64,000 nt of DNA. Origin: Hyphomonas neptunium ATCC 15444 (GTDB lineage Bacteria; Pseudomonadota; Alphaproteobacteria; Caulobacterales; Hyphomonadaceae). This document shows positions 1 to 64,000 of the stretch, one piece after another. Position 1 is the stretch's first letter. Each line of letters starts with the position of its first letter. Position numbers and translations under genes: made by a program. Below the pieces are notes generated by a model that did no database searches, was not told where the DNA came from, and saw only the letters and a program-made list of their open reading frames with translations. Where the stretch lies: assembly GCF_000013025.1 (NCBI RefSeq), contig NC_008358.1, forward strand, positions 2,170,001 to 2,234,000, in the 5' to 3' direction.

Positions 1-610
1 GCTTGCGGGAGAGTTCGGCCGGCGTATGCGCGCTCGGCCGCACCCAGTATTCCGGCGATCCGCCGTAAAGCGCGCAGGCCACGGCCGCAGCCACCGTGCC
101 AACCCCCGCCCCCGACACCGCAAGGGCCAACAGGTCCGGATTGTCCTCGACGGCCTCGAAACCAAACGCGATCGTCGCCGCGCATTCGCGTTCCGACATC
201 GCCGCCGTCTCGGAGATGCTGGGCGTAGGCTTGTCGAGCGCGAGTTCGAAGACCCGGACATTCGCGCCGACCTGGGTCGCGATGGCTGACAAGGGTGCCC
301 GGCCAGACTTCAGCGCCTCGATATGCGCGCGGGTATCTTCATTCGAAGACAGAGAAACCCCGGAATCGACAAGGCCGTGCGAGCCCGCAAAGATCGCCAG
401 CGTCGGCTTTTCCACACGGGGCGGAAACCGGCGCTGCCAGGTGGCCAACCACTCGGCGGCCTCGCCCAGACGGCCGAAATCCCCCTCCCGGCCCATGCCG
501 AGAAGCGCCTCGTGGACTTTGCGCCCAGCTTCCGGATCGGTCTCGACCGGCTTCAGGATCAGGTCGCGGACATCATCCAGGGGGGACTTGTTCCGATTGG
601 GTTCGCTCAA
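1..610 (-). CDS. cobT: Nicotinate-nucleotide--dimethylbenzimidazole phosphoribosyltransferase (partial, C-terminus outside the window)
   Basis: CobT transfers phosphoribose from nicotinate mononucleotide to 5,6-dimethylbenzimidazole to make alpha-ribazole phosphate for the lower ligand of cobalamin. The reverse-strand reading frame is open from the left window edge to 610. It reads FAGSHGLVDSGVS, then a segment with LSAIATQVGANVRVF, then DLLALAVSGAGVGTVAAAVA, which follow the order of the CobT substrate-binding blocks. About 203 residues are present, so roughly the last third is missing. I chose a TTG start at 610 because CAGGAGA lies 8-10 bases upstream; no ATG is suitably placed. It is divergent from the DUF1289 gene. 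A cobalamin gene fits the B12-dependent methionine synthase a few kb away, although the two are not in one operon. Confidence 0.85.
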   Translation of the reverse strand, partial: MSEPNRNKSPLDDVRDLILKPVETDPEAGRKVHEALLGMGREGDFGRLGEAAEWLATWQRRFPPRVEKPTLAIFAGSHGLVDSGVSLSSNEDTRAHIEALKSGRAPLSAIATQVGANVRVFELALDKPTPSISETAAMSERECAATIAFGFEAVEDNPDLLALAVSGAGVGTVAAAVACALYGGSPEYWVRPSAHTPAELSRK

Positions 611-749
611 GGCAGTAATCTCCTGTTACCGAAATTGCCGGCAATCTTAATTATGGCAGATAAGGTACACGCCGTCCGGCAAGGATTTATTTCATCCTCT
701 CCTGTAGAACTTGCACTGCAGCCCGCCACCAGTATGGGTTACTCGTATA

Positions 750-947
750 ATGATAGAGATTGAGCCGATAAAGAGCCCCTGCATCAAGGTTTGTGCTGTA
801 GATGGCAAGACGGGGCTTTGTCTCGGATGCGGTCGGACTCTGCCTGAAATAGGCGCCTGGACCCGGCTGGGGAACGATGAGCGCGAAGCAGTGATTTCCT
901 TGCTGCCGGAACGAATTGAACGGTTGAAGGCCCTCGGGAAGCGGTGA
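750..947 (+). CDS. DUF1289 family small cysteine-rich protein
   Basis: This 65-residue protein carries the DUF1289 cysteine pattern, SPCIKVCAVDGKTGLCLGCGRT, with a CxxxC pair followed by CxxC at residues 10-30. It continues with the typical W-x-x-L-x-x-x-E-R helix (GAWTRLGNDEREAV). The family's role is unknown; the cysteines suggest zinc or iron-sulfur binding, which is inference. The ATG at 750 begins exactly at the conserved domain. The frame is open back to a TTG at 711, but that extension has no family similarity. Its stop overlaps a possible GTG start of the next gene (GTGA), which suggests coupled translation with the protease. Confidence 0.8.
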   Translation: MIEIEPIKSPCIKVCAVDGKTGLCLGCGRTLPEIGAWTRLGNDEREAVISLLPERIERLKALGKR

Positions 948-952
948 CGGGA

Positions 953-1495
953 ATGAGCGCAGGCAAGATATTGTCCCTGATAGCCACTGCGGTTGCGATC
1001 GCAATGGTCATCGGCCTTTATCTTGCGCCCAAGCTGCGCGAGGCCGAATATCAGGCCGCGCTGGAGCGTCAGCGCGAAACCAAGAATGTTGTGGCGACCG
1101 CTTCCGAGCCTGCCTCCTCTATCCACACCCGCGCCGCCTTCATCGAACGCGAAGCCGATGGCCATTACTGGACCCGCGCCGATGTCACCGGCACCGAGGT
1201 CAAGTTCATGGTCGATACCGGCGCCAGCATCGTCGCCCTCACTTACCGGGATGCCCAGCGCCTCGGCCTGAAGCCGGAGGTGCTGACCTATGATTCGGAA
1301 ATCCGCACCGCCGGCGGCGTCACCTACGGCGCGCCTGTGACCCTCGACAGCATCCGGATCGGCCGGGTCGAGGTGGAAAGCGTGAATGCGGTCGTTCTTC
1401 GCAGCGAGCTGGAACAGTCCCTGCTGGGCATGACTTTCCTCAGCGAGCTGAACTCCTACGAGTTCCGCAAAGGCCAGCTGATCATACGCCAGTAA
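953..1495 (+). CDS. Retropepsin-like aspartic protease, TIGR02281 family
   Basis: A membrane-anchored aspartic protease of the retropepsin clan (TIGR02281). An N-terminal hydrophobic segment (about residues 6-26, ending before LAPKLREAEY) anchors it to the inner membrane, with the catalytic domain on the periplasmic side. The active-site motif FMVDTGAS lies near residue 90, followed by the flap region and the C-terminal LLGMTFLSELNSYEFRKGQLII typical of the family. Such proteins have one DTG site and act as homodimers. Translation could start at GTG 944, overlapping the DUF1289 stop, or at ATG 953; I prefer 953 because GGGAAG at 936-941 is better spaced to it. The 3' end overlaps the convergent pyruvate kinase gene by 14 bases. 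The substrate is unknown. Confidence 0.85.
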   Translation: MSAGKILSLIATAVAIAMVIGLYLAPKLREAEYQAALERQRETKNVVATASEPASSIHTRAAFIEREADGHYWTRADVTGTEVKFMVDTGASIVALTYRDAQRLGLKPEVLTYDSEIRTAGGVTYGAPVTLDSIRIGRVEVESVNAVVLRSELEQSLLGMTFLSELNSYEFRKGQLIIRQ

Positions 1496-2906
1496 TCGGC
1501 TTGCCGTCCGCGCCGCGGCCCACCCCGATTTCCCAGGCGAAGCGTTCCTCATCTCCTGACCAGCGTGCGTAGGTGACACGGCCTTCCAGGCCAGCTGCCT
1601 TCATCAGGTCGCGATACCAGTTCTCCGTGCCTGCATTCAGCCTTTGGGGGTGAACGCCCCAGAGAAGACACGCCTGGCGAAGCCGCTGATCGTCGAGCGA
1701 TCCGTAAAGAATCGGTACGCACCCGCGCACACGGGCGAACCGCGCCAGCCGCTCGAATGCGCCGGTGCGCAGGGCAAGCGCGGCAGCGCCTTCCGCTTCC
1801 GCCATCGTGAGCGCAGCCTGCGCAACAATGTCGATCGCATTTTCGGCCTGAGCCTCTCCGCAGAACTCGGCAAGCGAGCGGCGATAGTCATCCGCGCCTT
1901 CCGTGGCCCGTATGATGCGGGACATGATCGCCACCGCCGTTGCCGGATGGCGCCCCACAGCCGTCTCGGCGGACAGCATGACAGCGTCCGCGCCCTGATA
2001 GATCGCCGTCGCCACGTCCGAGGCTTCAGCCCGCGTGGGCGCAGAATTCTCGATCATCGATTCCAGCATCTGCGTCGCCACGATTACCGGCCGCCCCAGA
2101 GCACGCGCTACGCGCACGATGCGACGCTGAATGACCGGGACCTCCTCGGGTGCAAACTCAACGCCCAGATCGCCTCGCGCCACCATTACCGCGTCAGCCG
2201 CCGCGACAATTGCTTCCAGATGAATGATCGCGGCAGGCTTCTCGAGCTTTGCCACCAGAGGCGCGCGACCGGCAATGATCGCCTTGACCTCCTCAACATC
2301 CTCAACCGTTTGAACGAAGGACAGCGCGACAATGTCCACGCCGATTTCCAGCGCGAAGTCCAGGTCAGCGCGGTCCTTCTCCGTCAGTGCACGGACCGGC
2401 AGCGCCTTGCCCCGAACGGTAAAGCCCTTCTTGTCGCCCAGCTTGCCGGGGACTTCAGCGCGTACGCGCGGCTCGCTGCCGCCACTGATCACGGTGAAGA
2501 TCAGCTTGCCGTCATCGGCCAGGATCGTGTCGCCCTCCTCAAGGATGGCAACAATCTCGGCATGGGGTACCGGGATCGTTTCCGGGTCCGGTGCCGTTTC
2601 GCCAACAATGATGCGGTATTCCTTGCGAAAGCCCAGCTTCAGCGAACCACCGTCGAACTTGCCAACACGCACCTTAGGTCCCTGAAGATCTGCAAGCGTC
2701 GCGAGCGGCCAGCCGACAGCGGCTTCTGCGGCGCGCACCGCCTTCAGGGCTTCAAGATGGGCCGCGTGTTCGCCATGGCTGAAATTCAGGCGGAACACAT
2801 CGACGCCCGCCTCCGCCAGTGCACGCACTTCCCTAGGCGAACGGCTGCCTGGCCCCAGCGTGGCGACAATCTTGGCATTCTCGCCCTGCAGATGGGATTT
2901 GATCAT
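1482..2906 (-). CDS. pyk: Pyruvate kinase
   Basis: Cytoplasmic glycolytic enzyme converting phosphoenolpyruvate and ADP to pyruvate and ATP. The 474-residue length is normal. The N-terminal barrel motifs are present: AKIVATLGPGSRS near residue 11, FRLNFSHG near residue 38 and DLQGPKVRVG near residue 73. The signature APLVAKLEKPAA with the catalytic Lys is near residue 220, followed by MVARGDLGVE and VIVATQMLESM. The C-terminal domain ends in a typical allosteric fold but seems shortened. It is a single gene facing the protease gene, with a 273-base divergent region toward the GGDEF/EAL gene. The activator of its allosteric site cannot be read from sequence alone. Confidence 0.97.
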   Translation of the reverse strand: MIKSHLQGENAKIVATLGPGSRSPREVRALAEAGVDVFRLNFSHGEHAAHLEALKAVRAAEAAVGWPLATLADLQGPKVRVGKFDGGSLKLGFRKEYRIIVGETAPDPETIPVPHAEIVAILEEGDTILADDGKLIFTVISGGSEPRVRAEVPGKLGDKKGFTVRGKALPVRALTEKDRADLDFALEIGVDIVALSFVQTVEDVEEVKAIIAGRAPLVAKLEKPAAIIHLEAIVAAADAVMVARGDLGVEFAPEEVPVIQRRIVRVARALGRPVIVATQMLESMIENSAPTRAEASDVATAIYQGADAVMLSAETAVGRHPATAVAIMSRIIRATEGADDYRRSLAEFCGEAQAENAIDIVAQAALTMAEAEGAAALALRTGAFERLARFARVRGCVPILYGSLDDQRLRQACLLWGVHPQRLNAGTENWYRDLMKAAGLEGRVTYARWSGDEERFAWEIGVGRGADGKPITGV

Positions 2907-3179
2907 CGGGCAGTTCCTTCGTTTGCGGGCGCTTCAGGCAGTCTGGCTACAACGACTCTCGGCATCCGCGAAACACTTCTCAGGCGCCGCGCATTTCCCT
3001 CTCCGCAAAACAATCGAGCACTTACGCCTGGATGCCATTTTTTTGGAAGGATTGCGACAGGTTTTAGAACAAAAACACATGTTATTTCAAGCACTTAGTA
3101 AACCAGGAAATTTACCTTTCCCCGCTATGCACATTCCAAGACGCGCTGCAGCGCGCACTACAGAACACAAGGATATGGC

Positions 3180-4916
3180 ATGCAATTTGGTGAGCTTGAT
3201 GTTCAGAACGTTCCCGCGCTCCGGGCCGACGGACTGTGCCGCGACGCAATCGATTTCTTCGTCGCGAACCCGAGACTGAGGCTCATCGCTGCCGTGGACG
3301 CAACCGGACGTCCGGCCGGAGCGCTCACGCGAACGAAAATTATCTCCAAAGCTGCAAGCCAGTTTGGCAGGGCGCTCTATGACGCCCGGCCGCTTGCCGA
3401 ATTCATGGAGCCGCCCCGCTTTGTCGTCGGCACAGACCAGCAAGTTGCTGACATCGCCAACCAGCTTGCCGCGACTGACCTGACCAATGCGCCTGACGGC
3501 TACATTCTGGTGGATCATCTTGGCCGCTATGCCGGGATCGTGGATGGACTGTCCGTACTCCGTGCACTCCTCAAGCTGAACATGCAGCTTGTAGATGAAC
3601 TCAATTCCGAAGTGGCAGTCCGCTGCGAAGCCGAAAAGGAAGCCAGGCGCCTTGCCGATACCGACACGTTGACCGGCCTGAACAATCGCAGGCTGTTCAT
3701 CGAAGAGGCAGACCGCTTCGTTCAGCTCGGCACGCCCGCCTGGCTCATCTATGTGGATCTCGACCGGTTCAAGTATCTCAATGACAAATACGGCCATGCT
3801 GTCGGGGATGATGCCCTGAAGGTGATCGCCGGACGAATTCAGGACGGGTGGCCCGGCGCACTGGTCGCAAGGCTGGGGGGCGACGAATTCGGGATGCTGA
3901 TTGATGCGGCGCGGCTCGAAGGAAGCCTCGACGAAGAGTTGATTCGGCTGCACGCCTCACTCTGCGCGCCCTTCCCATCCAAGCCCGGCGCCGTCAGCGT
4001 TGGCGCGTCAATCGGCGCGGCGGAATTTCCTGGCGATGCCGCCACACGGTCCGAATGGCTCCATGCAGCCGACAAAGCCATGCAGCGCGCCAAGTCCGAT
4101 CATGGCGGCGTGCGTCTGTTTGATCCCACAATCGACATTGCCGAGGCCAAGCAAGCCCGCCTCACGGAGTCCCTGCAGGCCGCCGTTTCGGAAAACCAGA
4201 TACGTCCGGTATTCCAGCCTTTCTATTCGGTCGCAAACGGACAACTGGCGGGATATGAAGTGCTGGCGCGCTGGAATGGGCCCGACATCGGGTTCATACC
4301 CGGCCCCGGTGAATTCATTCCCCTTCTCGAGCGCCTCGGTCTGATCGATGAGATGTTCTGGGGCGTTGCTGAGCAGGCCCTGCTTGCCTGCCGGAAAATG
4401 CCTTCCCACCTGAAGATCGCGCTCAATGTTTCCCCCATCCAGTTTGCCAACCGCCTATTCCCGGCCCGGCTGGCCGCGCTCGCGTCCCGTATCGGTGTGC
4501 AGTGCAATCAGCTGGAAATTGAGATCACCGAAACGGCCATGTTCCGCGACATGACGCACACAGTATCGGTGCTCCGTGATCTGAGCGATATGGGGATGTC
4601 CATCGCCCTTGATGATTTCGGGACCGGCTATTCCTCCCTGACATTGGTGAAGGAGCTACCGCTCACCAAACTCAAGATCGACAAGTCCTTCATCCAGTCG
4701 GCGCAGAACTCGCCAAGCTCCGACAAGATCGTGTCGGCCGCCATTGGCCTCAGCCAGGCCCTGAACATCCTATGCTGCGCAGAGGGCGTTGAAGACGCTG
4801 CAACGCTCGAACGCCTCAGGGGCATGAACTGCGATCTCGCGCAGGGCTTCCTGCTCGGCAGGCCAGCGGCAGTCCTGGGTGGAGGCCGCAGCCAGGCCCT
4901 GAGCGCCGCCGGCTAG
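3180..4916 (+). CDS. CBS-GGDEF-EAL bifunctional cyclic-di-GMP protein
   Basis: A 578-residue soluble protein that may make and/or hydrolyse the second messenger c-di-GMP. Residues 1-135 look like a pair of CBS motifs (sensory nucleotide-binding module). A GGDEF domain follows, with the intact active-site motif [11 protein letters not shown] near residue 230. The inhibitory RxxD site expected just before GGDEF is absent. The EAL domain (about 325-570) keeps the key residues: [41 protein letters not shown] and QGFLLGRP. The EAL signature reads EVL, which is tolerated in active phosphodiesterases. The start follows AAGGA with 7-base spacing. No membrane segment is seen. It meets metH tail to tail with a 4-base overlap. 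I expect phosphodiesterase activity; cyclase activity is possible. Confidence 0.93.
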
Positions 4917-7555
4917 GCTACTGCATCCGCCATCACGAATGGATCATATGAGAGGATCGGCGCCAGCCAGCGTTCGGCCATGCGCGTTTCCCAGCCCTTG
5001 CGCGCGGCATAGTCAGCCACCTGATCCCGGCCGATCCGGCCGACGGCAAAGTAGACGCTCTTCGGGTGCGAAAGATACAGCCCCGACACGCTGGACGCGG
5101 GCATCATCGCATAGCTGGAGGTCAGCTCCACGCCGATACGTTTCTCTGCTTCCAGCAGGCGGAACAGCGTCGCTTTCTCGGTATGGTCTGGCTGGCAGGG
5201 ATAGCCCGCCGCCGGGCGGATACCCTGATATTTCTCCGCGATCAGTTCGTCCGTAGAAAGCGCTTCGTCCGGCGCATAGGCCCAGAGTTCCTTGCGGACC
5301 TTTTCGTGCATGTACTCGGCCATGGCCTCGGCAAACCGGTCGGCCAGTGCTTTCACCATGATGGAAGAATAATCGTCGCCCTTGGCGGCAAATCTCTGCG
5401 CGATGTCTTCAACTTCCGGACCAGAGGTGACGCAGAAGCCGCCAATCCAATCATCCCCCTTTGGAGCGACGAAATCAGCCAGCGCAAAGTTTGGCTGGCT
5501 GTTATCCTTCATCATCTGCTGGCGCAGAGTCAGGAAGGCCTCGCCATTGGCAAGTTTGACATCATCCCCAGCGGAATTGGCTTTCCAGAAACCTACAACC
5601 GCTTTCGGCTTCAGCCAGTCTTCCCCGACCAGCTGCTGCATCATCGCCTGGGTATCCCGCCACAGGCTGGAGGCTGCCTCGCCCACGATCTTGTCTTCCA
5701 GAATGGCCGGATAGCGCCCCGCCAGATCCCAGGCAGAGAAATACGGCGTCCAGTCGATATAGCGGGCCAGCGTGCCCAGATCGATGTCCTCAAACGTCCG
5801 CACACCCTCATAGGTGGGCCTCGGCGGTGTATAGCTGTCCCAGTCGAATTTGAGCTTGGCAGCGCGCGCTTCGGCAATAGGCAGGCGCGGCTTGGGCGGT
5901 CCATCCTTGCGGGCTTCCCGCATCCGCTCATACCGCGCGCGTACTTCGCCCAGAAATACCGGGCGATCCTCATCGCTGAGCAGTGTACTGACGACGCCGA
6001 CCGCGCGGCTGGCATCCACCACATGCACCACCGGCGCGGAGCGGATCGCGGGCTCGATCTTCACCGCCGTATGCGCTGCGCTCGTCGTTGCCCCGCCAAT
6101 CAGCAGCGGCTGCACCATGCCCCGGCGCTGCATCTCGGACGCAACATAGACCATCTCATCAAGGCTCGGCGTGATCAGCCCGGAAAGCCCGATAATGTCG
6201 GCCTTCTCGCGCACCGCCGTATCGAGGATTTTTTCCGCCGGCACCATCACGCCGAGATCGACAATCTCGTACCCGTTACAGGCCAGAACCACGCCAACAA
6301 TGTTCTTACCGATGTCATGCACATCGCCCTTCACCGTGGCTAGGATCACCTTGCCATTCGATTTGCGCTCCAGACCCAGCTCCCGCTTTTCCGCCTCCAT
6401 GTAGGGCTCAAGCCAGGCCACAGCCTGCTTCATCACGCGGGCTGATTTTACCACCTGCGGCAGGAACATCTTGCCCGACCCGAACAGGTCGCCCACCACA
6501 TTCATGCCCGCCATCAGCGGCCCTTCAATCACATGCAGCGGCCGCGCCACGCTCAGGCGCGCTTCTTCCGTGTCCGTATCAATAAACTCGGTGATGCCAT
6601 GCACCAGCGCATGCTCCAGCCGCTTGGCAACGGGCAGCTCCCGCCAGGCCAGATCCTTGACCTGCACTTTGCCTTTTTGTCCCTTGAACCGTTCGGCCAG
6701 GTCCACAAGCCGGTCGGTCGCATCAGCGCGGCGGTTGAGGATCACATCCTCCACGGCCTCGCGCAATTCCCGGTCAATGTCGTCATATATATCCAGCTGC
6801 CCGGCATTCACGATGCCCATGTCCATGCCCGCAGGGATCGCATAATACAGGAACACAGAGTGCATCGCCCGGCGCACCGGTTCGTTGCCCCGGAAGGAGA
6901 AAGACACGTTGGAAAGCCCGCCAGAGATGTGGCAGCCAGGGCAAGTCCTGCGGATTTCCCGCGTCGCTTCGATAAAGTCCAGCGCGTAGGTATTGTGCTC
7001 CTCAATCCCCGTCGCCACAGCGAAAACGTTGGGATCGAAGATGATGTCTTCAGCCGGGAATCCAACTTCTTCGGTCAGGATACGGAACGCCCGCTGGCAA
7101 ATCTCGATCTTGCGCGGCGCGGTATCGGCCTGCCCCTGTTCATCAAACGCCATCACGACGACGGCTGCGCCATAGGACAGACACGCCCGCGCCTGCTCGC
7201 GGAACTTGTCCTCGCCTTCCTTCATGGAGATCGAGTTGACGATGGCTTTGCCCTGAACGCATTTCAGGCCCGCCTCGATCACTTCCCATTTGGAAGAGTC
7301 GATCATAACCGGCACGCGCGCAATATCTGGCTCGGCGGCAATCAGGTTCAGGAAGGTGGTCATGGCCTGCACGCCGTCCAGCATGCCTTCATCCATGTTT
7401 ACATCGATCACCTGCGCGCCGCTCTCCACCTGTTGGCGGGCGACCTCCACGGCATCGCCGTAGCGCCCGTCGGTAATCATCTTCCGGAACACGGCAGAGC
7501 CGGTGATGTTGGTGCGTTCACCGATATTGATGAATGTAGCTGTTGCGTCTGTCAT
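4913..7555 (-). CDS. metH: Methionine synthase, C-terminal part (folate, B12 and SAM-activation domains)
   Basis: This 880-residue protein holds the last three modules of cobalamin-dependent methionine synthase. The methyltetrahydrofolate-binding barrel starts at once with [19 protein letters not shown]. The B12-binding domain has the DxHxxG ligand motif in [12 protein letters not shown], near residue 415. The activation domain at the C-terminus has [15 protein letters not shown], which binds SAM for reductive reactivation. The homocysteine-binding module is encoded separately at 7977-9035, so the two proteins must work together. Its ATG overlaps the stop of the small gene before it (ATGA), showing translational coupling. 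It is the last gene of the operon ArsR-metF-metH(N)-small gene-metH(C). Confidence 0.95.
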
Positions 7556-7980
7556 TTTCGCGACCTTCCGCGGTCCAGCGGCCAGTTGCCATCCGGGAGA
7601 ATGGCAAAGCCGTCCGTCTTCTGATTGTAGATATAAATCCAGCCCTGCTCGCCCGTTTCGGCGCCAGCCTCATCGAGGACCGGCACCCGGCCGCGCAGGT
7701 AAAGCGATGTAGCCGGGTCATCCGTCACATCTTCAAATGCGTCCATCGCGGGCACGACGCTCACATCCTTTACGCGCCACACCGCGCCGTGACAGAGCGT
7801 ATCGCCCGCCACCACGCCCGGAAACCCGCCTAGATCAAGCATCCGCCCGCGGAACCGGCAGGCCCCGAGAAATTCCCCGGCCAGCTCAAGTCCGAGCTCG
7901 TCCGGCGCGCCCGCTGCGCCCTGCTTCAGAAGGCCGTAGAAGATGAAAACATCTCCGGCCTGCACGTCCGTTTGCGTCAC
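7552..7980 (-). CDS. Gamma-glutamylcyclotransferase-like (AIG2/GGCT fold) protein
   Basis: A 142-residue protein with the GGCT/AIG2 fold signature: the opening strand [11 protein letters not shown] holds the YGxL substrate-binding motif, followed by [17 protein letters not shown] and [11 protein letters not shown] conserved acidic residue (EDVTD near residue 85) could be the catalytic Glu, though this alignment is by eye. The family cyclises gamma-glutamyl amines to release 5-oxoproline. It starts at GTG 7980, overlapping the stop of the metH N-terminal gene (GTGA), and ends in ATGA overlap with the metH C-terminal gene. It therefore sits between the two halves of methionine synthase. The direct substrate is unknown; a link to methionine or glutathione sulfur metabolism is inference. 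A 5-oxoprolinase operon lies elsewhere in the window. Confidence 0.8.
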
Positions 7981-9035
7981 GATGCCACCGTAAACGGCTC
8001 CAGCCCCGACAGACGCATGGCCCGCGAAACTTCCGGCAGCTTGCGCGGCGGCGCCGATCTGATTGCCTGCGCAATCGCAGCGATATGTCCCGGCGAGGTG
8101 CCGCAGCATCCGCCCAGCACGTTCACCAGCCCGCTGTTGGCCCATTCTTTCAGATGCGCCGCGGTCTGGTCAGGCGTCTCGTCATACTCGCCAAAGGCGT
8201 TGGGCAGGCCGGCATTGGGATAAGCAATCACGCGGGTATCCGCCACGCGCGAAATAGAGGCCACGTGCTGGCGCATCAGGTCCGCGCCCAGCGCGCAATT
8301 GAGGCCGATCGCCCAGGGCCGCGCATGGCGCACGGAATTCCAGAACGCCTCAGCCGTCTGCCCACTGAGCGTCCGGCCCGAAGCATCCGTAATCGTGCCG
8401 GAAATGATGATCGGCAGGTCGATACCCTTCTGCTCGCGCAGGTCGATCAGCGCCTTGATCGCCGCCTTGGCGTTCAGTGTGTCGAACACCGTCTCGATCA
8501 GGAACACGTCTATAAACGGCGCCATCGCCTCGGCCTGCTCAAAATAGGCTTCGCGCACCTGGTCAAATGTCACGTCCCGGTAGCCCGGATCATTCACATT
8601 CGGGCTCAGCGACAGCGTCTTGTTCGTCGGCCCGATAGCGCCCATCACGCCTACAGGACGGCCAAGTTCTGCTTCGGCCTTATCAGCCACATCCCGCGCA
8701 ATCCGCGCGCCTTCGCGGGCGATTTCGGCGGCAAGGGCCTCCATCTTGTAATCGGCCATGGCGATGGTGGTCGCAGAGAATGTGTTCGTCTCCACAAAGT
8801 CCGCCCCCGCATCAATATATTTACGGTGAATCTCGCCGATCACATCCGGGCGGGTGAGGTTCAAAAGGTCATTGTTGCCCTTCAACGGAATTTCCCAGTC
8901 GCCAAACCGGTTTCCCTGAAAATCCTCTTCGGTCAGCTTGTAGTTCTGAATCTGCGTGCCCATCGCGCCGTCGAGCACGAGGATACGTTGATTGGCGAGC
9001 GCTTCGAGCGCCTTGAAACGGTCTTGGCTGTTCAT
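7977..9035 (-). CDS. metH: Methionine synthase, N-terminal homocysteine S-methyltransferase part
   Basis: A 352-residue stand-alone homocysteine-binding module. It begins with [20 protein letters not shown] sequence and carries the zinc ligands GLNCALGAD near residue 245 and the paired cysteines [13 protein letters not shown] near residue 310. These three Cys bind the zinc that activates homocysteine thiolate. The module would receive the methyl group from the cobalamin of the C-terminal protein at 4913-7555. It is preceded by metF with a 3-base gap and followed by the GGCT-like gene in GTGA overlap. Splitting is known in some alphaproteobacteria; both halves have their own start codons and complete domain borders, so this is not a frameshifted gene. 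Confidence 0.95.
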
Positions 9036-9038
9036 GGC

Positions 9039-9953
9039 TCAGGCTGCCTTTGCGGACTGGGGGTTGAGGCCAAGCAGGCGGCAGGTGGACAGCGCCAGCC
9101 CCGCGCGGTTCAGCGTGTAGAAATGGAAGTCCTCAACACCTTCGGCCTGCAGTTTCCGGCAGAGGTCGGCGGCCACATTCGCGGTGACGAGATCACGTGT
9201 CTCCTCGTCCTCATCCAGCCCGTCATAAAGCGTGTGCAGCCAGGCGGGGATGGATGAACCGCACAGGCCAGCGATGCGCTTCAGGCCGTTGAAATTGGGC
9301 TGCAGCATGATGCCGGGAACGATCGGCATGGTCACGCCGCCTGCCCGCGCCTTCTCGAGGAAAGCGAGATACACGTCCGGCTCGAAGAAGAATTGCGTGA
9401 TCGCCCGGTCCGCGCCCGCATCCTGCTTGGCCTTCAGGAAGGCAATCTCCGCGTCCCATCCCAGATTTTCCGGGTGAAGCTCAGGATAGCAGGAGACCGA
9501 AATCTCGAAACACTTGCCCAGCTCCGGGCGATGCTCCCTCAGCCCACGGATGAGATCAACCGAGTCGGCAAAGCCTCCCGGATGGGCCTCGAACTTCGCG
9601 CCCATGCCTGCTGGCGGGTCGCCGCGCAGCGCAACGATATGCTTCACGCCCGCCTGCCAATATTCCTCGGCTACGGCGAGCACTTCTTCCTTCGTGGCCG
9701 AAACGCAGGTCAGGTGCGCTGCCGGGGGAAGCGCCGTTTCCGCCGCGATGCGGCGCACCGTGTCATGCGTGCGCTCCCGCGTGGAGCCGCCCGCGCCATA
9801 GGTGACCGAGACAAATGCCGGCGCCATCGGCTCCAGGCGCTGAACCGTCTCCCAGAGGCGGGCATTCATCGCCTCGGATTTCGGCGGGAAAAACTCGAAC
9901 GAGACCCGCACCGGGTCTTTAGTTGCTTGCGACGGGATGGCCGGACGGGTCAC
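9039..9953 (-). CDS. metF: Methylenetetrahydrofolate reductase
   Basis: MetF reduces 5,10-methylenetetrahydrofolate to 5-methyltetrahydrofolate with FAD and NADH, supplying the methyl donor for the MetH proteins downstream. The 304-residue length matches bacterial MetF. Diagnostic segments are VSFEFFPPKSEAMNARLW near residue 18, FVSVTYGAGGSTRERTHDTV near residue 47 and the flavin-region ALRGDPPAG near residue 110. DRAITQFFFEPDVYLAFLEKA and IVPGIMLQPNF also match the family. The ATG overlaps the end of the ArsR-methyltransferase gene (ATGA), so it is very likely co-transcribed with and translationally coupled to that regulator. Confidence 0.97.
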   Translation of the reverse strand: MTRPAIPSQATKDPVRVSFEFFPPKSEAMNARLWETVQRLEPMAPAFVSVTYGAGGSTRERTHDTVRRIAAETALPPAAHLTCVSATKEEVLAVAEEYWQAGVKHIVALRGDPPAGMGAKFEAHPGGFADSVDLIRGLREHRPELGKCFEISVSCYPELHPENLGWDAEIAFLKAKQDAGADRAITQFFFEPDVYLAFLEKARAGGVTMPIVPGIMLQPNFNGLKRIAGLCGSSIPAWLHTLYDGLDEDEETRDLVTANVAADLCRKLQAEGVEDFHFYTLNRAGLALSTCRLLGLNPQSAKAA

Positions 9954-10927
9954 GCGGCTTTCTCCTGAACTGAGGCGGGCTTCAACGCCCGCCAGATATT
10001 GACGGTAAGGCCCGGCGCGCCATTTTCCGGGGGCGCAAAGCTCAAGGGTTTCTCGAGACTCAGGCCGGCCTCTGCGGCCCAGCCTGCCAGCGCGTCATGG
10101 CGCACACCCAGGCGGTGATGGCCATGCTCGGCGCGCAGGAATTCCAGATCATGCGGCGCAAAGTCGGTGACCAGCAGCTGGCCACCCGGCGCCAGCACGC
10201 GGCCCGCTTCGGTGATGGCATCGCCCGGCGTGTCGAGGAAGTGCAGTACCTGATGGATGATGACAAGGTCTGCGCTGGCATCGGCAAAAGGCACGGCCGT
10301 GACATTGCCAAACCGCACACGCGCATTGCGCGCGCCGGCGCTTTCAAGATTTGCCCGCGCCACGGTCAGCATCCGGTGGCTGAAATCGATGCCTTCTGCT
10401 TCCGCCGCAAGCGGAGCAAACAGCGCCAACATGCGGCCGGTGCCGGTGCCGAAATCTATCAAACGGCGAAACGGCCCCTTCCCCGCCAGCTCCAGAAGGG
10501 CGGTCTCAATGGCCTCATTGGGGTAATGCAGCCCGCGCACCGTATCCCAGGTCTCAGCAATGCTGGAAAAGTAAGCTTCAGCCGAAGCGGCGCGCCCCGC
10601 CATAACTGTGTGAAGGCGTTCAAGGTCCGCCTCCGTTTCGGGGACGTCAGAGCCGAGCGCCGCAAAGAGCGCGTCGAGAAGGTCCTTGCCCGGCCCGCTT
10701 CTGGCGGCGCGATAAAAAACAAACGCGCCTTCCGGTAGACGTTCTGCCAGGCCTGCCTCCGAAAGCGCTTTGAGATGATGGGAGAGGCGCGGCTGGCTCT
10801 GCTCAAGCACCTGCACCAGTTCCCCTACCGACAAATCCTGATACCGCAACAGCGCCAGCAGGCGCAGCCGGGTCGGCTCGCCCGCGGCCCGCAGCCGCTC
10901 AAGAAGTCCATCGAAGGCATCACTCAT
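9950..10927 (-). CDS. ArsR-family regulator fused to a SAM-dependent methyltransferase domain
   Basis: The N-terminal 90 residues form an ArsR-type winged helix (PTRLRLLALLRYQDLSVGELVQVLEQSQPRLSHHLKAL, then the wing AERLPEGAFVFYR). After a linker, residues 130-300 form a class I methyltransferase with the SAM-binding loop LIDFGTGTGRM and the acidic strand EGIDFSHRM. No metal-binding cysteine cluster is evident, so the signal is more likely SAM or S-adenosylhomocysteine. ArsR regulators of methionine-cycle genes (SahR-like) are known in Proteobacteria; assignment here is inference. The gene heads the metF-metH operon. The start may be 10927 or an in-frame ATG at 10936. A 15-bp perfect palindrome overlaps both start codons, which indicates autoregulation. 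Confidence 0.85.
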   Translation of the reverse strand: MSDAFDGLLERLRAAGEPTRLRLLALLRYQDLSVGELVQVLEQSQPRLSHHLKALSEAGLAERLPEGAFVFYRAARSGPGKDLLDALFAALGSDVPETEADLERLHTVMAGRAASAEAYFSSIAETWDTVRGLHYPNEAIETALLELAGKGPFRRLIDFGTGTGRMLALFAPLAAEAEGIDFSHRMLTVARANLESAGARNARVRFGNVTAVPFADASADLVIIHQVLHFLDTPGDAITEAGRVLAPGGQLLVTDFAPHDLEFLRAEHGHHRLGVRHDALAGWAAEAGLSLEKPLSFAPPENGAPGLTVNIWRALKPASVQEKAA

Positions 10928-10962
10928 GCAAATCATATAAACGAACTTTTATATGATTTGCA
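10927..10962. promoter_or_regulatory. Perfect 15-bp inverted repeat, probable ArsR autoregulatory operator
   Basis: The arms are TGCAAATCATATAAA (10927-10941) and TTTATATGATTTGCA (10948-10962), separated by six bases. The repeat is perfect over 15 bp and spans the start codon region of the ArsR-methyltransferase gene. ArsR proteins bind such AT-rich palindromes. Binding here would block expression of the whole metF-metH operon. Confidence 0.8.
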
Positions 10963-11110
10963 ATCCATCTTTGGAACCTGATCTAAACAGGTTCGTTATG
11001 TTTACTGATCAGTATGGCGGGAATGACACGTTTCTGACCAATTTTTGGGGCGTAAGGTTGAAGCTGGAAAACCACATGCCATCTGTCTTACGTTCGCATC
11101 AACCAAGTTA

Positions 11111-11126
11111 GTCATCACCCGTTGAC
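11111..11126 (+). promoter_or_regulatory. Upstream operator of the mlaA promoter
   Basis: GTCATCACCCGTTGAC is a near-palindrome. Its reverse complement matches the RND-pump site at 22357-22372 at 15 of 16 positions. Its right half runs into the predicted -35 box TTGACT. Confidence 0.75.
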
Positions 11127-11150
11127 TTATCGCGATCACCGAAGCATAGG
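11122..11150 (+). promoter_or_regulatory. Predicted sigma-70 promoter of mlaA-mlaC
   Basis: TTGACT at 11122-11127 and CATAGG at 11145-11150 are separated by 17 bases. The same arrangement (TTGACT, 17 bases, CATATG) occurs before the RND operon. The operators overlap both ends of this promoter. Confidence 0.6.
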
Positions 11151-11153
11151 CAG

Positions 11154-11169
11154 GTCAACAGCTGATGAC
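11154..11169 (+). promoter_or_regulatory. Downstream operator of the mlaA promoter
   Basis: GTCAACAGCTGATGAC is the exact reverse complement of the RND-pump operator at 22315-22330. With flanks, 20 bases (GGTCAACAGCTGATGACTTA) are identical. It would cover the transcription start. Its centre is 43 bp from the upstream site. Confidence 0.75.
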
Positions 11170-11225
11170 TTACTCCTCGCTAACCTGTCCCTGCCATATG
11201 TCGTCTCTTTAGGAACATTGACTGC

Positions 11226-11993
11226 ATGAAAACCGCCCTCCCCGGTGCCGCGCTGCTTGCGGTTGCACTTGCCGCCTGTGCCTCGACACCTGCTGCAGGA
11301 TCTACTGATATTGCTGACCCTTATGAAGGCTTCAATCGCAAGATGTACGCCTTTAACAACGGGTTGGATAAGTACGCCCTCGACCCGGCCGCAACCGCCT
11401 ACAAGACCGTAACGCCGGAATTCGCCCGTGACCGGGTTGGGGATTTCCTGTCCAACCTTCGCGGCCCGGTCGTCTTCGCAAACGACGTCCTCCAAGGTGA
11501 GGCCAAACGCGCCGGAACGACGTTCGCGCGGTTTGGAATCAACACGACTATTGGCGTTCTGGGCCTCTGGGACCCGGCATCGGAAATCGGCCTTGAGCGT
11601 CACCGGGAAGATTTCGGCCAGACGCTGGCCGTCTGGGGCGTAGAGAGCGGGCCTTATATCGTGATGCCGGTTCTTGGCCCCACGACGCCGCGCGACCTGC
11701 TGGGATTCGGTGTGGACCGCGCGATCGACCCTCTGACATGGGTTCAGCTCGATAATGATTCTGATTCTGATCTCGCCATCCGCGCCGGTCTCGGCATCGT
11801 TGGCGCCCTCAATGCCCGCGTGCGGCTGGAAGATCAGATCAACACGCTCAATGCCCAACCCGAACCCTATATTGCCCTTAGACGGATTTATTCATCTTCG
11901 CGTCAGGCGGAGATCCTTAATGGAAAGGTCGATGACGAGGCCGCCTATGATGATCTCCCCGATTTCGACGAATTTGAAGACTATGAAGAGTAA
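11226..11993 (+). CDS. mlaA: MlaA (VacJ) family phospholipid-transport lipoprotein
   Basis: MlaA is an outer-membrane lipoprotein that removes misplaced phospholipids from the outer leaflet and passes them to the Mla system. The 255-residue protein has a lipoprotein signal with lipobox LAAC (Cys19). The family core begins DPYEGFNRKMYAFNNGLDKY and includes FLSNLRGPVVFANDVLQG, ARFGINTTIGVLGLWDPA and GPYIVMPVLGPTTPRD. The acidic tail (DLPDFDEFEDYEE) is outside the conserved core. mlaC follows 31 bases downstream. The promoter carries two operators shared with the RND efflux operon at 22.3 kb. The Mla permease, ATPase and MlaD genes are not in this window. Confidence 0.95.
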   Translation: MKTALPGAALLAVALAACASTPAAGSTDIADPYEGFNRKMYAFNNGLDKYALDPAATAYKTVTPEFARDRVGDFLSNLRGPVVFANDVLQGEAKRAGTTFARFGINTTIGVLGLWDPASEIGLERHREDFGQTLAVWGVESGPYIVMPVLGPTTPRDLLGFGVDRAIDPLTWVQLDNDSDSDLAIRAGLGIVGALNARVRLEDQINTLNAQPEPYIALRRIYSSSRQAEILNGKVDDEAAYDDLPDFDEFEDYEE

Positions 11994-12024
11994 GTCCCGG
12001 CCGCCTGAGAAAAGGACTATGACC

Positions 12025-12651
12025 ATGAAACGTTTCATTCTCCCGGCTGTCATGGCCGCCACAATGACCGTAAGCGCCCTGCCCGCTTTTGCGGACGCCA
12101 AGACCGAAGCGTATGTTCAGAAGAATGCCAATGAAGTGCTTTCAACCCTGAACAACCCGGAGTTGTCGTCCAAGGAACGCACCGAGAAGTTCAGTGAGTA
12201 TATGAACGAGTTCGCCGATTTCGATGCGATCTCGAACTTCGTCATCGGTAAATACAGCCGCCGTTTCAGCAAGGACGAGCTGACCGCCTACCGCACCGCT
12301 TTCCGCAACTATGCGATGGCGGTCTATGAGAACGAGCTGGACGCCTATCGCGGTGAAGCCGTGACGGTGAAGAACTCGGTCGACCGCTCGGCCACCGATT
12401 CGATCGTCAACACGGTGATCAAGCGTAATGACGGCCGCGACATGGATGTGCGCTGGCGCGTTCTGGGCAAGGACGGCAGTTATCAGGTTGTCGATGTGGC
12501 CCTGAACCTGGACGGCAACCTGATCTGGCTGGCCATTGAACAGCGCGCCCAGTTCATCGCCCTGCTCGACCAGAACAATGGTTCGGCCGATGTGCTGATC
12601 AACAAGATCGACGGAATGACCGCCGACATGAAGTCCCGCAAGCGCAGCTGA
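12025..12651 (+). CDS. mlaC: MlaC family periplasmic phospholipid-binding protein
   Basis: MlaC shuttles phospholipids across the periplasm between MlaA at the outer membrane and the inner-membrane Mla ABC complex. The 208-residue protein starts with a cleavable signal peptide (to about ALPAFA, residue 23). Family features follow: DFDAISNFVIGKYSRRFSKDE, FRNYAMAVYENELDAYRGEAV and the C-terminal FAIEQ-like ...LAIEQRAQFIALLDQNNGS. I chose ATG 12025 because GAAAAGGA lies 8 bases upstream; ATG 12019 would be too close. It is co-transcribed with mlaA and followed by a strong terminator. A second, more divergent paralogue is at 52440. Confidence 0.93.
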   Translation: MKRFILPAVMAATMTVSALPAFADAKTEAYVQKNANEVLSTLNNPELSSKERTEKFSEYMNEFADFDAISNFVIGKYSRRFSKDELTAYRTAFRNYAMAVYENELDAYRGEAVTVKNSVDRSATDSIVNTVIKRNDGRDMDVRWRVLGKDGSYQVVDVALNLDGNLIWLAIEQRAQFIALLDQNNGSADVLINKIDGMTADMKSRKRS

Positions 12652-12678
12652 TCTGCTGCTCCTGCATCTGAGGCAAAG

Positions 12679-12707
12679 AAACGCCCTGACCGTTGGTCAG
12701 GGCGTTT
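12679..12707. terminator. Bidirectional rho-independent terminator after mlaC / abgT-like gene
   Basis: A 13-bp perfect stem (AAACGCCCTGACC / GGTCAGGGCGTTT) with a 3-base loop is flanked by A and T runs. It lies between two convergent genes and can serve both. Confidence 0.9.
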
Positions 12708-12711
12708 TCAT

Positions 12712-14340
12712 TCAGGGCGTCACTGCTGCCGGCGCGGCCGGCATATTGAATTCAATCGGCGCGCCGGGGCCAAGGTCGATACCCAGATAGAACCAGCCGA
12801 CCGTGAGGATCACGCCGGTAATCAGCAGCCAGACCGAATAGGGCAGCATCAGGGCGGTGAGGCTTCCCAGGCCGAAGTCCTTCACCCAGCGCTGGGCGAA
12901 GATCAGGATCAGCGGGAAATACACCATCAGCGGCGTGATGATGTTGGTGGCCCCATCGCCGACGCGGTAGGCGGCGGTGGCCCCTTCCGGCGAGACGCCG
13001 AGCAGCATCAGCATGGGTACCAGAACCGGCGCCATCAGCGCCCATTTGGCTGAGGCCGAGCCGACGAAGAGGTTCAGGAGCCCTGTGAAAATCACCATCA
13101 GGCCAAGCACCACAGGCAGCGGCAGGCCGCTGGCCTCGATGGTATTGGCGCCGTGAACGGCGGTGATGAAGCCGAGGTTTGACCAGCCGAACATCGCCAC
13201 GAAATGGGCCGCCGCAAAGGCGAGGACGAGGTAATAGCCCATGTCCTTCATGGCTTCGGCCATCATGGCGACGAGATCGCGGTGGTTCTTCACCGTTCCG
13301 GCAGCTGCGCCATACGCCCAGCCGGCAAACAGGAACAGCAGGAAAAACGCGGCAACCAGCGACTGGTAAAGCGGCGCGAGCGTTGCGTGGATCGAGCAGG
13401 CGCCTGATTCGATGGTGCCGGGCGCGCAGGCCTCTTCGCTGATCAGCGGCGTGCCGGGGCCGAAGGTCATGAAGGCCCAGAGGGCAATGACGGCGAGGCT
13501 GGCGAGCCCAGCATTGCGGATGCCCTTTTTCTGGGCCGGTTCCAGCGGTTTGTCGTCTTCGCCGAAATCCTTCGCCTGCTGCTCGGAGGGCACCCATTTG
13601 CCCAGGCGCGGCTCGACGATCTTGTCGGTGACGAACCAGATCAGCGGCAGGTAGATCACCATCAGGACGCTGATGAAGAACCAGTTTCCGGCAATGTTGA
13701 CGTTCAGCCCCTCAACGAGACCGGAGTTATCCACAGCTTGTTGGGTAATGCCGAAGAGAAGCGCGTCGAGCTGGCCGGGGGTGATATTGGCGGAAAACCC
13801 GCCCGAAACCCCGGCAAAAGCCGCCGCAATCCCGGCAATCGGATGGCGACCGGCGGCGGCGAAGAGAATGCCTGCCAAGGGGATCAGCACGACATAGCCA
13901 GCGTCCGAGGCGTGGTTGGACAGCATGGCGATAAGCGCGACGACGGGCGTGAGCAACGCGGTTGGGGCGCCGCGAACGGCGGCGCGCATGCCGCTGGCAA
14001 AGAGGCCGGAGCGTTCGGCCACCCCGGCGCCGAGCATCACGATCAGCACATAGCCGAGGGGATGGAAGTGGGTGAAGGTCTTGGGCATGTCGACCCAGAG
14101 CCGCTGGATATTGGCCGCCGACAGAAGGCTGTCAGCCCGCACGATCATCGTCGACCCGTCGGGGTTGAGCTGGGTGGGATGGGGCGCGGAAACACCCAGG
14201 ACGGCGCAGAGAATCGAGATGAGGACGAGGCCGCCGATCAGGTAGAAGAAGAGAAAGACCGGATCAGGCAGTTTGTTGCCGGTTCGCTCGACAAATCCGA
14301 GAAAACCTTTCTGTGCCGGCGCCGTATCGTTCACACTCAT
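12712..14340 (-). CDS. AbgT family transporter (p-aminobenzoyl-glutamate type)
   Basis: A 542-residue inner-membrane protein with about 11-13 hydrophobic segments. AbgT proteins import p-aminobenzoyl-glutamate or export sulfonamide-type antimetabolites using the proton gradient. Recognisable family segments are FVERTGNKLPDPVFLFFYLIG at the N-terminus, ANIQRLWVDMPKTFTHFHPLGYVLIVMLGAGVAERSG near residue 95, NHASDAGYVVLIPLAG near residue 150 and YRVGDGATNIITPLMVYFP near residue 460. I start at ATG 14340, which has GGGAG 8 bases upstream; the open frame extends further to 14565 without family similarity. It is a single gene ending at the shared terminator. The substrate cannot be decided from sequence. 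Confidence 0.92.
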   Translation of the reverse strand: MSVNDTAPAQKGFLGFVERTGNKLPDPVFLFFYLIGGLVLISILCAVLGVSAPHPTQLNPDGSTMIVRADSLLSAANIQRLWVDMPKTFTHFHPLGYVLIVMLGAGVAERSGLFASGMRAAVRGAPTALLTPVVALIAMLSNHASDAGYVVLIPLAGILFAAAGRHPIAGIAAAFAGVSGGFSANITPGQLDALLFGITQQAVDNSGLVEGLNVNIAGNWFFISVLMVIYLPLIWFVTDKIVEPRLGKWVPSEQQAKDFGEDDKPLEPAQKKGIRNAGLASLAVIALWAFMTFGPGTPLISEEACAPGTIESGACSIHATLAPLYQSLVAAFFLLFLFAGWAYGAAAGTVKNHRDLVAMMAEAMKDMGYYLVLAFAAAHFVAMFGWSNLGFITAVHGANTIEASGLPLPVVLGLMVIFTGLLNLFVGSASAKWALMAPVLVPMLMLLGVSPEGATAAYRVGDGATNIITPLMVYFPLILIFAQRWVKDFGLGSLTALMLPYSVWLLITGVILTVGWFYLGIDLGPGAPIEFNMPAAPAAVTP

Positions 14341-14511
14341 TCGAACTCTCCCAGTTTCCCAGGTCGAACTGTGCGGATCGGCGGCCCGAAGGCAAGGCCT
14401 TTTGTGCCAGAAGTGGCGCAGGACGGGCCAAACAGGCGCCGGGCAGCGCGGGCGGCCGGAACGCGCGGGGGCGCGGCCGGTGAGGGTGTTTATGCGGAGA
14501 GGTGCCCCACC
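14341..14511. other. Intergenic DNA between the AbgT gene and the IS110 element
   Basis: Together with the IS left end this stretch exceeds 300 bases without a gene. It should contain the AbgT promoter, but I recognise no clear -35/-10 pair or operator. At 14505-14515 it holds CCCCACCCTTG, which is repeated inside the IS left end at 14560-14570. Confidence 0.5.
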
Positions 14512-14513
14512 CT

Positions 14514-15614
<1,101 letters not shown>

Positions 15615-15633
15615 CCCGAACAACAGTTGCTAT

Positions 15634-15657
15634 CCCTCCCCATAGTCATGGGGAGGG
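15634..15657. repeat. REP-like palindrome
   Basis: CCCTCCCCAT and ATGGGGAGGG form a perfect 10-bp stem with a 4-base loop just after the IS110 element. Palindromes of this kind typically occur in many intergenic copies. More hairpins follow at 15779 and 16223. Confidence 0.6.
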
Positions 15658-15716
15658 GACCTGTTGTGCGTGGGGTGAGGTAAGGGTTTCGGCTTGGAGC
15701 GTGGGGTTGCTTTAGG

Positions 15717-16112
15717 CTAGGAGGTGTCGGGAATTGTGCTTGCCGCTCCCCCCTCCGACCCTTCGGAGCCTTCTCGGGGAAATCGCAATGCGATTTCTGA
15801 TCCCTCGAAGCCCCGCAAGCAGGGGAGGATACCAGCGCAGGATTCCTCCAGAAAAGCTCCAACCATGTTTGGCGGGACCGCGCTTTGCCAGACCGGATCG
15901 TCCCAGCTGGCCTTTAGCGATTCCGGTTTGCGATAGGCGCGCCAGTGGTCGCCTACCTGGACGATTTGGACCTGGCCCCATCGGGTGACGGAGATGAGGA
16001 GGGTACGGAGTTCCTTGTCCTGACGTTTGAAGATCCAGCGCAGCTGTAGCCAGAGGTATGGCCAGAACACTGGCGATACGTGGGCATAGAGGCGGGCGAT
16101 CTGGGGTGTCAT
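15717..16112 (-). CDS. Hypothetical protein whose C-terminus is formed by repeat DNA
   Basis: I do not recognise a family. The frame gives 131 residues from ATG 16112. The first 85 look protein-like: MTPQIARLYAHVSPVFWPYLW, then a basic-aromatic stretch and TRWGQVQIVQVGDHWRAY. The last 45 residues (LRGFEGSEIALRFPREGSEGSEGG and onward) are translated from GC-rich palindromic repeat DNA, so the natural stop may have been lost when the repeats arrived. There is no good Shine-Dalgarno sequence. The frame extends upstream to 16220 through another palindrome. It could be a small DUF protein or a decayed gene. Confidence 0.4.
   Translation of the reverse strand: MTPQIARLYAHVSPVFWPYLWLQLRWIFKRQDKELRTLLISVTRWGQVQIVQVGDHWRAYRKPESLKASWDDPVWQSAVPPNMVGAFLEESCAGILPCLRGFEGSEIALRFPREGSEGSEGGAASTIPDTS
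15779..15797. repeat. Short palindrome inside the repeat-rich region
   Basis: GAAATCGCA and TGCGATTTC are perfect 9-bp arms around a single central A. It lies within the 3' part of the hypothetical gene. Confidence 0.5.
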
Positions 16113-16297
16113 GGGAGGGAGTATACCTCCGCCTGCGGAGGGGGTGGATGAGATTTCTGGAAATCGCGCAGGTGCTGCAGGTTCAGCGGGAATATTGGTG
16201 GATAGGGCGGAGGCCCTCACCTCCCATCGCTTTGCGATGGGCCCCTCCTCTCCCAGAGGGAGAGAGGTAAGACGCGTTGTGCTTGGGTGTCAGGTTT
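16113..16297. repeat. Repeat-rich intergenic DNA with two palindromes
   Basis: CCTCCGC/GCGGAGG (16126-16141) and CCCATCGC/GCGATGGG (16223-16241, loop TTT) are perfect hairpins. The second is followed by CTCTCCCAGAGGGAGAG. No gene was recognised here. Confidence 0.5.
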
Positions 16298-16364
16298 GGA
16301 CAAACTTGGACAAAACGGGACACTTCAGGACAAACTCGGACACAAAAAGACACGGCGCGGGACA
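16298..16364 (+). repeat. Array 1 of GGACA repeats in 10-bp phase
   Basis: GGACA (once AGACA) begins at 16298, 16308, 16318, 16328, 16338 and 16348, exactly one helical turn apart. A seventh copy at 16360 is out of phase by two. The five bases between copies vary. Similar arrays occur at 26676 and 52255. The array lies just beyond the 3' end of the RND operon. Confidence 0.85.
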
Positions 16365-16410
16365 GCTTTCGCCGTTCCGCGCCGTGCTGGGCCACTGGTT
16401 GGAGCCAGAG

Positions 16411-17814
16411 CTAGTCAGCCCAGCCGCCACCCATGGCCATGAAGACGTTGATCTCGGCGCTGGCCTTTGCCGCTTCGGATTGGGCGAGCGCGGTGCGGGT
16501 TTCGATGAAGGTGCGCTCGGCGTCGAGGACGTTGAGGAAGTTGTCTGACCCGATCCGGTAACGGGTGCGGGCGAGTTCGGCGGCTTCTTCCGACGCAGCG
16601 GCGGAAGCTTCCAGGGCGGCGTAGCGCTCTTTCTCGGCCGCGTAGTTGGTGAGGGCGATTTCGGCCTCTTCCAGGGCGGTGAGGAAGGTCTCGTCGAAAT
16701 TGGCGAGGGCGATGTCGACGCCGGCTTCGGCCGCAGCGAGGCGGGCGCGGGCGGCAGCGACGTTCGGGAAGTTCCAGCTGATCAGCGGGCCGAGGCCGAA
16801 GCTGAGGCCGTCTTCGCTGAACATGTCGCCTGCCCCGCCCAGCGAGGCGGTGGAGACCGAGCCGCCGATGCTGACGGAAGGGTAGAGGTTTGCCGTGGCG
16901 ATACCGACGCGGGCGGCGGCGCTGGCAAGCTGAAGTTCCGCCTGGCGCACATCCGGACGGCGCGCAAGGAGGGTTGCGCTTTCCCCGGTGGGGAGGAGCG
17001 AGACGAGCTGCGGCATGCTTTCGCACGCGGGGACCGCTTGGCTCATCTCTGCGGGGGTCTGGCCAGTCAAGCGGGCCAGGCGGAACAAGGCGGCGTCACG
17101 GGCGGCGCGCACGGACGGGATGTCGGCTTCGGCGCGGCGGAGCGCGGCCTCGGCCTGCACGACATCCAGACGGATGCCGCGGCCCGCATCGAACAGGGTG
17201 CGGGTGAGATTGAGCGTCTCTTCCTGCAAGCCGTAATTCGACTGGGCGGTTTCAAGCTGGATATTGCCGGCGCAATAATCGATCCAGGCGCGGGCGGTTT
17301 CACCCGCGACCATCAGGGACGCGCCGCGATAGGCGGCCTCGGCAGCGGCAGCGTCCTGGCGGGCAGCTTCGACGCTGGAGCTGACGCGGCCGAAGATATC
17401 GACCTCATAGGCCATCTCGAAGCCAAGCGAATAGACGTCGGTTTCAACATCGCCCGGCGCGAAGCTCGGATCACGGACATATTGGCCGCCGGCGGTGGCG
17501 GTGGTGGATGGCAGCAGCGCGGAGCGGGCCTCCGAAAGCCCTGCACGAACCTGCTCAAGATTTGCCGCGGCGCCGGCAAGCGAGCGGTTATTGGTGAGCG
17601 CCTGCGTGACGAGGCCGTCGAGGGCCTCGCTCTGATAGAGGCGCCACCAGTCTTTGGGCACAGGCGTGGCGGCGACATTGGCCGCTTCTGCCGAGAGCAA
17701 GGCGCCTTCAACGCGCGAAGCAACGGAGCTGTCCGGGGCGGCGGGCGCGGTGGCGCAGGCGCTGAGGGCGAGAGCGGCAATGGCCGTGAGCGTGGGGAGT
17801 TTGAGATGTATCAT
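16411..17814 (-). CDS. RND efflux outer-membrane channel lipoprotein (NodT/OprM family)
   Basis: Outer-membrane channel of a tripartite drug efflux pump. The 467-residue protein has a lipoprotein signal with lipobox LSAC (Cys19). Two OEP repeats follow: DWWRLYQSEALDGLVTQALTNNRSLAGAAANLEQVRAGL in the first, and RRPDVRQAELQLASAAARVGIATANLYPSVSIGGS in the second. It ends with YRIGSDNFLNVLDAERTFIETRTALAQSEAAKASAEINVFMAMGGGW, typical of the family. Its ATG overlaps the permease stop (ATGA), so it is translationally coupled. It is the last gene of the operon adaptor-permease-channel. Confidence 0.95.
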   Translation of the reverse strand: MIHLKLPTLTAIAALALSACATAPAAPDSSVASRVEGALLSAEAANVAATPVPKDWWRLYQSEALDGLVTQALTNNRSLAGAAANLEQVRAGLSEARSALLPSTTATAGGQYVRDPSFAPGDVETDVYSLGFEMAYEVDIFGRVSSSVEAARQDAAAAEAAYRGASLMVAGETARAWIDYCAGNIQLETAQSNYGLQEETLNLTRTLFDAGRGIRLDVVQAEAALRRAEADIPSVRAARDAALFRLARLTGQTPAEMSQAVPACESMPQLVSLLPTGESATLLARRPDVRQAELQLASAAARVGIATANLYPSVSIGGSVSTASLGGAGDMFSEDGLSFGLGPLISWNFPNVAAARARLAAAEAGVDIALANFDETFLTALEEAEIALTNYAAEKERYAALEASAAASEEAAELARTRYRIGSDNFLNVLDAERTFIETRTALAQSEAAKASAEINVFMAMGGGWAD

Positions 17815-20800
17815 GCCTGGCCTCCTTCGACCGGCGTGTGGGTGTCGTCTTTACGGCTGGCACCGGGAAGCCGCTTCGAGATCATCCGTCCAATGACATA
17901 GAAAGCCGGCGTGAAGATGAGACCGAAAATGGTCACCCCGATCATGCCCGAGAACACGGTGATACCGATGGACTGGCGCATCTCTGCCCCTGCCCCGGTT
18001 GCGAACGCCAATGGCATCACACCGAAGATGAAGGCGAAGGATGTCATCAAGATCGGACGAAGGCGCAGGCGGGAGCCTTCAACAGCCGCCTCATGCGGCG
18101 TCAGTCCGCGTTGTTCTTCTGCCTGCTTGGCAAACTCGACCAGGAGGATCGCGTTCTTGGCCGCAAGAGCGACAAGGACGATGAGGCCGACCTGGGCGAG
18201 GATGTCGTTCGCCATACCTGCGATGTTGATGCCGATGGTGGCCGCGAGGATACACATCGGGACGATGAAGATAACGGCGAAGGGCAGCGTGAAGGCTTCA
18301 TACTGCGCCGCCAGGACGAGGAAGACAAAGATAACCGCCATCACGAAGATCATCGTGGAGGAGTTGCCGACGGCTTTCTCCTGATAGGCAATTTCGGTCC
18401 ATTCATAGCTGATGCCATCGGGGAGCACCTGCGCGGCCATCTCTTCCATCGCGGCGAGCGAGGCACCGGTGGAGACACCGGCCGCTGTCTGGCCGCTGAG
18501 CTCGATGGCGGGGAAGTTGTTATGGCGGACCATGCGGACCGGGCCGGAGCCGTCAACGATCTGGGCAACCGCCGAGATCGGCACCATCTGACCGGTGGAC
18601 GAGCGGACCTGGAACTGGCCGATACTGCCGGCAGTTTCACGGAACGGAGCATCTGCCTGGGCAGTGACGCGGAATGTCCGCCCAAGGAAGTTGAAGTCGT
18701 TCACATAGGTGGAGCCGAGATTGGTTCCGAGCGTCGAATAGACATCCGCCGGTTCTACACCGAGGAGCTGGGCGCGGTCGCGGTCCACCTCTACCCGCAC
18801 GGTGGGCGAGTCTGTGTTGAAGGTGGTGTAGACGCTGGTGACGCGGGGGTCCTGGCCAGCAGCGTCCATCATGGCGAAGGTTGCCTGCTGGAGCGCGGCT
18901 GTACCGGCGCCGGAGCGATCCTGGATCATCATCTTGAAGCCGCCGCCCTGGCCCAGGCCCTGCACCGCCGGAGGGGCGATGATGAAGGCGTTGCCTTCGG
19001 GCAGGCTGGACATGAACTGGCCAGTGAGACGCTGCGAGATCGCGGCGGCGGAGAGGTTCTCATCGCCTTTGCGTTCGTCAAAGTCAGCCAGGCGGATGAA
19101 CATCGTGCCGGCGTTGGAGGCGGACGAGAAGCTGGAGCCGTCCATGCCGACCATTGCGGCGACGCCCTGGATGCCTTCAGTGGCCTGAAGTTCCTCGACG
19201 ATGCGCAGCATGACGGTGTTGGTGCGCTCCAGCGAGGCGCCCGCGGGGAGCTGGACGACGCCGATGAGGAAGCCCTGGTCCTGCTCCGGGATGAAGCCCG
19301 TAGGCGTGGCCGACAGGCGCCAGCCGGTGGTGGCCAGGAGGCCGGCATAGACGATCATCACGATCACCAGCATACGGACCAGTTTGGAGACGACCGTGCC
19401 GTAGGTGTTGGACAGCCAGTCGAAGCCCTTGTTGAAGCCGTTGCTGGCGATGCGCAGCGGGGCAAGGATCGGGCTGCCCTTCTTGTGGCTGTGTTCTTCG
19501 TGCGGCTTCAGCAGCAGCGCGCAGAGAGCCGGAGACAGGGTGAGCGAGACCAGCAGCGAGATGACAGCAGCCGACGCGATGGCGACGGCGAACTGTTCAT
19601 AGAAGATGCCGGGAATGCCGCCCATGAAGAGTGTGGGCACGAACACCGAAACCAGCACGAGGTTCATCGCGATGAGCGCGCCGCCGACCTCGTTCATGGA
19701 GGTGATGGCCGCCTGCATGGGCGTTTTGCCCTCGCGGATGGAGCGTTCGACATTCTCCACCACGACGATCGCGTCATCCACCACGATGCCGACTGCAAGC
19801 ACGAGGGCGAACAGGGACAGCGAGTTGATGGAATAGCCGAGCGCAAGCTGGACGGCGAAGACGCCGATGATCGAGACCGGGATAGCGAGGATCGGGATGA
19901 GGGCGGCGCGCCAGGTCTGCAGAAAGATCAGGATGACGATCATCACGAGGAAGACCGCTTCGATGAGGGCATGCTCCACCGCAGACACCGAGGCCTGGAC
20001 GAATTCGGTGGGATTATAAGGGATCATGTATTCGAGGCCCTCAGGGAATTCCTGGGCGGCCAGTTCCATTTCAGCCAGCACTTGCTCTGCCGCTTCGAGG
20101 GCGTTGGAGCCGGGCAGCTGGGAGACGGCGAGGCCGATGCCGGGCTGGCCATCGAAATAGGAGCGCATGAGGTAATTTTCGGCGCCGATGTCGACGCGGG
20201 CGACATCGCGCAGGCGGACGACGGAGCCATCCTCGCCGCGGCGGATGACGACATCGCCGAACTCTTCAGGTTCGATCAGGCGGCCGCTGACCTGGACGGG
20301 GATCTGGAATGGCGGGGCGCCAGCCTCAGCAAAGGGGGGCTGGCCCAGTGTGCCGCCCGCAGCCTGGATGTTCTGGGCGCGCAGGGCCGCGACGATGTCA
20401 GCCGAGGTGAGGTTGAGGGCTGCGGCGCGTTCGGGATTGATCCAGACGCGCATGGAATAGTTGCCGCCGCCGAACACTTCAATGCCGCCGACGCCATTGA
20501 TGCGCAGCAGGCGGTCCTTGATGTTGGAGGCTGCGTAGTTGGCGACGTAATCCTTGTCGAGCTGGCCGCCCGGCGAGGTGATCGCGACGAGCAGGAGGAA
20601 GCCGGAGGCCTGCTGGTTGACCGACACGCCGGTCTGGCGGACCTGCTCTGGCAGGCGCGGCTCGGCGCGGGAGACGCGGTTCTGGACCTGCACCTGGGCG
20701 GTGTCGAGATCGGTGCCCGGCTCGAAGGTGATCGTCAGCATGACGACGCCATCGGCGGTGGAGGAGGATGTCATGTAGATCATCCCTTCCACGCCGTTGA

Positions 20801-21011
20801 TTTCCTGTTCCAGCGGCGCGGCGACCTGGTTGGCTACGTCCTCGGACGAAGCGCCGGGGTAAGAGGCCGTGACGACAACAGTGGGCGGGGCAATTTCAGG
20901 GTATTGAGCCAGCGGCAGCTGCGGGAACGCGAAGGCGCCCAGCAGTGTGATCACGACAGAAATCACGGCGGCAAAGATGGGCCGCCGGATGAAAAAGTGG
21001 GAAAGGCGCAT
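17811..21011 (-). CDS. RND efflux permease, HAE1 family (AcrB/MexB type)
   Basis: Proton-driven inner-membrane pump that exports hydrophobic and amphiphilic compounds. The 1066-residue length is slightly above the usual 1030-1050. It begins MRLSHFFIRRPIFAAVISVVI and has two large periplasmic loops and 12 membrane segments. The proton-relay Asp pair is seen in AVGIVVDDAIVVVENVERSI near residue 405. Other family segments are VAAPLEQEINGVEGMIYMTS, PTGFIPEQDQGFLIGVVQLP and the NILAQVGLIVLVALAAKNAILLVEFA-type TM region (ANDILAQVGL). It lies 64 bases after the adaptor gene. The substrate range is unknown. Confidence 0.97.
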   Translation of the reverse strand: MRLSHFFIRRPIFAAVISVVITLLGAFAFPQLPLAQYPEIAPPTVVVTASYPGASSEDVANQVAAPLEQEINGVEGMIYMTSSSTADGVVMLTITFEPGTDLDTAQVQVQNRVSRAEPRLPEQVRQTGVSVNQQASGFLLLVAITSPGGQLDKDYVANYAASNIKDRLLRINGVGGIEVFGGGNYSMRVWINPERAAALNLTSADIVAALRAQNIQAAGGTLGQPPFAEAGAPPFQIPVQVSGRLIEPEEFGDVVIRRGEDGSVVRLRDVARVDIGAENYLMRSYFDGQPGIGLAVSQLPGSNALEAAEQVLAEMELAAQEFPEGLEYMIPYNPTEFVQASVSAVEHALIEAVFLVMIVILIFLQTWRAALIPILAIPVSIIGVFAVQLALGYSINSLSLFALVLAVGIVVDDAIVVVENVERSIREGKTPMQAAITSMNEVGGALIAMNLVLVSVFVPTLFMGGIPGIFYEQFAVAIASAAVISLLVSLTLSPALCALLLKPHEEHSHKKGSPILAPLRIASNGFNKGFDWLSNTYGTVVSKLVRMLVIVMIVYAGLLATTGWRLSATPTGFIPEQDQGFLIGVVQLPAGASLERTNTVMLRIVEELQATEGIQGVAAMVGMDGSSFSSASNAGTMFIRLADFDERKGDENLSAAAISQRLTGQFMSSLPEGNAFIIAPPAVQGLGQGGGFKMMIQDRSGAGTAALQQATFAMMDAAGQDPRVTSVYTTFNTDSPTVRVEVDRDRAQLLGVEPADVYSTLGTNLGSTYVNDFNFLGRTFRVTAQADAPFRETAGSIGQFQVRSSTGQMVPISAVAQIVDGSGPVRMVRHNNFPAIELSGQTAAGVSTGASLAAMEEMAAQVLPDGISYEWTEIAYQEKAVGNSSTMIFVMAVIFVFLVLAAQYEAFTLPFAVIFIVPMCILAATIGINIAGMANDILAQVGLIVLVALAAKNAILLVEFAKQAEEQRGLTPHEAAVEGSRLRLRPILMTSFAFIFGVMPLAFATGAGAEMRQSIGITVFSGMIGVTIFGLIFTPAFYVIGRMISKRLPGASRKDDTHTPVEGGQA

Positions 21012-21075
21012 GGGAGAATGGGTCTCTGGGAGGAAGAGATTGGGTGGAGGCCAGGCGGGCGCTGGCCGCCGCGTG

Positions 21076-22266
21076 TCAATTCACGCGGCGGGCAGACATG
21101 GCTGGACGGCTGAGGACCTGTGCCGGATCTTCAGGCGCGGTTTCGTAATCAAGCTCGACCGCAACGGGGTTGACCACCGCGCCGGGACGGGCGCGCAGGA
21201 GGCCGTTGACCACGACCCGGTCATTCGCCTCAAGGCCGCCGCTGATGACCTGCATGTTGCCACTGAGCGGGCCGAGCTGGACCGGGGCGGCCTCAACTTC
21301 GTTACGCTCGTTGACGAGGAACAGCGTGCGGCGGGTGCCGTCTGTCTGCACCGCCGTCTGGGGCACCATAAGGGCTGAATACGGGGCCGAGCCGTTGATG
21401 CGGACTTCACCGGTCATGCCGGGGCGGATGAGGCCGTCTTCATTGTCGATCAGCGCACGGACACGGATCGAACCGGTCGTGTCGCCCATGCGGTTGTCGG
21501 CGAAGACCACCTCGCCCGGACGGGTGAAGGAGGTTTCGTCCTGAAGGCGGGCTTCAGCTTTGACGGCGCCGTCTGACTTCTCGGCGCGGGCATAACGCAG
21601 ATAGTCGGCCTCGGAGACGTTGAAGGTGAAGTAGAGTTCTTCATCGCGCACCAGCGTGGTGAGGATGTCGCCCGAAGAGTTGCCGCCCGCGACGAGGTTG
21701 CCGGGGTCTACGTTACGGGCAGAGACCCGGCCGTCGATGGGGGCAGTGACACGGGTGAAGCTGAGATCGAGCCGGGCGGCGTCGACACCGGCCTCGGCCG
21801 CAGCGACGGCAGCTTCGGCGCTGGCGAGCGCTGTGCGGTTCTGCTCGAGTTCTTCGACCGAGACAGCGCCGGATTCAGCAAGCTTTGTGGACCGTTCAAG
21901 ATCGGACTGAGCCTGGACGCTCTGGGCTTTCGCCTGGGCGAGCTGGGCTTCGGCCTGGGCGAGCGCGGCGCGGAAGGGGCGATCATCGAGCGTGAAGAGG
22001 AGTTCGCCCGCCTTTACACGGGCGCCGTCTTCAAAGTTGACCGACTTCACATAGCCGCTGACGCGGGCACGTACTTCTACGCGTTCCACGGACTCGAAAC
22101 GGCCGGTATAGCCGTTCCAGTCAGCCACCTGGGAGGAGAGTGGGACTGCGACATCGACCTGCGGCGGGGGAGGACCGCCCTGCTCTTGAGCCTGCGGCGC
22201 ACTGCATGCCCCGACGACAAGAGCCGTTGCCAGAACGGAAACGGTTGCAAAATTGCGCGAACGCAT
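21076..22266 (-). CDS. RND efflux periplasmic adaptor (membrane fusion protein)
   Basis: Links the inner-membrane permease to the outer-membrane channel. The 396-residue protein has a lipoprotein signal (lipobox VGAC, Cys21). A beta-barrel/lipoyl half follows: GYVKSVNFEDGARVKAGELLFTLDDRPF near residue 75. The helical hairpin (about 105-165) is rich in AQAEAQLAQAKAQ-type heptads. The second lipoyl half is LSFTRVTAPIDGRVSARNVDPGNLVAGG. It is the first gene of the pump operon. Its promoter, on the minus strand, carries two operators that likely bind the divergently encoded TetR repressor. Confidence 0.96.
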   Translation of the reverse strand: MRSRNFATVSVLATALVVGACSAPQAQEQGGPPPPQVDVAVPLSSQVADWNGYTGRFESVERVEVRARVSGYVKSVNFEDGARVKAGELLFTLDDRPFRAALAQAEAQLAQAKAQSVQAQSDLERSTKLAESGAVSVEELEQNRTALASAEAAVAAAEAGVDAARLDLSFTRVTAPIDGRVSARNVDPGNLVAGGNSSGDILTTLVRDEELYFTFNVSEADYLRYARAEKSDGAVKAEARLQDETSFTRPGEVVFADNRMGDTTGSIRVRALIDNEDGLIRPGMTGEVRINGSAPYSALMVPQTAVQTDGTRRTLFLVNERNEVEAAPVQLGPLSGNMQVISGGLEANDRVVVNGLLRARPGAVVNPVAVELDYETAPEDPAQVLSRPAMSARRVN

Positions 22267-22314
22267 TCATTTTTCCTTCATAAACAAGGCGAAACGGTGG
22301 AATAACGCCTTTAA

Positions 22315-22330
22315 GTCATCAGCTGTTGAC
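22315..22330 (-). promoter_or_regulatory. Downstream operator of the RND operon promoter
   Basis: GTCATCAGCTGTTGAC (plus strand) is palindromic at 7 of 8 paired positions. It is the exact reverse complement of the mlaA operator at 11154-11169. It would cover the start point of the RND transcript. Confidence 0.8.
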
Positions 22331-22332
22331 CG

Positions 22333-22361
22333 CATATGACGTTGGGACAGGCCTAAGTCAA
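22333..22361 (-). promoter_or_regulatory. Predicted sigma-70 promoter of the RND efflux operon
   Basis: On the minus strand, TTGACT (22361-22356) and CATATG (22338-22333) are 17 bases apart. The arrangement mirrors the mlaA promoter, with operators at both ends. Confidence 0.65.
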
Positions 22362-22372
22362 CAGGTGATGAC
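22357..22372 (-). promoter_or_regulatory. Upstream operator of the RND operon promoter
   Basis: GTCAACAGGTGATGAC matches the reverse complement of the site at 11111-11126 at 15 of 16 positions and that of the neighbouring site 22315-22330 at 15 of 16. The two RND sites are 42 bp apart centre to centre. This site also lies 30 bases before the TetR start, so it may serve autoregulation. Confidence 0.8.
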
Positions 22373-22401
22373 AAATTAATTTTTGTGGGGTACTGACGAG
22401 C

Positions 22402-22974
22402 ATGAAATGTAATCAACCGATCCGCCGCAGAGATGCCGCAGCGACCAAAACCGCCATTCTCTGTGCCGCGCGAACCCTGTTTGCCCGCGACAGTTACGAG
22501 AATGTCGGCATACGGGAGATTGCGTCTCTGGCGGGCGCCGATGCGGCGCTGGTTTCACGCTATTTCGGCTCCAAGGAGGAGCTGTTTTCCGAAGTGCTCG
22601 ACCATGGGGAACGCGGGGTTGACCTGCTGGGCACCGAGGTCTCGGGCCTGCCTGAGCGGGTGGGCGAGATCATGACGGACCCGGAGGATGAGGGTAAATC
22701 GCTCGAAGACATCCTGATCATCCTGCACTCGGCGAACTCGCCGGTGGCCGGGCCACTGGTGCGCGACTCGATCACCAAGCGGTTTCATGCCCCGTTTGCC
22801 GAAGTCATTGGCGGGGAGCATGCGATGATGCGCTCCCAGATGTTCGGGGCGATGCTGCTGGGCCTTTCAATCAGCCAGCAGATCAGCGGCGATTTTGCCG
22901 ACACGCCGGAAATGCGCGAGAAGGTGAAAGCCCGGATTGCAGACATCATCGTAAAGGTCATCGCGCCGCTCTGA
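22402..22974 (+). CDS. TetR/AcrR family repressor, probable regulator of the RND pump and mlaAC
   Basis: A 190-residue one-component regulator. The N-terminal helix-turn-helix reads RRDAAATKTAILCAARTLFARDSYENVGIREIASLAGADAALVSRYFGSKEELFSEVL in segments typical of TetR. The C-terminal part would bind a ligand, probably a pump substrate. It is divergent from the pump operon, with two palindromic operators between them. The same operator pair lies before mlaA, so its regulon probably includes both loci. The start ATG 22402 is preceded by a weak Shine-Dalgarno sequence. Ligand identity is unknown. Confidence 0.9.
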   Translation: MKCNQPIRRRDAAATKTAILCAARTLFARDSYENVGIREIASLAGADAALVSRYFGSKEELFSEVLDHGERGVDLLGTEVSGLPERVGEIMTDPEDEGKSLEDILIILHSANSPVAGPLVRDSITKRFHAPFAEVIGGEHAMMRSQMFGAMLLGLSISQQISGDFADTPEMREKVKARIADIIVKVIAPL

Positions 22975-23079
22975 CGGGCGCTTACGCGCCTTCACCCCGG
23001 TTCGGGGGCTGGCGGGAAGGCCGACAAAGCGGATATTGCAGCGGCAGAGTTTCACCCTGCCGGCTTTTCCCATCGCGCC

Positions 23080-24291
23080 ATGAATACTGCCCTGCCCTGG
23101 ATCATGTTTGTGCTCGGCCTGTTTTATGCCGCCGGGGGCATTGTGCTTGTGCGCCGGATGGCGGTCGACACGATGCTCGACAAGGCCATCGCCGCGATCA
23201 CCCTGAAAACCGACAAGGCCGAGGACACCGCGACCCGCATCCTGACCGTGGGCGCGTGGCTGACGCTGGCGTCTGGCCTTGCCCTGATGGCGCAGAGCCG
23301 GGCGGCGGTGGTGCTCTTTGCGCTGAACATCGCGCTTCAGGGCGCATACCTTGTCTGGGCCAGCCGCGCGCGCGTACCTGAAGACGAGGCCGACCGGCAG
23401 GGGCGCCAGGCGACGATCAACGCCTACTTCATCTATATTGGCGCGTTCGGGCTGGTGATCCTGATGGAGCAGCGCGGGCTCTGGCGGCCCTGGTTTGGGA
23501 CCGGCCTTGGCGGGCTTGCCGCGGAACTGATGGTGGCGGGGCTGACGACGGCGGCCTTCGTGTGGATGGTCTGGAACCCGCCCGGCGCCAGGAGCCGGAA
23601 AGGCGGGCGCGGCCGGACCTATCCCGATTTCCTCAGCGATGACGATGATGACCAGCCTGCCTATGACCCTTCCATTCCCCCCGTACGCTTGCGTCTGGCG
23701 CCGGAGTATCAATGCTGGCCGACCTGGGATGATGCGAGTTTTTACAATGTCGACCCGGCGGGGCTGGGCTTCAGCGACGCCCTGCTGAAGCGTCTGGAGG
23801 ATTGGGACGCGCTGTTCCAGAAGAGTTACAACCCGGATGATCCGTTCAATTCCGGCTTTGCCAGCGTAGCGGACGAACGTCTCTGGGCGGATCAAGCCAT
23901 AGCGGTGTGGGAGGGCATCTGCGAGGAGTGGACGGGCGAAGCGGTCAACAAGATCTCGCATGTGCCCTATCTTATGGAAACAGCATTTGAGGGCGTTAAC
24001 GCCTATGCCCTCCCCGGCGAAGAAGCTCTTCAGAGGATGGCGAACAATTGCGGGGTCTTTGAAATCCGCGACGTGCTTTTCCGTCTGGATGAGCTGGCTG
24101 CGCAGCGCGCCGCCGTACCCGATTGGGACGGCGACACGCAGGATGACATTGCGCGGGTGCAGGAATTCTATGCGCGGGCGCTGGCGCGCGTTGCCGGGAA
24201 ATACCGGGAAGATGTTGCAGCGGGCCTCGCCAGCCCGGAAGAAGAAACGCGCCGCTGGGTGGGCCTCGCGCTGGACCGGCAGTTGAGTTGA
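23080..24291 (+). CDS. Hypothetical membrane protein with N-terminal four-helix region
   Basis: I do not recognise a family. The 403-residue protein has about four hydrophobic segments in residues 5-165 (for example ALPWIMFVLGLFYAAGGIVLV and INAYFIYIGAFGLVILM). A basic-acidic linker with a DDDDD run follows near residue 190. The rest, about 200 residues, is soluble and probably cytoplasmic, with LAPEYQCWPTWDDASFYNVDP and several tryptophan and acidic residues. It is monocistronic and lies between the TetR gene and katG, sharing the downstream terminator with katG. There is no clear Shine-Dalgarno sequence before ATG 23080. Confidence 0.75.
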   Translation: MNTALPWIMFVLGLFYAAGGIVLVRRMAVDTMLDKAIAAITLKTDKAEDTATRILTVGAWLTLASGLALMAQSRAAVVLFALNIALQGAYLVWASRARVPEDEADRQGRQATINAYFIYIGAFGLVILMEQRGLWRPWFGTGLGGLAAELMVAGLTTAAFVWMVWNPPGARSRKGGRGRTYPDFLSDDDDDQPAYDPSIPPVRLRLAPEYQCWPTWDDASFYNVDPAGLGFSDALLKRLEDWDALFQKSYNPDDPFNSGFASVADERLWADQAIAVWEGICEEWTGEAVNKISHVPYLMETAFEGVNAYALPGEEALQRMANNCGVFEIRDVLFRLDELAAQRAAVPDWDGDTQDDIARVQEFYARALARVAGKYREDVAAGLASPEEETRRWVGLALDRQLS

Positions 24292-24309
24292 GCCCTGCCG
24301 GCAAAGCAA

Positions 24310-24337
24310 AAAGGGCGGCCCTTGCGAGCCGCCCTTT
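24310..24337. terminator. Bidirectional terminator between the membrane protein gene and katG
   Basis: A 10-bp stem (AAAGGGCGGC / GCCGCCCTTT) with an 8-base loop lies between two convergent genes. A run of A precedes it and TTTT occurs just after. Confidence 0.8.
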
Positions 24338-24359
24338 CCGATTTTCAAGTTGCTGAAGA

Positions 24360-26645
<2,286 letters not shown>

Positions 26646-26675
26646 TTACACTAGCACCCGTTTGTCTCAAATCGC

Positions 26676-26710
26676 AGACAATCGGGGACAATTCAGGACA
26701 AAATCCGACA
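26676..26710 (+). repeat. Array 2 of GGACA-type repeats in 10-bp phase
   Basis: AGACA, GGACA, GGACA and CGACA begin at 26676, 26686, 26696 and 26706, exactly 10 bases apart. An inverted TGTCT lies just upstream at 26663. It resembles the arrays at 16298 and 52255. Confidence 0.7.
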
Positions 26711-26792
26711 TTCGCCGCCCCAGCCGGGACGCCGGGGGCGCAAACGCGGCTGTTGGCCTGTCGCAGGATGCATATCCGCAACACCAAAATGT

Positions 26793-26807
26793 GAATGTAA
26801 ATCATTC
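26793..26807. promoter_or_regulatory. Fur-like palindrome upstream of the iron-uptake operon
   Basis: GAATGTAAATCATTC is an inverted repeat close to the Fur consensus. A degenerate second copy (TATTGCAAACCATTC, 26818-26832) follows. Control of the downstream receptor, PiuC and FMN oxidase by iron is inferred. Confidence 0.45.
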
Positions 26808-27130
26808 GCAATATTTCTATTGCAAACCATTCTCAAGAAGCCTACCCGCTGCTCCGGGTCTTCCGGCGTTGGTGAGTCCTGTGCATCGGGCATGGGCCAG
26901 CGCCGCCAGCCACCCATTGGAGAGGAGAGGTAATCCATCCCGGCCCGATGGCCGTTCTTGGAGGGTTCTGCCCATTTCCGCCTGTGGCCGGCCCGGCCGC
27001 ATGGGAGTTTGGACCTTCCTGGCACGTTCATGGCCAGACACCCCGCCTTGCGGGTTTCCTGACAGCCAAGCCGTCCGCGAGAAGCGCATGCACCTGCGCC
27101 GCCCGGACATTTCCCATTCTGGAGACGATA

Positions 27131-29380
27131 ATGATACGCAGTCGCAAACATGGACTGAAAACTAGCCTTGCCCTTATCGCCGCAATGAGCGGCACCCTAC
27201 ATGCCCATGCCGAGGCGGATGATGCCCGCCGGAGTGATCCCGAGAAGCGGGAAGAAACGGTGATTGTCGAAGGCGAGAGCCTCTACATCGTGCCTCATGT
27301 TTCGTCGCCAAAACTGACGCAAGAGCTGGTGAACACGCCGCAGACGATCAGCGTGATCTCCGGCCAGCTGATTGCCGACCAGGGCGCGGTCAGCCTGATG
27401 GAAGCGCTGCGCAATACGCCGGGCATCACGATGCAGCTGGGCGAGAACGGCAACACCTCCTCAGGGGATACGTTCACGATGCGGGGCTTCTCCTCGCAAA
27501 GCTCGATCTTCCAGGACGGTATTCGTGACCTGGGCGCGGTGACCCGTGACAGCTTTAACCTCGAGCAGATCGAGGTGGCCAAGGGGCCGGCCGGCTCCGA
27601 CATCGGCCGGGGAGCATCCTCGGGCTATATCAACCAGGTTTCCAAGACACCGCTGGATGACGACTTTACGTCACTGTTTGCGGGCGCGACCAGCGAAGGC
27701 GGCGTGCGCCTGACGGGGGACGCCAACAAGATGTTGACCGGCACGGCCGGGGTTCGCCTCAATGTGATGGTTCAGGACATGCCGGTTCCCGGCCGCGATG
27801 AAGTGACCAATAAGGGTTACGGCATTGCGCCCTCCATCGCGTTCGGCGTTGGGACGGGTACGGAGTTCCAGCTGTTCGCCCAGCACATCATTCAGGAAAA
27901 TGTACCTGATGGCGGCATTCCCTCTATCGGTCTTGAGGGTTTCTACAATGCCGATGAAACGCTTCTGGCCGGCGCGGCTGTAGACCGGTCGAACTTCTAT
28001 GGCAGCAAGTCTGACTTCGAGGACGTGGAAGCCAACATGATCACCGCAAAGATGATCCATGATCTTGGCGGCGGCCTGACCCTGACCAGCACTGCACGTT
28101 ACGGCAAGACGCAGATGGACCGCGTGCTGACCGGCATCAATGGCCTGGACGCGCCCTCCTCCGATCCCTCGACCTGGACGGTTTCCCGTTCGCGTCAACG
28201 CGTGGACCAGACCAATGACATTCTGGGCAATCAGACGATCATCACGGGCAGCTTCAACACCGGCCGCCTGGTGCACGATTTCTCGACGGGGATTGAGGCG
28301 CTGAACGAATCCCAGAAATCGGGTTCGTTTTCCACAACCGGCCTGACGACTCCGGCCGCCTCGCTCTACAATCCTGATCCGAACATTGTTCTGCCCACCC
28401 CCTACCCTTCGGGCGGCAAGGCAGATGGCAGCACGACGACGCTTGCCGCCTTCCTTTTTGATACGATCAATCTGGACGAAAAATGGTATTTCACCGCCGG
28501 CATTCGCGCGGAGAATTACGAGACGGATGTGAACGGTGTGACGATCACCTCTTCACGTTCGCACCCTGATCTTCCTCCCGGCACGGCGCTTGCCTACGAT
28601 CTGTCTGATGATGGCAACCTCGTCAGCTGGAAACTCGCAGGTCTCTACAAGCCGCGGGAGAATGGCAGCGTCTATATCAGCTATGGCAACTCGCTGACCC
28701 CGCCGGGCGGGGCAAACTTCTCGCTGTCGTCTGGCGAGTCCAGCATCAACAATCCCGCCTTCGATCCGCAGGAAACGCAGAACCTGGAAGTGGGCACGAA
28801 ATGGGACCTGTTCGGCGAGCATCTGGCGCTGGCGGCGGCCTATTACTCCACCACCAACAAGGACGAGCTTTCCGTGCTTGATCCGGACACCAACACTTAT
28901 GAACAGCTGGGCGAGCGCAAGGTGGAAGGTGTTGAGCTTTCGGCCGTTGGCAAGATTACGCCGGACTGGCAGGTTTCCGCCAGCCTGACGACCATCGATA
29001 CCGAAGTCACTGAAGGGACCACGGGCAACAACTCGGAAGGCGCTTCGTCGCGCTGGTCGCCCGACCTCGCCGCGACGGTCTGGACGACCTATAATCTGAC
29101 GCCGGCCTTCACCTTTGGCGGCGGCGCGCGGTATATGGGCGAGCAGAAACGGGTGGTGAACCCCGGCACCGACATCTCCACACAGAATGTTCCGGTTATC
29201 CCGGAAGCCTGGGTGGTGGACGCGATGGCGCGGTATCAGTTCACCGAGCGGCTGGCGCTTCAGCTGAACGTGTATAACCTCTTTGACGAGGATTACATTT
29301 CGACGCTGAACAATTCCGGTGCACGCCTGACACCGGGCCAACCGACATCTGCGTATCTTTCGCTGAACGTCCGGTTCTAG
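27131..29380 (+). CDS. TonB-dependent siderophore receptor (catecholate type)
   Basis: Outer-membrane beta-barrel receptor importing ferric siderophores with TonB energy. The 749-residue protein has a signal peptide (to about residue 27, HAHAEA). A TonB box region follows ([12 protein letters not shown]), then a plug domain with [72 protein letters not shown] order. The barrel ends in YLSLNVRF with terminal Phe. The plug pattern matches the Fiu/CirA-like family. ATG 27131 follows GGAGA by 5 bases. The piuC gene begins 17 bases downstream, as in many iron-regulated operons. The siderophore is unknown. Confidence 0.93.
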
Positions 29381-29397
29381 AGACGAGGAAAACGGCC

Positions 29398-30078
29398 ATG
29401 CTCCTGCACATTCCGGAAGTCCTGAACGGGCAGGAGCTGGCCACGCTCCGCGAAACACTTGCTGGCGCAGACTGGCAAGATGGCGCCGCCACCGCCGGCG
29501 CGCAAGCCGTCCGTGTGAAGCAGAATCTGCAACTGCCCGCGGGCGCGCCGGATGCCCGGCCGATGGGCGAATTGGTCAAGGCGGCTCTGCTGCGCCATCC
29601 GCTGTTCCAGTCTGCCGCCCTGCCCCATACCGTTCTGACGCCCCGGTTTAACCGGTATGAAGGCGGCGGGCATTATGGCAATCATGTGGACAGCGCCATT
29701 CATGCCGACCCTTTTCTGGGTGTCAGTGTACGCACTGATGTTTCGACAACCGTGTTCCTGAATGATCCTGAAGACTATGATGGCGGCGAACTGATCGTCG
29801 AGGACACGTATGGTGTTCATGAAGTGAAACTTCCGGCGGGCGACGCGATCCTCTACCCTGCCACCAGCCTGCACCGCGTGGAGTCGGTAACGCGGGGCAC
29901 GCGGCTGGCCTCTTTCCTTTGGACACAAAGCCGCGTGCGCGATGATGCGCGCCGGGGGATGCTGTTCCAACTCGATATGACCATTCTTTCCCTGCGCGGG
30001 AAGTTGGCCGACGCGCCCGAAGTGGTCGCTTTGACGGGACATTATCACAACCTTTTGCGCCAATGGGCGGACGCATGA
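29398..30078 (+). CDS. PKHD-type Fe(II)/2-oxoglutarate hydroxylase (PiuC/YbiX)
   Basis: A 226-residue 2-oxoglutarate-dependent dioxygenase commonly found next to siderophore receptors. The iron triad is visible: [11 protein letters not shown] (His and Asp of HxD, near residue 98) and [13 protein letters not shown] (distal His near 160 and the 2-oxoglutarate Arg). [10 protein letters not shown] and [22 protein letters not shown] are PiuC hallmarks. It is thought to hydroxylate siderophore-related molecules, but the substrate is unproven. It lies 17 bases after the receptor and overlaps the next gene in ATGA, so all three are probably one operon. Confidence 0.95.
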
Positions 30079-31172
30079 GCGCGCCGGGTTATCCGTTTGC
30101 GGTCATTCCGGCCGATGTGGTAAGCGCGGGCGATTATGCCCGTCATGCCGAGGCGATGCTTGATCCGCGCGTCTGGGCCTATCTGGATGGTGGTGCGGGC
30201 GACGAGATTACCCTGCGCGAGAATTTGGCCGCGTTTGAAGCCCTGAAGATGACGCCGCGCGTTCTGGCCGATGTGTCGGGTGGGCATACGCGCCTGACGC
30301 TGGCCGGAGAGGCGCTGGCGCATCCGTTCATTCTGGCACCGGTGGGCTGGCAGAAACTGTTTCATCCGCAGGGGGAGCTTGCGAGCGCGCAGGCGGCGGG
30401 CGTGATGCAAGCGCCCTTGGCGGTTTCCTGCATGGCGACGGAGACGGTCGAAGCGATTGCCGGGCAAGGCGGGCCGGTCTGGTTCCAGATTTACATGCAG
30501 GCAACGCGCGCAGCGACGGAGGCGCTGGTGCGCCGGGCCGAAGCAGCAGGCTGCCGCGCGCTGCTGGTGACGGTGGACGCCCCGATTGGCGGCATACGCA
30601 ACCGGGCGCAACGGGTGGGATTTTCCCTGCCACTGGGCATGGTGGCGGCGAACCTGCCAGCTGAAGGGGCGCCGCCACCTCTGAAGGCGGGCGCAAGCGC
30701 GGTGTTCGACGGCATGATGCGCGCGGCGCCCGGATGGGCCGATATTGAATGGCTGACCCGCCTGACGCGGCTGCCCGTCTTCGTGAAAGGTATTCTGCAT
30801 GCCGATGATGCCGAACGCGCGCTTTCGGCTGGGGCGGCGGGCATTGTGGTTTCCAATCATGGCGGGCGGGTGCTCGATACCGCGCCTGCCGCAATCAATG
30901 CCCTCCCCGCGATTGCCGCGCGGCTCAATGGGGCGGCGCCAATCCTGTTTGACAGCGGCGTGCGGCGCGGCAGCGATGCGTTCAAGGCAATCGCACTGGG
31001 GGCGGACGCCGTGATGATCGGGCGGCCCTATATCTGGGCGCTGAGCGTGGCGGGCGCGCTGGGCGTGGCGCACCTCCTCCGCACACTGCGCGAGGAGCTG
31101 GAGATCACCATGGCGCTGATGGGCTGCCGGACACTGACGGACATTCGCCAGGCCAGCATCTGCCACGCTTAA
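30075..31172 (+). CDS. FMN-dependent alpha-hydroxy acid oxidase/dehydrogenase
   Basis: A 365-residue TIM-barrel flavoenzyme of the lactate/mandelate dehydrogenase family, oxidising an alpha-hydroxy acid to a keto acid. [15 protein letters not shown] (residues 36-50) and [18 protein letters not shown] match the family. The catalytic His is in [14 protein letters not shown] near residue 265, and the FMN phosphate loop is [30 protein letters not shown] 30075 overlaps the piuC stop (ATGA), better than the ATG at 30063. It is tail to tail with the alcohol dehydrogenase, overlapping 4 bases. A role in iron or siderophore metabolism is suggested only by context. Confidence 0.93.
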
Positions 31173-32269
31173 GGGATCAGCACTGCCTTGACGCAGTCGC
31201 CATGATGCTGGGCGGCGATGGCCTCGTTGATTTCGCTGAGGCGGTAGGTCTTCACCAGCCTGTCGAACGGGAGGCGGCCGGCCTTATAGTGTTCGATCAG
31301 TTCCGGGATGAATTCATCCGGGTTTGAATCGCCCTCGATGATGCCTTTGACCGATTGGCCGAAGGTCATCACCGTGTTGACGTCGCCCGGCATCGGCGTG
31401 CCCGGCGCGCTGACGCCAACGAGGCCGAGCGTGCCCTTGGAGCCGAGCGTAGCAAGGGCGGAGGATTGCACGGCCGGGATGCCGGTCGTGTCCAGCGCGT
31501 TGTCGATGCCCATCGGCGCAATGGCGCGGACGGCGGCGGCGACATCCTCGACCGCTGTGGGATCTATACAGTGGGTCGCGCCCAGCTCCATGGCCAGCGC
31601 GCGGCGGCTTTCCATTGGCTCGACGAGGATGATGGTGGCGCAGCCCTGGATCTTTCCGCCCATGACGGCGCTGAGGCCAACCGAACCGCCGCCGGTGACG
31701 AGGAGGCTGGAGCCTTTCTTCGCGGCGAGGGAGCGCATGACGGCGCCCGCGCCGGTCTGGATTCCGCAGCCGAGGGGGCCCATGATTTCGACCGGGAGAC
31801 CGGCATCGACCTTCACGACATTACGCTCATAGGTGATGGCGTGGCCGGCGAAAGAGGACTGGCCGAAGAAGTTTGACGAGACGGGGCCGGCGTCGTTGCT
31901 GAGGGCAGAGGTGCCGTCTGTGCGGCGGCCCATATAGTTCAGCATCGGCATGGTGCGGCAGTAGGCAGCGTCGCCGGCAGCGCAGCGATCGCAGGCGCCG
32001 CAGGAGCGGAAGGTGATGAGCACGCTGTCGCCGGGCTTTACCTTTTTTACGTCTGCGCCGACAGCCTCGACCACGCCGGAACCTTCATGGCCAAGCACGG
32101 CCGGGAACGGGTAAGGCGCTGCGCCGGAGCTGAATACGAGGTCTGTATGGCAGAGGCCGACGCCCAGAACGCGGACGAGGATTTCATCTGCGCGGGGGGC
32201 TTCAATCTCGACCGTTTCATATTTGAATCCGGGTTGCCCTGTATACGCGACCGCTGCCTGGGTTTTCAT
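31169..32269 (-). CDS. Zinc-dependent NAD(P) alcohol dehydrogenase
   Basis: A 366-residue medium-chain dehydrogenase similar to aryl-alcohol dehydrogenases. The catalytic zinc site is visible in VLGVGLCHTDL (Cys near residue 37) and PAVLGHEGSGVVE (His-Glu near 60). The structural zinc loop is CGACDRCAAGDAAYC. The NAD-binding Rossmann loop is SLLVTGGGSVGLSAVMGGK near residue 190. It oxidises a primary or benzylic alcohol to an aldehyde, with the exact substrate unknown. A TetR gene follows in the same direction upstream (32382-33026), which may regulate it. Confidence 0.92.
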   Translation of the reverse strand: MKTQAAVAYTGQPGFKYETVEIEAPRADEILVRVLGVGLCHTDLVFSSGAAPYPFPAVLGHEGSGVVEAVGADVKKVKPGDSVLITFRSCGACDRCAAGDAAYCRTMPMLNYMGRRTDGTSALSNDAGPVSSNFFGQSSFAGHAITYERNVVKVDAGLPVEIMGPLGCGIQTGAGAVMRSLAAKKGSSLLVTGGGSVGLSAVMGGKIQGCATIILVEPMESRRALAMELGATHCIDPTAVEDVAAAVRAIAPMGIDNALDTTGIPAVQSSALATLGSKGTLGLVGVSAPGTPMPGDVNTVMTFGQSVKGIIEGDSNPDEFIPELIEHYKAGRLPFDRLVKTYRLSEINEAIAAQHHGDCVKAVLIP

Positions 32270-32381
32270 GGTATCGTTCCTGAAAGTTATGCGCAGACGC
32301 TATGGTCCCGCTGGATGAGCGTCAACCATGTTGAGTAGGAGTATGCCCGTAAACGGATTATATCTGGAGCAATAGGGCCGC

Positions 32382-33026
32382 TTATCCGCTGGCGGCTGTC
32401 ACCGCAGATTTCCGTGCTGGCGCGGCCACCTTACCCGTGCCGTATGCCGCGCGGATGAGCAGGTGAAGTTCCTTGCGGGCCTTCTTCAGATTGAAGGCGG
32501 GCTCGATCAGGTATTGCGAGGAAAGGCCGATCAGCTGGGTGCCGATCAGCTGGGCCGCCATATCGACATTCACGTCTTTGCGGACCGAACCATCCTCCCG
32601 GCCGAGGCGGATGAGACGCATCAGCTCTGTTGCCGAGCGCCTGTGCGAGCCGACAAACTGGTCGCGCATTTCAGACATGGCCGCGATGGCTTCACTCATG
32701 AGAATGAAATAAGCTTTCATGTCGGCTGACTTGTCCAGTGCCGCGATGTGAACATCGCAATACAGCAGCAGCGCCTCGATGCCTGGAAGGCAATCGAGAT
32801 CCTGTTTTCGCCGCCGGTCGGACATGATCTGATGGATGTGGTTGATGACCGCCTCCAGGAGGCCGCCTTTGGAGCCGAATTTCTGGAACGCCAGATTGCG
32901 GCTATAGCCCGCTCGCTGGCCGATATTGTCGAAGGTCAGGGCCGAGACCCCCTGTTCGGATGCCAGTTCCAGATAAGCGTTGATCAACTTGTCGGATGAT
33001 TGTTTGCGGCGCTCGTGCTGTTTCAT
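32382..33026 (-). CDS. TetR family transcriptional regulator
   Basis: A 214-residue regulator with an N-terminal TetR helix-turn-helix (KLINAYLELASEQGVSALTFDNIGQRAGYSRNLAFQKFGSKGGLLEAVI in segments). The C-terminal ligand domain contains a helix rich in Met and Ile near residue 100. I start at ATG 33026 because GGGGAG lies 5 bases upstream. The open frame extends to 33119 without support. It lies 112 bases upstream of the alcohol dehydrogenase gene and 242 bases after the TonB receptor gene, so it may control either. No operator was recognised. Confidence 0.88.
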   Translation of the reverse strand: MKQHERRKQSSDKLINAYLELASEQGVSALTFDNIGQRAGYSRNLAFQKFGSKGGLLEAVINHIHQIMSDRRRKQDLDCLPGIEALLLYCDVHIAALDKSADMKAYFILMSEAIAAMSEMRDQFVGSHRRSATELMRLIRLGREDGSVRKDVNVDMAAQLIGTQLIGLSSQYLIEPAFNLKKARKELHLLIRAAYGTGKVAAPARKSAVTAASG

Positions 33027-33224
33027 TATCTCCCCCGAGATCAGGGTCAACGCAGTGCGCCGCCCCGTTTTTTTTGTACGCATCGGGACTATTGATGCTC
33101 TTTTATCCCTACCTGTCAAATCAATGACAGGGCGGGCAGAAAATGCGGCGCTGCACCATGATGCAGCGCCGGAGTTTCGGGGAGGAAACAGGGCGCGTCG
33201 TTGTGCGACTGCGTAAAACCGGTT

Positions 33225-33256
33225 GCCGTGGCGGGAGGCGCGCCTTCCGCCACGGC
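33225..33256 (-). terminator. Terminator of the TonB receptor transcript
   Basis: GCCGTGGCGG(G)AGGCG pairs with its complement over 16 bp with one mismatch. On the minus strand it is followed by AACCGGTTTTA, 12 bases after the receptor stop. A second perfect hairpin (33147-33170) lies further on and is followed by CATTTTC. Confidence 0.7.
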
Positions 33257-33268
33257 AGGAACCAGACT

Positions 33269-35605
33269 TCAGAAAGTCTTGCGGATGGAGACGCCGAACG
33301 TTCTCGGCGCGGCCACATAGGCGTTACGGTCAACATCCTGAAGCGGCGTATTGAAGTGCTGTGACACATACCGCTCATCCAGCGCGTTGCGAAGGAAGGC
33401 AGAAACCGACAGGCCGTTGTCGAATGCCAGGCCAAGGTTTGCGTTCACCAGGGTCACGGCATCTTCTTCGAGATTGGACGCGGTGTTGGTGAAGCGCTCG
33501 CCGGAGTACTGGAGCTGAAGGAGACCCGTCAGCGCTTTGCCGCCGGACAGTTCGTAATCCAGGTTCAGCGCCGTATTGGCAGAGATTTCCGGAGCATTGG
33601 GGAACCGGCGGCCGGAGAGGACGCCAATTGCCGCGTCTTCGCCATAGCCCGCTTCGGGCAGCCAGGTGGCCGAGGCATTCCAGACGAGATAGTCGGTCAG
33701 GGCCTGCGTATGCTCAAATTCCGCGCCGTAGGATTCAGCCTCCGGCGAGTTCAGGATCGTGAAGATCAGACCGAGGAACTGGGCGACCTGAAGATCCTTG
33801 ATGTCGTTATAGAAGACCGCGACGTTTGTGCGCGCAGCGCCGTCCATCCAGTCAACCTTGGCGCCAAGTTCGAAGGCATCAATGGTTTCCGGCGTGAAGA
33901 TCGGATCAGCAGGCGTGCCGGTGTCGAGCGGGTTCAGCGAGCTGCCCGGAACGCCGGCGCCGCTGGCGTCAACGTTTACACCGCCGGCTTTGTAGCCGCG
34001 GTTGTAGCTGGCATAATACATCAGATCCGCATTCGGACGGTATTGCAGGCTGAGCGTACCCGACACGGCTTCATCCGCAAAGGTGCGGGCATATTCCGGG
34101 CCGGGGCCCGAGCCGGCGATTGCCAGCGGATCGAAGACCGGATCACGGAAGAAGTCGTAATTGAACGAGCCTGTTTTCTCGTCCTCGGAGTAGCGCAGGC
34201 CGGTGATCAGGTTGATCTGGTCGGTGAGCGCAAAATCCCAGTGTGTGAACAGGGCGAGCGACTCGGCGGTTCCGATCAGAACTTCTTGCGCCCAGTTGCC
34301 GGGCGCGGCGTTGGAGAGGCCAGCGGGAACACCCTGCGCGCCGAGCACCACATCCCAGAAAGGCTGTGCCTGGGTGCCCCAGGTGAGGTCGCGGCCCATG
34401 TCCAGCTCCTCATCGGAGTAGAAGGCGCCGAACAGATAGTTCGCATTCACCGCGCCGGTGAGCTCACCGCCATAGGTGAATTCCTGCGAGAAGAAGGCCG
34501 AATTGAACTTCTCATTGATGATCAGGATGTCGGCGCCAGTGAAGTCAGCGTCGGCATTCTGGACGGTATCGTATTCACGCGAGGCGGTGACGGATTTGAG
34601 CGTGCCGGGGCCGATGTCCCAGTCAACCAGCAGGGCGAGGCCCTTGTCTTCAACCTTGTTGGCGGTCGGCGTGTTGATGCTGGCTTCATAGTCTTCCAGA
34701 TCGGAGGACGGGAGCTGTAGCCCATTGGCCAGCGTGAGCCCGTTGATCAGCGGCTGAAGCGGGCCATCCAGAGCATTGACCGTCGCGTAGCCGACTTCGT
34801 CATCCTCTGTGGAATAGTCTGCGATCAGTTTCACCGACAGCGCGTCGGTGGGCTCCCACAGAGCGCTGACCTTGAACGAATCCATGCTCTGGTCGTTTTC
34901 GCTGTCGCCCGCCGGGCTTTCAAGGAAACCGTCCTGCTCCGAATGGCTACCCGCGATGCGCAGGGCGAACGTGTCGGTGACAGGAATGTTGACGGCGCCG
35001 GAGATGTCGAACGCATTGTAGTTGCCATAGCTACCGGCAACATAGCCGTTCACTTCGTCGAGGTTTGGCGCAGTAGAGTTCAACAGGAGTGCGCCGGCTG
35101 AGGTGTTCTTGCCGAACAGTGTGCCTTGTGGGCCGCGCAGCACCTGCAGACCGTCAATGTCGAGGAAGCTCGACAGGGCCTGGCCCGAGCGCGTTCTGTA
35201 GACGCCGTCAATGAACACGCCGACGGCGCCTTCAAAGACGCGCGACTGGCCGGTTGTGCCGATGCCGCGGATCTGGATGTTGGACGAGGCAGCCGGGGCG
35301 TTCGTCTTGCTGAACGTGATGCTCGGCGAAACGAGGCTGATATTTTCAATGTTCTCGACACGGAGCTCGGCGAGCTGGTCGCCTGTGACAGCGGTAACCG
35401 CGAGCGGCACGTCCTGCACGCTCTCTTCGCGGCGCTGGGCAGTGACGGTGACGGTGGACAGGCGGCGGTCATTTTCGACGGCCGCAGTCTCGGCGGCGAC
35501 GGGCTCTGCCGGGGCGGTTGTTTCCTGCGCCAGAACGGATTCGCCAGCGATGCACCAGACAATCGCCGTGCCGGCCAGAAGCCGCACGTTTCTTTTAAGT
35601 GACAA
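33269..35605 (-). CDS. TonB-dependent outer-membrane receptor
   Basis: A 778-residue receptor barrel. The signal peptide ends near residue 26 (SVLA-QETTAP). A TonB-box-like STVTVTAQRREESVQDVPLAVTAVTGDQL leads into the plug, with SPSITFSKTNAPAASSNIQIRGIGT and FGKNTSAGALLLNSTAPNLDEVNGY. The barrel ends NAYVAAPRTFGVSIRKTF with terminal Phe. This plug type is common in sphingomonad and Caulobacterales receptors for carbohydrates or aromatic compounds, not only iron. I start at TTG 35605, because GGGAGGA lies 5 bases upstream and the frame upstream of it is not signal-like. The substrate is unknown. Confidence 0.92.
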   Translation of the reverse strand: MSLKRNVRLLAGTAIVWCIAGESVLAQETTAPAEPVAAETAAVENDRRLSTVTVTAQRREESVQDVPLAVTAVTGDQLAELRVENIENISLVSPSITFSKTNAPAASSNIQIRGIGTTGQSRVFEGAVGVFIDGVYRTRSGQALSSFLDIDGLQVLRGPQGTLFGKNTSAGALLLNSTAPNLDEVNGYVAGSYGNYNAFDISGAVNIPVTDTFALRIAGSHSEQDGFLESPAGDSENDQSMDSFKVSALWEPTDALSVKLIADYSTEDDEVGYATVNALDGPLQPLINGLTLANGLQLPSSDLEDYEASINTPTANKVEDKGLALLVDWDIGPGTLKSVTASREYDTVQNADADFTGADILIINEKFNSAFFSQEFTYGGELTGAVNANYLFGAFYSDEELDMGRDLTWGTQAQPFWDVVLGAQGVPAGLSNAAPGNWAQEVLIGTAESLALFTHWDFALTDQINLITGLRYSEDEKTGSFNYDFFRDPVFDPLAIAGSGPGPEYARTFADEAVSGTLSLQYRPNADLMYYASYNRGYKAGGVNVDASGAGVPGSSLNPLDTGTPADPIFTPETIDAFELGAKVDWMDGAARTNVAVFYNDIKDLQVAQFLGLIFTILNSPEAESYGAEFEHTQALTDYLVWNASATWLPEAGYGEDAAIGVLSGRRFPNAPEISANTALNLDYELSGGKALTGLLQLQYSGERFTNTASNLEEDAVTLVNANLGLAFDNGLSVSAFLRNALDERYVSQHFNTPLQDVDRNAYVAAPRTFGVSIRKTF

Positions 35606-36088
35606 TGTATCCTCCCAGGATGTGTTCTTGTATCGCCTCTTGGGCCATATATTGTTTGTTGGACATCCATCTATTATTTCTGTCAAGTGGCGCCCTAACG
35701 GAACCCGCAAAGTTTCATTAACGCTGAACCGGGCCGGATATGGCGCCCGCCGGCCCCTCCCCAACTCTCACTTCCAAACCGGGACCATACAGCGCGGGGC
35801 CCTTTCCCAAAGGCAGTGACTTACGGAGAGCTACGCCCCCCGAACGCGCCAGCGCCCTATTCACGATGGCGCGGCGCGAGCGGCACCTCGAGAGTTAAAC
35901 CTCACTTCATGAGCCCCAACATACTTAATGACATTGAGGATATGAACATGATCCGTGTCATGACTTTTGTGTAATCAGAGCGCATGCTTAATGTTCCGAT
36001 AACCAACGTATACTGATCTCCTTATTTTCACGGATTGATCCAGCCTATACACAGGGCATGCCGACAAGCTGGGGATTGGCACTGGAAT
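35606..36088. other. Non-coding region upstream of the TonB receptor and the small membrane protein
   Basis: I see no gene in the roughly 480 bases upstream. It must hold the receptor promoter. A TATACT hexamer at 36009-36014 could be the -10 box of a rightward transcript ending at the hairpin 36089-36124. Confidence 0.4.
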
Positions 36089-36124
36089 AGACCCGCGTGC
36101 GATAGTCCCGCGGCGGTCTTTTTT
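36089..36124 (+). terminator. Rho-independent terminator or attenuator before the 52-residue ORF
   Basis: AGAC-CCGCG pairs with CGCGG-(CG)-GTCT, 9 bp with a 2-base bulge, followed directly by six T. The 5' arm AGACCC can also pair with GGGTCT at 36134-36139, next to the Shine-Dalgarno sequence of the following ORF. It may end a short RNA or act as an attenuator. Confidence 0.6.
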
Positions 36125-36156
36125 CTACGCCATGGGTCTCCAAGGAGGTGTGGATT

Positions 36157-36315
36157 ATGACGTGGTTTGTTTCTCTTGTAATGTTCTGGGTCGGCGTAAG
36201 CTTCGGGTTTGTCCTGGGCGCCTGGTGGGTCGCGGCGCATACCCGTGAGCGCGAAATGGATGAGCGGTGTTGCCGGGACGGGCCATCTGACCGGGAAGAA
36301 CAACCCCTGCCCTAA
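36157..36315 (+). CDS. Small one-helix membrane protein
   Basis: A 52-residue ORF with a near-ideal Shine-Dalgarno sequence (AAGGAGG, 7-8 bases before ATG 36157). It begins MTWFVSLVMFWVGVSFGFVLG, a single transmembrane helix with many aromatic residues, then AWWVAAHTREREMDERCCRD and a short polar tail ending QPLP. I do not recognise a family. The helix followed by a basic-acidic cytoplasmic tail suggests an inner-membrane peptide with the N-terminus outside, which is inference. Its stop overlaps the convergent pxpC end by 4 bases. A terminator-like hairpin lies 33 bases before the start. Confidence 0.65.
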   Translation: MTWFVSLVMFWVGVSFGFVLGAWWVAAHTREREMDERCCRDGPSDREEQPLP

Positions 36316-37241
36316 AAGGCAAATCCGGGAAGCCACGCGGCGAAGTAATCTGTCTTCGCCCTGAGGTCTTCATATGCTTCGTCTACAGATCGCCTCAGAA
36401 ACCTGACGCGATCACCCGGCGCTATCTGGCCGAGCAGATGGCGGTCTGCCCGGATGACCTGCAATACATGCGGGTAGCCGCCTGTGGTCTGGGCGTCGGG
36501 AAGAAGGACGAACGCATTTCCCGAGGGCGTCAGCTGCACGGCGCCGGTGAAAAGGGCAGCGCTGGGCTTCTGGCCGCCGTCCTGCGGCTGTGGCCAGGGT
36601 CCGGACAACTCAAGACCCGTGCGGTCCATCCGGTTTGTTGTCTGGAAGGTTTCCGGCCAGATGGCGGGGCCGATAGATTCGAAGTCCGGCCCCGGAACAC
36701 ATCTCAGGATATGGGTGCGCGACATGTGTGGCCGCAGCGCCGCCGGCGTGGTGAGGTCGAGAGCGGGCCCGCTGGCGCGCTCGCCGGTCAGCACATCACC
36801 CGCCTGAAGCGCGCGGCCGGAAAAGCCGCCGAATGCGGCGGGCAAAAAGGTGGATGTGCTGTCGAACACATTCTCAGCAGCGAAACCAGCCGGAACGGCG
36901 AGATAGCTGCGCACTCCGGCGGAAGGATAGGCAAAGGCCAGACGGTCACCTCGCCGCGCCTCCAGGGCTTGATGGGCGGGAACCGGCGCGCCGGCAAGGC
37001 TGGCGCCGGCTGCCGCGCCTGCGAACGCGAATACCGTATCCTGATGGAATTCGAACTCTGCTGCGCCAAATGTTATCTCAAGAGCGGTCGCCTGCTGCGG
37101 GTTCCCCACAAGGCGGTTGGCAAGCGCCATCGAGAGCGGGTCTGCGGGGCCGCTGGCCGGAATGCCCTGATGGCGCAGCCCCTCACGCGCGCGGCCCTGT
37201 AATGTCGCAAGCGGCCCGGACTTGAGAACGGTCAGCACCAT
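36312..37241 (-). CDS. pxpC: 5-oxoprolinase subunit C (biotin-dependent carboxyltransferase-like)
   Basis: PxpC is part of the PxpABC complex that hydrolyses 5-oxoproline to glutamate with ATP. The 309-residue protein has the KipA/PxpC pattern: LKSGPLATLQGRAREGLRHQGIPASGPADPLSMALANRLVGN near the N-terminus (in segments) and LRCVPGPDFESIGPAIWPETFQTTNRMDRTGLELSGP in the middle. I start at ATG 37241, four bases after the pxpB stop; the frame upstream overlaps pxpB. It is the last gene of the operon and overlaps the convergent small ORF. Confidence 0.94.
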   Translation of the reverse strand: MVLTVLKSGPLATLQGRAREGLRHQGIPASGPADPLSMALANRLVGNPQQATALEITFGAAEFEFHQDTVFAFAGAAAGASLAGAPVPAHQALEARRGDRLAFAYPSAGVRSYLAVPAGFAAENVFDSTSTFLPAAFGGFSGRALQAGDVLTGERASGPALDLTTPAALRPHMSRTHILRCVPGPDFESIGPAIWPETFQTTNRMDRTGLELSGPWPQPQDGGQKPSAALFTGAVQLTPSGNAFVLLPDAQTTGGYPHVLQVIRADRHLLGQIAPGDRVRFLRRSVDEAYEDLRAKTDYFAAWLPGFAF

Positions 37242-37245
37242 CGCC

Positions 37246-37875
37246 TTATCGCTCGATCGCCAGTTTGATCTGCATGCCCGCCTCCAGTGTGAACGGCGCA
37301 TCCCGGCGTATGTCAAACAGCGGCTCGGTGATAGCGCCGATGATTGGCCAGCCCGCGGGGCCGGCCAGCGCGTAAAGGCCCAACTGCCCCGTAAGCATGC
37401 CGACCGAACCGGCTGGCACCCTCTGGCGCGGCGCCGGCAGGCGAGACGCTGTCAGCGCGCCGTCAACGCCCGCGACATAGGCAAAGCCCGCCGTGAAGCC
37501 CATCATGTCAACCAGTAACGGAGACGCGCAGATGCGTGTCAGAAATGCCTCCGGTGTCAGGGCGTTTTCGGCAGCAACGCGCTCAAGATCAGGCGCTGAA
37601 GCTGCGTCCACCCGCATGCGAAGCCGGATGCAGCGCGCGGGCGTTTTTTCTGTCTGCTGATCTTCCTGCGCCTGCTGCGTCAGGAGGGCACGCGCCTCTG
37701 CGGGCGGAAGGGCGATCGGATCAAACTGGACGGTCACCTCTCCTTTTCCGGGCACCACGTCGCGCCATCTTCCGGACGCGCGAAGGGTTGCCGCCAGCGC
37801 ATGACGCGCGGCGCGATCGGCCGCCTTCACCGCGATTGCATCATCCCCCACAGGAAAAATCTCGCACAGGCTCAT
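37246..37875 (-). CDS. pxpB: 5-oxoprolinase subunit B
   Basis: A 209-residue KipI/PxpB protein that works with PxpC in 5-oxoproline hydrolysis. Family segments are DDAIAVKAADRAARHALAATL (N-terminal), GEVTVQFDPIALPPAEARALL, ALTPEAFLTRICASPLLVDMMGFTAGFAYVAGVD and LPAPRQRVPAGSVGMLTGQLGLYALAGPAGWPIIG. The ATG overlaps the pxpA stop (ATGA), and pxpC starts 4 bases after its stop. The N-terminal part is somewhat shorter than in E. coli YbgJ. Confidence 0.94.
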   Translation of the reverse strand: MSLCEIFPVGDDAIAVKAADRAARHALAATLRASGRWRDVVPGKGEVTVQFDPIALPPAEARALLTQQAQEDQQTEKTPARCIRLRMRVDAASAPDLERVAAENALTPEAFLTRICASPLLVDMMGFTAGFAYVAGVDGALTASRLPAPRQRVPAGSVGMLTGQLGLYALAGPAGWPIIGAITEPLFDIRRDAPFTLEAGMQIKLAIER

Positions 37876-38624
37876 GGGTGGATGGTAATTCCTTGCTGCT
37901 CCAGCGCGGCCCGCAGGAGCGCCGCGCTCCGGGCCGCGCCGGGTGTATCGCCATGCAGGCAGATTGTTTGAACACGGATAGGAATAAAGGTCCCGGTGCG
38001 CACCCTGACCTGCTGGTCGAGGGCCATGCTCAGAGCTTGCGCGCTCTGGGCGGCGGGGTCTTCCAGAACGGCGCCGGGCAACGCGCGCGGTGTCAGGCTG
38101 AGGTCTGGTTCATACGCGCGGTCGGCAAAGCCTTCGGTGACATAGGTGAGGCCGGCAGCTTGGGCGGCGCGCTCCAGTTCGGAGGCCGGCGGGCCGAGCA
38201 GAGTGTTGATCCCGGCGTCAACACAGAGCGCTGCCGTGAGGGTGGCAAGCTCACCGTCGCGGGCGGCATCATTGTAGAGCGTGCCATGGGGTTTGATATG
38301 GCGGACCTGGGTATCGGTGGCCGCCGCGATGGCGAGCAGGCTGGCGACCTGCTCCTTCAAGGACAATGCCAGCTGCGGCAGAGAAACATTGTTCCGGGAA
38401 CGGCCGAACCCTTCCCGGTCCGCATAGGAGGGGTGGGCGCCCGCCAGCACGCCGCGCGCCTTCGCCATCCGCAGCGTCTCTGCCATCGACTCGGCATCGC
38501 CCGCATGGCCACCGCACGCGATGCTGCACCGGGAAACAACATCCAGGATCGCATGGTCGAGCGCCCTGCCCGCTTCGCCGGGAAGCTCGCCGATATCTGC
38601 ATTGAGGCAGATGCTGCGCGTCAT
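37872..38624 (-). CDS. pxpA: 5-oxoprolinase subunit A (LamB/YcsF family)
   Basis: PxpA catalyses the ATP-dependent ring-opening steps on 5-oxoproline with PxpBC. The 250-residue length is normal. Diagnostic segments are ICLNADIGELPG at the N-terminus, CSIACGGHAGDAESMAETLRMAKARGVLAGAHPSYADREGFGR near residue 32 (in pieces), HIKPHGTLYNDAARD near 95 and EGFADRAYEPDLSLTPRALPGAVLEDP near 160. The canonical family motif LNxDxGE is present. It overlaps both neighbours in ATGA, with the NRAMP-like gene upstream. Confidence 0.95.
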   Translation of the reverse strand: MTRSICLNADIGELPGEAGRALDHAILDVVSRCSIACGGHAGDAESMAETLRMAKARGVLAGAHPSYADREGFGRSRNNVSLPQLALSLKEQVASLLAIAAATDTQVRHIKPHGTLYNDAARDGELATLTAALCVDAGINTLLGPPASELERAAQAAGLTYVTEGFADRAYEPDLSLTPRALPGAVLEDPAAQSAQALSMALDQQVRVRTGTFIPIRVQTICLHGDTPGAARSAALLRAALEQQGITIHP

Positions 38625-39835
38625 GGCCAGATGCCCAGCGCGCGCAGGATGAGGCGGAGCCCGAGGAACGCTGCGACCAGAACAACAAGGACGCCGAGCG
38701 CGTTGCGCACCGGCCCGTTGGTATGGCTGCCGAGTACCGATTTTCGGTTCATGGTGATGAGCAGAAAGGCAGCCACGACGGGCAGCAGGAGGCCGTTGGC
38801 GACCTGCGCAATCAGGATCAGCTCCACCGGCCGGATACCCAGCAGCGCCACGCTCAGGCCGATGAACACGATGGCGAGCGCAATGCCCTTGAAGAACCAG
38901 CCCGACTTGGGCCGGCCCGTCACTTCACATACGGCATACGCCGTTGCCAGCGGCGCGGTGATCGCGGAGGAGAGCCCCGCCGCGCAAAGCCCGGCGCCCG
39001 CCAGGATGCGCGCCGCAGACCCATAGGCAGGTTCCAGCGCCGAGGCCATGTCCGCCCCGCTGGAGATCACCATGCCTGCGCCAAAGAGGCTGGCGGCTGC
39101 CGTGCTCAGCACAAGGATGGAAATCAGGCCGCCAAGGCCAACCGACACGCGCGTGTCGGCGATGGCGGCGTTGAGGCCGGCTTCTGTGTTTTCCTTCCAG
39201 CGTTCGCGGACAGCCGCCGCATGGAGAAACAGATTATACGGCACGATGGTTGTCCCGATCAGCGCCATGGCCGTCAGCAGGCTGCCATCGGGCAGCGTGG
39301 GGCGCAGGCCGCCGATCATGGAGCCGATGTCGGGCCTTACGAGCACGAGACTGGCGGCAAAGGCGAGGCTCATCAGGAGGACGAGACCGATCAGGACGCG
39401 CTCAAGGGTCTTGTACCGCCCGAGCAGCAAAATCAGCGCCGCGAGGAGGCCCGTTGCGAGCGCCGTGATGCGCTGAATGCCCTCTCCTTCCCCCAGGATG
39501 GCGCGCATGCCGAGGGCTCCCCCCGTGATGTTGCCGGCCTCATAGGCAGCGTTGCCCAGCGCCAGCGCGGCCAGTACCAGCACGATGGCGCCCCATTTGA
39601 GCGCCGCCGGCGTACCCGGCGCGACCAGCGCCTCCCCCAGCCCCGCGCCCCCAAGGATGCCCAGACGCACGGTCATCTCCTGCAGGATGATTGTCGCGAA
39701 TGTGGCAAAGACCAGCGCCCAGACGAGGGCAAAGCCGAAATTGGCCCCGGCAAGCGTGCAGGCCGTCACCGTACCCGGACCAATGAAGGCGGCAGCAACC
39801 AGCGCGCCCGGACCAATGGAGAATTTGCGCGTCAT
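38621..39835 (-). CDS. NRAMP-family transporter lacking canonical metal-binding motifs
   Basis: A 404-residue inner-membrane protein with about 11 membrane segments and the NRAMP/LeuT-like fold. In true metal transporters TM1 carries DPGN and TM6 carries MPH. Here TM1 reads AAFIGPGTVTACTLAGANFG, so DPGN is GPGT, and TM6 reads GTTIVPYNLFLHAAAV, so MPH is VPY. All divalent-metal ligands recognised in the family are thus changed. The gene lies between a DUF2891 lipoprotein gene and pxpA, overlapping both by 4 bases. A role importing 5-oxoproline or a related compound is plausible but inferred; automatic annotation would call it a metal transporter. Confidence 0.88.
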   Translation of the reverse strand: MTRKFSIGPGALVAAAFIGPGTVTACTLAGANFGFALVWALVFATFATIILQEMTVRLGILGGAGLGEALVAPGTPAALKWGAIVLVLAALALGNAAYEAGNITGGALGMRAILGEGEGIQRITALATGLLAALILLLGRYKTLERVLIGLVLLMSLAFAASLVLVRPDIGSMIGGLRPTLPDGSLLTAMALIGTTIVPYNLFLHAAAVRERWKENTEAGLNAAIADTRVSVGLGGLISILVLSTAAASLFGAGMVISSGADMASALEPAYGSAARILAGAGLCAAGLSSAITAPLATAYAVCEVTGRPKSGWFFKGIALAIVFIGLSVALLGIRPVELILIAQVANGLLLPVVAAFLLITMNRKSVLGSHTNGPVRNALGVLVVLVAAFLGLRLILRALGIWP

Positions 39836-41004
39836 TCGGCGGAGAGGCCCCGGCGGGTTTCCAGATAGGTGGCGAAGCTGGCGAGCCAGTGGCTGCCGGC
39901 ATAATGCTCTTCACTGACCGAGGCGACGCCGGTTTCCTTGTGCAGGGCGGCCGAGGCGAGCAGTGCCGGCCGGCGCGGATCGGCCTCCGGCAAGGCAGAG
40001 GCGATGCCTTCGAGCGCCCAGGCGCGGGACAGGTTCAGACCATCGAGGTGAACCAGCTTGCCATCAGAGGGATCGAGCACGACGCCCGGCGCGAGCCAGT
40101 CGCCATTCCCATCCTGCGGGATCAGCGGCAGGAAGGCGGTCAGCCAGGCGGCAAACGCTTCCCGGTCCATCACGCGGCGCATCAGGTCTGCCTCCATCAG
40201 GCAGGGCGAGAGAAAGTCTTCGCCCGAGGGTTCGTAGCCGAGCGGGCAGGAGACGTCCCCGCTGTAGAACTCCCGCGACTTGGCAGCGATCTGTTCACGG
40301 AAGGCCGTGTTGCCGGTCGCGTCGGCCCAGTCGATCATCAGGCCGAAGGCAAAGGCTGTCTGGTTGTGCGTGCCCGCGCGGATGGGGTAGACGAGCTTTG
40401 GCAGCCAGGCGCTGGTATAGTCGGCGATCAGGGTTTCCAGAGGCGCCAGCGTGCCCGCCCATTCGGCCGCCTCGGGAAAGTCTGCCTCGCGCAGCTCGGT
40501 CATCAGTTGCAGGAACCAGGCGGTGCCATAGGGGCGCTCGAACGACGCCCTGTCCGGCGCCTGAAAATAGGCGACCTCGCCCGCGATATTCTCCTCCGAG
40601 AAGCTTTGCGCGAGGGCCGTCTTGATGGCGTCTGCGTAGGGCGTTTCCGGATCAGTGTTCAGGATACGCACAAGCAGCCAGTGCCCGTGCACCGAAGAGT
40701 GCCAGTCAAAGCAGCCATAGAAAGCCGGATACAGCTCGCGCGGCGTGGCGGCATCGGCGGCGGAATTCAACACGTGGCTGATCTTGTTGGGATAGTCCTT
40801 GTGAACGCAGGAAAGCGCGAGCCGCGCAAAACGGTCTGTCACGACGCCCTCGCGTGGCGGTGGCAGGTCTGCAAGCGGATCGGCATGCGCCCCGGCCTCT
40901 GCTGCAGGCGGGACCTCTGCGGCGGGTGCGTCGTTTGCGGGCTCAGGCGAGCAGGCCGCCAGGGCCAGGACGCTGAGACCTGCAGCCAGTATCAAACTTT
41001 TCAT
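39832..41004 (-). CDS. DUF2891 family lipoprotein
   Basis: A 390-residue DUF2891 protein with a lipoprotein signal (lipobox LAAC, Cys18), so it is periplasmic or outer-membrane anchored. The N-terminal linker is rich in Pro and Ala. The domain begins RFARLALSCVHKDYPNKISHVLNS and includes FYGCFDWHSSVHGHWLLVR, FERPYGTAWFLQL, RAGTHNQTAFAFGL and YEPSGEDFLSPCLMEADLM. His, Glu, Asp and Trp clusters suggest an (alpha/alpha) barrel hydrolase-like site, but no function is known. It is the first gene of the operon with the NRAMP-like transporter and pxpABC. ATG 41004 follows GGGAG by 9 bases. Confidence 0.88.
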   Translation of the reverse strand: MKSLILAAGLSVLALAACSPEPANDAPAAEVPPAAEAGAHADPLADLPPPREGVVTDRFARLALSCVHKDYPNKISHVLNSAADAATPRELYPAFYGCFDWHSSVHGHWLLVRILNTDPETPYADAIKTALAQSFSEENIAGEVAYFQAPDRASFERPYGTAWFLQLMTELREADFPEAAEWAGTLAPLETLIADYTSAWLPKLVYPIRAGTHNQTAFAFGLMIDWADATGNTAFREQIAAKSREFYSGDVSCPLGYEPSGEDFLSPCLMEADLMRRVMDREAFAAWLTAFLPLIPQDGNGDWLAPGVVLDPSDGKLVHLDGLNLSRAWALEGIASALPEADPRRPALLASAALHKETGVASVSEEHYAGSHWLASFATYLETRRGLSAE

Positions 41005-41195
41005 GTCCAGCGCTCCCAAGGTTTCTTTCCCACGGGTAACAGCTGGCAGACGGCAGAGGCAAGCGGCAGCGCGCCCCGACCTTGCCCATAGGGAAATCAA
41101 GATAACACTATGCAAGTAGATTAATCGATAATATCCTGCCGAAAATCATCTAGCATATGGCTGACTCATAAAAGATGATTGGGAGGAATATTGCG

Positions 41196-43763
41196 ATGAA
41201 AAGACCATCCTTGTGGGCAGCCGCTAGCGCGCTGGCCATTGTTGCCACTGGCCAGGCCATTGCCCAGGAAGACACCGAATCGACAGAGGTGAAACGCCTC
41301 GAACAGGTGACCGTGACCGCCGTAAAGCGCGAGCAGAGCCTGAATGATGTTCCCGTCTCCGTGACGGCCTTCACCGAAGACATGCGCCAGGACCTCGCGC
41401 TCGACAGCCTGTCGGACTTTGCGCGCTTCACGCCCAGCCTCGCTTTCTCTGCGGGCGACGACCGCGTGTTCATCCGCGGCATCGGCCGCCAGACCAACAC
41501 CAACGGCTCCGATCCCGGCGTGGCAACCTATGCCGATGGCATTTATGATTCCTCCACCAGCGCCGTCAGCAAGAGCGACTTCTTCGTCGAGCGCGTTGAA
41601 GTTCTGCGCGGCCCGCAAGGCACGCTGTATGGCCGCAACTCCATTGGCGGCGCGATCAACGTCATCTCCAAACGCCCGACCGATACGTTCACCGGCGAGG
41701 CGCGCGTAGGCATTGCCAACTATCAGACCTCGGAAGTTGAAGCCGCCATCTCCGGCCCGATTGCCAAAAATATCCGTGCCAAGCTTGGCGGCTCGTTCCG
41801 CAATCAGGAAGATGGCTATTACAAGAACGTTGCGGGCGGCCCCAGCGAGGGCGGCGCGAACGAAACGACCTACGCCGAATTCCAGTTGGACATGGACCCG
41901 GCGGAGAACTTCAATCTCTGGCTCAAGGCAGATTATCTGGACGCGGACCTGCGCAACCGCAGCACAAACCTTGCCTCGCCCTATGATCCCTTCCCCTTCC
42001 CGCCCGGCTATCTGACACCTGGAAACGCCTTCGGATACCTGATGCCTGGCTTTACGCAGACAGGGTCTACAACCACCAACCCCGGCGCTACGGACATCCG
42101 CAAGTTCAACGCCAACACGCCGACAGAATCCACCGTAGACGGCAATTATGGCTTCGCCGCCATTGCCACCTGGAGCCTGCCGACTGTCGACATCAAATAC
42201 AGCGGCGGCTACCGGATCTTCGACTATGTCTCCAACCGCGATGACGACAATACGGATATGTTGTCGTATTCCTATCCGCTTGATTCGGCGAATATTGCGG
42301 CGGGCGAAGTGTTCACCGGCGGGCCAAACTGCGCCTGGCTTCTGGAGAACCTCGGCCCGGTCTGCGCTGCGGCCACCGTCAATCCTGCCCGCACCTTCGG
42401 CTATATCGAAGACCGCTCCTATTCCAGCCATGAGCTGACTGTTCAGTCCACGACCGATTCAGATCTCTGGTGGATCGCAGGCGCCTATGCCTATTACGAA
42501 GACGCGCATCAGGAGTCGCATTTCGGCAACGCAGCCCAGCCGGAAATGCTGGCCCCTGTGGGTGGCCCTGCCAATCCCAGCGGGGATTATGTAACGGCAA
42601 TTTCAGACCTCAACACCAAATCTTATGCCGTCTTCGGACAGGCCGATTATGCGGTTACGGATACGGTGACCCTTACAGGTGGCCTGCGCTATTCGAAGGA
42701 CGAGAAGTACGGCTCGGAACAGCTGCGCGTTCTCGGCTATGGCATCGTGCCCGGCTTCACGCTGGGTGGTTCGGGCAATCTCGCGCCCGTGCTCGACCTG
42801 ACGGCAGCCACCGCGTCCTACACCGACGCCGAGGGTGTCGACAGCCCGGTCGTGATTGATCCGGTAACGGGCCTTGCCAGCCGCCGCCTTGCGCATGACT
42901 GGAGCGCCCTGTCCGGCGTTGCAGGCATCCAGTGGCAACCGGATGCGGCGACGAACTACTTCGCGCGCTACAGCCGTGGCTACAAATCCGGCGGTTTCAA
43001 TGCTGGCGGCATCAGCCAGTTCCCGCTGACCGACAAGGAGCTTCTGGACGCCTTCGAAGTGGGCGCGAAGAAATCCATCGGCGACCAGCTGCAACTCAAC
43101 GCAACCTATTTCTACTATGCCTATGACGGCCTTCAGGCCCCGCTGGATGTGGTGGAAAACGGTGTGCGGCTCACGCGCTTCTTCAACATCGAGGATTCAC
43201 GCGCGCAAGGCATTGAACTGGAAGCGCTGTGGACGCCTACGGATCAACTCCGCATCATGGCGAGCTATGCCTATAACGACTCCGAGATACGCAATGCCTG
43301 CTGCTTCATCGACGTTGTGGACCCGCTTGGCCTGCAACCCGGCGCCCAGCCCGTTGGCCCGATCGATGCCAACGGCAACCAGCCGCAGAACCTGAAAGGC
43401 CAGACATTGCCCCGCACGGTGCCTCACAAGCTGGGCCTCAATGCCAGCTATGACATTCCGCTGGGCTCGATTGGCGACCTGACGGTTTCGGGCAACTATT
43501 CCTGGCAGGACGCAACCTATCACGGCGTCTTCAACCGGTCGTACACGGAAACCCCGGCGTTCGATCAGGTTGACCTCATCGGTGTCTGGAAAAGCCCGCA
43601 GGATCGTTACCGTGTGGTCGGCTACGTCAAGAACGTGTTCGATGAGCAGGGCTATGACGGGGCAACCGGCACGCAGACGGCCATTCCGGCTGGCGGCTTT
43701 GCCAATACGCTCTACCTGACCCCGCCGCGCACCTATGGCGTTCAGTTGCAGATGAGCTTCTGA
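41196..43763 (+). CDS. TonB-dependent receptor of the L-fucose locus
   Basis: An 855-residue outer-membrane receptor. The signal peptide ends near residue 25 (QAIAQEDTE). The TonB region is LEQVTVTAVKREQSLNDVPVSVTAFTEDM; the plug follows with FTPSLAFSAGDDRVFIRGIGRQTN and LYGRNSIGGAINVISKRP. The C-terminus YGVQLQMSF ends in Phe. ATG 41196 follows GGGAGGA by 8 bases. The MFS transporter gene starts 10 bases after its stop, so both are one operon. Its place at the head of the fucose genes suggests uptake of a fucose-containing oligosaccharide or fucose itself, which is inference. Confidence 0.93.
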   Translation: MKRPSLWAAASALAIVATGQAIAQEDTESTEVKRLEQVTVTAVKREQSLNDVPVSVTAFTEDMRQDLALDSLSDFARFTPSLAFSAGDDRVFIRGIGRQTNTNGSDPGVATYADGIYDSSTSAVSKSDFFVERVEVLRGPQGTLYGRNSIGGAINVISKRPTDTFTGEARVGIANYQTSEVEAAISGPIAKNIRAKLGGSFRNQEDGYYKNVAGGPSEGGANETTYAEFQLDMDPAENFNLWLKADYLDADLRNRSTNLASPYDPFPFPPGYLTPGNAFGYLMPGFTQTGSTTTNPGATDIRKFNANTPTESTVDGNYGFAAIATWSLPTVDIKYSGGYRIFDYVSNRDDDNTDMLSYSYPLDSANIAAGEVFTGGPNCAWLLENLGPVCAAATVNPARTFGYIEDRSYSSHELTVQSTTDSDLWWIAGAYAYYEDAHQESHFGNAAQPEMLAPVGGPANPSGDYVTAISDLNTKSYAVFGQADYAVTDTVTLTGGLRYSKDEKYGSEQLRVLGYGIVPGFTLGGSGNLAPVLDLTAATASYTDAEGVDSPVVIDPVTGLASRRLAHDWSALSGVAGIQWQPDAATNYFARYSRGYKSGGFNAGGISQFPLTDKELLDAFEVGAKKSIGDQLQLNATYFYYAYDGLQAPLDVVENGVRLTRFFNIEDSRAQGIELEALWTPTDQLRIMASYAYNDSEIRNACCFIDVVDPLGLQPGAQPVGPIDANGNQPQNLKGQTLPRTVPHKLGLNASYDIPLGSIGDLTVSGNYSWQDATYHGVFNRSYTETPAFDQVDLIGVWKSPQDRYRVVGYVKNVFDEQGYDGATGTQTAIPAGGFANTLYLTPPRTYGVQLQMSF

Positions 43764-43773
43764 TCCACAGGGC

Positions 43774-45222
43774 ATGGAACACGCCGTGACCCGCAAGGCA
43801 GGAAAATTACCCTGGGCGACGAAGCTCATCTACGGGGTTGGAACCATCGCGTTCGGTATCAAGGACCATGGTTTCAACGCCCTGCTGATGATCTACTACA
43901 ATCAGGTAATGGGCCTGCCTGCGGCCTGGGTTGGCACCGCGATCATGTTGGCCATGGTCGTGGATGCCATCCTGGACCCGGTGGTCGGGCAATGGTCTGA
44001 CAGCCTGCGGAGCAAATGGGGGCGGCGCCATCCGTTCATGTATGCTTCGGTCATTCCGGTCGGGATATTCTACCTGCTGCTCTGGTTCCCGCCCGCTGAC
44101 GCCTCGCACCTCATCCTGTTTGCCTATCTTCTGATCATGACGACCATAACGCGCACATTCATCGGCGTGTATGAAATTCCGTCCACGGCGCTCCTGGCCG
44201 AGTTCACCCAGAACTATCACGAGCGCACAGAGCTAGTGTCCTACCGGTATTTCTTCGGCGTGGCCGGGGGCATTCTGATGGGGATCTTCGTGTTCACCGC
44301 CATCTTTGCCGATGACGCAACGGCCGAAGGCGGCCTGCTCGACAGTGCCGGCTATCACACCTATGCGTGGATTGCAGCGCCCCTGATGGCCACTGCCATC
44401 TTTGCCTCCACCATCGGCACGCATAACCGCATCTCCAGCCTTGTCATACTTCCGCCACCAGAGCGCAAACCGCTGATCCAGACGATGCGGGAAATGTTTG
44501 CCACCCTGTTTCATCGGGTCAACGCACCGATCTTCATCGGCAGCATTTTCGGCTCGATGGCGGGGGGCCTGAACGCGGCCCTGACCATCTATATGCAGGC
44601 TTACTTCTGGGAGCTGAGCAGCGATCAGATCGCCCTGCTCACCTCGGCCGGGCTGCTCGGCGTCATTCTGGCGCTGGTGATCGCCCTGCCCCTGTCCAAG
44701 GCCTTCGGCAAGAAATGGACGACCCTCGTTCTGTTTGCTGTGACGCTCGCGGGCATTGTCACGCCGGTGCTGCTGCGTCTTGGCGAAATGTTTCCGGTCA
44801 ATGGCGACCCGGCCCTTGTGCCCATCCTCTTCGCGTTTCAGGCGCTCGTTGCCATGTCGGTCGTTGCCGCCGCCATCCTGACAGCCTCGATGATTGCCGA
44901 CGCCACCGATCAGATCCAGCTCTCCACGGGCCGCCAGTCGGAGGGTCTTCTGTTTTCTGCGTCCACCTTCATCGGGAAAACTGTGTCAGGCATGGGCGTT
45001 CTGGTGTCGGGGCTGCTGCTCGCCTTTGTCGGCTTTCCAGATGACGCAAAACCGGGCGCTGTTGCGCTCTCGACGATAAACGACCTGGCACTGGGCCTGA
45101 CACTTGCAACATTCGTGTTCACGTCCACGGCGCTCGTCATCATGAGCTTTTATCCTGTAACGAAGAAGGATCACGAATCAGCCGTTGAAACATTGGCCCG
45201 CAAAAGGGCCGAACAACTTTGA
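43774..45222 (+). CDS. MFS transporter, GPH (glycoside-pentoside-hexuronide:cation) type
   Basis: A 482-residue inner-membrane symporter with about 12 membrane helices. KLIYGVGTIAFGIKDHGFNALLMIYYNQVMGLPAAWVGTAIMLAMVVDAILDPVVGQWSD (in segments) is the MelB-type N-terminus, with the conserved Asp in DAILDPVVGQWSD. SLRSKWGRRHPFMYAS follows, as in GPH proteins. It lies 10 bases after the TonB receptor gene, so it probably imports the sugar brought in by the receptor. L-fucose is the likely cargo, judged from the downstream enzymes. ATG 43774 may be preceded by a short in-frame overlap only. Confidence 0.92.
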   Translation: MEHAVTRKAGKLPWATKLIYGVGTIAFGIKDHGFNALLMIYYNQVMGLPAAWVGTAIMLAMVVDAILDPVVGQWSDSLRSKWGRRHPFMYASVIPVGIFYLLLWFPPADASHLILFAYLLIMTTITRTFIGVYEIPSTALLAEFTQNYHERTELVSYRYFFGVAGGILMGIFVFTAIFADDATAEGGLLDSAGYHTYAWIAAPLMATAIFASTIGTHNRISSLVILPPPERKPLIQTMREMFATLFHRVNAPIFIGSIFGSMAGGLNAALTIYMQAYFWELSSDQIALLTSAGLLGVILALVIALPLSKAFGKKWTTLVLFAVTLAGIVTPVLLRLGEMFPVNGDPALVPILFAFQALVAMSVVAAAILTASMIADATDQIQLSTGRQSEGLLFSASTFIGKTVSGMGVLVSGLLLAFVGFPDDAKPGAVALSTINDLALGLTLATFVFTSTALVIMSFYPVTKKDHESAVETLARKRAEQL

Positions 45223-45285
45223 CGGCACCGCGTTCCACCCTAGAATACCCGCAAGACCACACTGACCCCCGGCAAGAGAGTTGTA

Positions 45286-45963
45286 ATGGCCAAAACCCCT
45301 AAAACGGAAAAGCCGGAACCTGCTCAGGGGGATACGGCTTCGGAGATCAAATATCCGAGGCGGACCGAGCGGCGCAGGCGCACACGCCTCAAGATACTTG
45401 AGGTGGCCGTCCGGCAGTTCAGCAAATCGGGGTTCTCGGCAACCACGATGCAGAATATTGCCGACGAGGCGGATATTCACGTCACCACGCTGTTCATGCA
45501 CTTTAATTCCAAGAACGAGCTGGCCACCAGTCTGGCCAATGACGCGGTCGACAGACTTCGGGACCGTGTCCTTGCGGCCCGCGGCTCCAGGCCGTTCTTT
45601 GAGTTTTTCCGCGAAGAAGCCCTTACCTATGCCGCCAACCGGCGCAGTGTTTCCCAGCCTGACGCGGCGCTCTGGAACAACTTGCGTAAGGATCAGGAAC
45701 TGGCATTCGCCTGGACATCCTACGAATACGGACAAAAGGGTTTGTACGCTGAATATATTGCCAGTGAATATGACATCGACCGAACCACCAGCTATCTCGC
45801 CGATCTGATCGCCGCGCTCGTTGTGGAATGTCTTATCCTGCCTCATGAAAGATGGGCGCAGGCGCCCGGCAAGCGCAATCTCGCCGAGGAAATCGAGCAA
45901 GCGGTCAATCTTACGGAACGCGCCGCCAAGCATATGCTCAAGGCCAGAGACCCCAGCGCCTGA
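45286..45963 (+). CDS. TetR family transcriptional regulator of the fucose locus
   Basis: A 225-residue protein. A lysine/proline-rich N-terminal extension (about 35 residues, TPKTEKPEPAQGDTAS) precedes the helix-turn-helix RRTRLKILEVAVRQFSKSGFSATTMQNIADEADIHVTTLFMHFNSKNEL (in segments). The C-terminal part would bind an effector. It lies 63 bases after the MFS gene and 121 bases before the IclR gene, in the same direction. Whether it or the IclR protein controls sugar uptake cannot be told from sequence. Confidence 0.9.
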   Translation: MAKTPKTEKPEPAQGDTASEIKYPRRTERRRRTRLKILEVAVRQFSKSGFSATTMQNIADEADIHVTTLFMHFNSKNELATSLANDAVDRLRDRVLAARGSRPFFEFFREEALTYAANRRSVSQPDAALWNNLRKDQELAFAWTSYEYGQKGLYAEYIASEYDIDRTTSYLADLIAALVVECLILPHERWAQAPGKRNLAEEIEQAVNLTERAAKHMLKARDPSA

Positions 45964-46037
45964 TCCCTGCGCCAATACAATCCGTAAAAAAACTGAGCGG
46001 CCAACCAGAGTCACCTGTGGATTAACGCAGGTTTTTG

Positions 46038-46052
46038 GTTCATATATAAAAC
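46038..46052 (+). promoter_or_regulatory. GTTCATATA motif upstream of the IclR gene (candidate operator)
   Basis: GTTCATATATAAAAC lies 33 bases before the IclR start. GTTCATATACAAAC with an inverted near-copy occurs at 47306-47339 in front of the fuconate dehydratase gene. The repetition suggests a shared IclR operator; it is inferred. Confidence 0.4.
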
Positions 46053-46084
46053 CGCTCAAATCAATCTGAGGACACTGGCAGTCG

Positions 46085-46861
46085 ATGACGGAAGCCCCTT
46101 ATAAAGCACCCGCCCTGGAAAAGGGCCTCGATATTCTCGAATGCCTTGCCAGCCTGCGCACGCCTCAATCCATTTCCGACATTGCACGGAACATCGGCCG
46201 CTCCCGCAGCGAGATTTACCGCATGGTCGTCGTACTGGAAATGCGCGGCTATGTGGAGCGCACCGAAGACCCCGAAAAACTGCAACTATCGAACCGCCTG
46301 TTTGAAGTGGGCATGCGCTCGCCGCCCAAGATGGACCTGCATGAAGCCGCCCTGCCGGAGATGTCGGCGCTCGCCTCGCAGATGATGCAATCCATCCAGC
46401 TCGCCGTCGTCAGCTCTGAACAGATTGTCGTCATTGCACGGACTGAAAGCCCCGATGATGTCGGCTTCAGCGTGCGCCTCGGCCATCGCCGATCCATCAT
46501 GAAATCGGCTTCTGGTCTGGTCCTGTTCGCATTCGCCTCGCCCATGCAGGAGGCAAAAATGCTGGAAGACCTCAAAGCCACCGGCGCAACGCCCGCCGAG
46601 CTGGAAGCGCTCCATGCCCAGACGCAGCAAGTCCGCGAAACCGGATTCGTCTGTATGCCTTCCCGGATGGTCGACGGTGTGACCGACATTGGCGCCCCCA
46701 TCTTCGATGCGGCCAGCAGCGGCGCCATCGCCAGCCTGACTGTACCTTTCGTCGTCACCCGGCGCGCGAAGGTGTCCCTGGACGAGGCGCCTCACCTTGT
46801 TGCGGATGCCGCCCGGCGCATTTCCGTAACGCTGGGCCACGCGGCATCTGCGGGACGTTAA
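46085..46861 (+). CDS. IclR family transcriptional regulator
   Basis: A 258-residue regulator. The winged helix spans about residues 8-70 (ALEKGLDILECLASLRTPQSISDIARNIGRSRSEIYRMVVVLEMRGYVER in segments). The effector domain holds LQLAVVSSEQIVVIARTESPDDVGFSVRLGHRRSIMKSASGLVLFAF and FVCMPSRMVDGVTDIGAPIFD, as in IclR proteins that sense sugar acids or related metabolites. It overlaps the convergent mutarotase gene by 4 bases. Its closeness to the fuconate genes suggests it senses a fucose pathway intermediate. Confidence 0.93.
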   Translation: MTEAPYKAPALEKGLDILECLASLRTPQSISDIARNIGRSRSEIYRMVVVLEMRGYVERTEDPEKLQLSNRLFEVGMRSPPKMDLHEAALPEMSALASQMMQSIQLAVVSSEQIVVIARTESPDDVGFSVRLGHRRSIMKSASGLVLFAFASPMQEAKMLEDLKATGATPAELEALHAQTQQVRETGFVCMPSRMVDGVTDIGAPIFDAASSGAIASLTVPFVVTRRAKVSLDEAPHLVADAARRISVTLGHAASAGR

Positions 46862-47187
46862 TCGTGATGGAAGACCTCTTCCATCGGCGCCCACCACTCT
46901 CCTTCCGCCACTGACTCCAGCGGGCTCTGACAGGGATCGGTCAACGCCCACCATCGCTGCGTTTCCGGATCGTCCGCCATCGCTTGCATGTCGGCGTCAT
47001 AATCGGCGCCATGATATTCAAACATGCCGACAAGCAGGTTTTCCGGCTCGCGCAGGAAGATGCTGTAATTGCGAATATTGCAGGCCGTAATCTGCCGCAG
47101 GATCGACGGCCAGGCATCCGCATGCAGGCGTTTGTATTCTTCCATTTTCTCCGGATTCAGCCGGATCATCATCGCTTTTCGAAGCAT
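46858..47187 (-). CDS. L-rhamnose mutarotase family (probable L-fucose mutarotase)
   Basis: A 109-residue COG3254-type protein that interconverts alpha and beta forms of a 6-deoxy sugar. MLRKAMMIRLNPEKMEEYKRLHADAWPSILRQI begins with the conserved Met/Arg/His strand. The active-site residues appear in YSIFLREPENLLVGMFEYHGADYDADM (Tyr, His) and WWALTDPCQSPLES (Trp pair). It ends WAPMEEVFHHD, a family signature. Its place beside a fucose pathway suggests L-fucose or L-rhamnose as substrate. It runs opposite to the other catabolic genes, with a 323-base divergent region to fuconate dehydratase. Confidence 0.93.
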   Translation of the reverse strand: MLRKAMMIRLNPEKMEEYKRLHADAWPSILRQITACNIRNYSIFLREPENLLVGMFEYHGADYDADMQAMADDPETQRWWALTDPCQSPLESVAEGEWWAPMEEVFHHD

Positions 47188-47400
47188 TCGCGTCCTCTCC
47201 TGGTCTCCCTGCGCGCCGCACTCTTCACGAACATATACGCGGCCCGATTTACGTCTGTCCTGCGCCTTCGGCCTCGCAAACGGCCCTGACGCAAGGTCAA
47301 ATCAAGTTCATATACAAACTCTATGCTTGCATATGAAACGTCATTTGCTTAACAAGTAAAGACGAGGCCACCCATGAGACGGAGCCCAACGGGAGGATAA
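47188..47400. other. Divergent control region between mutarotase and fuconate genes
   Basis: This is the gene-free part of the 323-base gap. It contains the paired GTTCATATAC and GTTTCATATGC motifs (47306-47339) and probably two divergent promoters. No riboswitch was recognised. Beyond it a 37-codon ORF begins at 47401. Confidence 0.5.
47306..47339. promoter_or_regulatory. Candidate IclR operator before the fuconate operon
   Basis: GTTCATATACAAAC (47306-47319) and, in inverted orientation, GTTTCATATGC (47339-47329) form an imperfect inverted repeat. The first copy matches the motif before the IclR gene. Confidence 0.4.
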
Positions 47401-47514
47401 ATGCAGATCGGCGCAGGCTGTGACCCGTCCCCAGCGATGGCAGGGCCAGGATCAGATGTGCAACTGCCCCACCGCATTTCCCTTACCATCGCCAGCCTGG
47501 AGCCCACGGCATGA
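47401..47514 (+). CDS. Small ORF translationally coupled to fuconate dehydratase
   Basis: A 37-residue ORF starting at ATG 47401 with GGGAGG 4 bases upstream, a strong Shine-Dalgarno. The product begins MQIGAGCDPSPAMAGPG and ends TIASLEPTA. Its TGA overlaps the ATG of the dehydratase gene (ATGA). I do not recognise a family. It may be a leader peptide that controls translation of the fuconate operon, a real small protein, or an unused ORF. Good spacing and the exact overlap are the only support. Confidence 0.45.
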   Translation: MQIGAGCDPSPAMAGPGSDVQLPHRISLTIASLEPTA

Positions 47515-48815
47515 TTGACAGTATCGAAGCGCGCGACATCCGCTTCCCCACATCGCGGGACAGCCACGGCTCCGACGCGATGAATCCGGACCCGGACTAT
47601 TCCTGCGCCTATGTCACGCTGAAAATGCGCGGCGGTGATCCGGCCGGCAATGGTCTCACCTTCACCATCGGGCGCGGCAATGATCTCTGCGTCGCCGCCA
47701 TCGAAGGGCTCGGAAAACATCTCATCGGCCGCAGCCTGGACGAGTTTGAAGCCGACCTCGGCCTCGCCTCCCGCCTGTTGCTGAACGATAGCCAGTATCG
47801 CTGGCTTGGGCCGGAAAAAGGCGTCGTGCATCTTGCCGCCGCTGCGCTCATCAACGCCGTCTGGGACGCGCTGGCGAAACGCGCCAAAAAACCGCTCTGG
47901 CGCTATGTGGCCGATATGTCTCCCGAACAGATCGTCTCGGCCATCGATTTCCGCCATATCAGCGATTTCCTCAGTAAGGAGGAAGCCCTGCACCGCCTGA
48001 CACAGCAGGCGCCGGGCAAGGCTGCGCGCATCGAATTCCTTACGCGAGAAGGCTATCCGGCCTACACGACCTCCGCGGGCTGGATCGGATATTCCGATGC
48101 CCAGATCGTCCAGCTCCTCAAAGGGGCGTATGCGGAAGGCTGGCGCCACTTCAAGATCAAGGTGGGCGGTGATCTTGCGACCGATGTGCGCCGCTGCGCC
48201 CTGTTCCGCGAAACCTTGGGCAAGGATGTGAAGCTCAGCGTCGACGCCAATCAGGTCTGGAACATCGACCAGGCCGTCGCCGCGATCAAGGCCATCGCGC
48301 CCTACAACATTTATTGGGTGGAAGAACCTACGAGCCCGGACGATGTGCTCGGCCACAAGGAGATCGCCCGCCAGGTCGCGCCCATTCAGCTGGCCACCGG
48401 CGAACACGCGCACAACAAGGTGATGTTCAAACAATTCCTGCAGGCGCAGGCCATCGGCTTCTGCCAGATCGATTCCTGCCGTCTTGCGGGCGTCAATGAA
48501 GTCATCGCTGTCATGCTGATGGCCGACAAGGCCGGTATCCCTGTCTGTCCCCATGCCGGCGGCGTCGGCCTCTGCGAATATGTTCAACACCTCTCGATGA
48601 TCGATTTCGTCTGCATTTCCGGCACGATGGAAAACCGCGTGATCGAGCACGCCGCGCACCTGCACCAGCATTTCCGCAATCCCATCGAGATCCGCAACGG
48701 GCGCTATCTGGTACCCAGCGCGCCGGGATATTCGGTCGACCTCTGGCCACAGAGCATGGCCGATCATGAATTTCCCCATGGCAAAGTCTGGGCGGAGGAA
48801 ACCGTCGCTTCATGA
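47511..48815 (+). CDS. L-fuconate dehydratase
   Basis: Enolase-superfamily enzyme that dehydrates L-fuconate to 2-keto-3-deoxy-L-fuconate. The 434-residue protein closely follows the characterised Xanthomonas enzyme: DIRFPTSRDSHGSDAMNPDPDYS near the N-terminus, LNDSQYRWLGPEKGVVHLAAAALINAVWD, and YPAYTTSAGWIGYSDAQI. Catalytic groups are visible: Lys pair in FKIKVGGD, SVDANQVWN, WVEEPTSPDDVLGH with acidic metal ligands, and TGEHAHN with PHAGGVGLCE. ATG 47511 overlaps the small ORF stop. The following AKR gene overlaps its end by 4 bases. Confidence 0.95.
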   Translation: MIDSIEARDIRFPTSRDSHGSDAMNPDPDYSCAYVTLKMRGGDPAGNGLTFTIGRGNDLCVAAIEGLGKHLIGRSLDEFEADLGLASRLLLNDSQYRWLGPEKGVVHLAAAALINAVWDALAKRAKKPLWRYVADMSPEQIVSAIDFRHISDFLSKEEALHRLTQQAPGKAARIEFLTREGYPAYTTSAGWIGYSDAQIVQLLKGAYAEGWRHFKIKVGGDLATDVRRCALFRETLGKDVKLSVDANQVWNIDQAVAAIKAIAPYNIYWVEEPTSPDDVLGHKEIARQVAPIQLATGEHAHNKVMFKQFLQAQAIGFCQIDSCRLAGVNEVIAVMLMADKAGIPVCPHAGGVGLCEYVQHLSMIDFVCISGTMENRVIEHAAHLHQHFRNPIEIRNGRYLVPSAPGYSVDLWPQSMADHEFPHGKVWAEETVAS

Positions 48816-49801
48816 TTTCAGAGCCCCCCGCATTGATATTGCCGGAATTCGGCCTCGGTGCGGCGGGGCTCGGAAATCTGTATACGGCTATTTCTGATGA
48901 GACGGCGCGGGAAACTCTGGACGCCGCGCAGGCGGCAAGCCTGGATTATTTCGACACGGCGCCCTTCTATGGTCACGGCCTCAGCGAGCATCGTGTCGGC
49001 GCGCATCTCCGGGCCACCGGCAACACGCCGCGCCTCTCGACCAAGGTAGGCAGACGGCTGGAGCCTGCGGGCAACCGGCCAATTCCGGACAATGGATTCG
49101 AGGCGCCAGCCCCCTTTATTCCGGTGTTCGACTATTCGGCGGGCGGCATACGCGCGTCGTTCGAGGACAGCCAGACCCGGCTGGGCGTACAGTCCGTGGA
49201 TGTCCTGCTGCTCCACGACATCGGCGAGATGACACACGGCGCCGCCCATCCCAAAATAATGAAGCAGGCGCTGGAAGAAGCGTTGCCTGAAATGGCCGCC
49301 ATGAAATGGGAAGGCCGGACAAAGTGGATCGGGCTCGGCGTCAACGAGCTGGATGTCTGCCGCGAGGTGCTCGAGCACACCCCCCTGGATGTGCTCCTCA
49401 TCGCCGGGCGCTACACCCTTCTGGAGCACGCCTCTTCGCTCGGCTTTCTGGATGAATGCCACCGCGCGGGCGTCAGGGTGATCATCGGCGGCGCTTTCAA
49501 TTCCGGCCTTCTGGCCGCGGCACCCGGCGACCCTCAGCATTATGATTATGCCGCCGCGCCAAACTGGGCGATCAACCGCGCCGCCGAGCTGCGCGAAGTC
49601 TGCGAGGCGTTTGGCACATCCCTTCCTGCTGCCGCATTGAAGTTTTGCAGCGCCCACCCGGCAGTGGTCTCCGTCATTCCCGGCGCCCGCTCGCCAGATC
49701 AGGTTCGTCAGATTGCTGACTGGATTGCCAGCGACATCGATCCGGGCCTCTGGGACGCGCTGAAGAATAAAGGGCTCATTTCTCAGGATGCGCCGGTGTG
49801 A
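48812..49801 (+). CDS. Aldo/keto reductase, probable L-fucose dehydrogenase
   Basis: A 329-residue TIM-barrel oxidoreductase of the D-threo-aldose/L-fucose dehydrogenase group. LPEFGLGAAGLGNLYTAISDETARETLDAA and YFDTAPFYGHGLSEHRVGAHLR hold the catalytic Asp and Tyr. The catalytic Lys is in LSTKVGRRLEP and the His in VLLLHDIGEM. SVIPGARSPDQVRQI matches the C-terminal NAD(P) phosphate site. It would oxidise L-fucose at C1 to the lactone, the first step of this pathway. ATG 48812 overlaps the dehydratase (ATGA). Confidence 0.93.
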   Translation: MISEPPALILPEFGLGAAGLGNLYTAISDETARETLDAAQAASLDYFDTAPFYGHGLSEHRVGAHLRATGNTPRLSTKVGRRLEPAGNRPIPDNGFEAPAPFIPVFDYSAGGIRASFEDSQTRLGVQSVDVLLLHDIGEMTHGAAHPKIMKQALEEALPEMAAMKWEGRTKWIGLGVNELDVCREVLEHTPLDVLLIAGRYTLLEHASSLGFLDECHRAGVRVIIGGAFNSGLLAAAPGDPQHYDYAAAPNWAINRAAELREVCEAFGTSLPAAALKFCSAHPAVVSVIPGARSPDQVRQIADWIASDIDPGLWDALKNKGLISQDAPV

Positions 49802-50643
49802 TGATGGAAAAGATCGACACGCATATGCACGTCTGGCGCCTCGCGCGCGGGGATTATGACTGGATGACGCCAGATCTCGGCGCCATCTATCGTGACTTCC
49901 AGATCGATGACTGCTGGGAAGAAACCAAAGCTGCCGGCATCTCGCAAACCATTCTCGTGCAGGCTGCTGCGACCGCCGCAGAGACCGACTACCTCCTCTC
50001 GCTGGCAGCAGCCGATGCCCGCGTGGCCGGCGTTGTCGGATGGGTGGACTTTGAAGCGCCCGGCGCCGTAGATGAAATCGCCCGCCGCGCCGCCGATCCG
50101 CGTATGCTCGGCCTACGCCCGATGATCGCCGATCTTCCGGACCCGGAATGGATACTTGCACCCGCCTTCACCCCCATTCTCGACGCCATCGCGCGCCACG
50201 GCCTCGTTTTCGATGGCCATGCGCGCGCCGATCTCATCCCAGTCATGACACAGCTCGCAGATCGCCACCCCGCCCTCAAGATCGTGCTGAATCATGGCGG
50301 AAAGCCCCAGATTGCTTCCGGAAATCTGGCCGTCTGGCGCGATGACCTGCGCGCCCTCGCCGAACGACCGAACGTTGCCTGCAAGCTATCCGGCCTGCTC
50401 ACCGAGGCTGGCCCGCACACGGATGATACCGCCATCGGAGAGATTGTGGACCACATGCGGGCCTGCTTCGGCCCGCAACGCACCCTCTGGGGCAGCGACT
50501 GGCCGGTGCTCAACTTGGCGGGCAGCTACGCCGCCTGGGCCGATCAAAGCGCGCGGCTCATCGCTCGTTTCTTCCCGGATCATCAACAGGATGTCTGGGC
50601 CACCAACGCACGCCGCATCTACCTCAACAGATCAGGAGCATGA
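49801..50643 (+). CDS. L-fuconolactonase (amidohydrolase family)
   Basis: A 280-residue COG3618 amidohydrolase that opens L-fuconolactone to L-fuconate. The metal-binding HxH is in KIDTHMHVWRLARGDYDWM at the N-terminus. Further ligands are in VLNHGGKPQI and the C-terminal LWGSDWPVLNLAGSY, with the catalytic Asp. LVQAAATAAETDYLLSLAAAD and GVVGWVDFEAP are typical of fuconolactonases. The stop of the AKR gene and this ATG overlap by one base. An adjacent GTG at 49798 is also in frame. It is the second enzyme in the route. Confidence 0.93.
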   Translation: MMEKIDTHMHVWRLARGDYDWMTPDLGAIYRDFQIDDCWEETKAAGISQTILVQAAATAAETDYLLSLAAADARVAGVVGWVDFEAPGAVDEIARRAADPRMLGLRPMIADLPDPEWILAPAFTPILDAIARHGLVFDGHARADLIPVMTQLADRHPALKIVLNHGGKPQIASGNLAVWRDDLRALAERPNVACKLSGLLTEAGPHTDDTAIGEIVDHMRACFGPQRTLWGSDWPVLNLAGSYAAWADQSARLIARFFPDHQQDVWATNARRIYLNRSGA

Positions 50644-50644
50644 C

Positions 50645-51382
50645 ATGGGCCGGCTAGCAGGCAAAAAAGCACTGATTACCGCCGCGGGCGCCGGCATTGG
50701 CCGCGCCTCCGCCGAGGCATTTGCCCGCGAAGGCGCGCGCATCATCGCCACAGACATCAGCGCCGAGGCGCTCGCCGCCCTCAAGGGTACAGCCAACATC
50801 GAAACACAGCTTCTGGACGTGACCGATCCCGCCGCCATCGCGGCCCTCTTCACGACCCATCCCGATCTCGACATTCTGTTCAATGTCGCAGGCTGGGTCC
50901 ATCATGGAACGATCGAGACCTGCGGCCGGGATGACTGGGACCGCTCGCTCCTGGTCAACCTCACCTCCATGTATGAAACCTCCCGCGCAGCCCTGCCAAA
51001 CATGCTGGCACATGGCGGCGGCGTGATCCTCAATATGAGTTCCGTCGCCTCCAGCGTCGTCGGCGCGCCCAACCGCTTTGCTTACGGCGCCACCAAGGCC
51101 GGTGTGATCGGGCTCACGAAAGCCATCGCTGCGGATTATGCGGGCCGCAACATTCGCTGCAATGCCATCTGTCCGGGCACGGTTGATACACCCTCGCTAC
51201 AGGGCCGTATGTCGGCGCAGGGCGACTATGACAGCGCGCGCCAGATGTTCATCGCGCGCCAGCCCATGGGCCGCCTCGGCACCGCCGAAGAGATCGCACA
51301 CCTCGCCGTCTATCTCGCCTCAGATGAGGCATCCTTCACGACGGGCGCGATTCACGTCGTTGACGGCGGCTGGACAAATTAG
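50645..51382 (+). CDS. SDR dehydrogenase, probable 2-keto-3-deoxy-L-fuconate dehydrogenase
   Basis: A 245-residue short-chain dehydrogenase. The Rossmann motif is KKALITAAGAGIGRASAEAFAREGA; the catalytic triad is in LNMSSVASS (Ser) and YGATKAGVIGLTKA (Tyr, Lys). ICPGTVDTPSLQGRM and SDEASFTTGAIHVVDGGW match SDRs acting on 2-keto-3-deoxy acids. It oxidises 2-keto-3-deoxy-L-fuconate to the 2,4-diketo acid. AGGAG lies 6 bases before ATG 50645. The frame is open much further upstream, but only in the shadow of the lactonase gene. Confidence 0.94.
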   Translation: MGRLAGKKALITAAGAGIGRASAEAFAREGARIIATDISAEALAALKGTANIETQLLDVTDPAAIAALFTTHPDLDILFNVAGWVHHGTIETCGRDDWDRSLLVNLTSMYETSRAALPNMLAHGGGVILNMSSVASSVVGAPNRFAYGATKAGVIGLTKAIAADYAGRNIRCNAICPGTVDTPSLQGRMSAQGDYDSARQMFIARQPMGRLGTAEEIAHLAVYLASDEASFTTGAIHVVDGGWTN

Positions 51383-51393
51383 GAGCGGATGCA

Positions 51394-52236
51394 ATGAAGA
51401 TCCTCAGAGTTGGCCCTCCGGGGCGCGAAAAGCCGGCAGTTCTTGATTCCAGCGGCAATATGCGGGACGTCAGCGACCTGGTGGATGACTGGGATGGCCT
51501 GGCATTGTCCGATGCCGTGTTTGCGCAGTTGCGCAAGGTTGACCTTGCCACCCTGCCCATGCTCCCGGCCGCCAGCCGGATCGGCCCCTGTGTCGCAGAT
51601 GTCGGAAAATTCATCTGTATCGGGCTGAATTATGCCGATCACGCCGCCGAAACCGGCGCCGAAGTGCCTGCTGAACCCGTGGTGTTCTTCAAGGCGACGA
51701 GCGCCATCTGCGGGCCGAATGACAATCTCGAAATCCCCCGCAAATCGGAGAAAACCGACTGGGAAGTCGAGCTCGGCATCGTCATCGGCAAACACACAAA
51801 ATACGTCTCGGAAGAAGACGCGATGGACCACATCGCCGGCTATTGCGTGGTTCACGACGTCTCCGAGCGCGCCTTCCAGCTTGAGGGCACCGGCCAGTGG
51901 GTAAAGGGAAAAAGCGCCGATACGTTCGGCCCGATCGGCCCCTGGCTCGTCACCCGCGACGAGATTACCGACCCGCAAAACCTTACCATGTGGCTGGATG
52001 TTAACGGCGAAGCCATGCAGCGGGGGTCGACCTCGACCATGATTTTCGGGGTGGCGCATATCGTCAGCTACCTCTCGCAATTCATGAGCCTTCAGCCGGG
52101 GGACGTGATTTCCACAGGCACGCCTCCGGGCGTGGGCCTGTCGCGCACACCGCCGCTCTATCTGAAGGCGGGCGACACGGTAACCCTTGGAATTCAAGGC
52201 CTTGGCGACCAGCGCCAGGTCTGCATCAACGCCTGA
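51394..52236 (+). CDS. Fumarylacetoacetate hydrolase family, probable 2,4-diketo-3-deoxy-L-fuconate hydrolase
   Basis: A 280-residue metal-dependent hydrolase that would cleave 2,4-diketo-3-deoxy-L-fuconate into pyruvate and L-lactate, ending the pathway. ICIGLNYADHAAETGAEVPAEPVVFFKA (in pieces) and the metal ligands of WEVELGIVIGKH (Glu-x-Glu) and HDVSERAFQ (Asp) are visible. GKSADTFGPIGPWLV and VISTGTPPGVGLSRTPP are family hallmarks. It follows the SDR gene by 11 bases with AGGAG 9 bases before the start. It is the last gene of the fuconate operon. Confidence 0.94.
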   Translation: MKILRVGPPGREKPAVLDSSGNMRDVSDLVDDWDGLALSDAVFAQLRKVDLATLPMLPAASRIGPCVADVGKFICIGLNYADHAAETGAEVPAEPVVFFKATSAICGPNDNLEIPRKSEKTDWEVELGIVIGKHTKYVSEEDAMDHIAGYCVVHDVSERAFQLEGTGQWVKGKSADTFGPIGPWLVTRDEITDPQNLTMWLDVNGEAMQRGSTSTMIFGVAHIVSYLSQFMSLQPGDVISTGTPPGVGLSRTPPLYLKAGDTVTLGIQGLGDQRQVCINA

Positions 52237-52254
52237 CACAGGGCGTCGCGGCAC

Positions 52255-52310
52255 GGACAAATACGGTCAGTTGCGGGACAAATCCGGACAAACTGGGACA
52301 ATTTGGGACA
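52255..52310 (+). repeat. Array 3 of GGACA repeats in roughly 10-bp phase
   Basis: GGACA (once GGTCA) begins at 52255, 52265, 52276, 52286, 52296 and 52306, so all steps are 10 except one of 11. The intervening bases vary. It lies between the fucose operon and the MlaC-like gene. Confidence 0.85.
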
Positions 52311-52439
52311 CGCTTGCCTGCTGATAGCAGCCCCGCCTGAAAAGCGCGGGAACCTATTCGCGTCACAAGACGTTCCTCCCCCAGTCACATTCCAAGTCAC
52401 ATCCCAGCAAACGACCGAACAGACCCCACGGAGCCGATC

Positions 52440-53036
52440 ATGCAAGTCCTGAAGACCCTCCCTGCCTTCAAAACCGGTACAGCGATCACAGGGCTCCTCC
52501 TGTCGGCCGCCCTAATCGCCCAACCCGCCGCTGCTGTCGGCGCGACACCGGAAGCGGTGGTCAACACGGCCGTCGAGCGGACCTTGTCGGCACTGGAAGA
52601 CAACCAGATCAGCGATCAGGAAGCCGACGCGATCCTCGAACTGATCGACGTGGACCGCGTCGCCCCCTTCACCATGGGCCGCCACTGGCGCACCATGGAT
52701 GACGCGACCCAGGCCAGCTTCGTTAAGGCCTTCCGTCAGTTTGCCCGCGTACAACTGCGCGAGCATCTGGCCGAGTTCTCCGACGCCGAAGTCGAAATCC
52801 TCCGCACGGTGGAACGCAAGCCGGGCGACGCCATCGTCACCACCAAGGTGAGCGCCGATTCTGAAGAACACACCGTCAGCTGGCGCGTAACCGAGAATGA
52901 TGGCTGGAAAGTCACAGACATTGAAGCAATGGGCCTATGGTTCGCCATCGAACAGCGCGCCCAGTTCCAGGCGATGCTCGACCAGAACGGCGGCAACGTG
53001 AATGAGCTGATCAAGGAAATCGGTTCGGCGCGCTAA
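52440..53036 (+). CDS. Second MlaC/Tgt2-like periplasmic protein
   Basis: A 198-residue paralogue of the MlaC protein at 12025. The signal peptide ends near residue 32 (AQPAAAVGA). Shared features are DVDRVAPFTMGRHWRTMDDATQASFVKAFRQFARVQLREHL (in segments), then VSWRVTENDGWKVTDIEAMGLWFAIEQRAQFQAMLDQNGGNVNELI. The C-terminal FAIEQRAQF block matches the first MlaC almost exactly. It stands alone, without mlaA nearby. A role in lipid or hydrophobic compound transport is inferred from family membership. The ATG at 52440 has only a weak Shine-Dalgarno sequence. Confidence 0.88.
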   Translation: MQVLKTLPAFKTGTAITGLLLSAALIAQPAAAVGATPEAVVNTAVERTLSALEDNQISDQEADAILELIDVDRVAPFTMGRHWRTMDDATQASFVKAFRQFARVQLREHLAEFSDAEVEILRTVERKPGDAIVTTKVSADSEEHTVSWRVTENDGWKVTDIEAMGLWFAIEQRAQFQAMLDQNGGNVNELIKEIGSAR

Positions 53037-53067
53037 CCGCAACTGAACCCCTTATCGGAATAGAGAT

Positions 53068-53096
53068 GAGCCGGAAGCCCCTGAGGCCTCCGGCTC
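53068..53096. terminator. Terminator after the MlaC-like gene
   Basis: GAGCCGGA pairs with TCCGGCTC, extended by GCC/GGC, and is followed by TTTCCGTTT. It lies between convergent genes. Confidence 0.8.
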
Positions 53097-53117
53097 TTTC
53101 CGTTTCTGGAAAAGGCT

Positions 53118-53819
53118 TCAGTTCTTGCGCGCCGTGAACGGCGTATAGCTGCGGCAATTCATCGGCATACCCATGGAAGCCAGGATGGCGGCTTCCTCCG
53201 CAGGCACATCAATATTGAAAGTGAAGAGGGAATAGCCCCGGATCAGGCGTGGGCTGACAAGTGTGTAGCCGTGGATCACGCTGGCCCCGCCCCCGGCCCG
53301 CTGATCGTCCACCATTGTGCCCCGCCAGCTGTTCTCGCCAACTTTTGACCAGCGCTGCTCGACATTCCCGGCATCGGCAAGTTTGGAGGGGTGAAACTTG
53401 CCGCCCCATTGAATGTTGCGCGTGGCGCTTTTTAGGCCGCCAGTATTGACGCTCTTTCCGCGCAGCATCGGACAGGCGCTGAGGTCTGTCGCCGCCGCCT
53501 GAAGGGTCCAGTTGCCGTCTTCCGGCGCCATCGCATTGAACAGTTGCACATCGCACTGCCCCATCCCGCCATAGGTGACGTTGATCTCTGTACGGTCTCC
53601 CGCCGTCCAGTAAGGATCGCGCCCCGGCACCATTACCAGTGTCTGATCCTTGGCGCCCTTCGGCGCTTTCTCACCGGTAATCAGCTCCATATCGGCGACG
53701 GTGAGGTCTGCCAGCTTGCACTGGCATCCGGCCGCCATCGAGCATTTGGCAATCACGAATTCCGCATGCGCGGGAAACGTCAGAAAGAACAGCGCAGCAA
53801 GTCCGAAAAGAATACGCAT
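53118..53819 (-). CDS. Hypothetical secreted protein
   Basis: A 233-residue exported protein with signal peptide to about residue 20 (LTFPAHA-EF). No family is recognised. It has a Cys-rich start (CSMAAGCQC), the segment GEKAPKGAKDQTLVMVPGRDPYWTAGDRTEI and several more Cys (QCDVQLF, ACPMLRG, NCRSY), which suggests disulfide bonds in the periplasm. I start at ATG 53819; AAGGAG lies 10 bases upstream. It follows the vWA gene by 4 bases in the same operon, so it may act with it. Function unknown. Confidence 0.85.
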   Translation of the reverse strand: MRILFGLAALFFLTFPAHAEFVIAKCSMAAGCQCKLADLTVADMELITGEKAPKGAKDQTLVMVPGRDPYWTAGDRTEINVTYGGMGQCDVQLFNAMAPEDGNWTLQAAATDLSACPMLRGKSVNTGGLKSATRNIQWGGKFHPSKLADAGNVEQRWSKVGENSWRGTMVDDQRAGGGASVIHGYTLVSPRLIRGYSLFTFNIDVPAEEAAILASMGMPMNCRSYTPFTARKN

Positions 53820-53823
53820 GGGT

Positions 53824-55575
53824 CTAGTTCTCCTTGGAAGGATCAAGCAGGGCTTCAAGTTCAGCGGCCGAAAGCGCGCCGCGTTTCATTGGCGTACCGG
53901 AAAGCCGCTTCATCGCCTCGTCCGGGCTGGCCGCCGCTTTGCCGCCGCCTTGTGAAACAGGCTGAGGCGAAGGCTTGGCAGGCGCGGGTGCAGGTGTCTG
54001 CCCCCCGGCTGCCGCCAGCGTCAGGGTGAAGTCATTCGCCGCTCCGGGAAGAATATCCACCACGGCGCGGTATTCGGCGCCCTTGTCACTGACAGCGGAA
54101 ACTTCATACCGGCCCGGCTCAAACTCGCCCGTTGCGCTGACCTGCTTTCTCGGCGGCGCCCAGACATCCGTTGCCGGAACATCCAGCGGGATCGCTGACC
54201 AGGAAACAGCCTCTCCCGCCGCGCCCTTGGGCAGGCGGAAGGTGGCCTTCACGAGCGGTATGTCATCCTGTGTGGCCGCGCCCTGAGTGGCGGCCGCCGC
54301 GCGGGCAGACAGCTCCGCGCTCGTCGGCTGGGTTTCATCCTGATACGGCACGCCGACCCCGAAGGTCCGCGAGAACAGAATCTCGTATTTACCCGAGAGG
54401 TAGCGCAGCTCATAAATACCCGGCTCGGCGGGCGCCGTCAGGCCCATTTTGCCTTTCTTGTGGAGCGAGTAACCCCAACTCTTCGAATAGACCTTTCCCG
54501 GATCGCCCGGCTTCGCGATCACGATCCGCTGGCCGACCTGATCAGGCCCCCGCCAGGTGAACAGGAAACGCTTGCCCGGCTCCACTGTCCCGATGGCGTC
54601 AAAGCCATTGGACGCCGCGACCACCTCAATCGGCTGGCGCTCGATAACGCCGCGCGCGGGCACCGCCAGAATCAGGTCGTATTCTCCCGGCTCGCTCGGC
54701 GCCGTCACGGAAAAGGGATTGTTGCCAGTTGTTCCGCCGCCAATGACCCCGTAGGCGCCGCTGACAGGCGGGGGCGGCGCGCCGCGCCTGGTGAACCCGG
54801 CATAATCGGTGTTCTTGGCCGTGCCCTTATAGGAAACCTTGTACGTATGCCCCGCTTCGGCCTTCGGGCCGATGTCGAAGAAAGCCTCCGTCGGCGGCGG
54901 AGGTTCAGCCTCAGCAATCTGGCCGAGCGCGTCGGAAAGCTCCTGCCCCGTTTGCGGGCGCAGCAGCAGGCCGCCGGTCGCCTCCGGAATGCACGAAAGG
55001 GAGGCCGCCTCCTGCTCGGTCAGCCCGAAGCCGACCACATGCGCGCGGATCTCGATGCCTTCTGCAGCGAGTTCCGCGGCCAAGGCGCAGGGGTCCGCCT
55101 TGCAGGTTTCCAGGCCGTCCGTAACCAGAATGATGTCCGCGCGCTCTGCCGTCTTCGGGATCTGCTTCTGGGCCATGCGCAGCGCATCTGTCAGCGGCGT
55201 CATGCCATTGGGCCGGATCTGGTTGACGCGGGAGGACAGCGTCGCGGCGTTCTGTACGCCGGTCTCCGCGATTACCTCGATATCGGCGCAATCGCCCCGG
55301 CGGCGGTGGCCATAGGCGATGACGCCCAGAGGCTCTGCCGCGTTCCGCGTGCGGAAATATTCGCTCATCACATCGCGGGCGACTTCGATCTTCGTCGTGC
55401 CGCCTTTCAGCTGGCCCCACATCGAGCCCGAGGCGTCGAGGATCAGGATCGACGCGCTCTCCGCCTCCTGCGCTTGCGCGGCGGGCATGGCAGCGGCCAG
55501 CACGGCCACAGCAGACATCGCCGCGCGCAACCCCGGCGCACGGCGGGCGAACCGTTTCGGTATCAGGATACTCAT
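53824..55575 (-). CDS. Secreted von Willebrand factor A domain protein
   Basis: A 583-residue exported protein. After a signal peptide (about residues 1-35) comes a vWA domain (about 41-215) with the metal-ion adhesion site: ILDASGSMWGQLKGG, NGMTPLTDALRMA and ILVTDGLETCKADPC. The remaining 350 residues are beta-rich, with repeated motifs like SEPGEYDLILAVPA and AEPGIYELRYLSG (three modules with GxYxL pattern). Cysteines around the vWA edge suggest oxidative folding. The C-terminus has a low-complexity Pro/Ala stretch. Translationally coupled (ATGA) to the lipoprotein gene upstream. It may bind other surface proteins, but the ligand is unknown. Confidence 0.9.
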   Translation of the reverse strand: MSILIPKRFARRAPGLRAAMSAVAVLAAAMPAAQAQEAESASILILDASGSMWGQLKGGTTKIEVARDVMSEYFRTRNAAEPLGVIAYGHRRRGDCADIEVIAETGVQNAATLSSRVNQIRPNGMTPLTDALRMAQKQIPKTAERADIILVTDGLETCKADPCALAAELAAEGIEIRAHVVGFGLTEQEAASLSCIPEATGGLLLRPQTGQELSDALGQIAEAEPPPPTEAFFDIGPKAEAGHTYKVSYKGTAKNTDYAGFTRRGAPPPPVSGAYGVIGGGTTGNNPFSVTAPSEPGEYDLILAVPARGVIERQPIEVVAASNGFDAIGTVEPGKRFLFTWRGPDQVGQRIVIAKPGDPGKVYSKSWGYSLHKKGKMGLTAPAEPGIYELRYLSGKYEILFSRTFGVGVPYQDETQPTSAELSARAAAATQGAATQDDIPLVKATFRLPKGAAGEAVSWSAIPLDVPATDVWAPPRKQVSATGEFEPGRYEVSAVSDKGAEYRAVVDILPGAANDFTLTLAAAGGQTPAPAPAKPSPQPVSQGGGKAAASPDEAMKRLSGTPMKRGALSAAELEALLDPSKEN

Positions 55576-56270
55576 TCTGCAATCTCCTGCGTATCATTCT
55601 GTTTCAGGCGGGGAACCGGCGAGATGATATTCTCCGCCAGCGGAAGGGTGAGCGTTGCCGTGAGGGGCAATGCCTTGGCGTCGTCTTGCGACAACTCCAC
55701 CTCCAGCGTGCCAGACAGTTGCCCCGCTGCGTTCAGCGCAAAGCGCGCCGTTCCTGAGGACGCCGTGCCGATTGCAAGACGCCGGGGCGCGCCTGCCTCG
55801 TCCTTCTCCCAAATCTGGTAAGGCGCGATGAAACTGCCCTCGGCGGCGGTGTCCATGTCCGCCTCCGGAACAATCGCGGCGTCCTCGCCTTCCGGTGATA
55901 CCGGGCCGAGCGAGACCGCCAGAAGGCAGAGATGCTGCACGCTGTCATCGGCGGCAGAAACCATTGCGCCCTGCACGCCCACAATCAGCCCGCCATCCGC
56001 GTCTGCGCCATAGACGCCGCCACCAAAAAACGCGCCTTCAAGACCGCCACTGAGCGTGCCCTGCGCCACGGGCGCATCGGGGTTCTCAGCCGTGATGGCC
56101 CGGAGACGCGGCCCATCCATCTCCACGGGCATAAGCTCGCAGGATTGGGGCCCGAGCTGCTCAAACACAAACTCGGCGATGGAGGGTTCGCTCTCTGCCT
56201 CCGCGCATCCGGCAAGCGCCAGAACCGCGAGGGCAGAAAGCATCAGCGTACGTCCCACTGCCTGTCTCAT
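55572..56270 (-). CDS. Hypothetical lipoprotein
   Basis: A 232-residue exported lipoprotein. The signal ends in a lipobox (LALAGC, Cys near residue 21), so it is lipid-anchored. No family is recognised. Residues 30-200 are acidic and glycine-rich (GTLSGGLEGAFFGGGVYGADADGGLIVG). A second part has GTARFALNAAGQLSGTLEVELSQDDAK and TATLTLPLAENI. The start ATG 56270 overlaps the stop of the trimeric autotransporter gene by one base (TGATG), showing coupling. Its stop overlaps the vWA gene (ATGA). Confidence 0.85.
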   Translation of the reverse strand: MRQAVGRTLMLSALAVLALAGCAEAESEPSIAEFVFEQLGPQSCELMPVEMDGPRLRAITAENPDAPVAQGTLSGGLEGAFFGGGVYGADADGGLIVGVQGAMVSAADDSVQHLCLLAVSLGPVSPEGEDAAIVPEADMDTAAEGSFIAPYQIWEKDEAGAPRRLAIGTASSGTARFALNAAGQLSGTLEVELSQDDAKALPLTATLTLPLAENIISPVPRLKQNDTQEIAE

Positions 56271-58072
56271 CACCATCCCCAGCTCACGCCGGCGCGCGCG
56301 CCCACTGTGCCCGAACGGAAACCCGTCCCGACACCGACATTCACGAACACGTTCTCATGAACCTTGCCGATGGCGCCAAACCCTGCGGCGCTGGAGTTAT
56401 CAAAGTGGCCAAGATTGGCCGACACGGCGAACGTCTGATCGGGCTGCAACACCTGCGCGCCGCCCAGCGCCAGCGACATGGCAACACCATCCGATTGCTT
56501 TCGGAAGCGATCATCGGTCTGCTGGATCGAGGCAGCGAGCCCATCAACACGCGCAAACCAGGGCTGCATATCCATGGTGGCGAGGTTGCCGGCACCGTCT
56601 GCCGTCACGGCATAGACGGGACCAGACTGGGCCGCGCGGCTGGCGTCAGACGTGATGCCCGCCATCGTGTAGGTGCTCGAGGCGCCGCCGATGGCGACCT
56701 GATTGGCACGTGTGGTGGTCACCCCCTGGCCGATGGCAATCGAATTGTCGAAGCTGGCCGCCGCGCCCTGGCCAATGGCCGTAGACTGAGCACCTGTCGC
56801 CTGCGCGCCAGCCCCGATGGCCGTGCTGCCCGCCTGGCTGGCATTCGACGCCGTGCCGAGGGCCAGCGCATCTGGCGCGCCTGCGATCCCGACAACAGCG
56901 CTCGACTGCAACCCGGCAAGCTGGGCTTCGGCGTCCTGCAGCGTGGTGCGCAGTGTCGCGAGTGTGGCTTGAAGGGCGGCGATCTCGGCCGCCTGCGCAG
57001 GATCAATCCCGCCGCCGCCCACCGCCACCATCGCCGCAGAAAGCTGGCGCAGGTTGACCGCGTCAGTGCTTTCGAGCGCATCGGCGACATGGATAAGGTT
57101 GCGCTCATTGCCGTCCGAGCCGATGGAGACGGCATAAGCCCGGTCGGCCACAGCTTCATATCCTATGGCGGTGGCGCCTTCTTCTGTCGCGGTCGAGCTG
57201 ACACCAAACGCCGAGCTGTTGAGCCCGTCAGCAATGTTGAGATAGCCCATTGCGACACTAGCCAGGCCGTTGGCGGAGTTCAGATAACCAATGGCGGTGC
57301 TCCCGTTGCCGTTGGCGGTGTTTGAATATCCAAACGCGCTGCTGGAGTTACCGATGGAAAACGAGCCATTTCCAAAGGCAGAGCTGTACTCACCGTCAGC
57401 TGTGTTGGCACGGCCGAACGCGCTTGCGCCTGTTGCCGTCGCAGAGTTTACAAAGCCGAACGAATTGCTCTCAACGCCCAGGGCCTCGTTACCATTGCCA
57501 AATGAGCTCGCGTCCGCGCCATTTGCAAAATTATAACTACCAACTGAAATCGCCTGCTCCGCGAATGCCCGATTCTGAAAGCCGGCGGCAACGCTATTGT
57601 CGCCGTCGGCCTGGTTCTGGGTACCAATGGAATTGGCTTGAGTGCCGTCAGCGGTGTTTGAGGCACCGCTCGCAAATGAAAAATTGCCGGTCGCCGTGTT
57701 GAGATGACCCATCGCGATCGAATTGGAACCCGACGCTGTATTACTGAACCCGACCGCAGTGCTTTCGCTATTGGTGGCTTCATTGAGCGCGCCAATGGCC
57801 GAGCTGTTTGCGCCACTAGCGGTATTTCGATAGCCAACAGCTGCGGTGTTTTCCCCATCGGCGAGGTTTTCGAAACCATACGCGCTCGCATCGGGTTCAC
57901 ACGCCGCGTTGCCATCGCCGTCTTGTGAGCCTTCCGGTGGATCGCCATCCGTGCAGATGCGCGCCTGCGCCTGAGCGCCCTGCGCTGCGCTCAGCGCAAT
58001 CGCCAGCAGCGACGCGCTCATTGCCCAGCGCGCTGTGTTTCCCGATACGGATTTCCGGATTTTAGATGTCAT
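56270..58072 (-). CDS. YadA-like trimeric autotransporter adhesin
   Basis: A 600-residue surface protein. The signal peptide is followed by many 14-residue YadA head repeats (SxAxGxxNxAxGxxS; for example NTASGANSSAIGALNEA and FSNTASGSNSIAMGH) over residues 65-335. A coiled-coil segment is at about 365-395 (AAEIAALQATLATLRTTLQDA). A second head region has GSTAIGAGAQATGAQSTAIGQG. The C-terminal anchor of about 70 residues ends NVGVGTGFRSGTVGARAGVSWGW, with beta-strands typical of the YadA translocator. It would form a trimer on the outer membrane for adhesion. It heads the operon with the lipoprotein, vWA and secreted proteins. Confidence 0.93.
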   Translation of the reverse strand: MTSKIRKSVSGNTARWAMSASLLAIALSAAQGAQAQARICTDGDPPEGSQDGDGNAACEPDASAYGFENLADGENTAAVGYRNTASGANSSAIGALNEATNSESTAVGFSNTASGSNSIAMGHLNTATGNFSFASGASNTADGTQANSIGTQNQADGDNSVAAGFQNRAFAEQAISVGSYNFANGADASSFGNGNEALGVESNSFGFVNSATATGASAFGRANTADGEYSSAFGNGSFSIGNSSSAFGYSNTANGNGSTAIGYLNSANGLASVAMGYLNIADGLNSSAFGVSSTATEEGATAIGYEAVADRAYAVSIGSDGNERNLIHVADALESTDAVNLRQLSAAMVAVGGGGIDPAQAAEIAALQATLATLRTTLQDAEAQLAGLQSSAVVGIAGAPDALALGTASNASQAGSTAIGAGAQATGAQSTAIGQGAAASFDNSIAIGQGVTTTRANQVAIGGASSTYTMAGITSDASRAAQSGPVYAVTADGAGNLATMDMQPWFARVDGLAASIQQTDDRFRKQSDGVAMSLALGGAQVLQPDQTFAVSANLGHFDNSSAAGFGAIGKVHENVFVNVGVGTGFRSGTVGARAGVSWGW

Positions 58073-58185
58073 AAGGTAGCTCCTGTTCCCCTAACGCTCA
58101 TGGCGGATGGCCCCGGACTTTTCGGGCCAGTTCAAAAGTGAGAACGAGGTGTGCGCGGGAGACCGGACAAAAATTCTGCTGGCAG

Positions 58186-58212
58186 GCGAAAAAATACCGG
58201 CCAGATTTTTTG
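58186..58212. promoter_or_regulatory. A/T-tract motif upstream of the adhesin and sigma-factor genes
   Basis: The minus strand has AAAAAAT, a GC core and TTTTTTC-GCC; a similar arrangement occurs at 61313-61340 before the kinase gene. It may be a shared control element of the cluster. No consensus was known to me. Confidence 0.3.
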
Positions 58213-58291
58213 CTGGCCTTTGTCGATTCCGCTGGTACGTATAACCGCGAGTGTGGGTCGGGGGACGGCGCTGCGGAGGGTGCCTTTTCTG

Positions 58292-58876
58292 ATGTACGAT
58301 CAAGGTTCTGAACGGCCGCCAGAGGTTCTGGCCGCTGCAGACAGGCTCGTTCCGGCATTGTGGGAAGACCTGCGCCGCGTCGCCCGGCGCGAGCGCCGCC
58401 GTGTGGGCGCGGGGCAGACCCTGCAAACCACGGCGCTGGTCAGCGAGACCTGGCTGAAACTGCGCCGCAAAGAAAACTTCATGGACGATCAGCATTTTCT
58501 GCGGGCCGCCGCCCTCGCTATGCGATCCGTGCTGATTGATCATGCGCGCGCCCGCCTTACGGCCAAGCGCGGCGCCGGAAAGATAGATCCGCTGACGGAT
58601 GACATCGAGCCATTCTGGGAAAGCGATGAACGCCTTCTTGAGCTCGATGATGCGCTCACCCGGCTCAGCAAGCTGAACCCCCGACTCGCTGAAGTCGTCG
58701 AGCTACGGTTTTTTGGCGGATATACCGAAGTTCAGGCGGCGGATATTCTGGGCGTCACGGACCGCACCATCCGGCGCGACTGGATCAAGGCGCGCGCCTG
58801 GCTGTTCCGGGAACTCTCCGGCGTGGCTATTGAACCGCCTGCGGAAGATCATACCGGTCCCGCAACGACCGGATGA
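58292..58876 (+). CDS. RNA polymerase sigma factor, ECF type (TIGR02999 family)
   Basis: A 194-residue alternative sigma factor. Region 2 includes LVPALWEDLRRVARRERRRVGAGQTLQTTALVSETWLKL and AALAMRSVLIDHARARLTAKRGAGK (in segments), characteristic of the X6 group. Region 4 is LNPRLAEVVELRFFGGYTEVQAADILGVTDRTIRRDWIKARAWLFREL. Such sigma factors usually lie beside a Ser/Thr kinase gene, as here. ATG 58292 follows GGAGGG, spaced rather widely (about 12 bases). It runs divergent to the adhesin operon and its 3' end overlaps the kinase gene by 50 bases, tail to tail. Confidence 0.9.
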   Translation: MYDQGSERPPEVLAAADRLVPALWEDLRRVARRERRRVGAGQTLQTTALVSETWLKLRRKENFMDDQHFLRAAALAMRSVLIDHARARLTAKRGAGKIDPLTDDIEPFWESDERLLELDDALTRLSKLNPRLAEVVELRFFGGYTEVQAADILGVTDRTIRRDWIKARAWLFRELSGVAIEPPAEDHTGPATTG

Positions 58877-61241
58877 TGTCGATCTGACTGGCAGCGCCTG
58901 CGCCCAGCGGGGCAAGCGCCCGTTCGGCCTGCGCCAGCAATTCCGCCGCGCGCGTAACATCCCCTGCCTCGGCATTCGCCCGCCCCAACATGATCGCAAT
59001 GATCCCCGCCGCCGGATGCGCCTCGCCCACCGCTGCTGTAACCGCCGTATACCCCTCAGTCGCCGCCTGAAAGGATTTCTCCTGCTCGCCCGCATCGCTC
59101 AGCGCTTCGCTCACCCCGGCAATCGCGGAGGCATAATGCAGACTGCCCGGCCCGGCATGTTCCAGCGCCATTTCTGACGCCTGACGCAAAAAGGGAAGCG
59201 CCTCGTCTGCCCGGCCGAGCCGCAGGAGCGTCTTGCCATAATTGTTGAGCAGCGCGGAAGTGGCGGCAGAGGCGCCGTAGAGCGTGTTGCGCAGCTGCAC
59301 GGCTTCCCGGAACAGTGGCTCCGCGGCTTCAGGGCGCCCTGACAGCGTCTCGATAGCGGCAAGATTGTTGAGCGTGTTGAGCGCGTCCGGGCTGTTATCC
59401 AGCGCAGCCACCCGCCAGACTTCCAAGGCCTGGCGCAGCGACGCCGCCGCTTCCTCCCGCCGCCCCGCCGCGTTCAGCATGACGCCCAGGTCATTGTAGA
59501 ACACGCCCGTATGCCGGTGATGCTCGCCCGAAAGGCGTATACGTTCAGGCAGATGCTCTTGCAGCAACGCGATGGCGCTTTCGATCTCACCGCGATCGCG
59601 CAGGATGCGCGCTTCCACAAGACGGCTGTCGACCAGCCTGCGCCGCCACAGCGCGGCGTCCTCGCTCCAGAAAGCTTGTGCCTTGGTCAGCAATTCTTCT
59701 GCCGCGTCCAGATCCGCCGTGCGCAGATGGTATTGCGACAGATCATAATGGGCCGCCGCGCGTACGCTGGGCTCTGTTTCGGGCGCCGCCACAATCCGTT
59801 TCAACAGGGGCGCGGCCGCTTCATAGTCCCCCAGATAGAGATAAAGCTCCGCCAGCGTATGCATCACCGGTCCGCCGCGCGCCGGGTCGGTGGCGAACAT
59901 GTCGGTAACCTGCCCGGCCGCCGTTTCCAGAATTTCCCGCGCGCTGGTTTCCGTGCCGCCCGCCGTGTCGGCTGCGTCGCGCAGCATGAAGTAGAGATAT
60001 TGCTGTACCGCCTCCAGCCTGGCCTGTTCGCGCAGCGCGGTGTCACGCTCGATCCGCGCTTCCCGCGCCTGCCAGAGCGACGCGCTGAGGCCAATCCCCA
60101 TGCTCGCCACCAGCGCAGCCGCGGCTGCTGCCTGCCATCTGTTGCGCGACAGAAACCGGCCCATCACATAGCCGCGCTCCTGCGAACGGGCGGAGACGGC
60201 TTGCCCCGCCAGCGCCCGCGTCAAATCTTCCCGGAAAGCCTCCACGGCCGGATAGCGGTCCGCAGGATTTCGGGCGAGCGCCTTGGCGAGGATCGCGTCG
60301 AGATCCCGGATCAGCGCGGTTTGATCCTTCTTCGGAATGTGCGCCGAAAGCGGCGGGGGAACCTCTTCTACCGCGCGCCGGGCCAGCGTTGGCACCGGGG
60401 CGTCTGACAGCGCCAGAGGCGGGCGCCCCGCCAGCAGCGCATAGAGCGTCGCCGCCAATCCGTACACATCACTTGCGGTGGTCGCCGCCTCGCCGGAAAA
60501 GAGCTCCGGCGCCGCATAATCCAGCGACAACGGCGCGACATGAATACCGTCGCCCCCTGCAATCCGCGCGACACCGAAATCGATGACCCGTGCCCGCCCC
60601 GTCTCATCGATCAGGATGTTCGAGGGCTTTATATCGCGGTGAACGATCAGCTTGCCATGGGCATGCACCATCGCCTCGCAGACCTGCAGCATGGCGCCCA
60701 GTATCTCGCGCGGCCCGGCGCCGGTCTGGCGCGCCCAGACATCCACAGGCGCCCCGCTGGCATATTCCATCACCATCCAGGGCCGCCCATCCGCCCCGCC
60801 GCCGCCATCCAGCAGGCGCGCAATGCCCGGATGCTCCAGCCGCGCCAGGAATTGCCGCTCGCTCTCAAACAGCGCCAGATGTTCGGGCGCCAGGGGCCGC
60901 ATCAGCTTCAGCGCCGCTTCTTGCTCATATAGCCCATCCGCGCGGCGTACGCGGTAAACCGTGCCCATGCCGCCGCGCCCGATAATGCCGTCGATGCGCC
61001 AGGCGCCCAGACGCGCATCCGCGTCCATCGGCGCGCCATCATCATCGGCCAGCGCATGTCCCGCTTCCAGAAACTGCTCGCTGCTCTCGGCAAAATTCAG
61101 CAGCGACAGCACTTCTGCGATCAGCGCCGGATCACTCGTCTGTCCACGCACAAAGCTCGCCTGATCTTCGGGAGGCAGCTCCAGGGCAGCATCCAGCAGC
61201 GCTTCAACCTGCTGCCAGTCCGGCATTTTACTGTTCATCAT
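58827..61241 (-). CDS. Ser/Thr protein kinase with membrane segment and TPR domain
   Basis: An 804-residue membrane protein. The kinase domain (about 80-340) has GRGGMGTVYRV (ATP loop), EAALKLM (Lys), IVHRDIKPSNILID (catalytic loop), VIDFGVARI (Mg loop) and LDYAAPELFSGE. A single membrane span lies near residue 385 (WQAAAAAALVASMGIGLSASLW). The C-terminal half, probably in the periplasm, has about ten TPR-like repeats (for example LAELYLYLGDYEAAAPLLKR). The first 70 residues are acidic. The partner sigma factor is encoded convergently. It may link an envelope signal to sigma activity, by family analogy. Confidence 0.92.
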   Translation of the reverse strand: MMNSKMPDWQQVEALLDAALELPPEDQASFVRGQTSDPALIAEVLSLLNFAESSEQFLEAGHALADDDGAPMDADARLGAWRIDGIIGRGGMGTVYRVRRADGLYEQEAALKLMRPLAPEHLALFESERQFLARLEHPGIARLLDGGGGADGRPWMVMEYASGAPVDVWARQTGAGPREILGAMLQVCEAMVHAHGKLIVHRDIKPSNILIDETGRARVIDFGVARIAGGDGIHVAPLSLDYAAPELFSGEAATTASDVYGLAATLYALLAGRPPLALSDAPVPTLARRAVEEVPPPLSAHIPKKDQTALIRDLDAILAKALARNPADRYPAVEAFREDLTRALAGQAVSARSQERGYVMGRFLSRNRWQAAAAAALVASMGIGLSASLWQAREARIERDTALREQARLEAVQQYLYFMLRDAADTAGGTETSAREILETAAGQVTDMFATDPARGGPVMHTLAELYLYLGDYEAAAPLLKRIVAAPETEPSVRAAAHYDLSQYHLRTADLDAAEELLTKAQAFWSEDAALWRRRLVDSRLVEARILRDRGEIESAIALLQEHLPERIRLSGEHHRHTGVFYNDLGVMLNAAGRREEAAASLRQALEVWRVAALDNSPDALNTLNNLAAIETLSGRPEAAEPLFREAVQLRNTLYGASAATSALLNNYGKTLLRLGRADEALPFLRQASEMALEHAGPGSLHYASAIAGVSEALSDAGEQEKSFQAATEGYTAVTAAVGEAHPAAGIIAIMLGRANAEAGDVTRAAELLAQAERALAPLGAGAASQIDIIRSLRDRYDLPQAVQ

Positions 61242-61312
61242 TCTTTCCCTGCGGCGCGCGCCGGATCGTTCAACATTTCGCCGGTGATTTCAAACACTTC
61301 CAGCCCTCATCG

Positions 61313-61340
61313 GGCAGAAAATTACGCGGGAAAATTTTTT
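61313..61340. promoter_or_regulatory. A/T-tract motif between the kinase and lipoprotein genes
   Basis: Reverse strand: AAAAAATTTTCCCGCGTAATTTTCTGCC. The outer A-tract, CCG, GTA, TTTTC and GCC are shared with the motif at 58186-58212. Relevance is uncertain. Confidence 0.3.
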
Positions 61341-61425
61341 CTACGGAGAAATGTCCGGATCTGGCACGGCATCTCGTTCTTCTCTCCTGAACAGGGTTTA
61401 CCCCGCGCGCTTCAGGAGAAAGCAA

Positions 61426-61965
61426 ATGACGATACGCAACAGAACACATGTTTGGGCCGTTCTCGCCGCGACCCTCGCGCTGGCGGCCTGCGGCGGCGCG
61501 AGCGATACGGCCGGCAAAAGCAATGGCAGCAAGGATGCCGCAGGCGCTGAGCCCGCCGCAAGCACCTCGCCCCTCGCCGCGCCGGGCGAAGAAGGCGCCA
61601 TTGCCGTCACGATCGAGGCCACCACCCAATTCGATGCCGGCTGCATGCTTGCCCCCGGTCTCACCAATCCAAGTGGGGAGCAATTTACGCTGTATGCGGA
61701 CATCGGTGGGCGCCGGGGTGAAGCTGGCACGGTCACGGCGCTGCTTGATGGGGAGAATGCCCTCACTATGGAGATTACCGGCTATACCGATTTTGGCGGA
61801 CAGATCGGTCCAACCAGCCTCAGCGGTCGCTGCGAAGTCCTCGATCTGGTCATCGGCAATGTCCGCTGCCGCGAAGGCGTTGGCATCGAAGGCGAGATCG
61901 GCCCCTGCCCGGCACCGGTCAGCTTCACCATCTCCGAAAATGTTCGTTCCATGAGGGTAAAGTAA
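61426..61965 (+). CDS. Hypothetical lipoprotein
   Basis: A 179-residue exported lipoprotein with lipobox LAAC (Cys near residue 21), then a serine/alanine/lysine-rich linker. The rest has two Cys pairs (DAGCMLA, GRCEVLDLVIGNVRC, GPCPAPVSF) and beta-like segments such as EQFTLYADIGGRRGEAGTVTALLDGENALTMEI. No family is recognised. ATG 61426 follows AGGAGA by about 7 bases. It is divergent from the kinase gene and ends 5 bases from the convergent oligopeptidase gene with no terminator in between. Confidence 0.85.
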   Translation: MTIRNRTHVWAVLAATLALAACGGASDTAGKSNGSKDAAGAEPAASTSPLAAPGEEGAIAVTIEATTQFDAGCMLAPGLTNPSGEQFTLYADIGGRRGEAGTVTALLDGENALTMEITGYTDFGGQIGPTSLSGRCEVLDLVIGNVRCREGVGIEGEIGPCPAPVSFTISENVRSMRVK

Positions 61966-61970
61966 CGGTC

Positions 61971-64000
61971 TTAAAGCGCGCCTGAAACGGCCAGTTCCGC
62001 GAACGCCCAGTAGAGAGACATTTCCTGAAACTGGGCGCCGCGCCCGCCGCTGGACTGGTGGCCCGCATCAGCATCCAGCACCAGGATCGCGGGCGCGGCG
62101 CCGGTTGACGTGTGGCGCACTTCGGCGACGAGCTTTGCCGCCTCCCAATAGCCGACCCGGTCATCTTTCAGGCCGGACGTGCACAGCAGCGGCGGATAGG
62201 CCGTGGCCTGAACATTCTCATAGGGCGAAATCGAGAACATATAGTCATAGGCCTCCGGATCTGCCAGCGGATCGCCCCAGTCCGGCCGGAACAGCGGCAC
62301 CAGCGGATGGTCCGCGTCGCTCATCGTGTTCAGCATGTCCACGAACGGCACCTGCGCGATGACACCCGCCCAAAGGTGCGGCGCCTCATTCATCGCACCG
62401 GCTACCAGCAATCCGCCAGCTGACAATCCATACGCCACAACCGCGCCCTTGCGCGTCACGCCCAGATCAATCAGATGCTCCGCGCAGGCCACAAAGTCTG
62501 TAAAGCTGTTGCGCTTGCTGAAGCGGCGCCCATCGAGGAACCATTGCCGCCCGCGCTCCGATCCGCCGCGCACATGGGCGATCGCATAGGTCCAGCCCCG
62601 ATCCACCAGCGCCAGCGCCGGCACGGAAAATTCCGGATCGCTGGAGACGCCGTAAGCACCATATCCATAGAGCACACAAGGCATCGACCCATCCCGCGCC
62701 GCCCCGCGCCTGCTTAGCAGCGTCACCGGAACACTCGCCCCATCCGGCGCCGGCGCAAACACCCGCTCCACAACATATTGGTCCGGATCATACCCCGCGC
62801 GATCAGATTTCTGCACAAGGCTCAGCGCGCCGGTTTCCAGGTCGACATCCATCCATTGTACGGGCAGCCGCGGCGACTGGAACGTGATGCGGCACGCGCC
62901 TGCGCCGTAGGCCTGCCCCTGTGGCACGGTCAGCGTATAGGCGGCCTCGTCAAAACCGATCACCTTTTCTGATCCATCCGCAAACAGAAGGATCAGCTGA
63001 TGCAGGCCGTCCTGCCGCTCTAAGCGCACAAGCGCCTTCTCGAAGGGAAACACTTCCAGTATCTGGCTGCCCGGCCGGTGCGCCACCAGCGTCTCCTGCG
63101 GCGTAGCGGCGCCTGCCGGCATTGACAGCAGCTTGTTATCAATCGCGCCGCCTTCATCAGTCAGCACAAGGAGTGCCTCTTTCCACTCCTCTATCTCATA
63201 GCGTACTTTATCCCGGCGCGGGAAAACGACACGCGGCGCCCCCGTCTCATCCTCTGCCGGAACCAGCCACACCTCGGACATATCCGGCCCCGACAGCGTA
63301 ATCGCGATATAGCCGCCCGCTGCCGTCCGTTTGATCTGCATAAAGAGCGCCGGATTGGTTTCCTCATGCACCAGAACAGCCTCGCCCCCGCCGACGGGCG
63401 TTCTGTAAATCCGCGTCGGGCGGTTCTTGTCGTCCCGCCAGATCCAGAACAGGAAACGTGAGGACGGGCTGAACACCAGCCCGCCATAGCCATAGGCATC
63501 TTCCGGTACGAGCACAGACACCGCGGCCGTCGTCATGTCTTTCATGCAGATCCGGTGGCGGTCATTGCCGATCACATCCTCTGCCCACGCATAATAGCGA
63601 TGATCCGGGCTCGCCTGATGACCCGTGGTGCGATAGTAAGCCGTCCCCTGCGCGCGCGCCGCCTCGTCCAGCAACACTTCCGGCGCGGCGCCTTCGCGGG
63701 CAGAAATCCGGGTATAAACGGCGTGTTCGCTGCCTTCCGGATAATGGCTCGAATAGGCCCAGTCTCCCGCCCAGATCGGCGGCGGGGCGTCATTGCCGGG
63801 CAGCTGCGCAACCATCTGCGCAATGATCTCCGGCTGAAGCTTGCGCGCCGGCGCCAGCACGGCGTCGGCATAGGCCGCCTCTGCCTCAAGATGTGTACGG
63901 ATCATCTCCGGCAGCGTGCGCATCTCCCGCGTGCCCGTCTCGGGAATGAACTTCATCCACCGGTAGGGGTCATCGCGCACGCGGCCCAGCTGCTCGATCC
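61971..64000 (-). CDS. ptrB: Oligopeptidase B (S9 family serine peptidase), partial at the N-terminus
   Basis: A trypsin-like oligopeptidase cleaving after Arg and Lys in short peptides. The frame runs off the right edge, with 676 residues visible; only the first few dozen are missing. The segment VRDDPYRWMKFIP lies near the N-terminus, where family members have DPYxWL. The catalytic Ser is in AYGLSAGGLLVAG, Asp in SGLKDDRVGYWE and His in LDADAGHQSS. HVRGGSERGRQWFLDGRRFSKRNSFTDF is the hallmark loop. The beta-propeller (about 65-390) precedes it. A GTG at 63980 is not the real start, because similarity continues beyond it. Confidence 0.93.
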   Translation of the reverse strand, partial: IEQLGRVRDDPYRWMKFIPETGTREMRTLPEMIRTHLEAEAAYADAVLAPARKLQPEIIAQMVAQLPGNDAPPPIWAGDWAYSSHYPEGSEHAVYTRISAREGAAPEVLLDEAARAQGTAYYRTTGHQASPDHRYYAWAEDVIGNDRHRICMKDMTTAAVSVLVPEDAYGYGGLVFSPSSRFLFWIWRDDKNRPTRIYRTPVGGGEAVLVHEETNPALFMQIKRTAAGGYIAITLSGPDMSEVWLVPAEDETGAPRVVFPRRDKVRYEIEEWKEALLVLTDEGGAIDNKLLSMPAGAATPQETLVAHRPGSQILEVFPFEKALVRLERQDGLHQLILLFADGSEKVIGFDEAAYTLTVPQGQAYGAGACRITFQSPRLPVQWMDVDLETGALSLVQKSDRAGYDPDQYVVERVFAPAPDGASVPVTLLSRRGAARDGSMPCVLYGYGAYGVSSDPEFSVPALALVDRGWTYAIAHVRGGSERGRQWFLDGRRFSKRNSFTDFVACAEHLIDLGVTRKGAVVAYGLSAGGLLVAGAMNEAPHLWAGVIAQVPFVDMLNTMSDADHPLVPLFRPDWGDPLADPEAYDYMFSISPYENVQATAYPPLLCTSGLKDDRVGYWEAAKLVAEVRHTSTGAAPAILVLDADAGHQSSGGRGAQFQEMSLYWAFAELAVSGAL

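Follow-up and report, generated by a model that had tools for sequence, protein, structure and literature searches.

A TetR-family protein encoded beside an RND efflux pump in Hyphomonas neptunium in all likelihood represses both the pump and the phospholipid-transport genes mlaAC, acting through the same two-operator arrangement at both predicted promoters. This prediction was drawn from comparative sequence analysis of a 64,000-nucleotide stretch of strain ATCC 15444 (NC_008358.1, positions 2,170,001 to 2,234,000; hereafter the window), in which a matching operator pair before the pump and before mlaAC makes control of both by one TetR-type repressor likely. The features concerned are listed below by position in the window.

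11057..11085, + strand: native promoter-like element of mlaA, GTTGAA-N17-CATCTG, displaced to -169 from the ATG
11086..11200 (edges approximate), + strand: clade-specific extra DNA bearing the operator pair, roughly 105-127 bp across the clade
11111..11126, + strand: mlaA upstream operator, GTCATCACCCGTTGAC; the end of the site is the predicted -35 box TTGACT (11122-11127)
11154..11169, + strand: mlaA downstream operator, GTCAACAGCTGATGAC, just 3' of the predicted -10 box CATAGG (11145-11150) and predicted to lie over the start point
11226..11993, + strand: mlaA, outer-membrane phospholipid-transport lipoprotein (Pfam MlaA, 2.5e-69)
12025..12651, + strand: mlaC, periplasmic phospholipid carrier (Pfam MlaC, 6.5e-29)
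16411..17814, - strand: outer-membrane efflux channel, NodT type (sequence match)
17811..21011, - strand: RND efflux permease (Pfam ACR_tran; NCBIfam RND_permease_1, over cut-off)
21076..22266, - strand: membrane fusion protein (periplasmic adaptor), the leading gene in the pump operon (sequence match)
22315..22330, - strand: pump operator, downstream in the pump sense, GTCATCAGCTGTTGAC, predicted to lie over the pump start point; its counterpart is decayed in the pump-less relative G030
22357..22372, - strand: pump operator, upstream in the pump sense, GTCAACAGGTGATGAC, forming the predicted pump -35 box (22356-22361, - strand)
22402..22974, + strand: TetR-family repressor, predicted binder of all four operators (Pfam TetR_N, 5e-13; TetR_C_16, 9.1e-8)

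Operator pairs in the window

All four 16-bp near-palindromes that a sequence-only reading of this DNA had described, two at each promoter, were located in the window. As that reading had it, the downstream copies share GGTCAACAGCTGATGACTTA over 20 bases, the upstream copies are identical at 15 of 16 bases, the sites of a pair are spaced 43 bp apart at mlaA and 42 bp apart at the pump, and both pairs are ordered alike with respect to transcription. Its TTGACT-17-CATAnG promoters held in part: the boxes are present, with CATAGG at mlaA (+ strand) and CATATG at the pump (- strand), but a scan with an E. coli-type sigma-70 model found nothing over threshold at either place, so that the -35 and -10 boxes remain predictions. 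The operators of Hyphomonas have the form GTCAWCNNNNGWTGAC. Autoregulation of tetR is also predicted, since the operator at 22357..22372 ends 29 bp 5' of the tetR start codon.

AcrR- and NalD-type proteins are local repressors of RND pumps, and the window TetR would resemble them as the local repressor of an adjacent RND pump: it is a TetR_N helix-turn-helix protein, its gene is divergent from the RND operon, and palindromic operators lie in the intergenic region. AcrR and NalD match it in the helix-turn-helix only, and we know of no mlaA target for repressors of their type. Its closest matches in the PDB, chains 2np3 and 2guh, are putative regulators, and none of the NCBIfam equivalogs scored this protein above cut-off.

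A scan of the 3.7-Mb genome returned exact matches to the operator motif only at these four sites, two per promoter, and none to the reversed pattern; there was no exact site near the two mlaE copies of the genome. Allowing one mismatch gave 26 further places against 15 matches for the reversed control, a comparison that, with counts partly doubled by palindromy, shows neither an excess nor its absence. The 22 of these 26 places that were scored reached at most 15.2 bits, compared with 22.9-25.4 bits for the four operators, and an ORF of 210 nt or more runs over every one of the 22, which is a weak test. Within the window, the motif with up to two mismatches occurred 23 times against a shuffle mean of 15.0, a marginal difference (5 of 100 shuffles were equally high). 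Chance palindromes as the source of the four sites were ruled out by the whole-genome exact count and the scores.

Distribution of the operators among relatives

Relatives carried the same pairs before mlaA and the pump: 6 of 61 genomes had pairs in one comparison and, in a second with a reversed-pattern pair control of 0 of 105, so did 7 of the 42 from Hyphomonas. The Hyphomonas genomes with pairs are exactly the seven that encode an ortholog of TetR (73-100% identity), and none of the 35 others has them. mlaA was detected in six of these seven, all six of which have the mlaA pair. These mlaA pairs are restricted to one clade, so the co-occurrence in Hyphomonas is essentially one evolutionary event. 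In clade member G096 both pairs are present with the pump and mlaA loci about 799 kb apart, which rules out neighbourhood or shared transcription as the cause of the sites.

The mlaA pair might instead be a passive relic of promoter copying, passed down within a single clade but serving no regulation. Confinement to a single clade would fit a relic, as would the central operator bases, which vary at mlaA and are constant at the Hyphomonas pump sites; yet 28 of 32 operator columns (14 of 16 in each operator) are invariant across the six mlaA promoters despite turnover of the spacer and downstream DNA; 14 of 79 columns are invariant in these two, and 17 of 71 upstream. The pump-less relative G030 is also at odds with a relic: its pump-side operator has changed at 5 of 16 bases (tetR-side, 0 of 16), whereas the mlaA operators in G030 depart from those of the window at 0 and 1 of 16. 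No pump ortholog was found in G030, whose best RND match, at 33%, resembles a copy in the other five genomes (33% in four, a 34% fragment in the fifth). The tetR frame of G030 is uninterrupted at 190 codons, and the recognition helix it encodes is identical. TetR changes were 17:18 (nonsynonymous:synonymous) on the G030 branch against 7:25 on that of the window, a difference that may reflect weaker constraint on the former. The G030 lineage appears to have lost the pump and retained tetR and both mlaA operators.

Another genus of the family (g22) has a perfect single operator over its native mlaA -35, which further argues against a relic; we regard that explanation as very unlikely. Among g22 genomes with mlaA, the site is present in five of six that have TetR versus one of seven that do not; of the two exceptions, G121 has TetR but lacks the mlaA site, and in G120 the site is present, with TetR of the window's kind not found. 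The TetR-positive relatives outside the two groups, Ponticaulis-like G106 and G108, Glycocaulis G130 and Marinicaulis G132, showed no mlaA site. TetR-positive L148, L170, L160 and L175 and Brevundimonas-type G037, G041 and G057 gave no MlaA match and so fall outside this comparison.

Were the mlaA operators bound by a different TetR-family protein sharing the half-site, the two promoters would not form one regulon. Room for such a protein is left by the seven matches to the window TetR in the window's genome, that is, six other places, and by palindromes of the operator form that also adjoin other TetR genes in distant bacteria. Four of the six places were checked; a recognition-helix pattern was matched in three, each time unlike LVSRYFGSKEEL, and none could be read in the fourth. 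These unlike helices, together with the genome's lack of further exact sites and the way in which the mlaA pair tracks the window's TetR ortholog across Hyphomonas (as the single site mostly does in g22), render a different binder highly improbable. Membership of the efflux pump and mlaAC in one TetR regulon, as first proposed for this DNA, is instead favoured by the co-occurrence in relatives, pump-less G030, G096 and the second genus.

The extra DNA before mlaA and its origin

In one Hyphomonas clade, an operator-bearing segment lies between the native promoter-like element and the mlaA start codon (mlaA starts in relatives were placed by tblastn, and the extra DNA was delimited by fixed patterns). 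That element stands at -56 to -61 in 23 of 25 non-clade Hyphomonas loci. From within the segment, TetR might regulate mlaA as a roadblock, halting elongation begun at the displaced native promoter instead of occluding a new promoter. A roadblock would accommodate the native element, still recognisable in six of six clade genomes, the failure to detect a canonical new promoter at the mlaA operators, and the absence of a conserved CATAnG at mlaA in G030 (CACAGG) and G022. Speaking against it, the A after CATNT is lost in six of six clade genomes and kept in 22 of 23 and 4 of 4 relatives with the element, although 11 of 13 g22 genomes have C there and the other 2 have G (A in most other Hyphomonas), so that its loss need not disable the native element. 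The pump and mlaA promoters of the window, moreover, have TTGACT-17-CATAnG in common, and in G096 both carry CATATG. We consider a roadblock unlikely.

We favour occlusion, in which Hyphomonas operators 42-44 bp apart, or about four helical turns, would bring two repressor dimers to the same face of the helix, covering the -35 box and the start point. The repressor would be released by a ligand, probably a membrane-active compound exported by the pump, whereupon pump, repressor and mlaAC would increase in concert and export of the compound would be induced jointly with restoration of outer-membrane lipid asymmetry.

A unit of tetR, paired sites and MFP/RND genes was found at no fewer than 28 loci in other alphaproteobacteria by a contig scan in which 52 of 120 stretches among the matches listed had no match to the 14 query proteins. 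Operator spacing at these loci was 40-44 bp, though 38-50 bp was permitted. Given this wider spread, the pump/tetR operators would be older than those at mlaA. A pump promoter is the probable source from which the mlaA operator segment was copied, and transcription of mlaA may have shifted to this segment. mlaA and pump agree in their operators, in the order and spacing of these and in the TTA flanks (17-19 of 19 bases per extended site, six genomes); both TTA flanks recur at 1 of 28 other pump loci among the matches listed, Ponticaulis L164. When mlaA spacers were compared with the same-genome pump in the window, G034, G022 and G008, respectively, 11, 24, 305 and 75 of 1000 shuffles did as well or better with TTA included, and 76, 150, 764 and 428 without it; for the G030 spacer against the window's pump, the counts were 32 and 188 of 1000. 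Against the L164 pump, the corresponding shuffles numbered 1, 1, 139, 0 and 29 with TTA, and 6, 8, 471, 23 and 163 without (window, G034, G022, G008 and G030). The likeness of the spacers weakly backs copying from a pump promoter.

Relation to known regulators

Control of efflux and Mla by one regulator is already known in enterics: MarA of E. coli activates mlaFEDCB together with efflux genes (PMC5684230), and RamA of Klebsiella pneumoniae joins efflux and Mla (PMC11792452). There, as in our proposal, one drug-responsive regulator links multidrug resistance and Mla lipid transport; the enteric regulators, however, are AraC-type activators on mlaFEDCB, whereas the candidate here is of TetR type, a predicted repressor on mlaAC, with paired operators that lie within extra DNA at the promoter. 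Pump and mlaAC share operators, and joint control would follow from them. TipR of Caulobacter crescentus, with few further targets (djlA), is likewise a repressor of the TetR family whose gene diverges from an RND operon that includes a NodT-type channel, AcrAB-NodT (PMC10754441). Its published motif, WTGaGWMtGAWC, is unlike GTCAWCNNNNGWTGAC when compared by eye, which rules out identity of the two systems, and mlaA is not among the four ChIP targets described there (PMC10754441). Among the papers listed, the literature searched yielded the MarA and RamA cases and no recognised TetR regulator acting on mla genes, and nothing of use on paired operators or on expression in Hyphomonas; recruitment of mlaAC by a local TetR efflux repressor looks new in the searchable literature.

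On balance we lean slightly towards outer-membrane phospholipid retrieval having come under an efflux repressor on two or more occasions and in different ways: in Hyphomonas through a two-operator segment before mlaA, and in the other genus through one operator that developed over the native mlaA promoter, with the repressor outliving the pump in one lineage to become, in effect, a dedicated mlaAC regulator. Hyphomonas, for which the proposal makes direct predictions, is a cultivable genus and is not known as a pathogen, and the pump-less relative offers a natural experiment on a regulator changing jobs. If the proposal is true, the pump's own repressor makes the enteric-type join of resistance and Mla in Alphaproteobacteria, by two promoter designs, which would suggest that export of a membrane-active compound and repair of lipid asymmetry have repeatedly been worth co-inducing.

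Operator pairs at the mlaA and pump promoters

The product of tetR (22402..22974, + strand), the gene beside the RND pump, is the candidate binder of four 16-bp near-palindromes (operators), arranged as two pairs:

11111-11126 and 11154-11169: mlaA operators, near-palindromes upstream of mlaA
22315-22330 and 22357-22372: pump/tetR operators, near-palindromes in the intergenic region shared by the RND pump operon and tetR

All that the sequence-only reading had claimed of these sequences, including near-identical copies in the same order at both promoters, was confirmed. Pfam identified MlaA, MlaC, the RND permease, the adaptor, the outer-membrane channel (NodT type by NCBIfam) and the TetR protein in the window. 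A pattern search for further sites covered all 3,705,021 bp of the genome: the exact pattern occurred only at the mlaA and pump/tetR operators, the reversed pattern nowhere, and no exact site was found near the two mlaE genes, which lie elsewhere in the genome than mlaAC. Allowing one mismatch added 26 places (control, 15 matches). The 22 of these that were scored reached 15.2 bits at best, compared with 22.9-25.4 for the four operators, and each was overlapped by some open reading frame of at least 210 nt.

Co-occurrence of the mlaA pair with tetR

The strict pair was present in 6 of 61 genomes (the window's, 36 of the genus and 24 of the order), the same six that hold a TetR ortholog (73-100% identity). 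A looser search found the pair in 11 of 105 family genomes (reversed control, 0), among them 7 of 42 genus members, exactly those with a TetR at E 1e-25 or better. Four family genomes (G108, G114, G121 and G126) had such a TetR and no full pair; one perfect operator lay beside tetR in three of them, and none in G108. A search for mlaA succeeded in 40 of the 42 genus members, the exceptions being G001 and G029. Comparison of relatives, also proposed earlier, bore out the association: all six TetR+ Hyphomonas with a detected mlaA carried the pair there, while the looser search found no pair anywhere in the genomes of the 34 TetR- members with mlaA. In 29 of these 34, upstream regions were read singly, and the best match had 2 mismatches at ten fixed positions. 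Because the six genomes with the mlaA pair form one clade in the MlaA tree (98/97 support as reported), they represent one event, not six.

The operators are the conserved part of the six mlaA promoters: 28 of their 32 columns were invariant, compared with 14 of 79 in the spacer and downstream and 17 of 71 upstream; the binomial figure for this contrast takes no account of kinship among the genomes. In the genome G096, the pump/tetR locus lies ~799 kb from mlaAC, with pairs at both. In G030, a pump-less clade relative, mlaAC, an AbgT gene and tetR are neighbours and the pump is missing; a search of the rest of that genome (90% complete) turned up no pump ortholog, the best RND match being 33%. 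Its operators have decayed selectively: the pump-side operator is changed at 5 of 16 bases and the tetR-side operator is unchanged, while the mlaA operators show 0 and 1 changes in 16 bases relative to the window's. The G030 TetR retains a full reading frame and an identical recognition helix; nonsynonymous/synonymous changes in tetR were 17/18 on its branch versus 7/25 on the window's.

The AbgT-family transporter gene (window 12712-14340; 9234-10844 in locus L197) adjoins mlaC in the clade; its best NCBIfam match, YdaH (antimetabolite efflux), fell below the cut-off. In the window, an IS110-family transposase (14688-15614) separates it from the pump operon; none was found at the corresponding G030 locus, where tetR adjoins AbgT. 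There the AbgT gene starts ~260 bp from the tetR operator and might have joined the regulon.

In a second genus of the family (g22; mlaA found in 13 of 15 genomes), a single perfect operator overlies the -35 of the native promoter-like element at mlaA in 5 of 6 TetR+ genomes (exception, G121) and 1 of 7 TetR- genomes (G120; Fisher one-sided p = 0.025, uncorrected for kinship). The TetR- genome G127 has an mlaA operator with one mismatch. G116 and G120 were counted as TetR- with a TetR of 32-34% identity, no operator beside it, taken as different. Every one of the six TetR+ genomes carries one or two perfect operators next to tetR, and in five of them the stretch examined also included the adaptor and permease. 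Their recognition helix reads DVSLVSRYFG(S/G)KE(E/D)LF, versus DAALVSRYFGSKEELF in Hyphomonas. No site was found upstream of mlaA in another group of family genomes (g19; seven, two TetR+), nor in TetR+ Glycocaulis and Marinicaulis.

Spread and origin of the pairs

A pattern scan of named genomes for operator pairs spaced 38-50 bp yielded at least 120 stretches. At 28 or more loci, in taxa including Brevundimonas, Phenylobacterium, Maricaulis, Glycocaulis, Marinicaulis and Ponticaulis, a pair and an adaptor or permease related to the window's at more than 40% identity flanked a TetR (35-66% identical). Among the matches listed, all 28 pump loci had a spacing of 40-44 bp, against the 38-50 allowed; 52 of 120 stretches matched none of the 14 proteins used as queries, and in many of the rest the pair stood beside a TetR gene alone. 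Judged by these matches, the pump/tetR pair is the wider-spread part of the system.

In Actinobacteria and other Alphaproteobacteria, the paired GTCANC-N4-GNTGAC layout also stands next to further TetR genes that lack a matching pump (among the matches listed, L083, L090, L099, L101, L107, L127, L142 and others), and is perhaps a general two-operator design of this TetR subgroup.

In 23 of 25 non-clade Hyphomonas loci (not in G015 or G027), the native element, GTTGNN-N17/18-CATNTN, is found 56-61 bp ahead of the mlaA start codon; its final base is A in 22 of the 23, and four of four further relatives concur. The clade genomes have it at -162 to -184, and in all six its final base is not A. The g22 element ends in C (11 of 13) or G (2 of 13), so loss of the A need not inactivate it. 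In the five clade genomes measured, 122 bp separate the native element from a palindrome towards the ArsR gene; among the 13 of 25 non-clade loci with both features, the distance is 110-126 bp in seven and 76-88 bp in six. These distances place the clade's extra DNA between the native element and the start codon, best supported by comparison with the seven. The mlaA pair was likely copied from a pump promoter.

Two other palindromes were observed. An AT-rich one, ATATAAACnnnnnTTTATATG, occupies window 10935-10955 in the gap that separates mlaA from the ArsR-methyltransferase gene. A strict pattern found it upstream of mlaA at 18 of 30 Hyphomonas loci; it sits where the divergent ArsR/SAM-methyltransferase fusion gene starts and is probably that gene's own operator. 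A different one, approximately ATGTAATT-N2-AATTACAT, lies 85 or 91 bp before the mlaA start, directly upstream of the native -35, in 11 of 25 non-clade Hyphomonas loci, all without this TetR (L029, L030, L033, L034, L035, L036, L038, L040, L042, L044, L046), where another regulator may act on mlaA.

Predicted joint control of efflux and mlaAC

In E. coli, mlaFEDCB is activated by MarA (PMC5684230), and in Klebsiella by RamA (PMC11792452). In Caulobacter, the TetR-family protein TipR represses AcrAB-NodT and has four ChIP sites, none of them at mlaA (PMC10754441). The TipR motif differs from the operators described here. No case of a TetR acting on mla genes was recognised in the open-access literature searched.

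The two promoters share operators, their placement relative to promoter-like elements, and co-occurrence with tetR. TetR would bind both pairs and thereby repress. The sequences of the promoter that had been read at the mlaA operators all hold; no canonical promoter was found at either operator pair, and CATAnG is absent at mlaA in G030 and in the genome G022. Both observations are in line with a roadblock, in which TetR at the operators would obstruct transcription starting at the displaced native promoter, an explanation we nevertheless consider unlikely. A membrane-active ligand would lift repression by TetR, and the pump and mlaAC would be induced together. As for the proposal that efflux and mlaAC form one regulon, shared operators, tetR co-occurrence and conservation all speak for it; on this comparative evidence the link is real and conserved, and probably functional.
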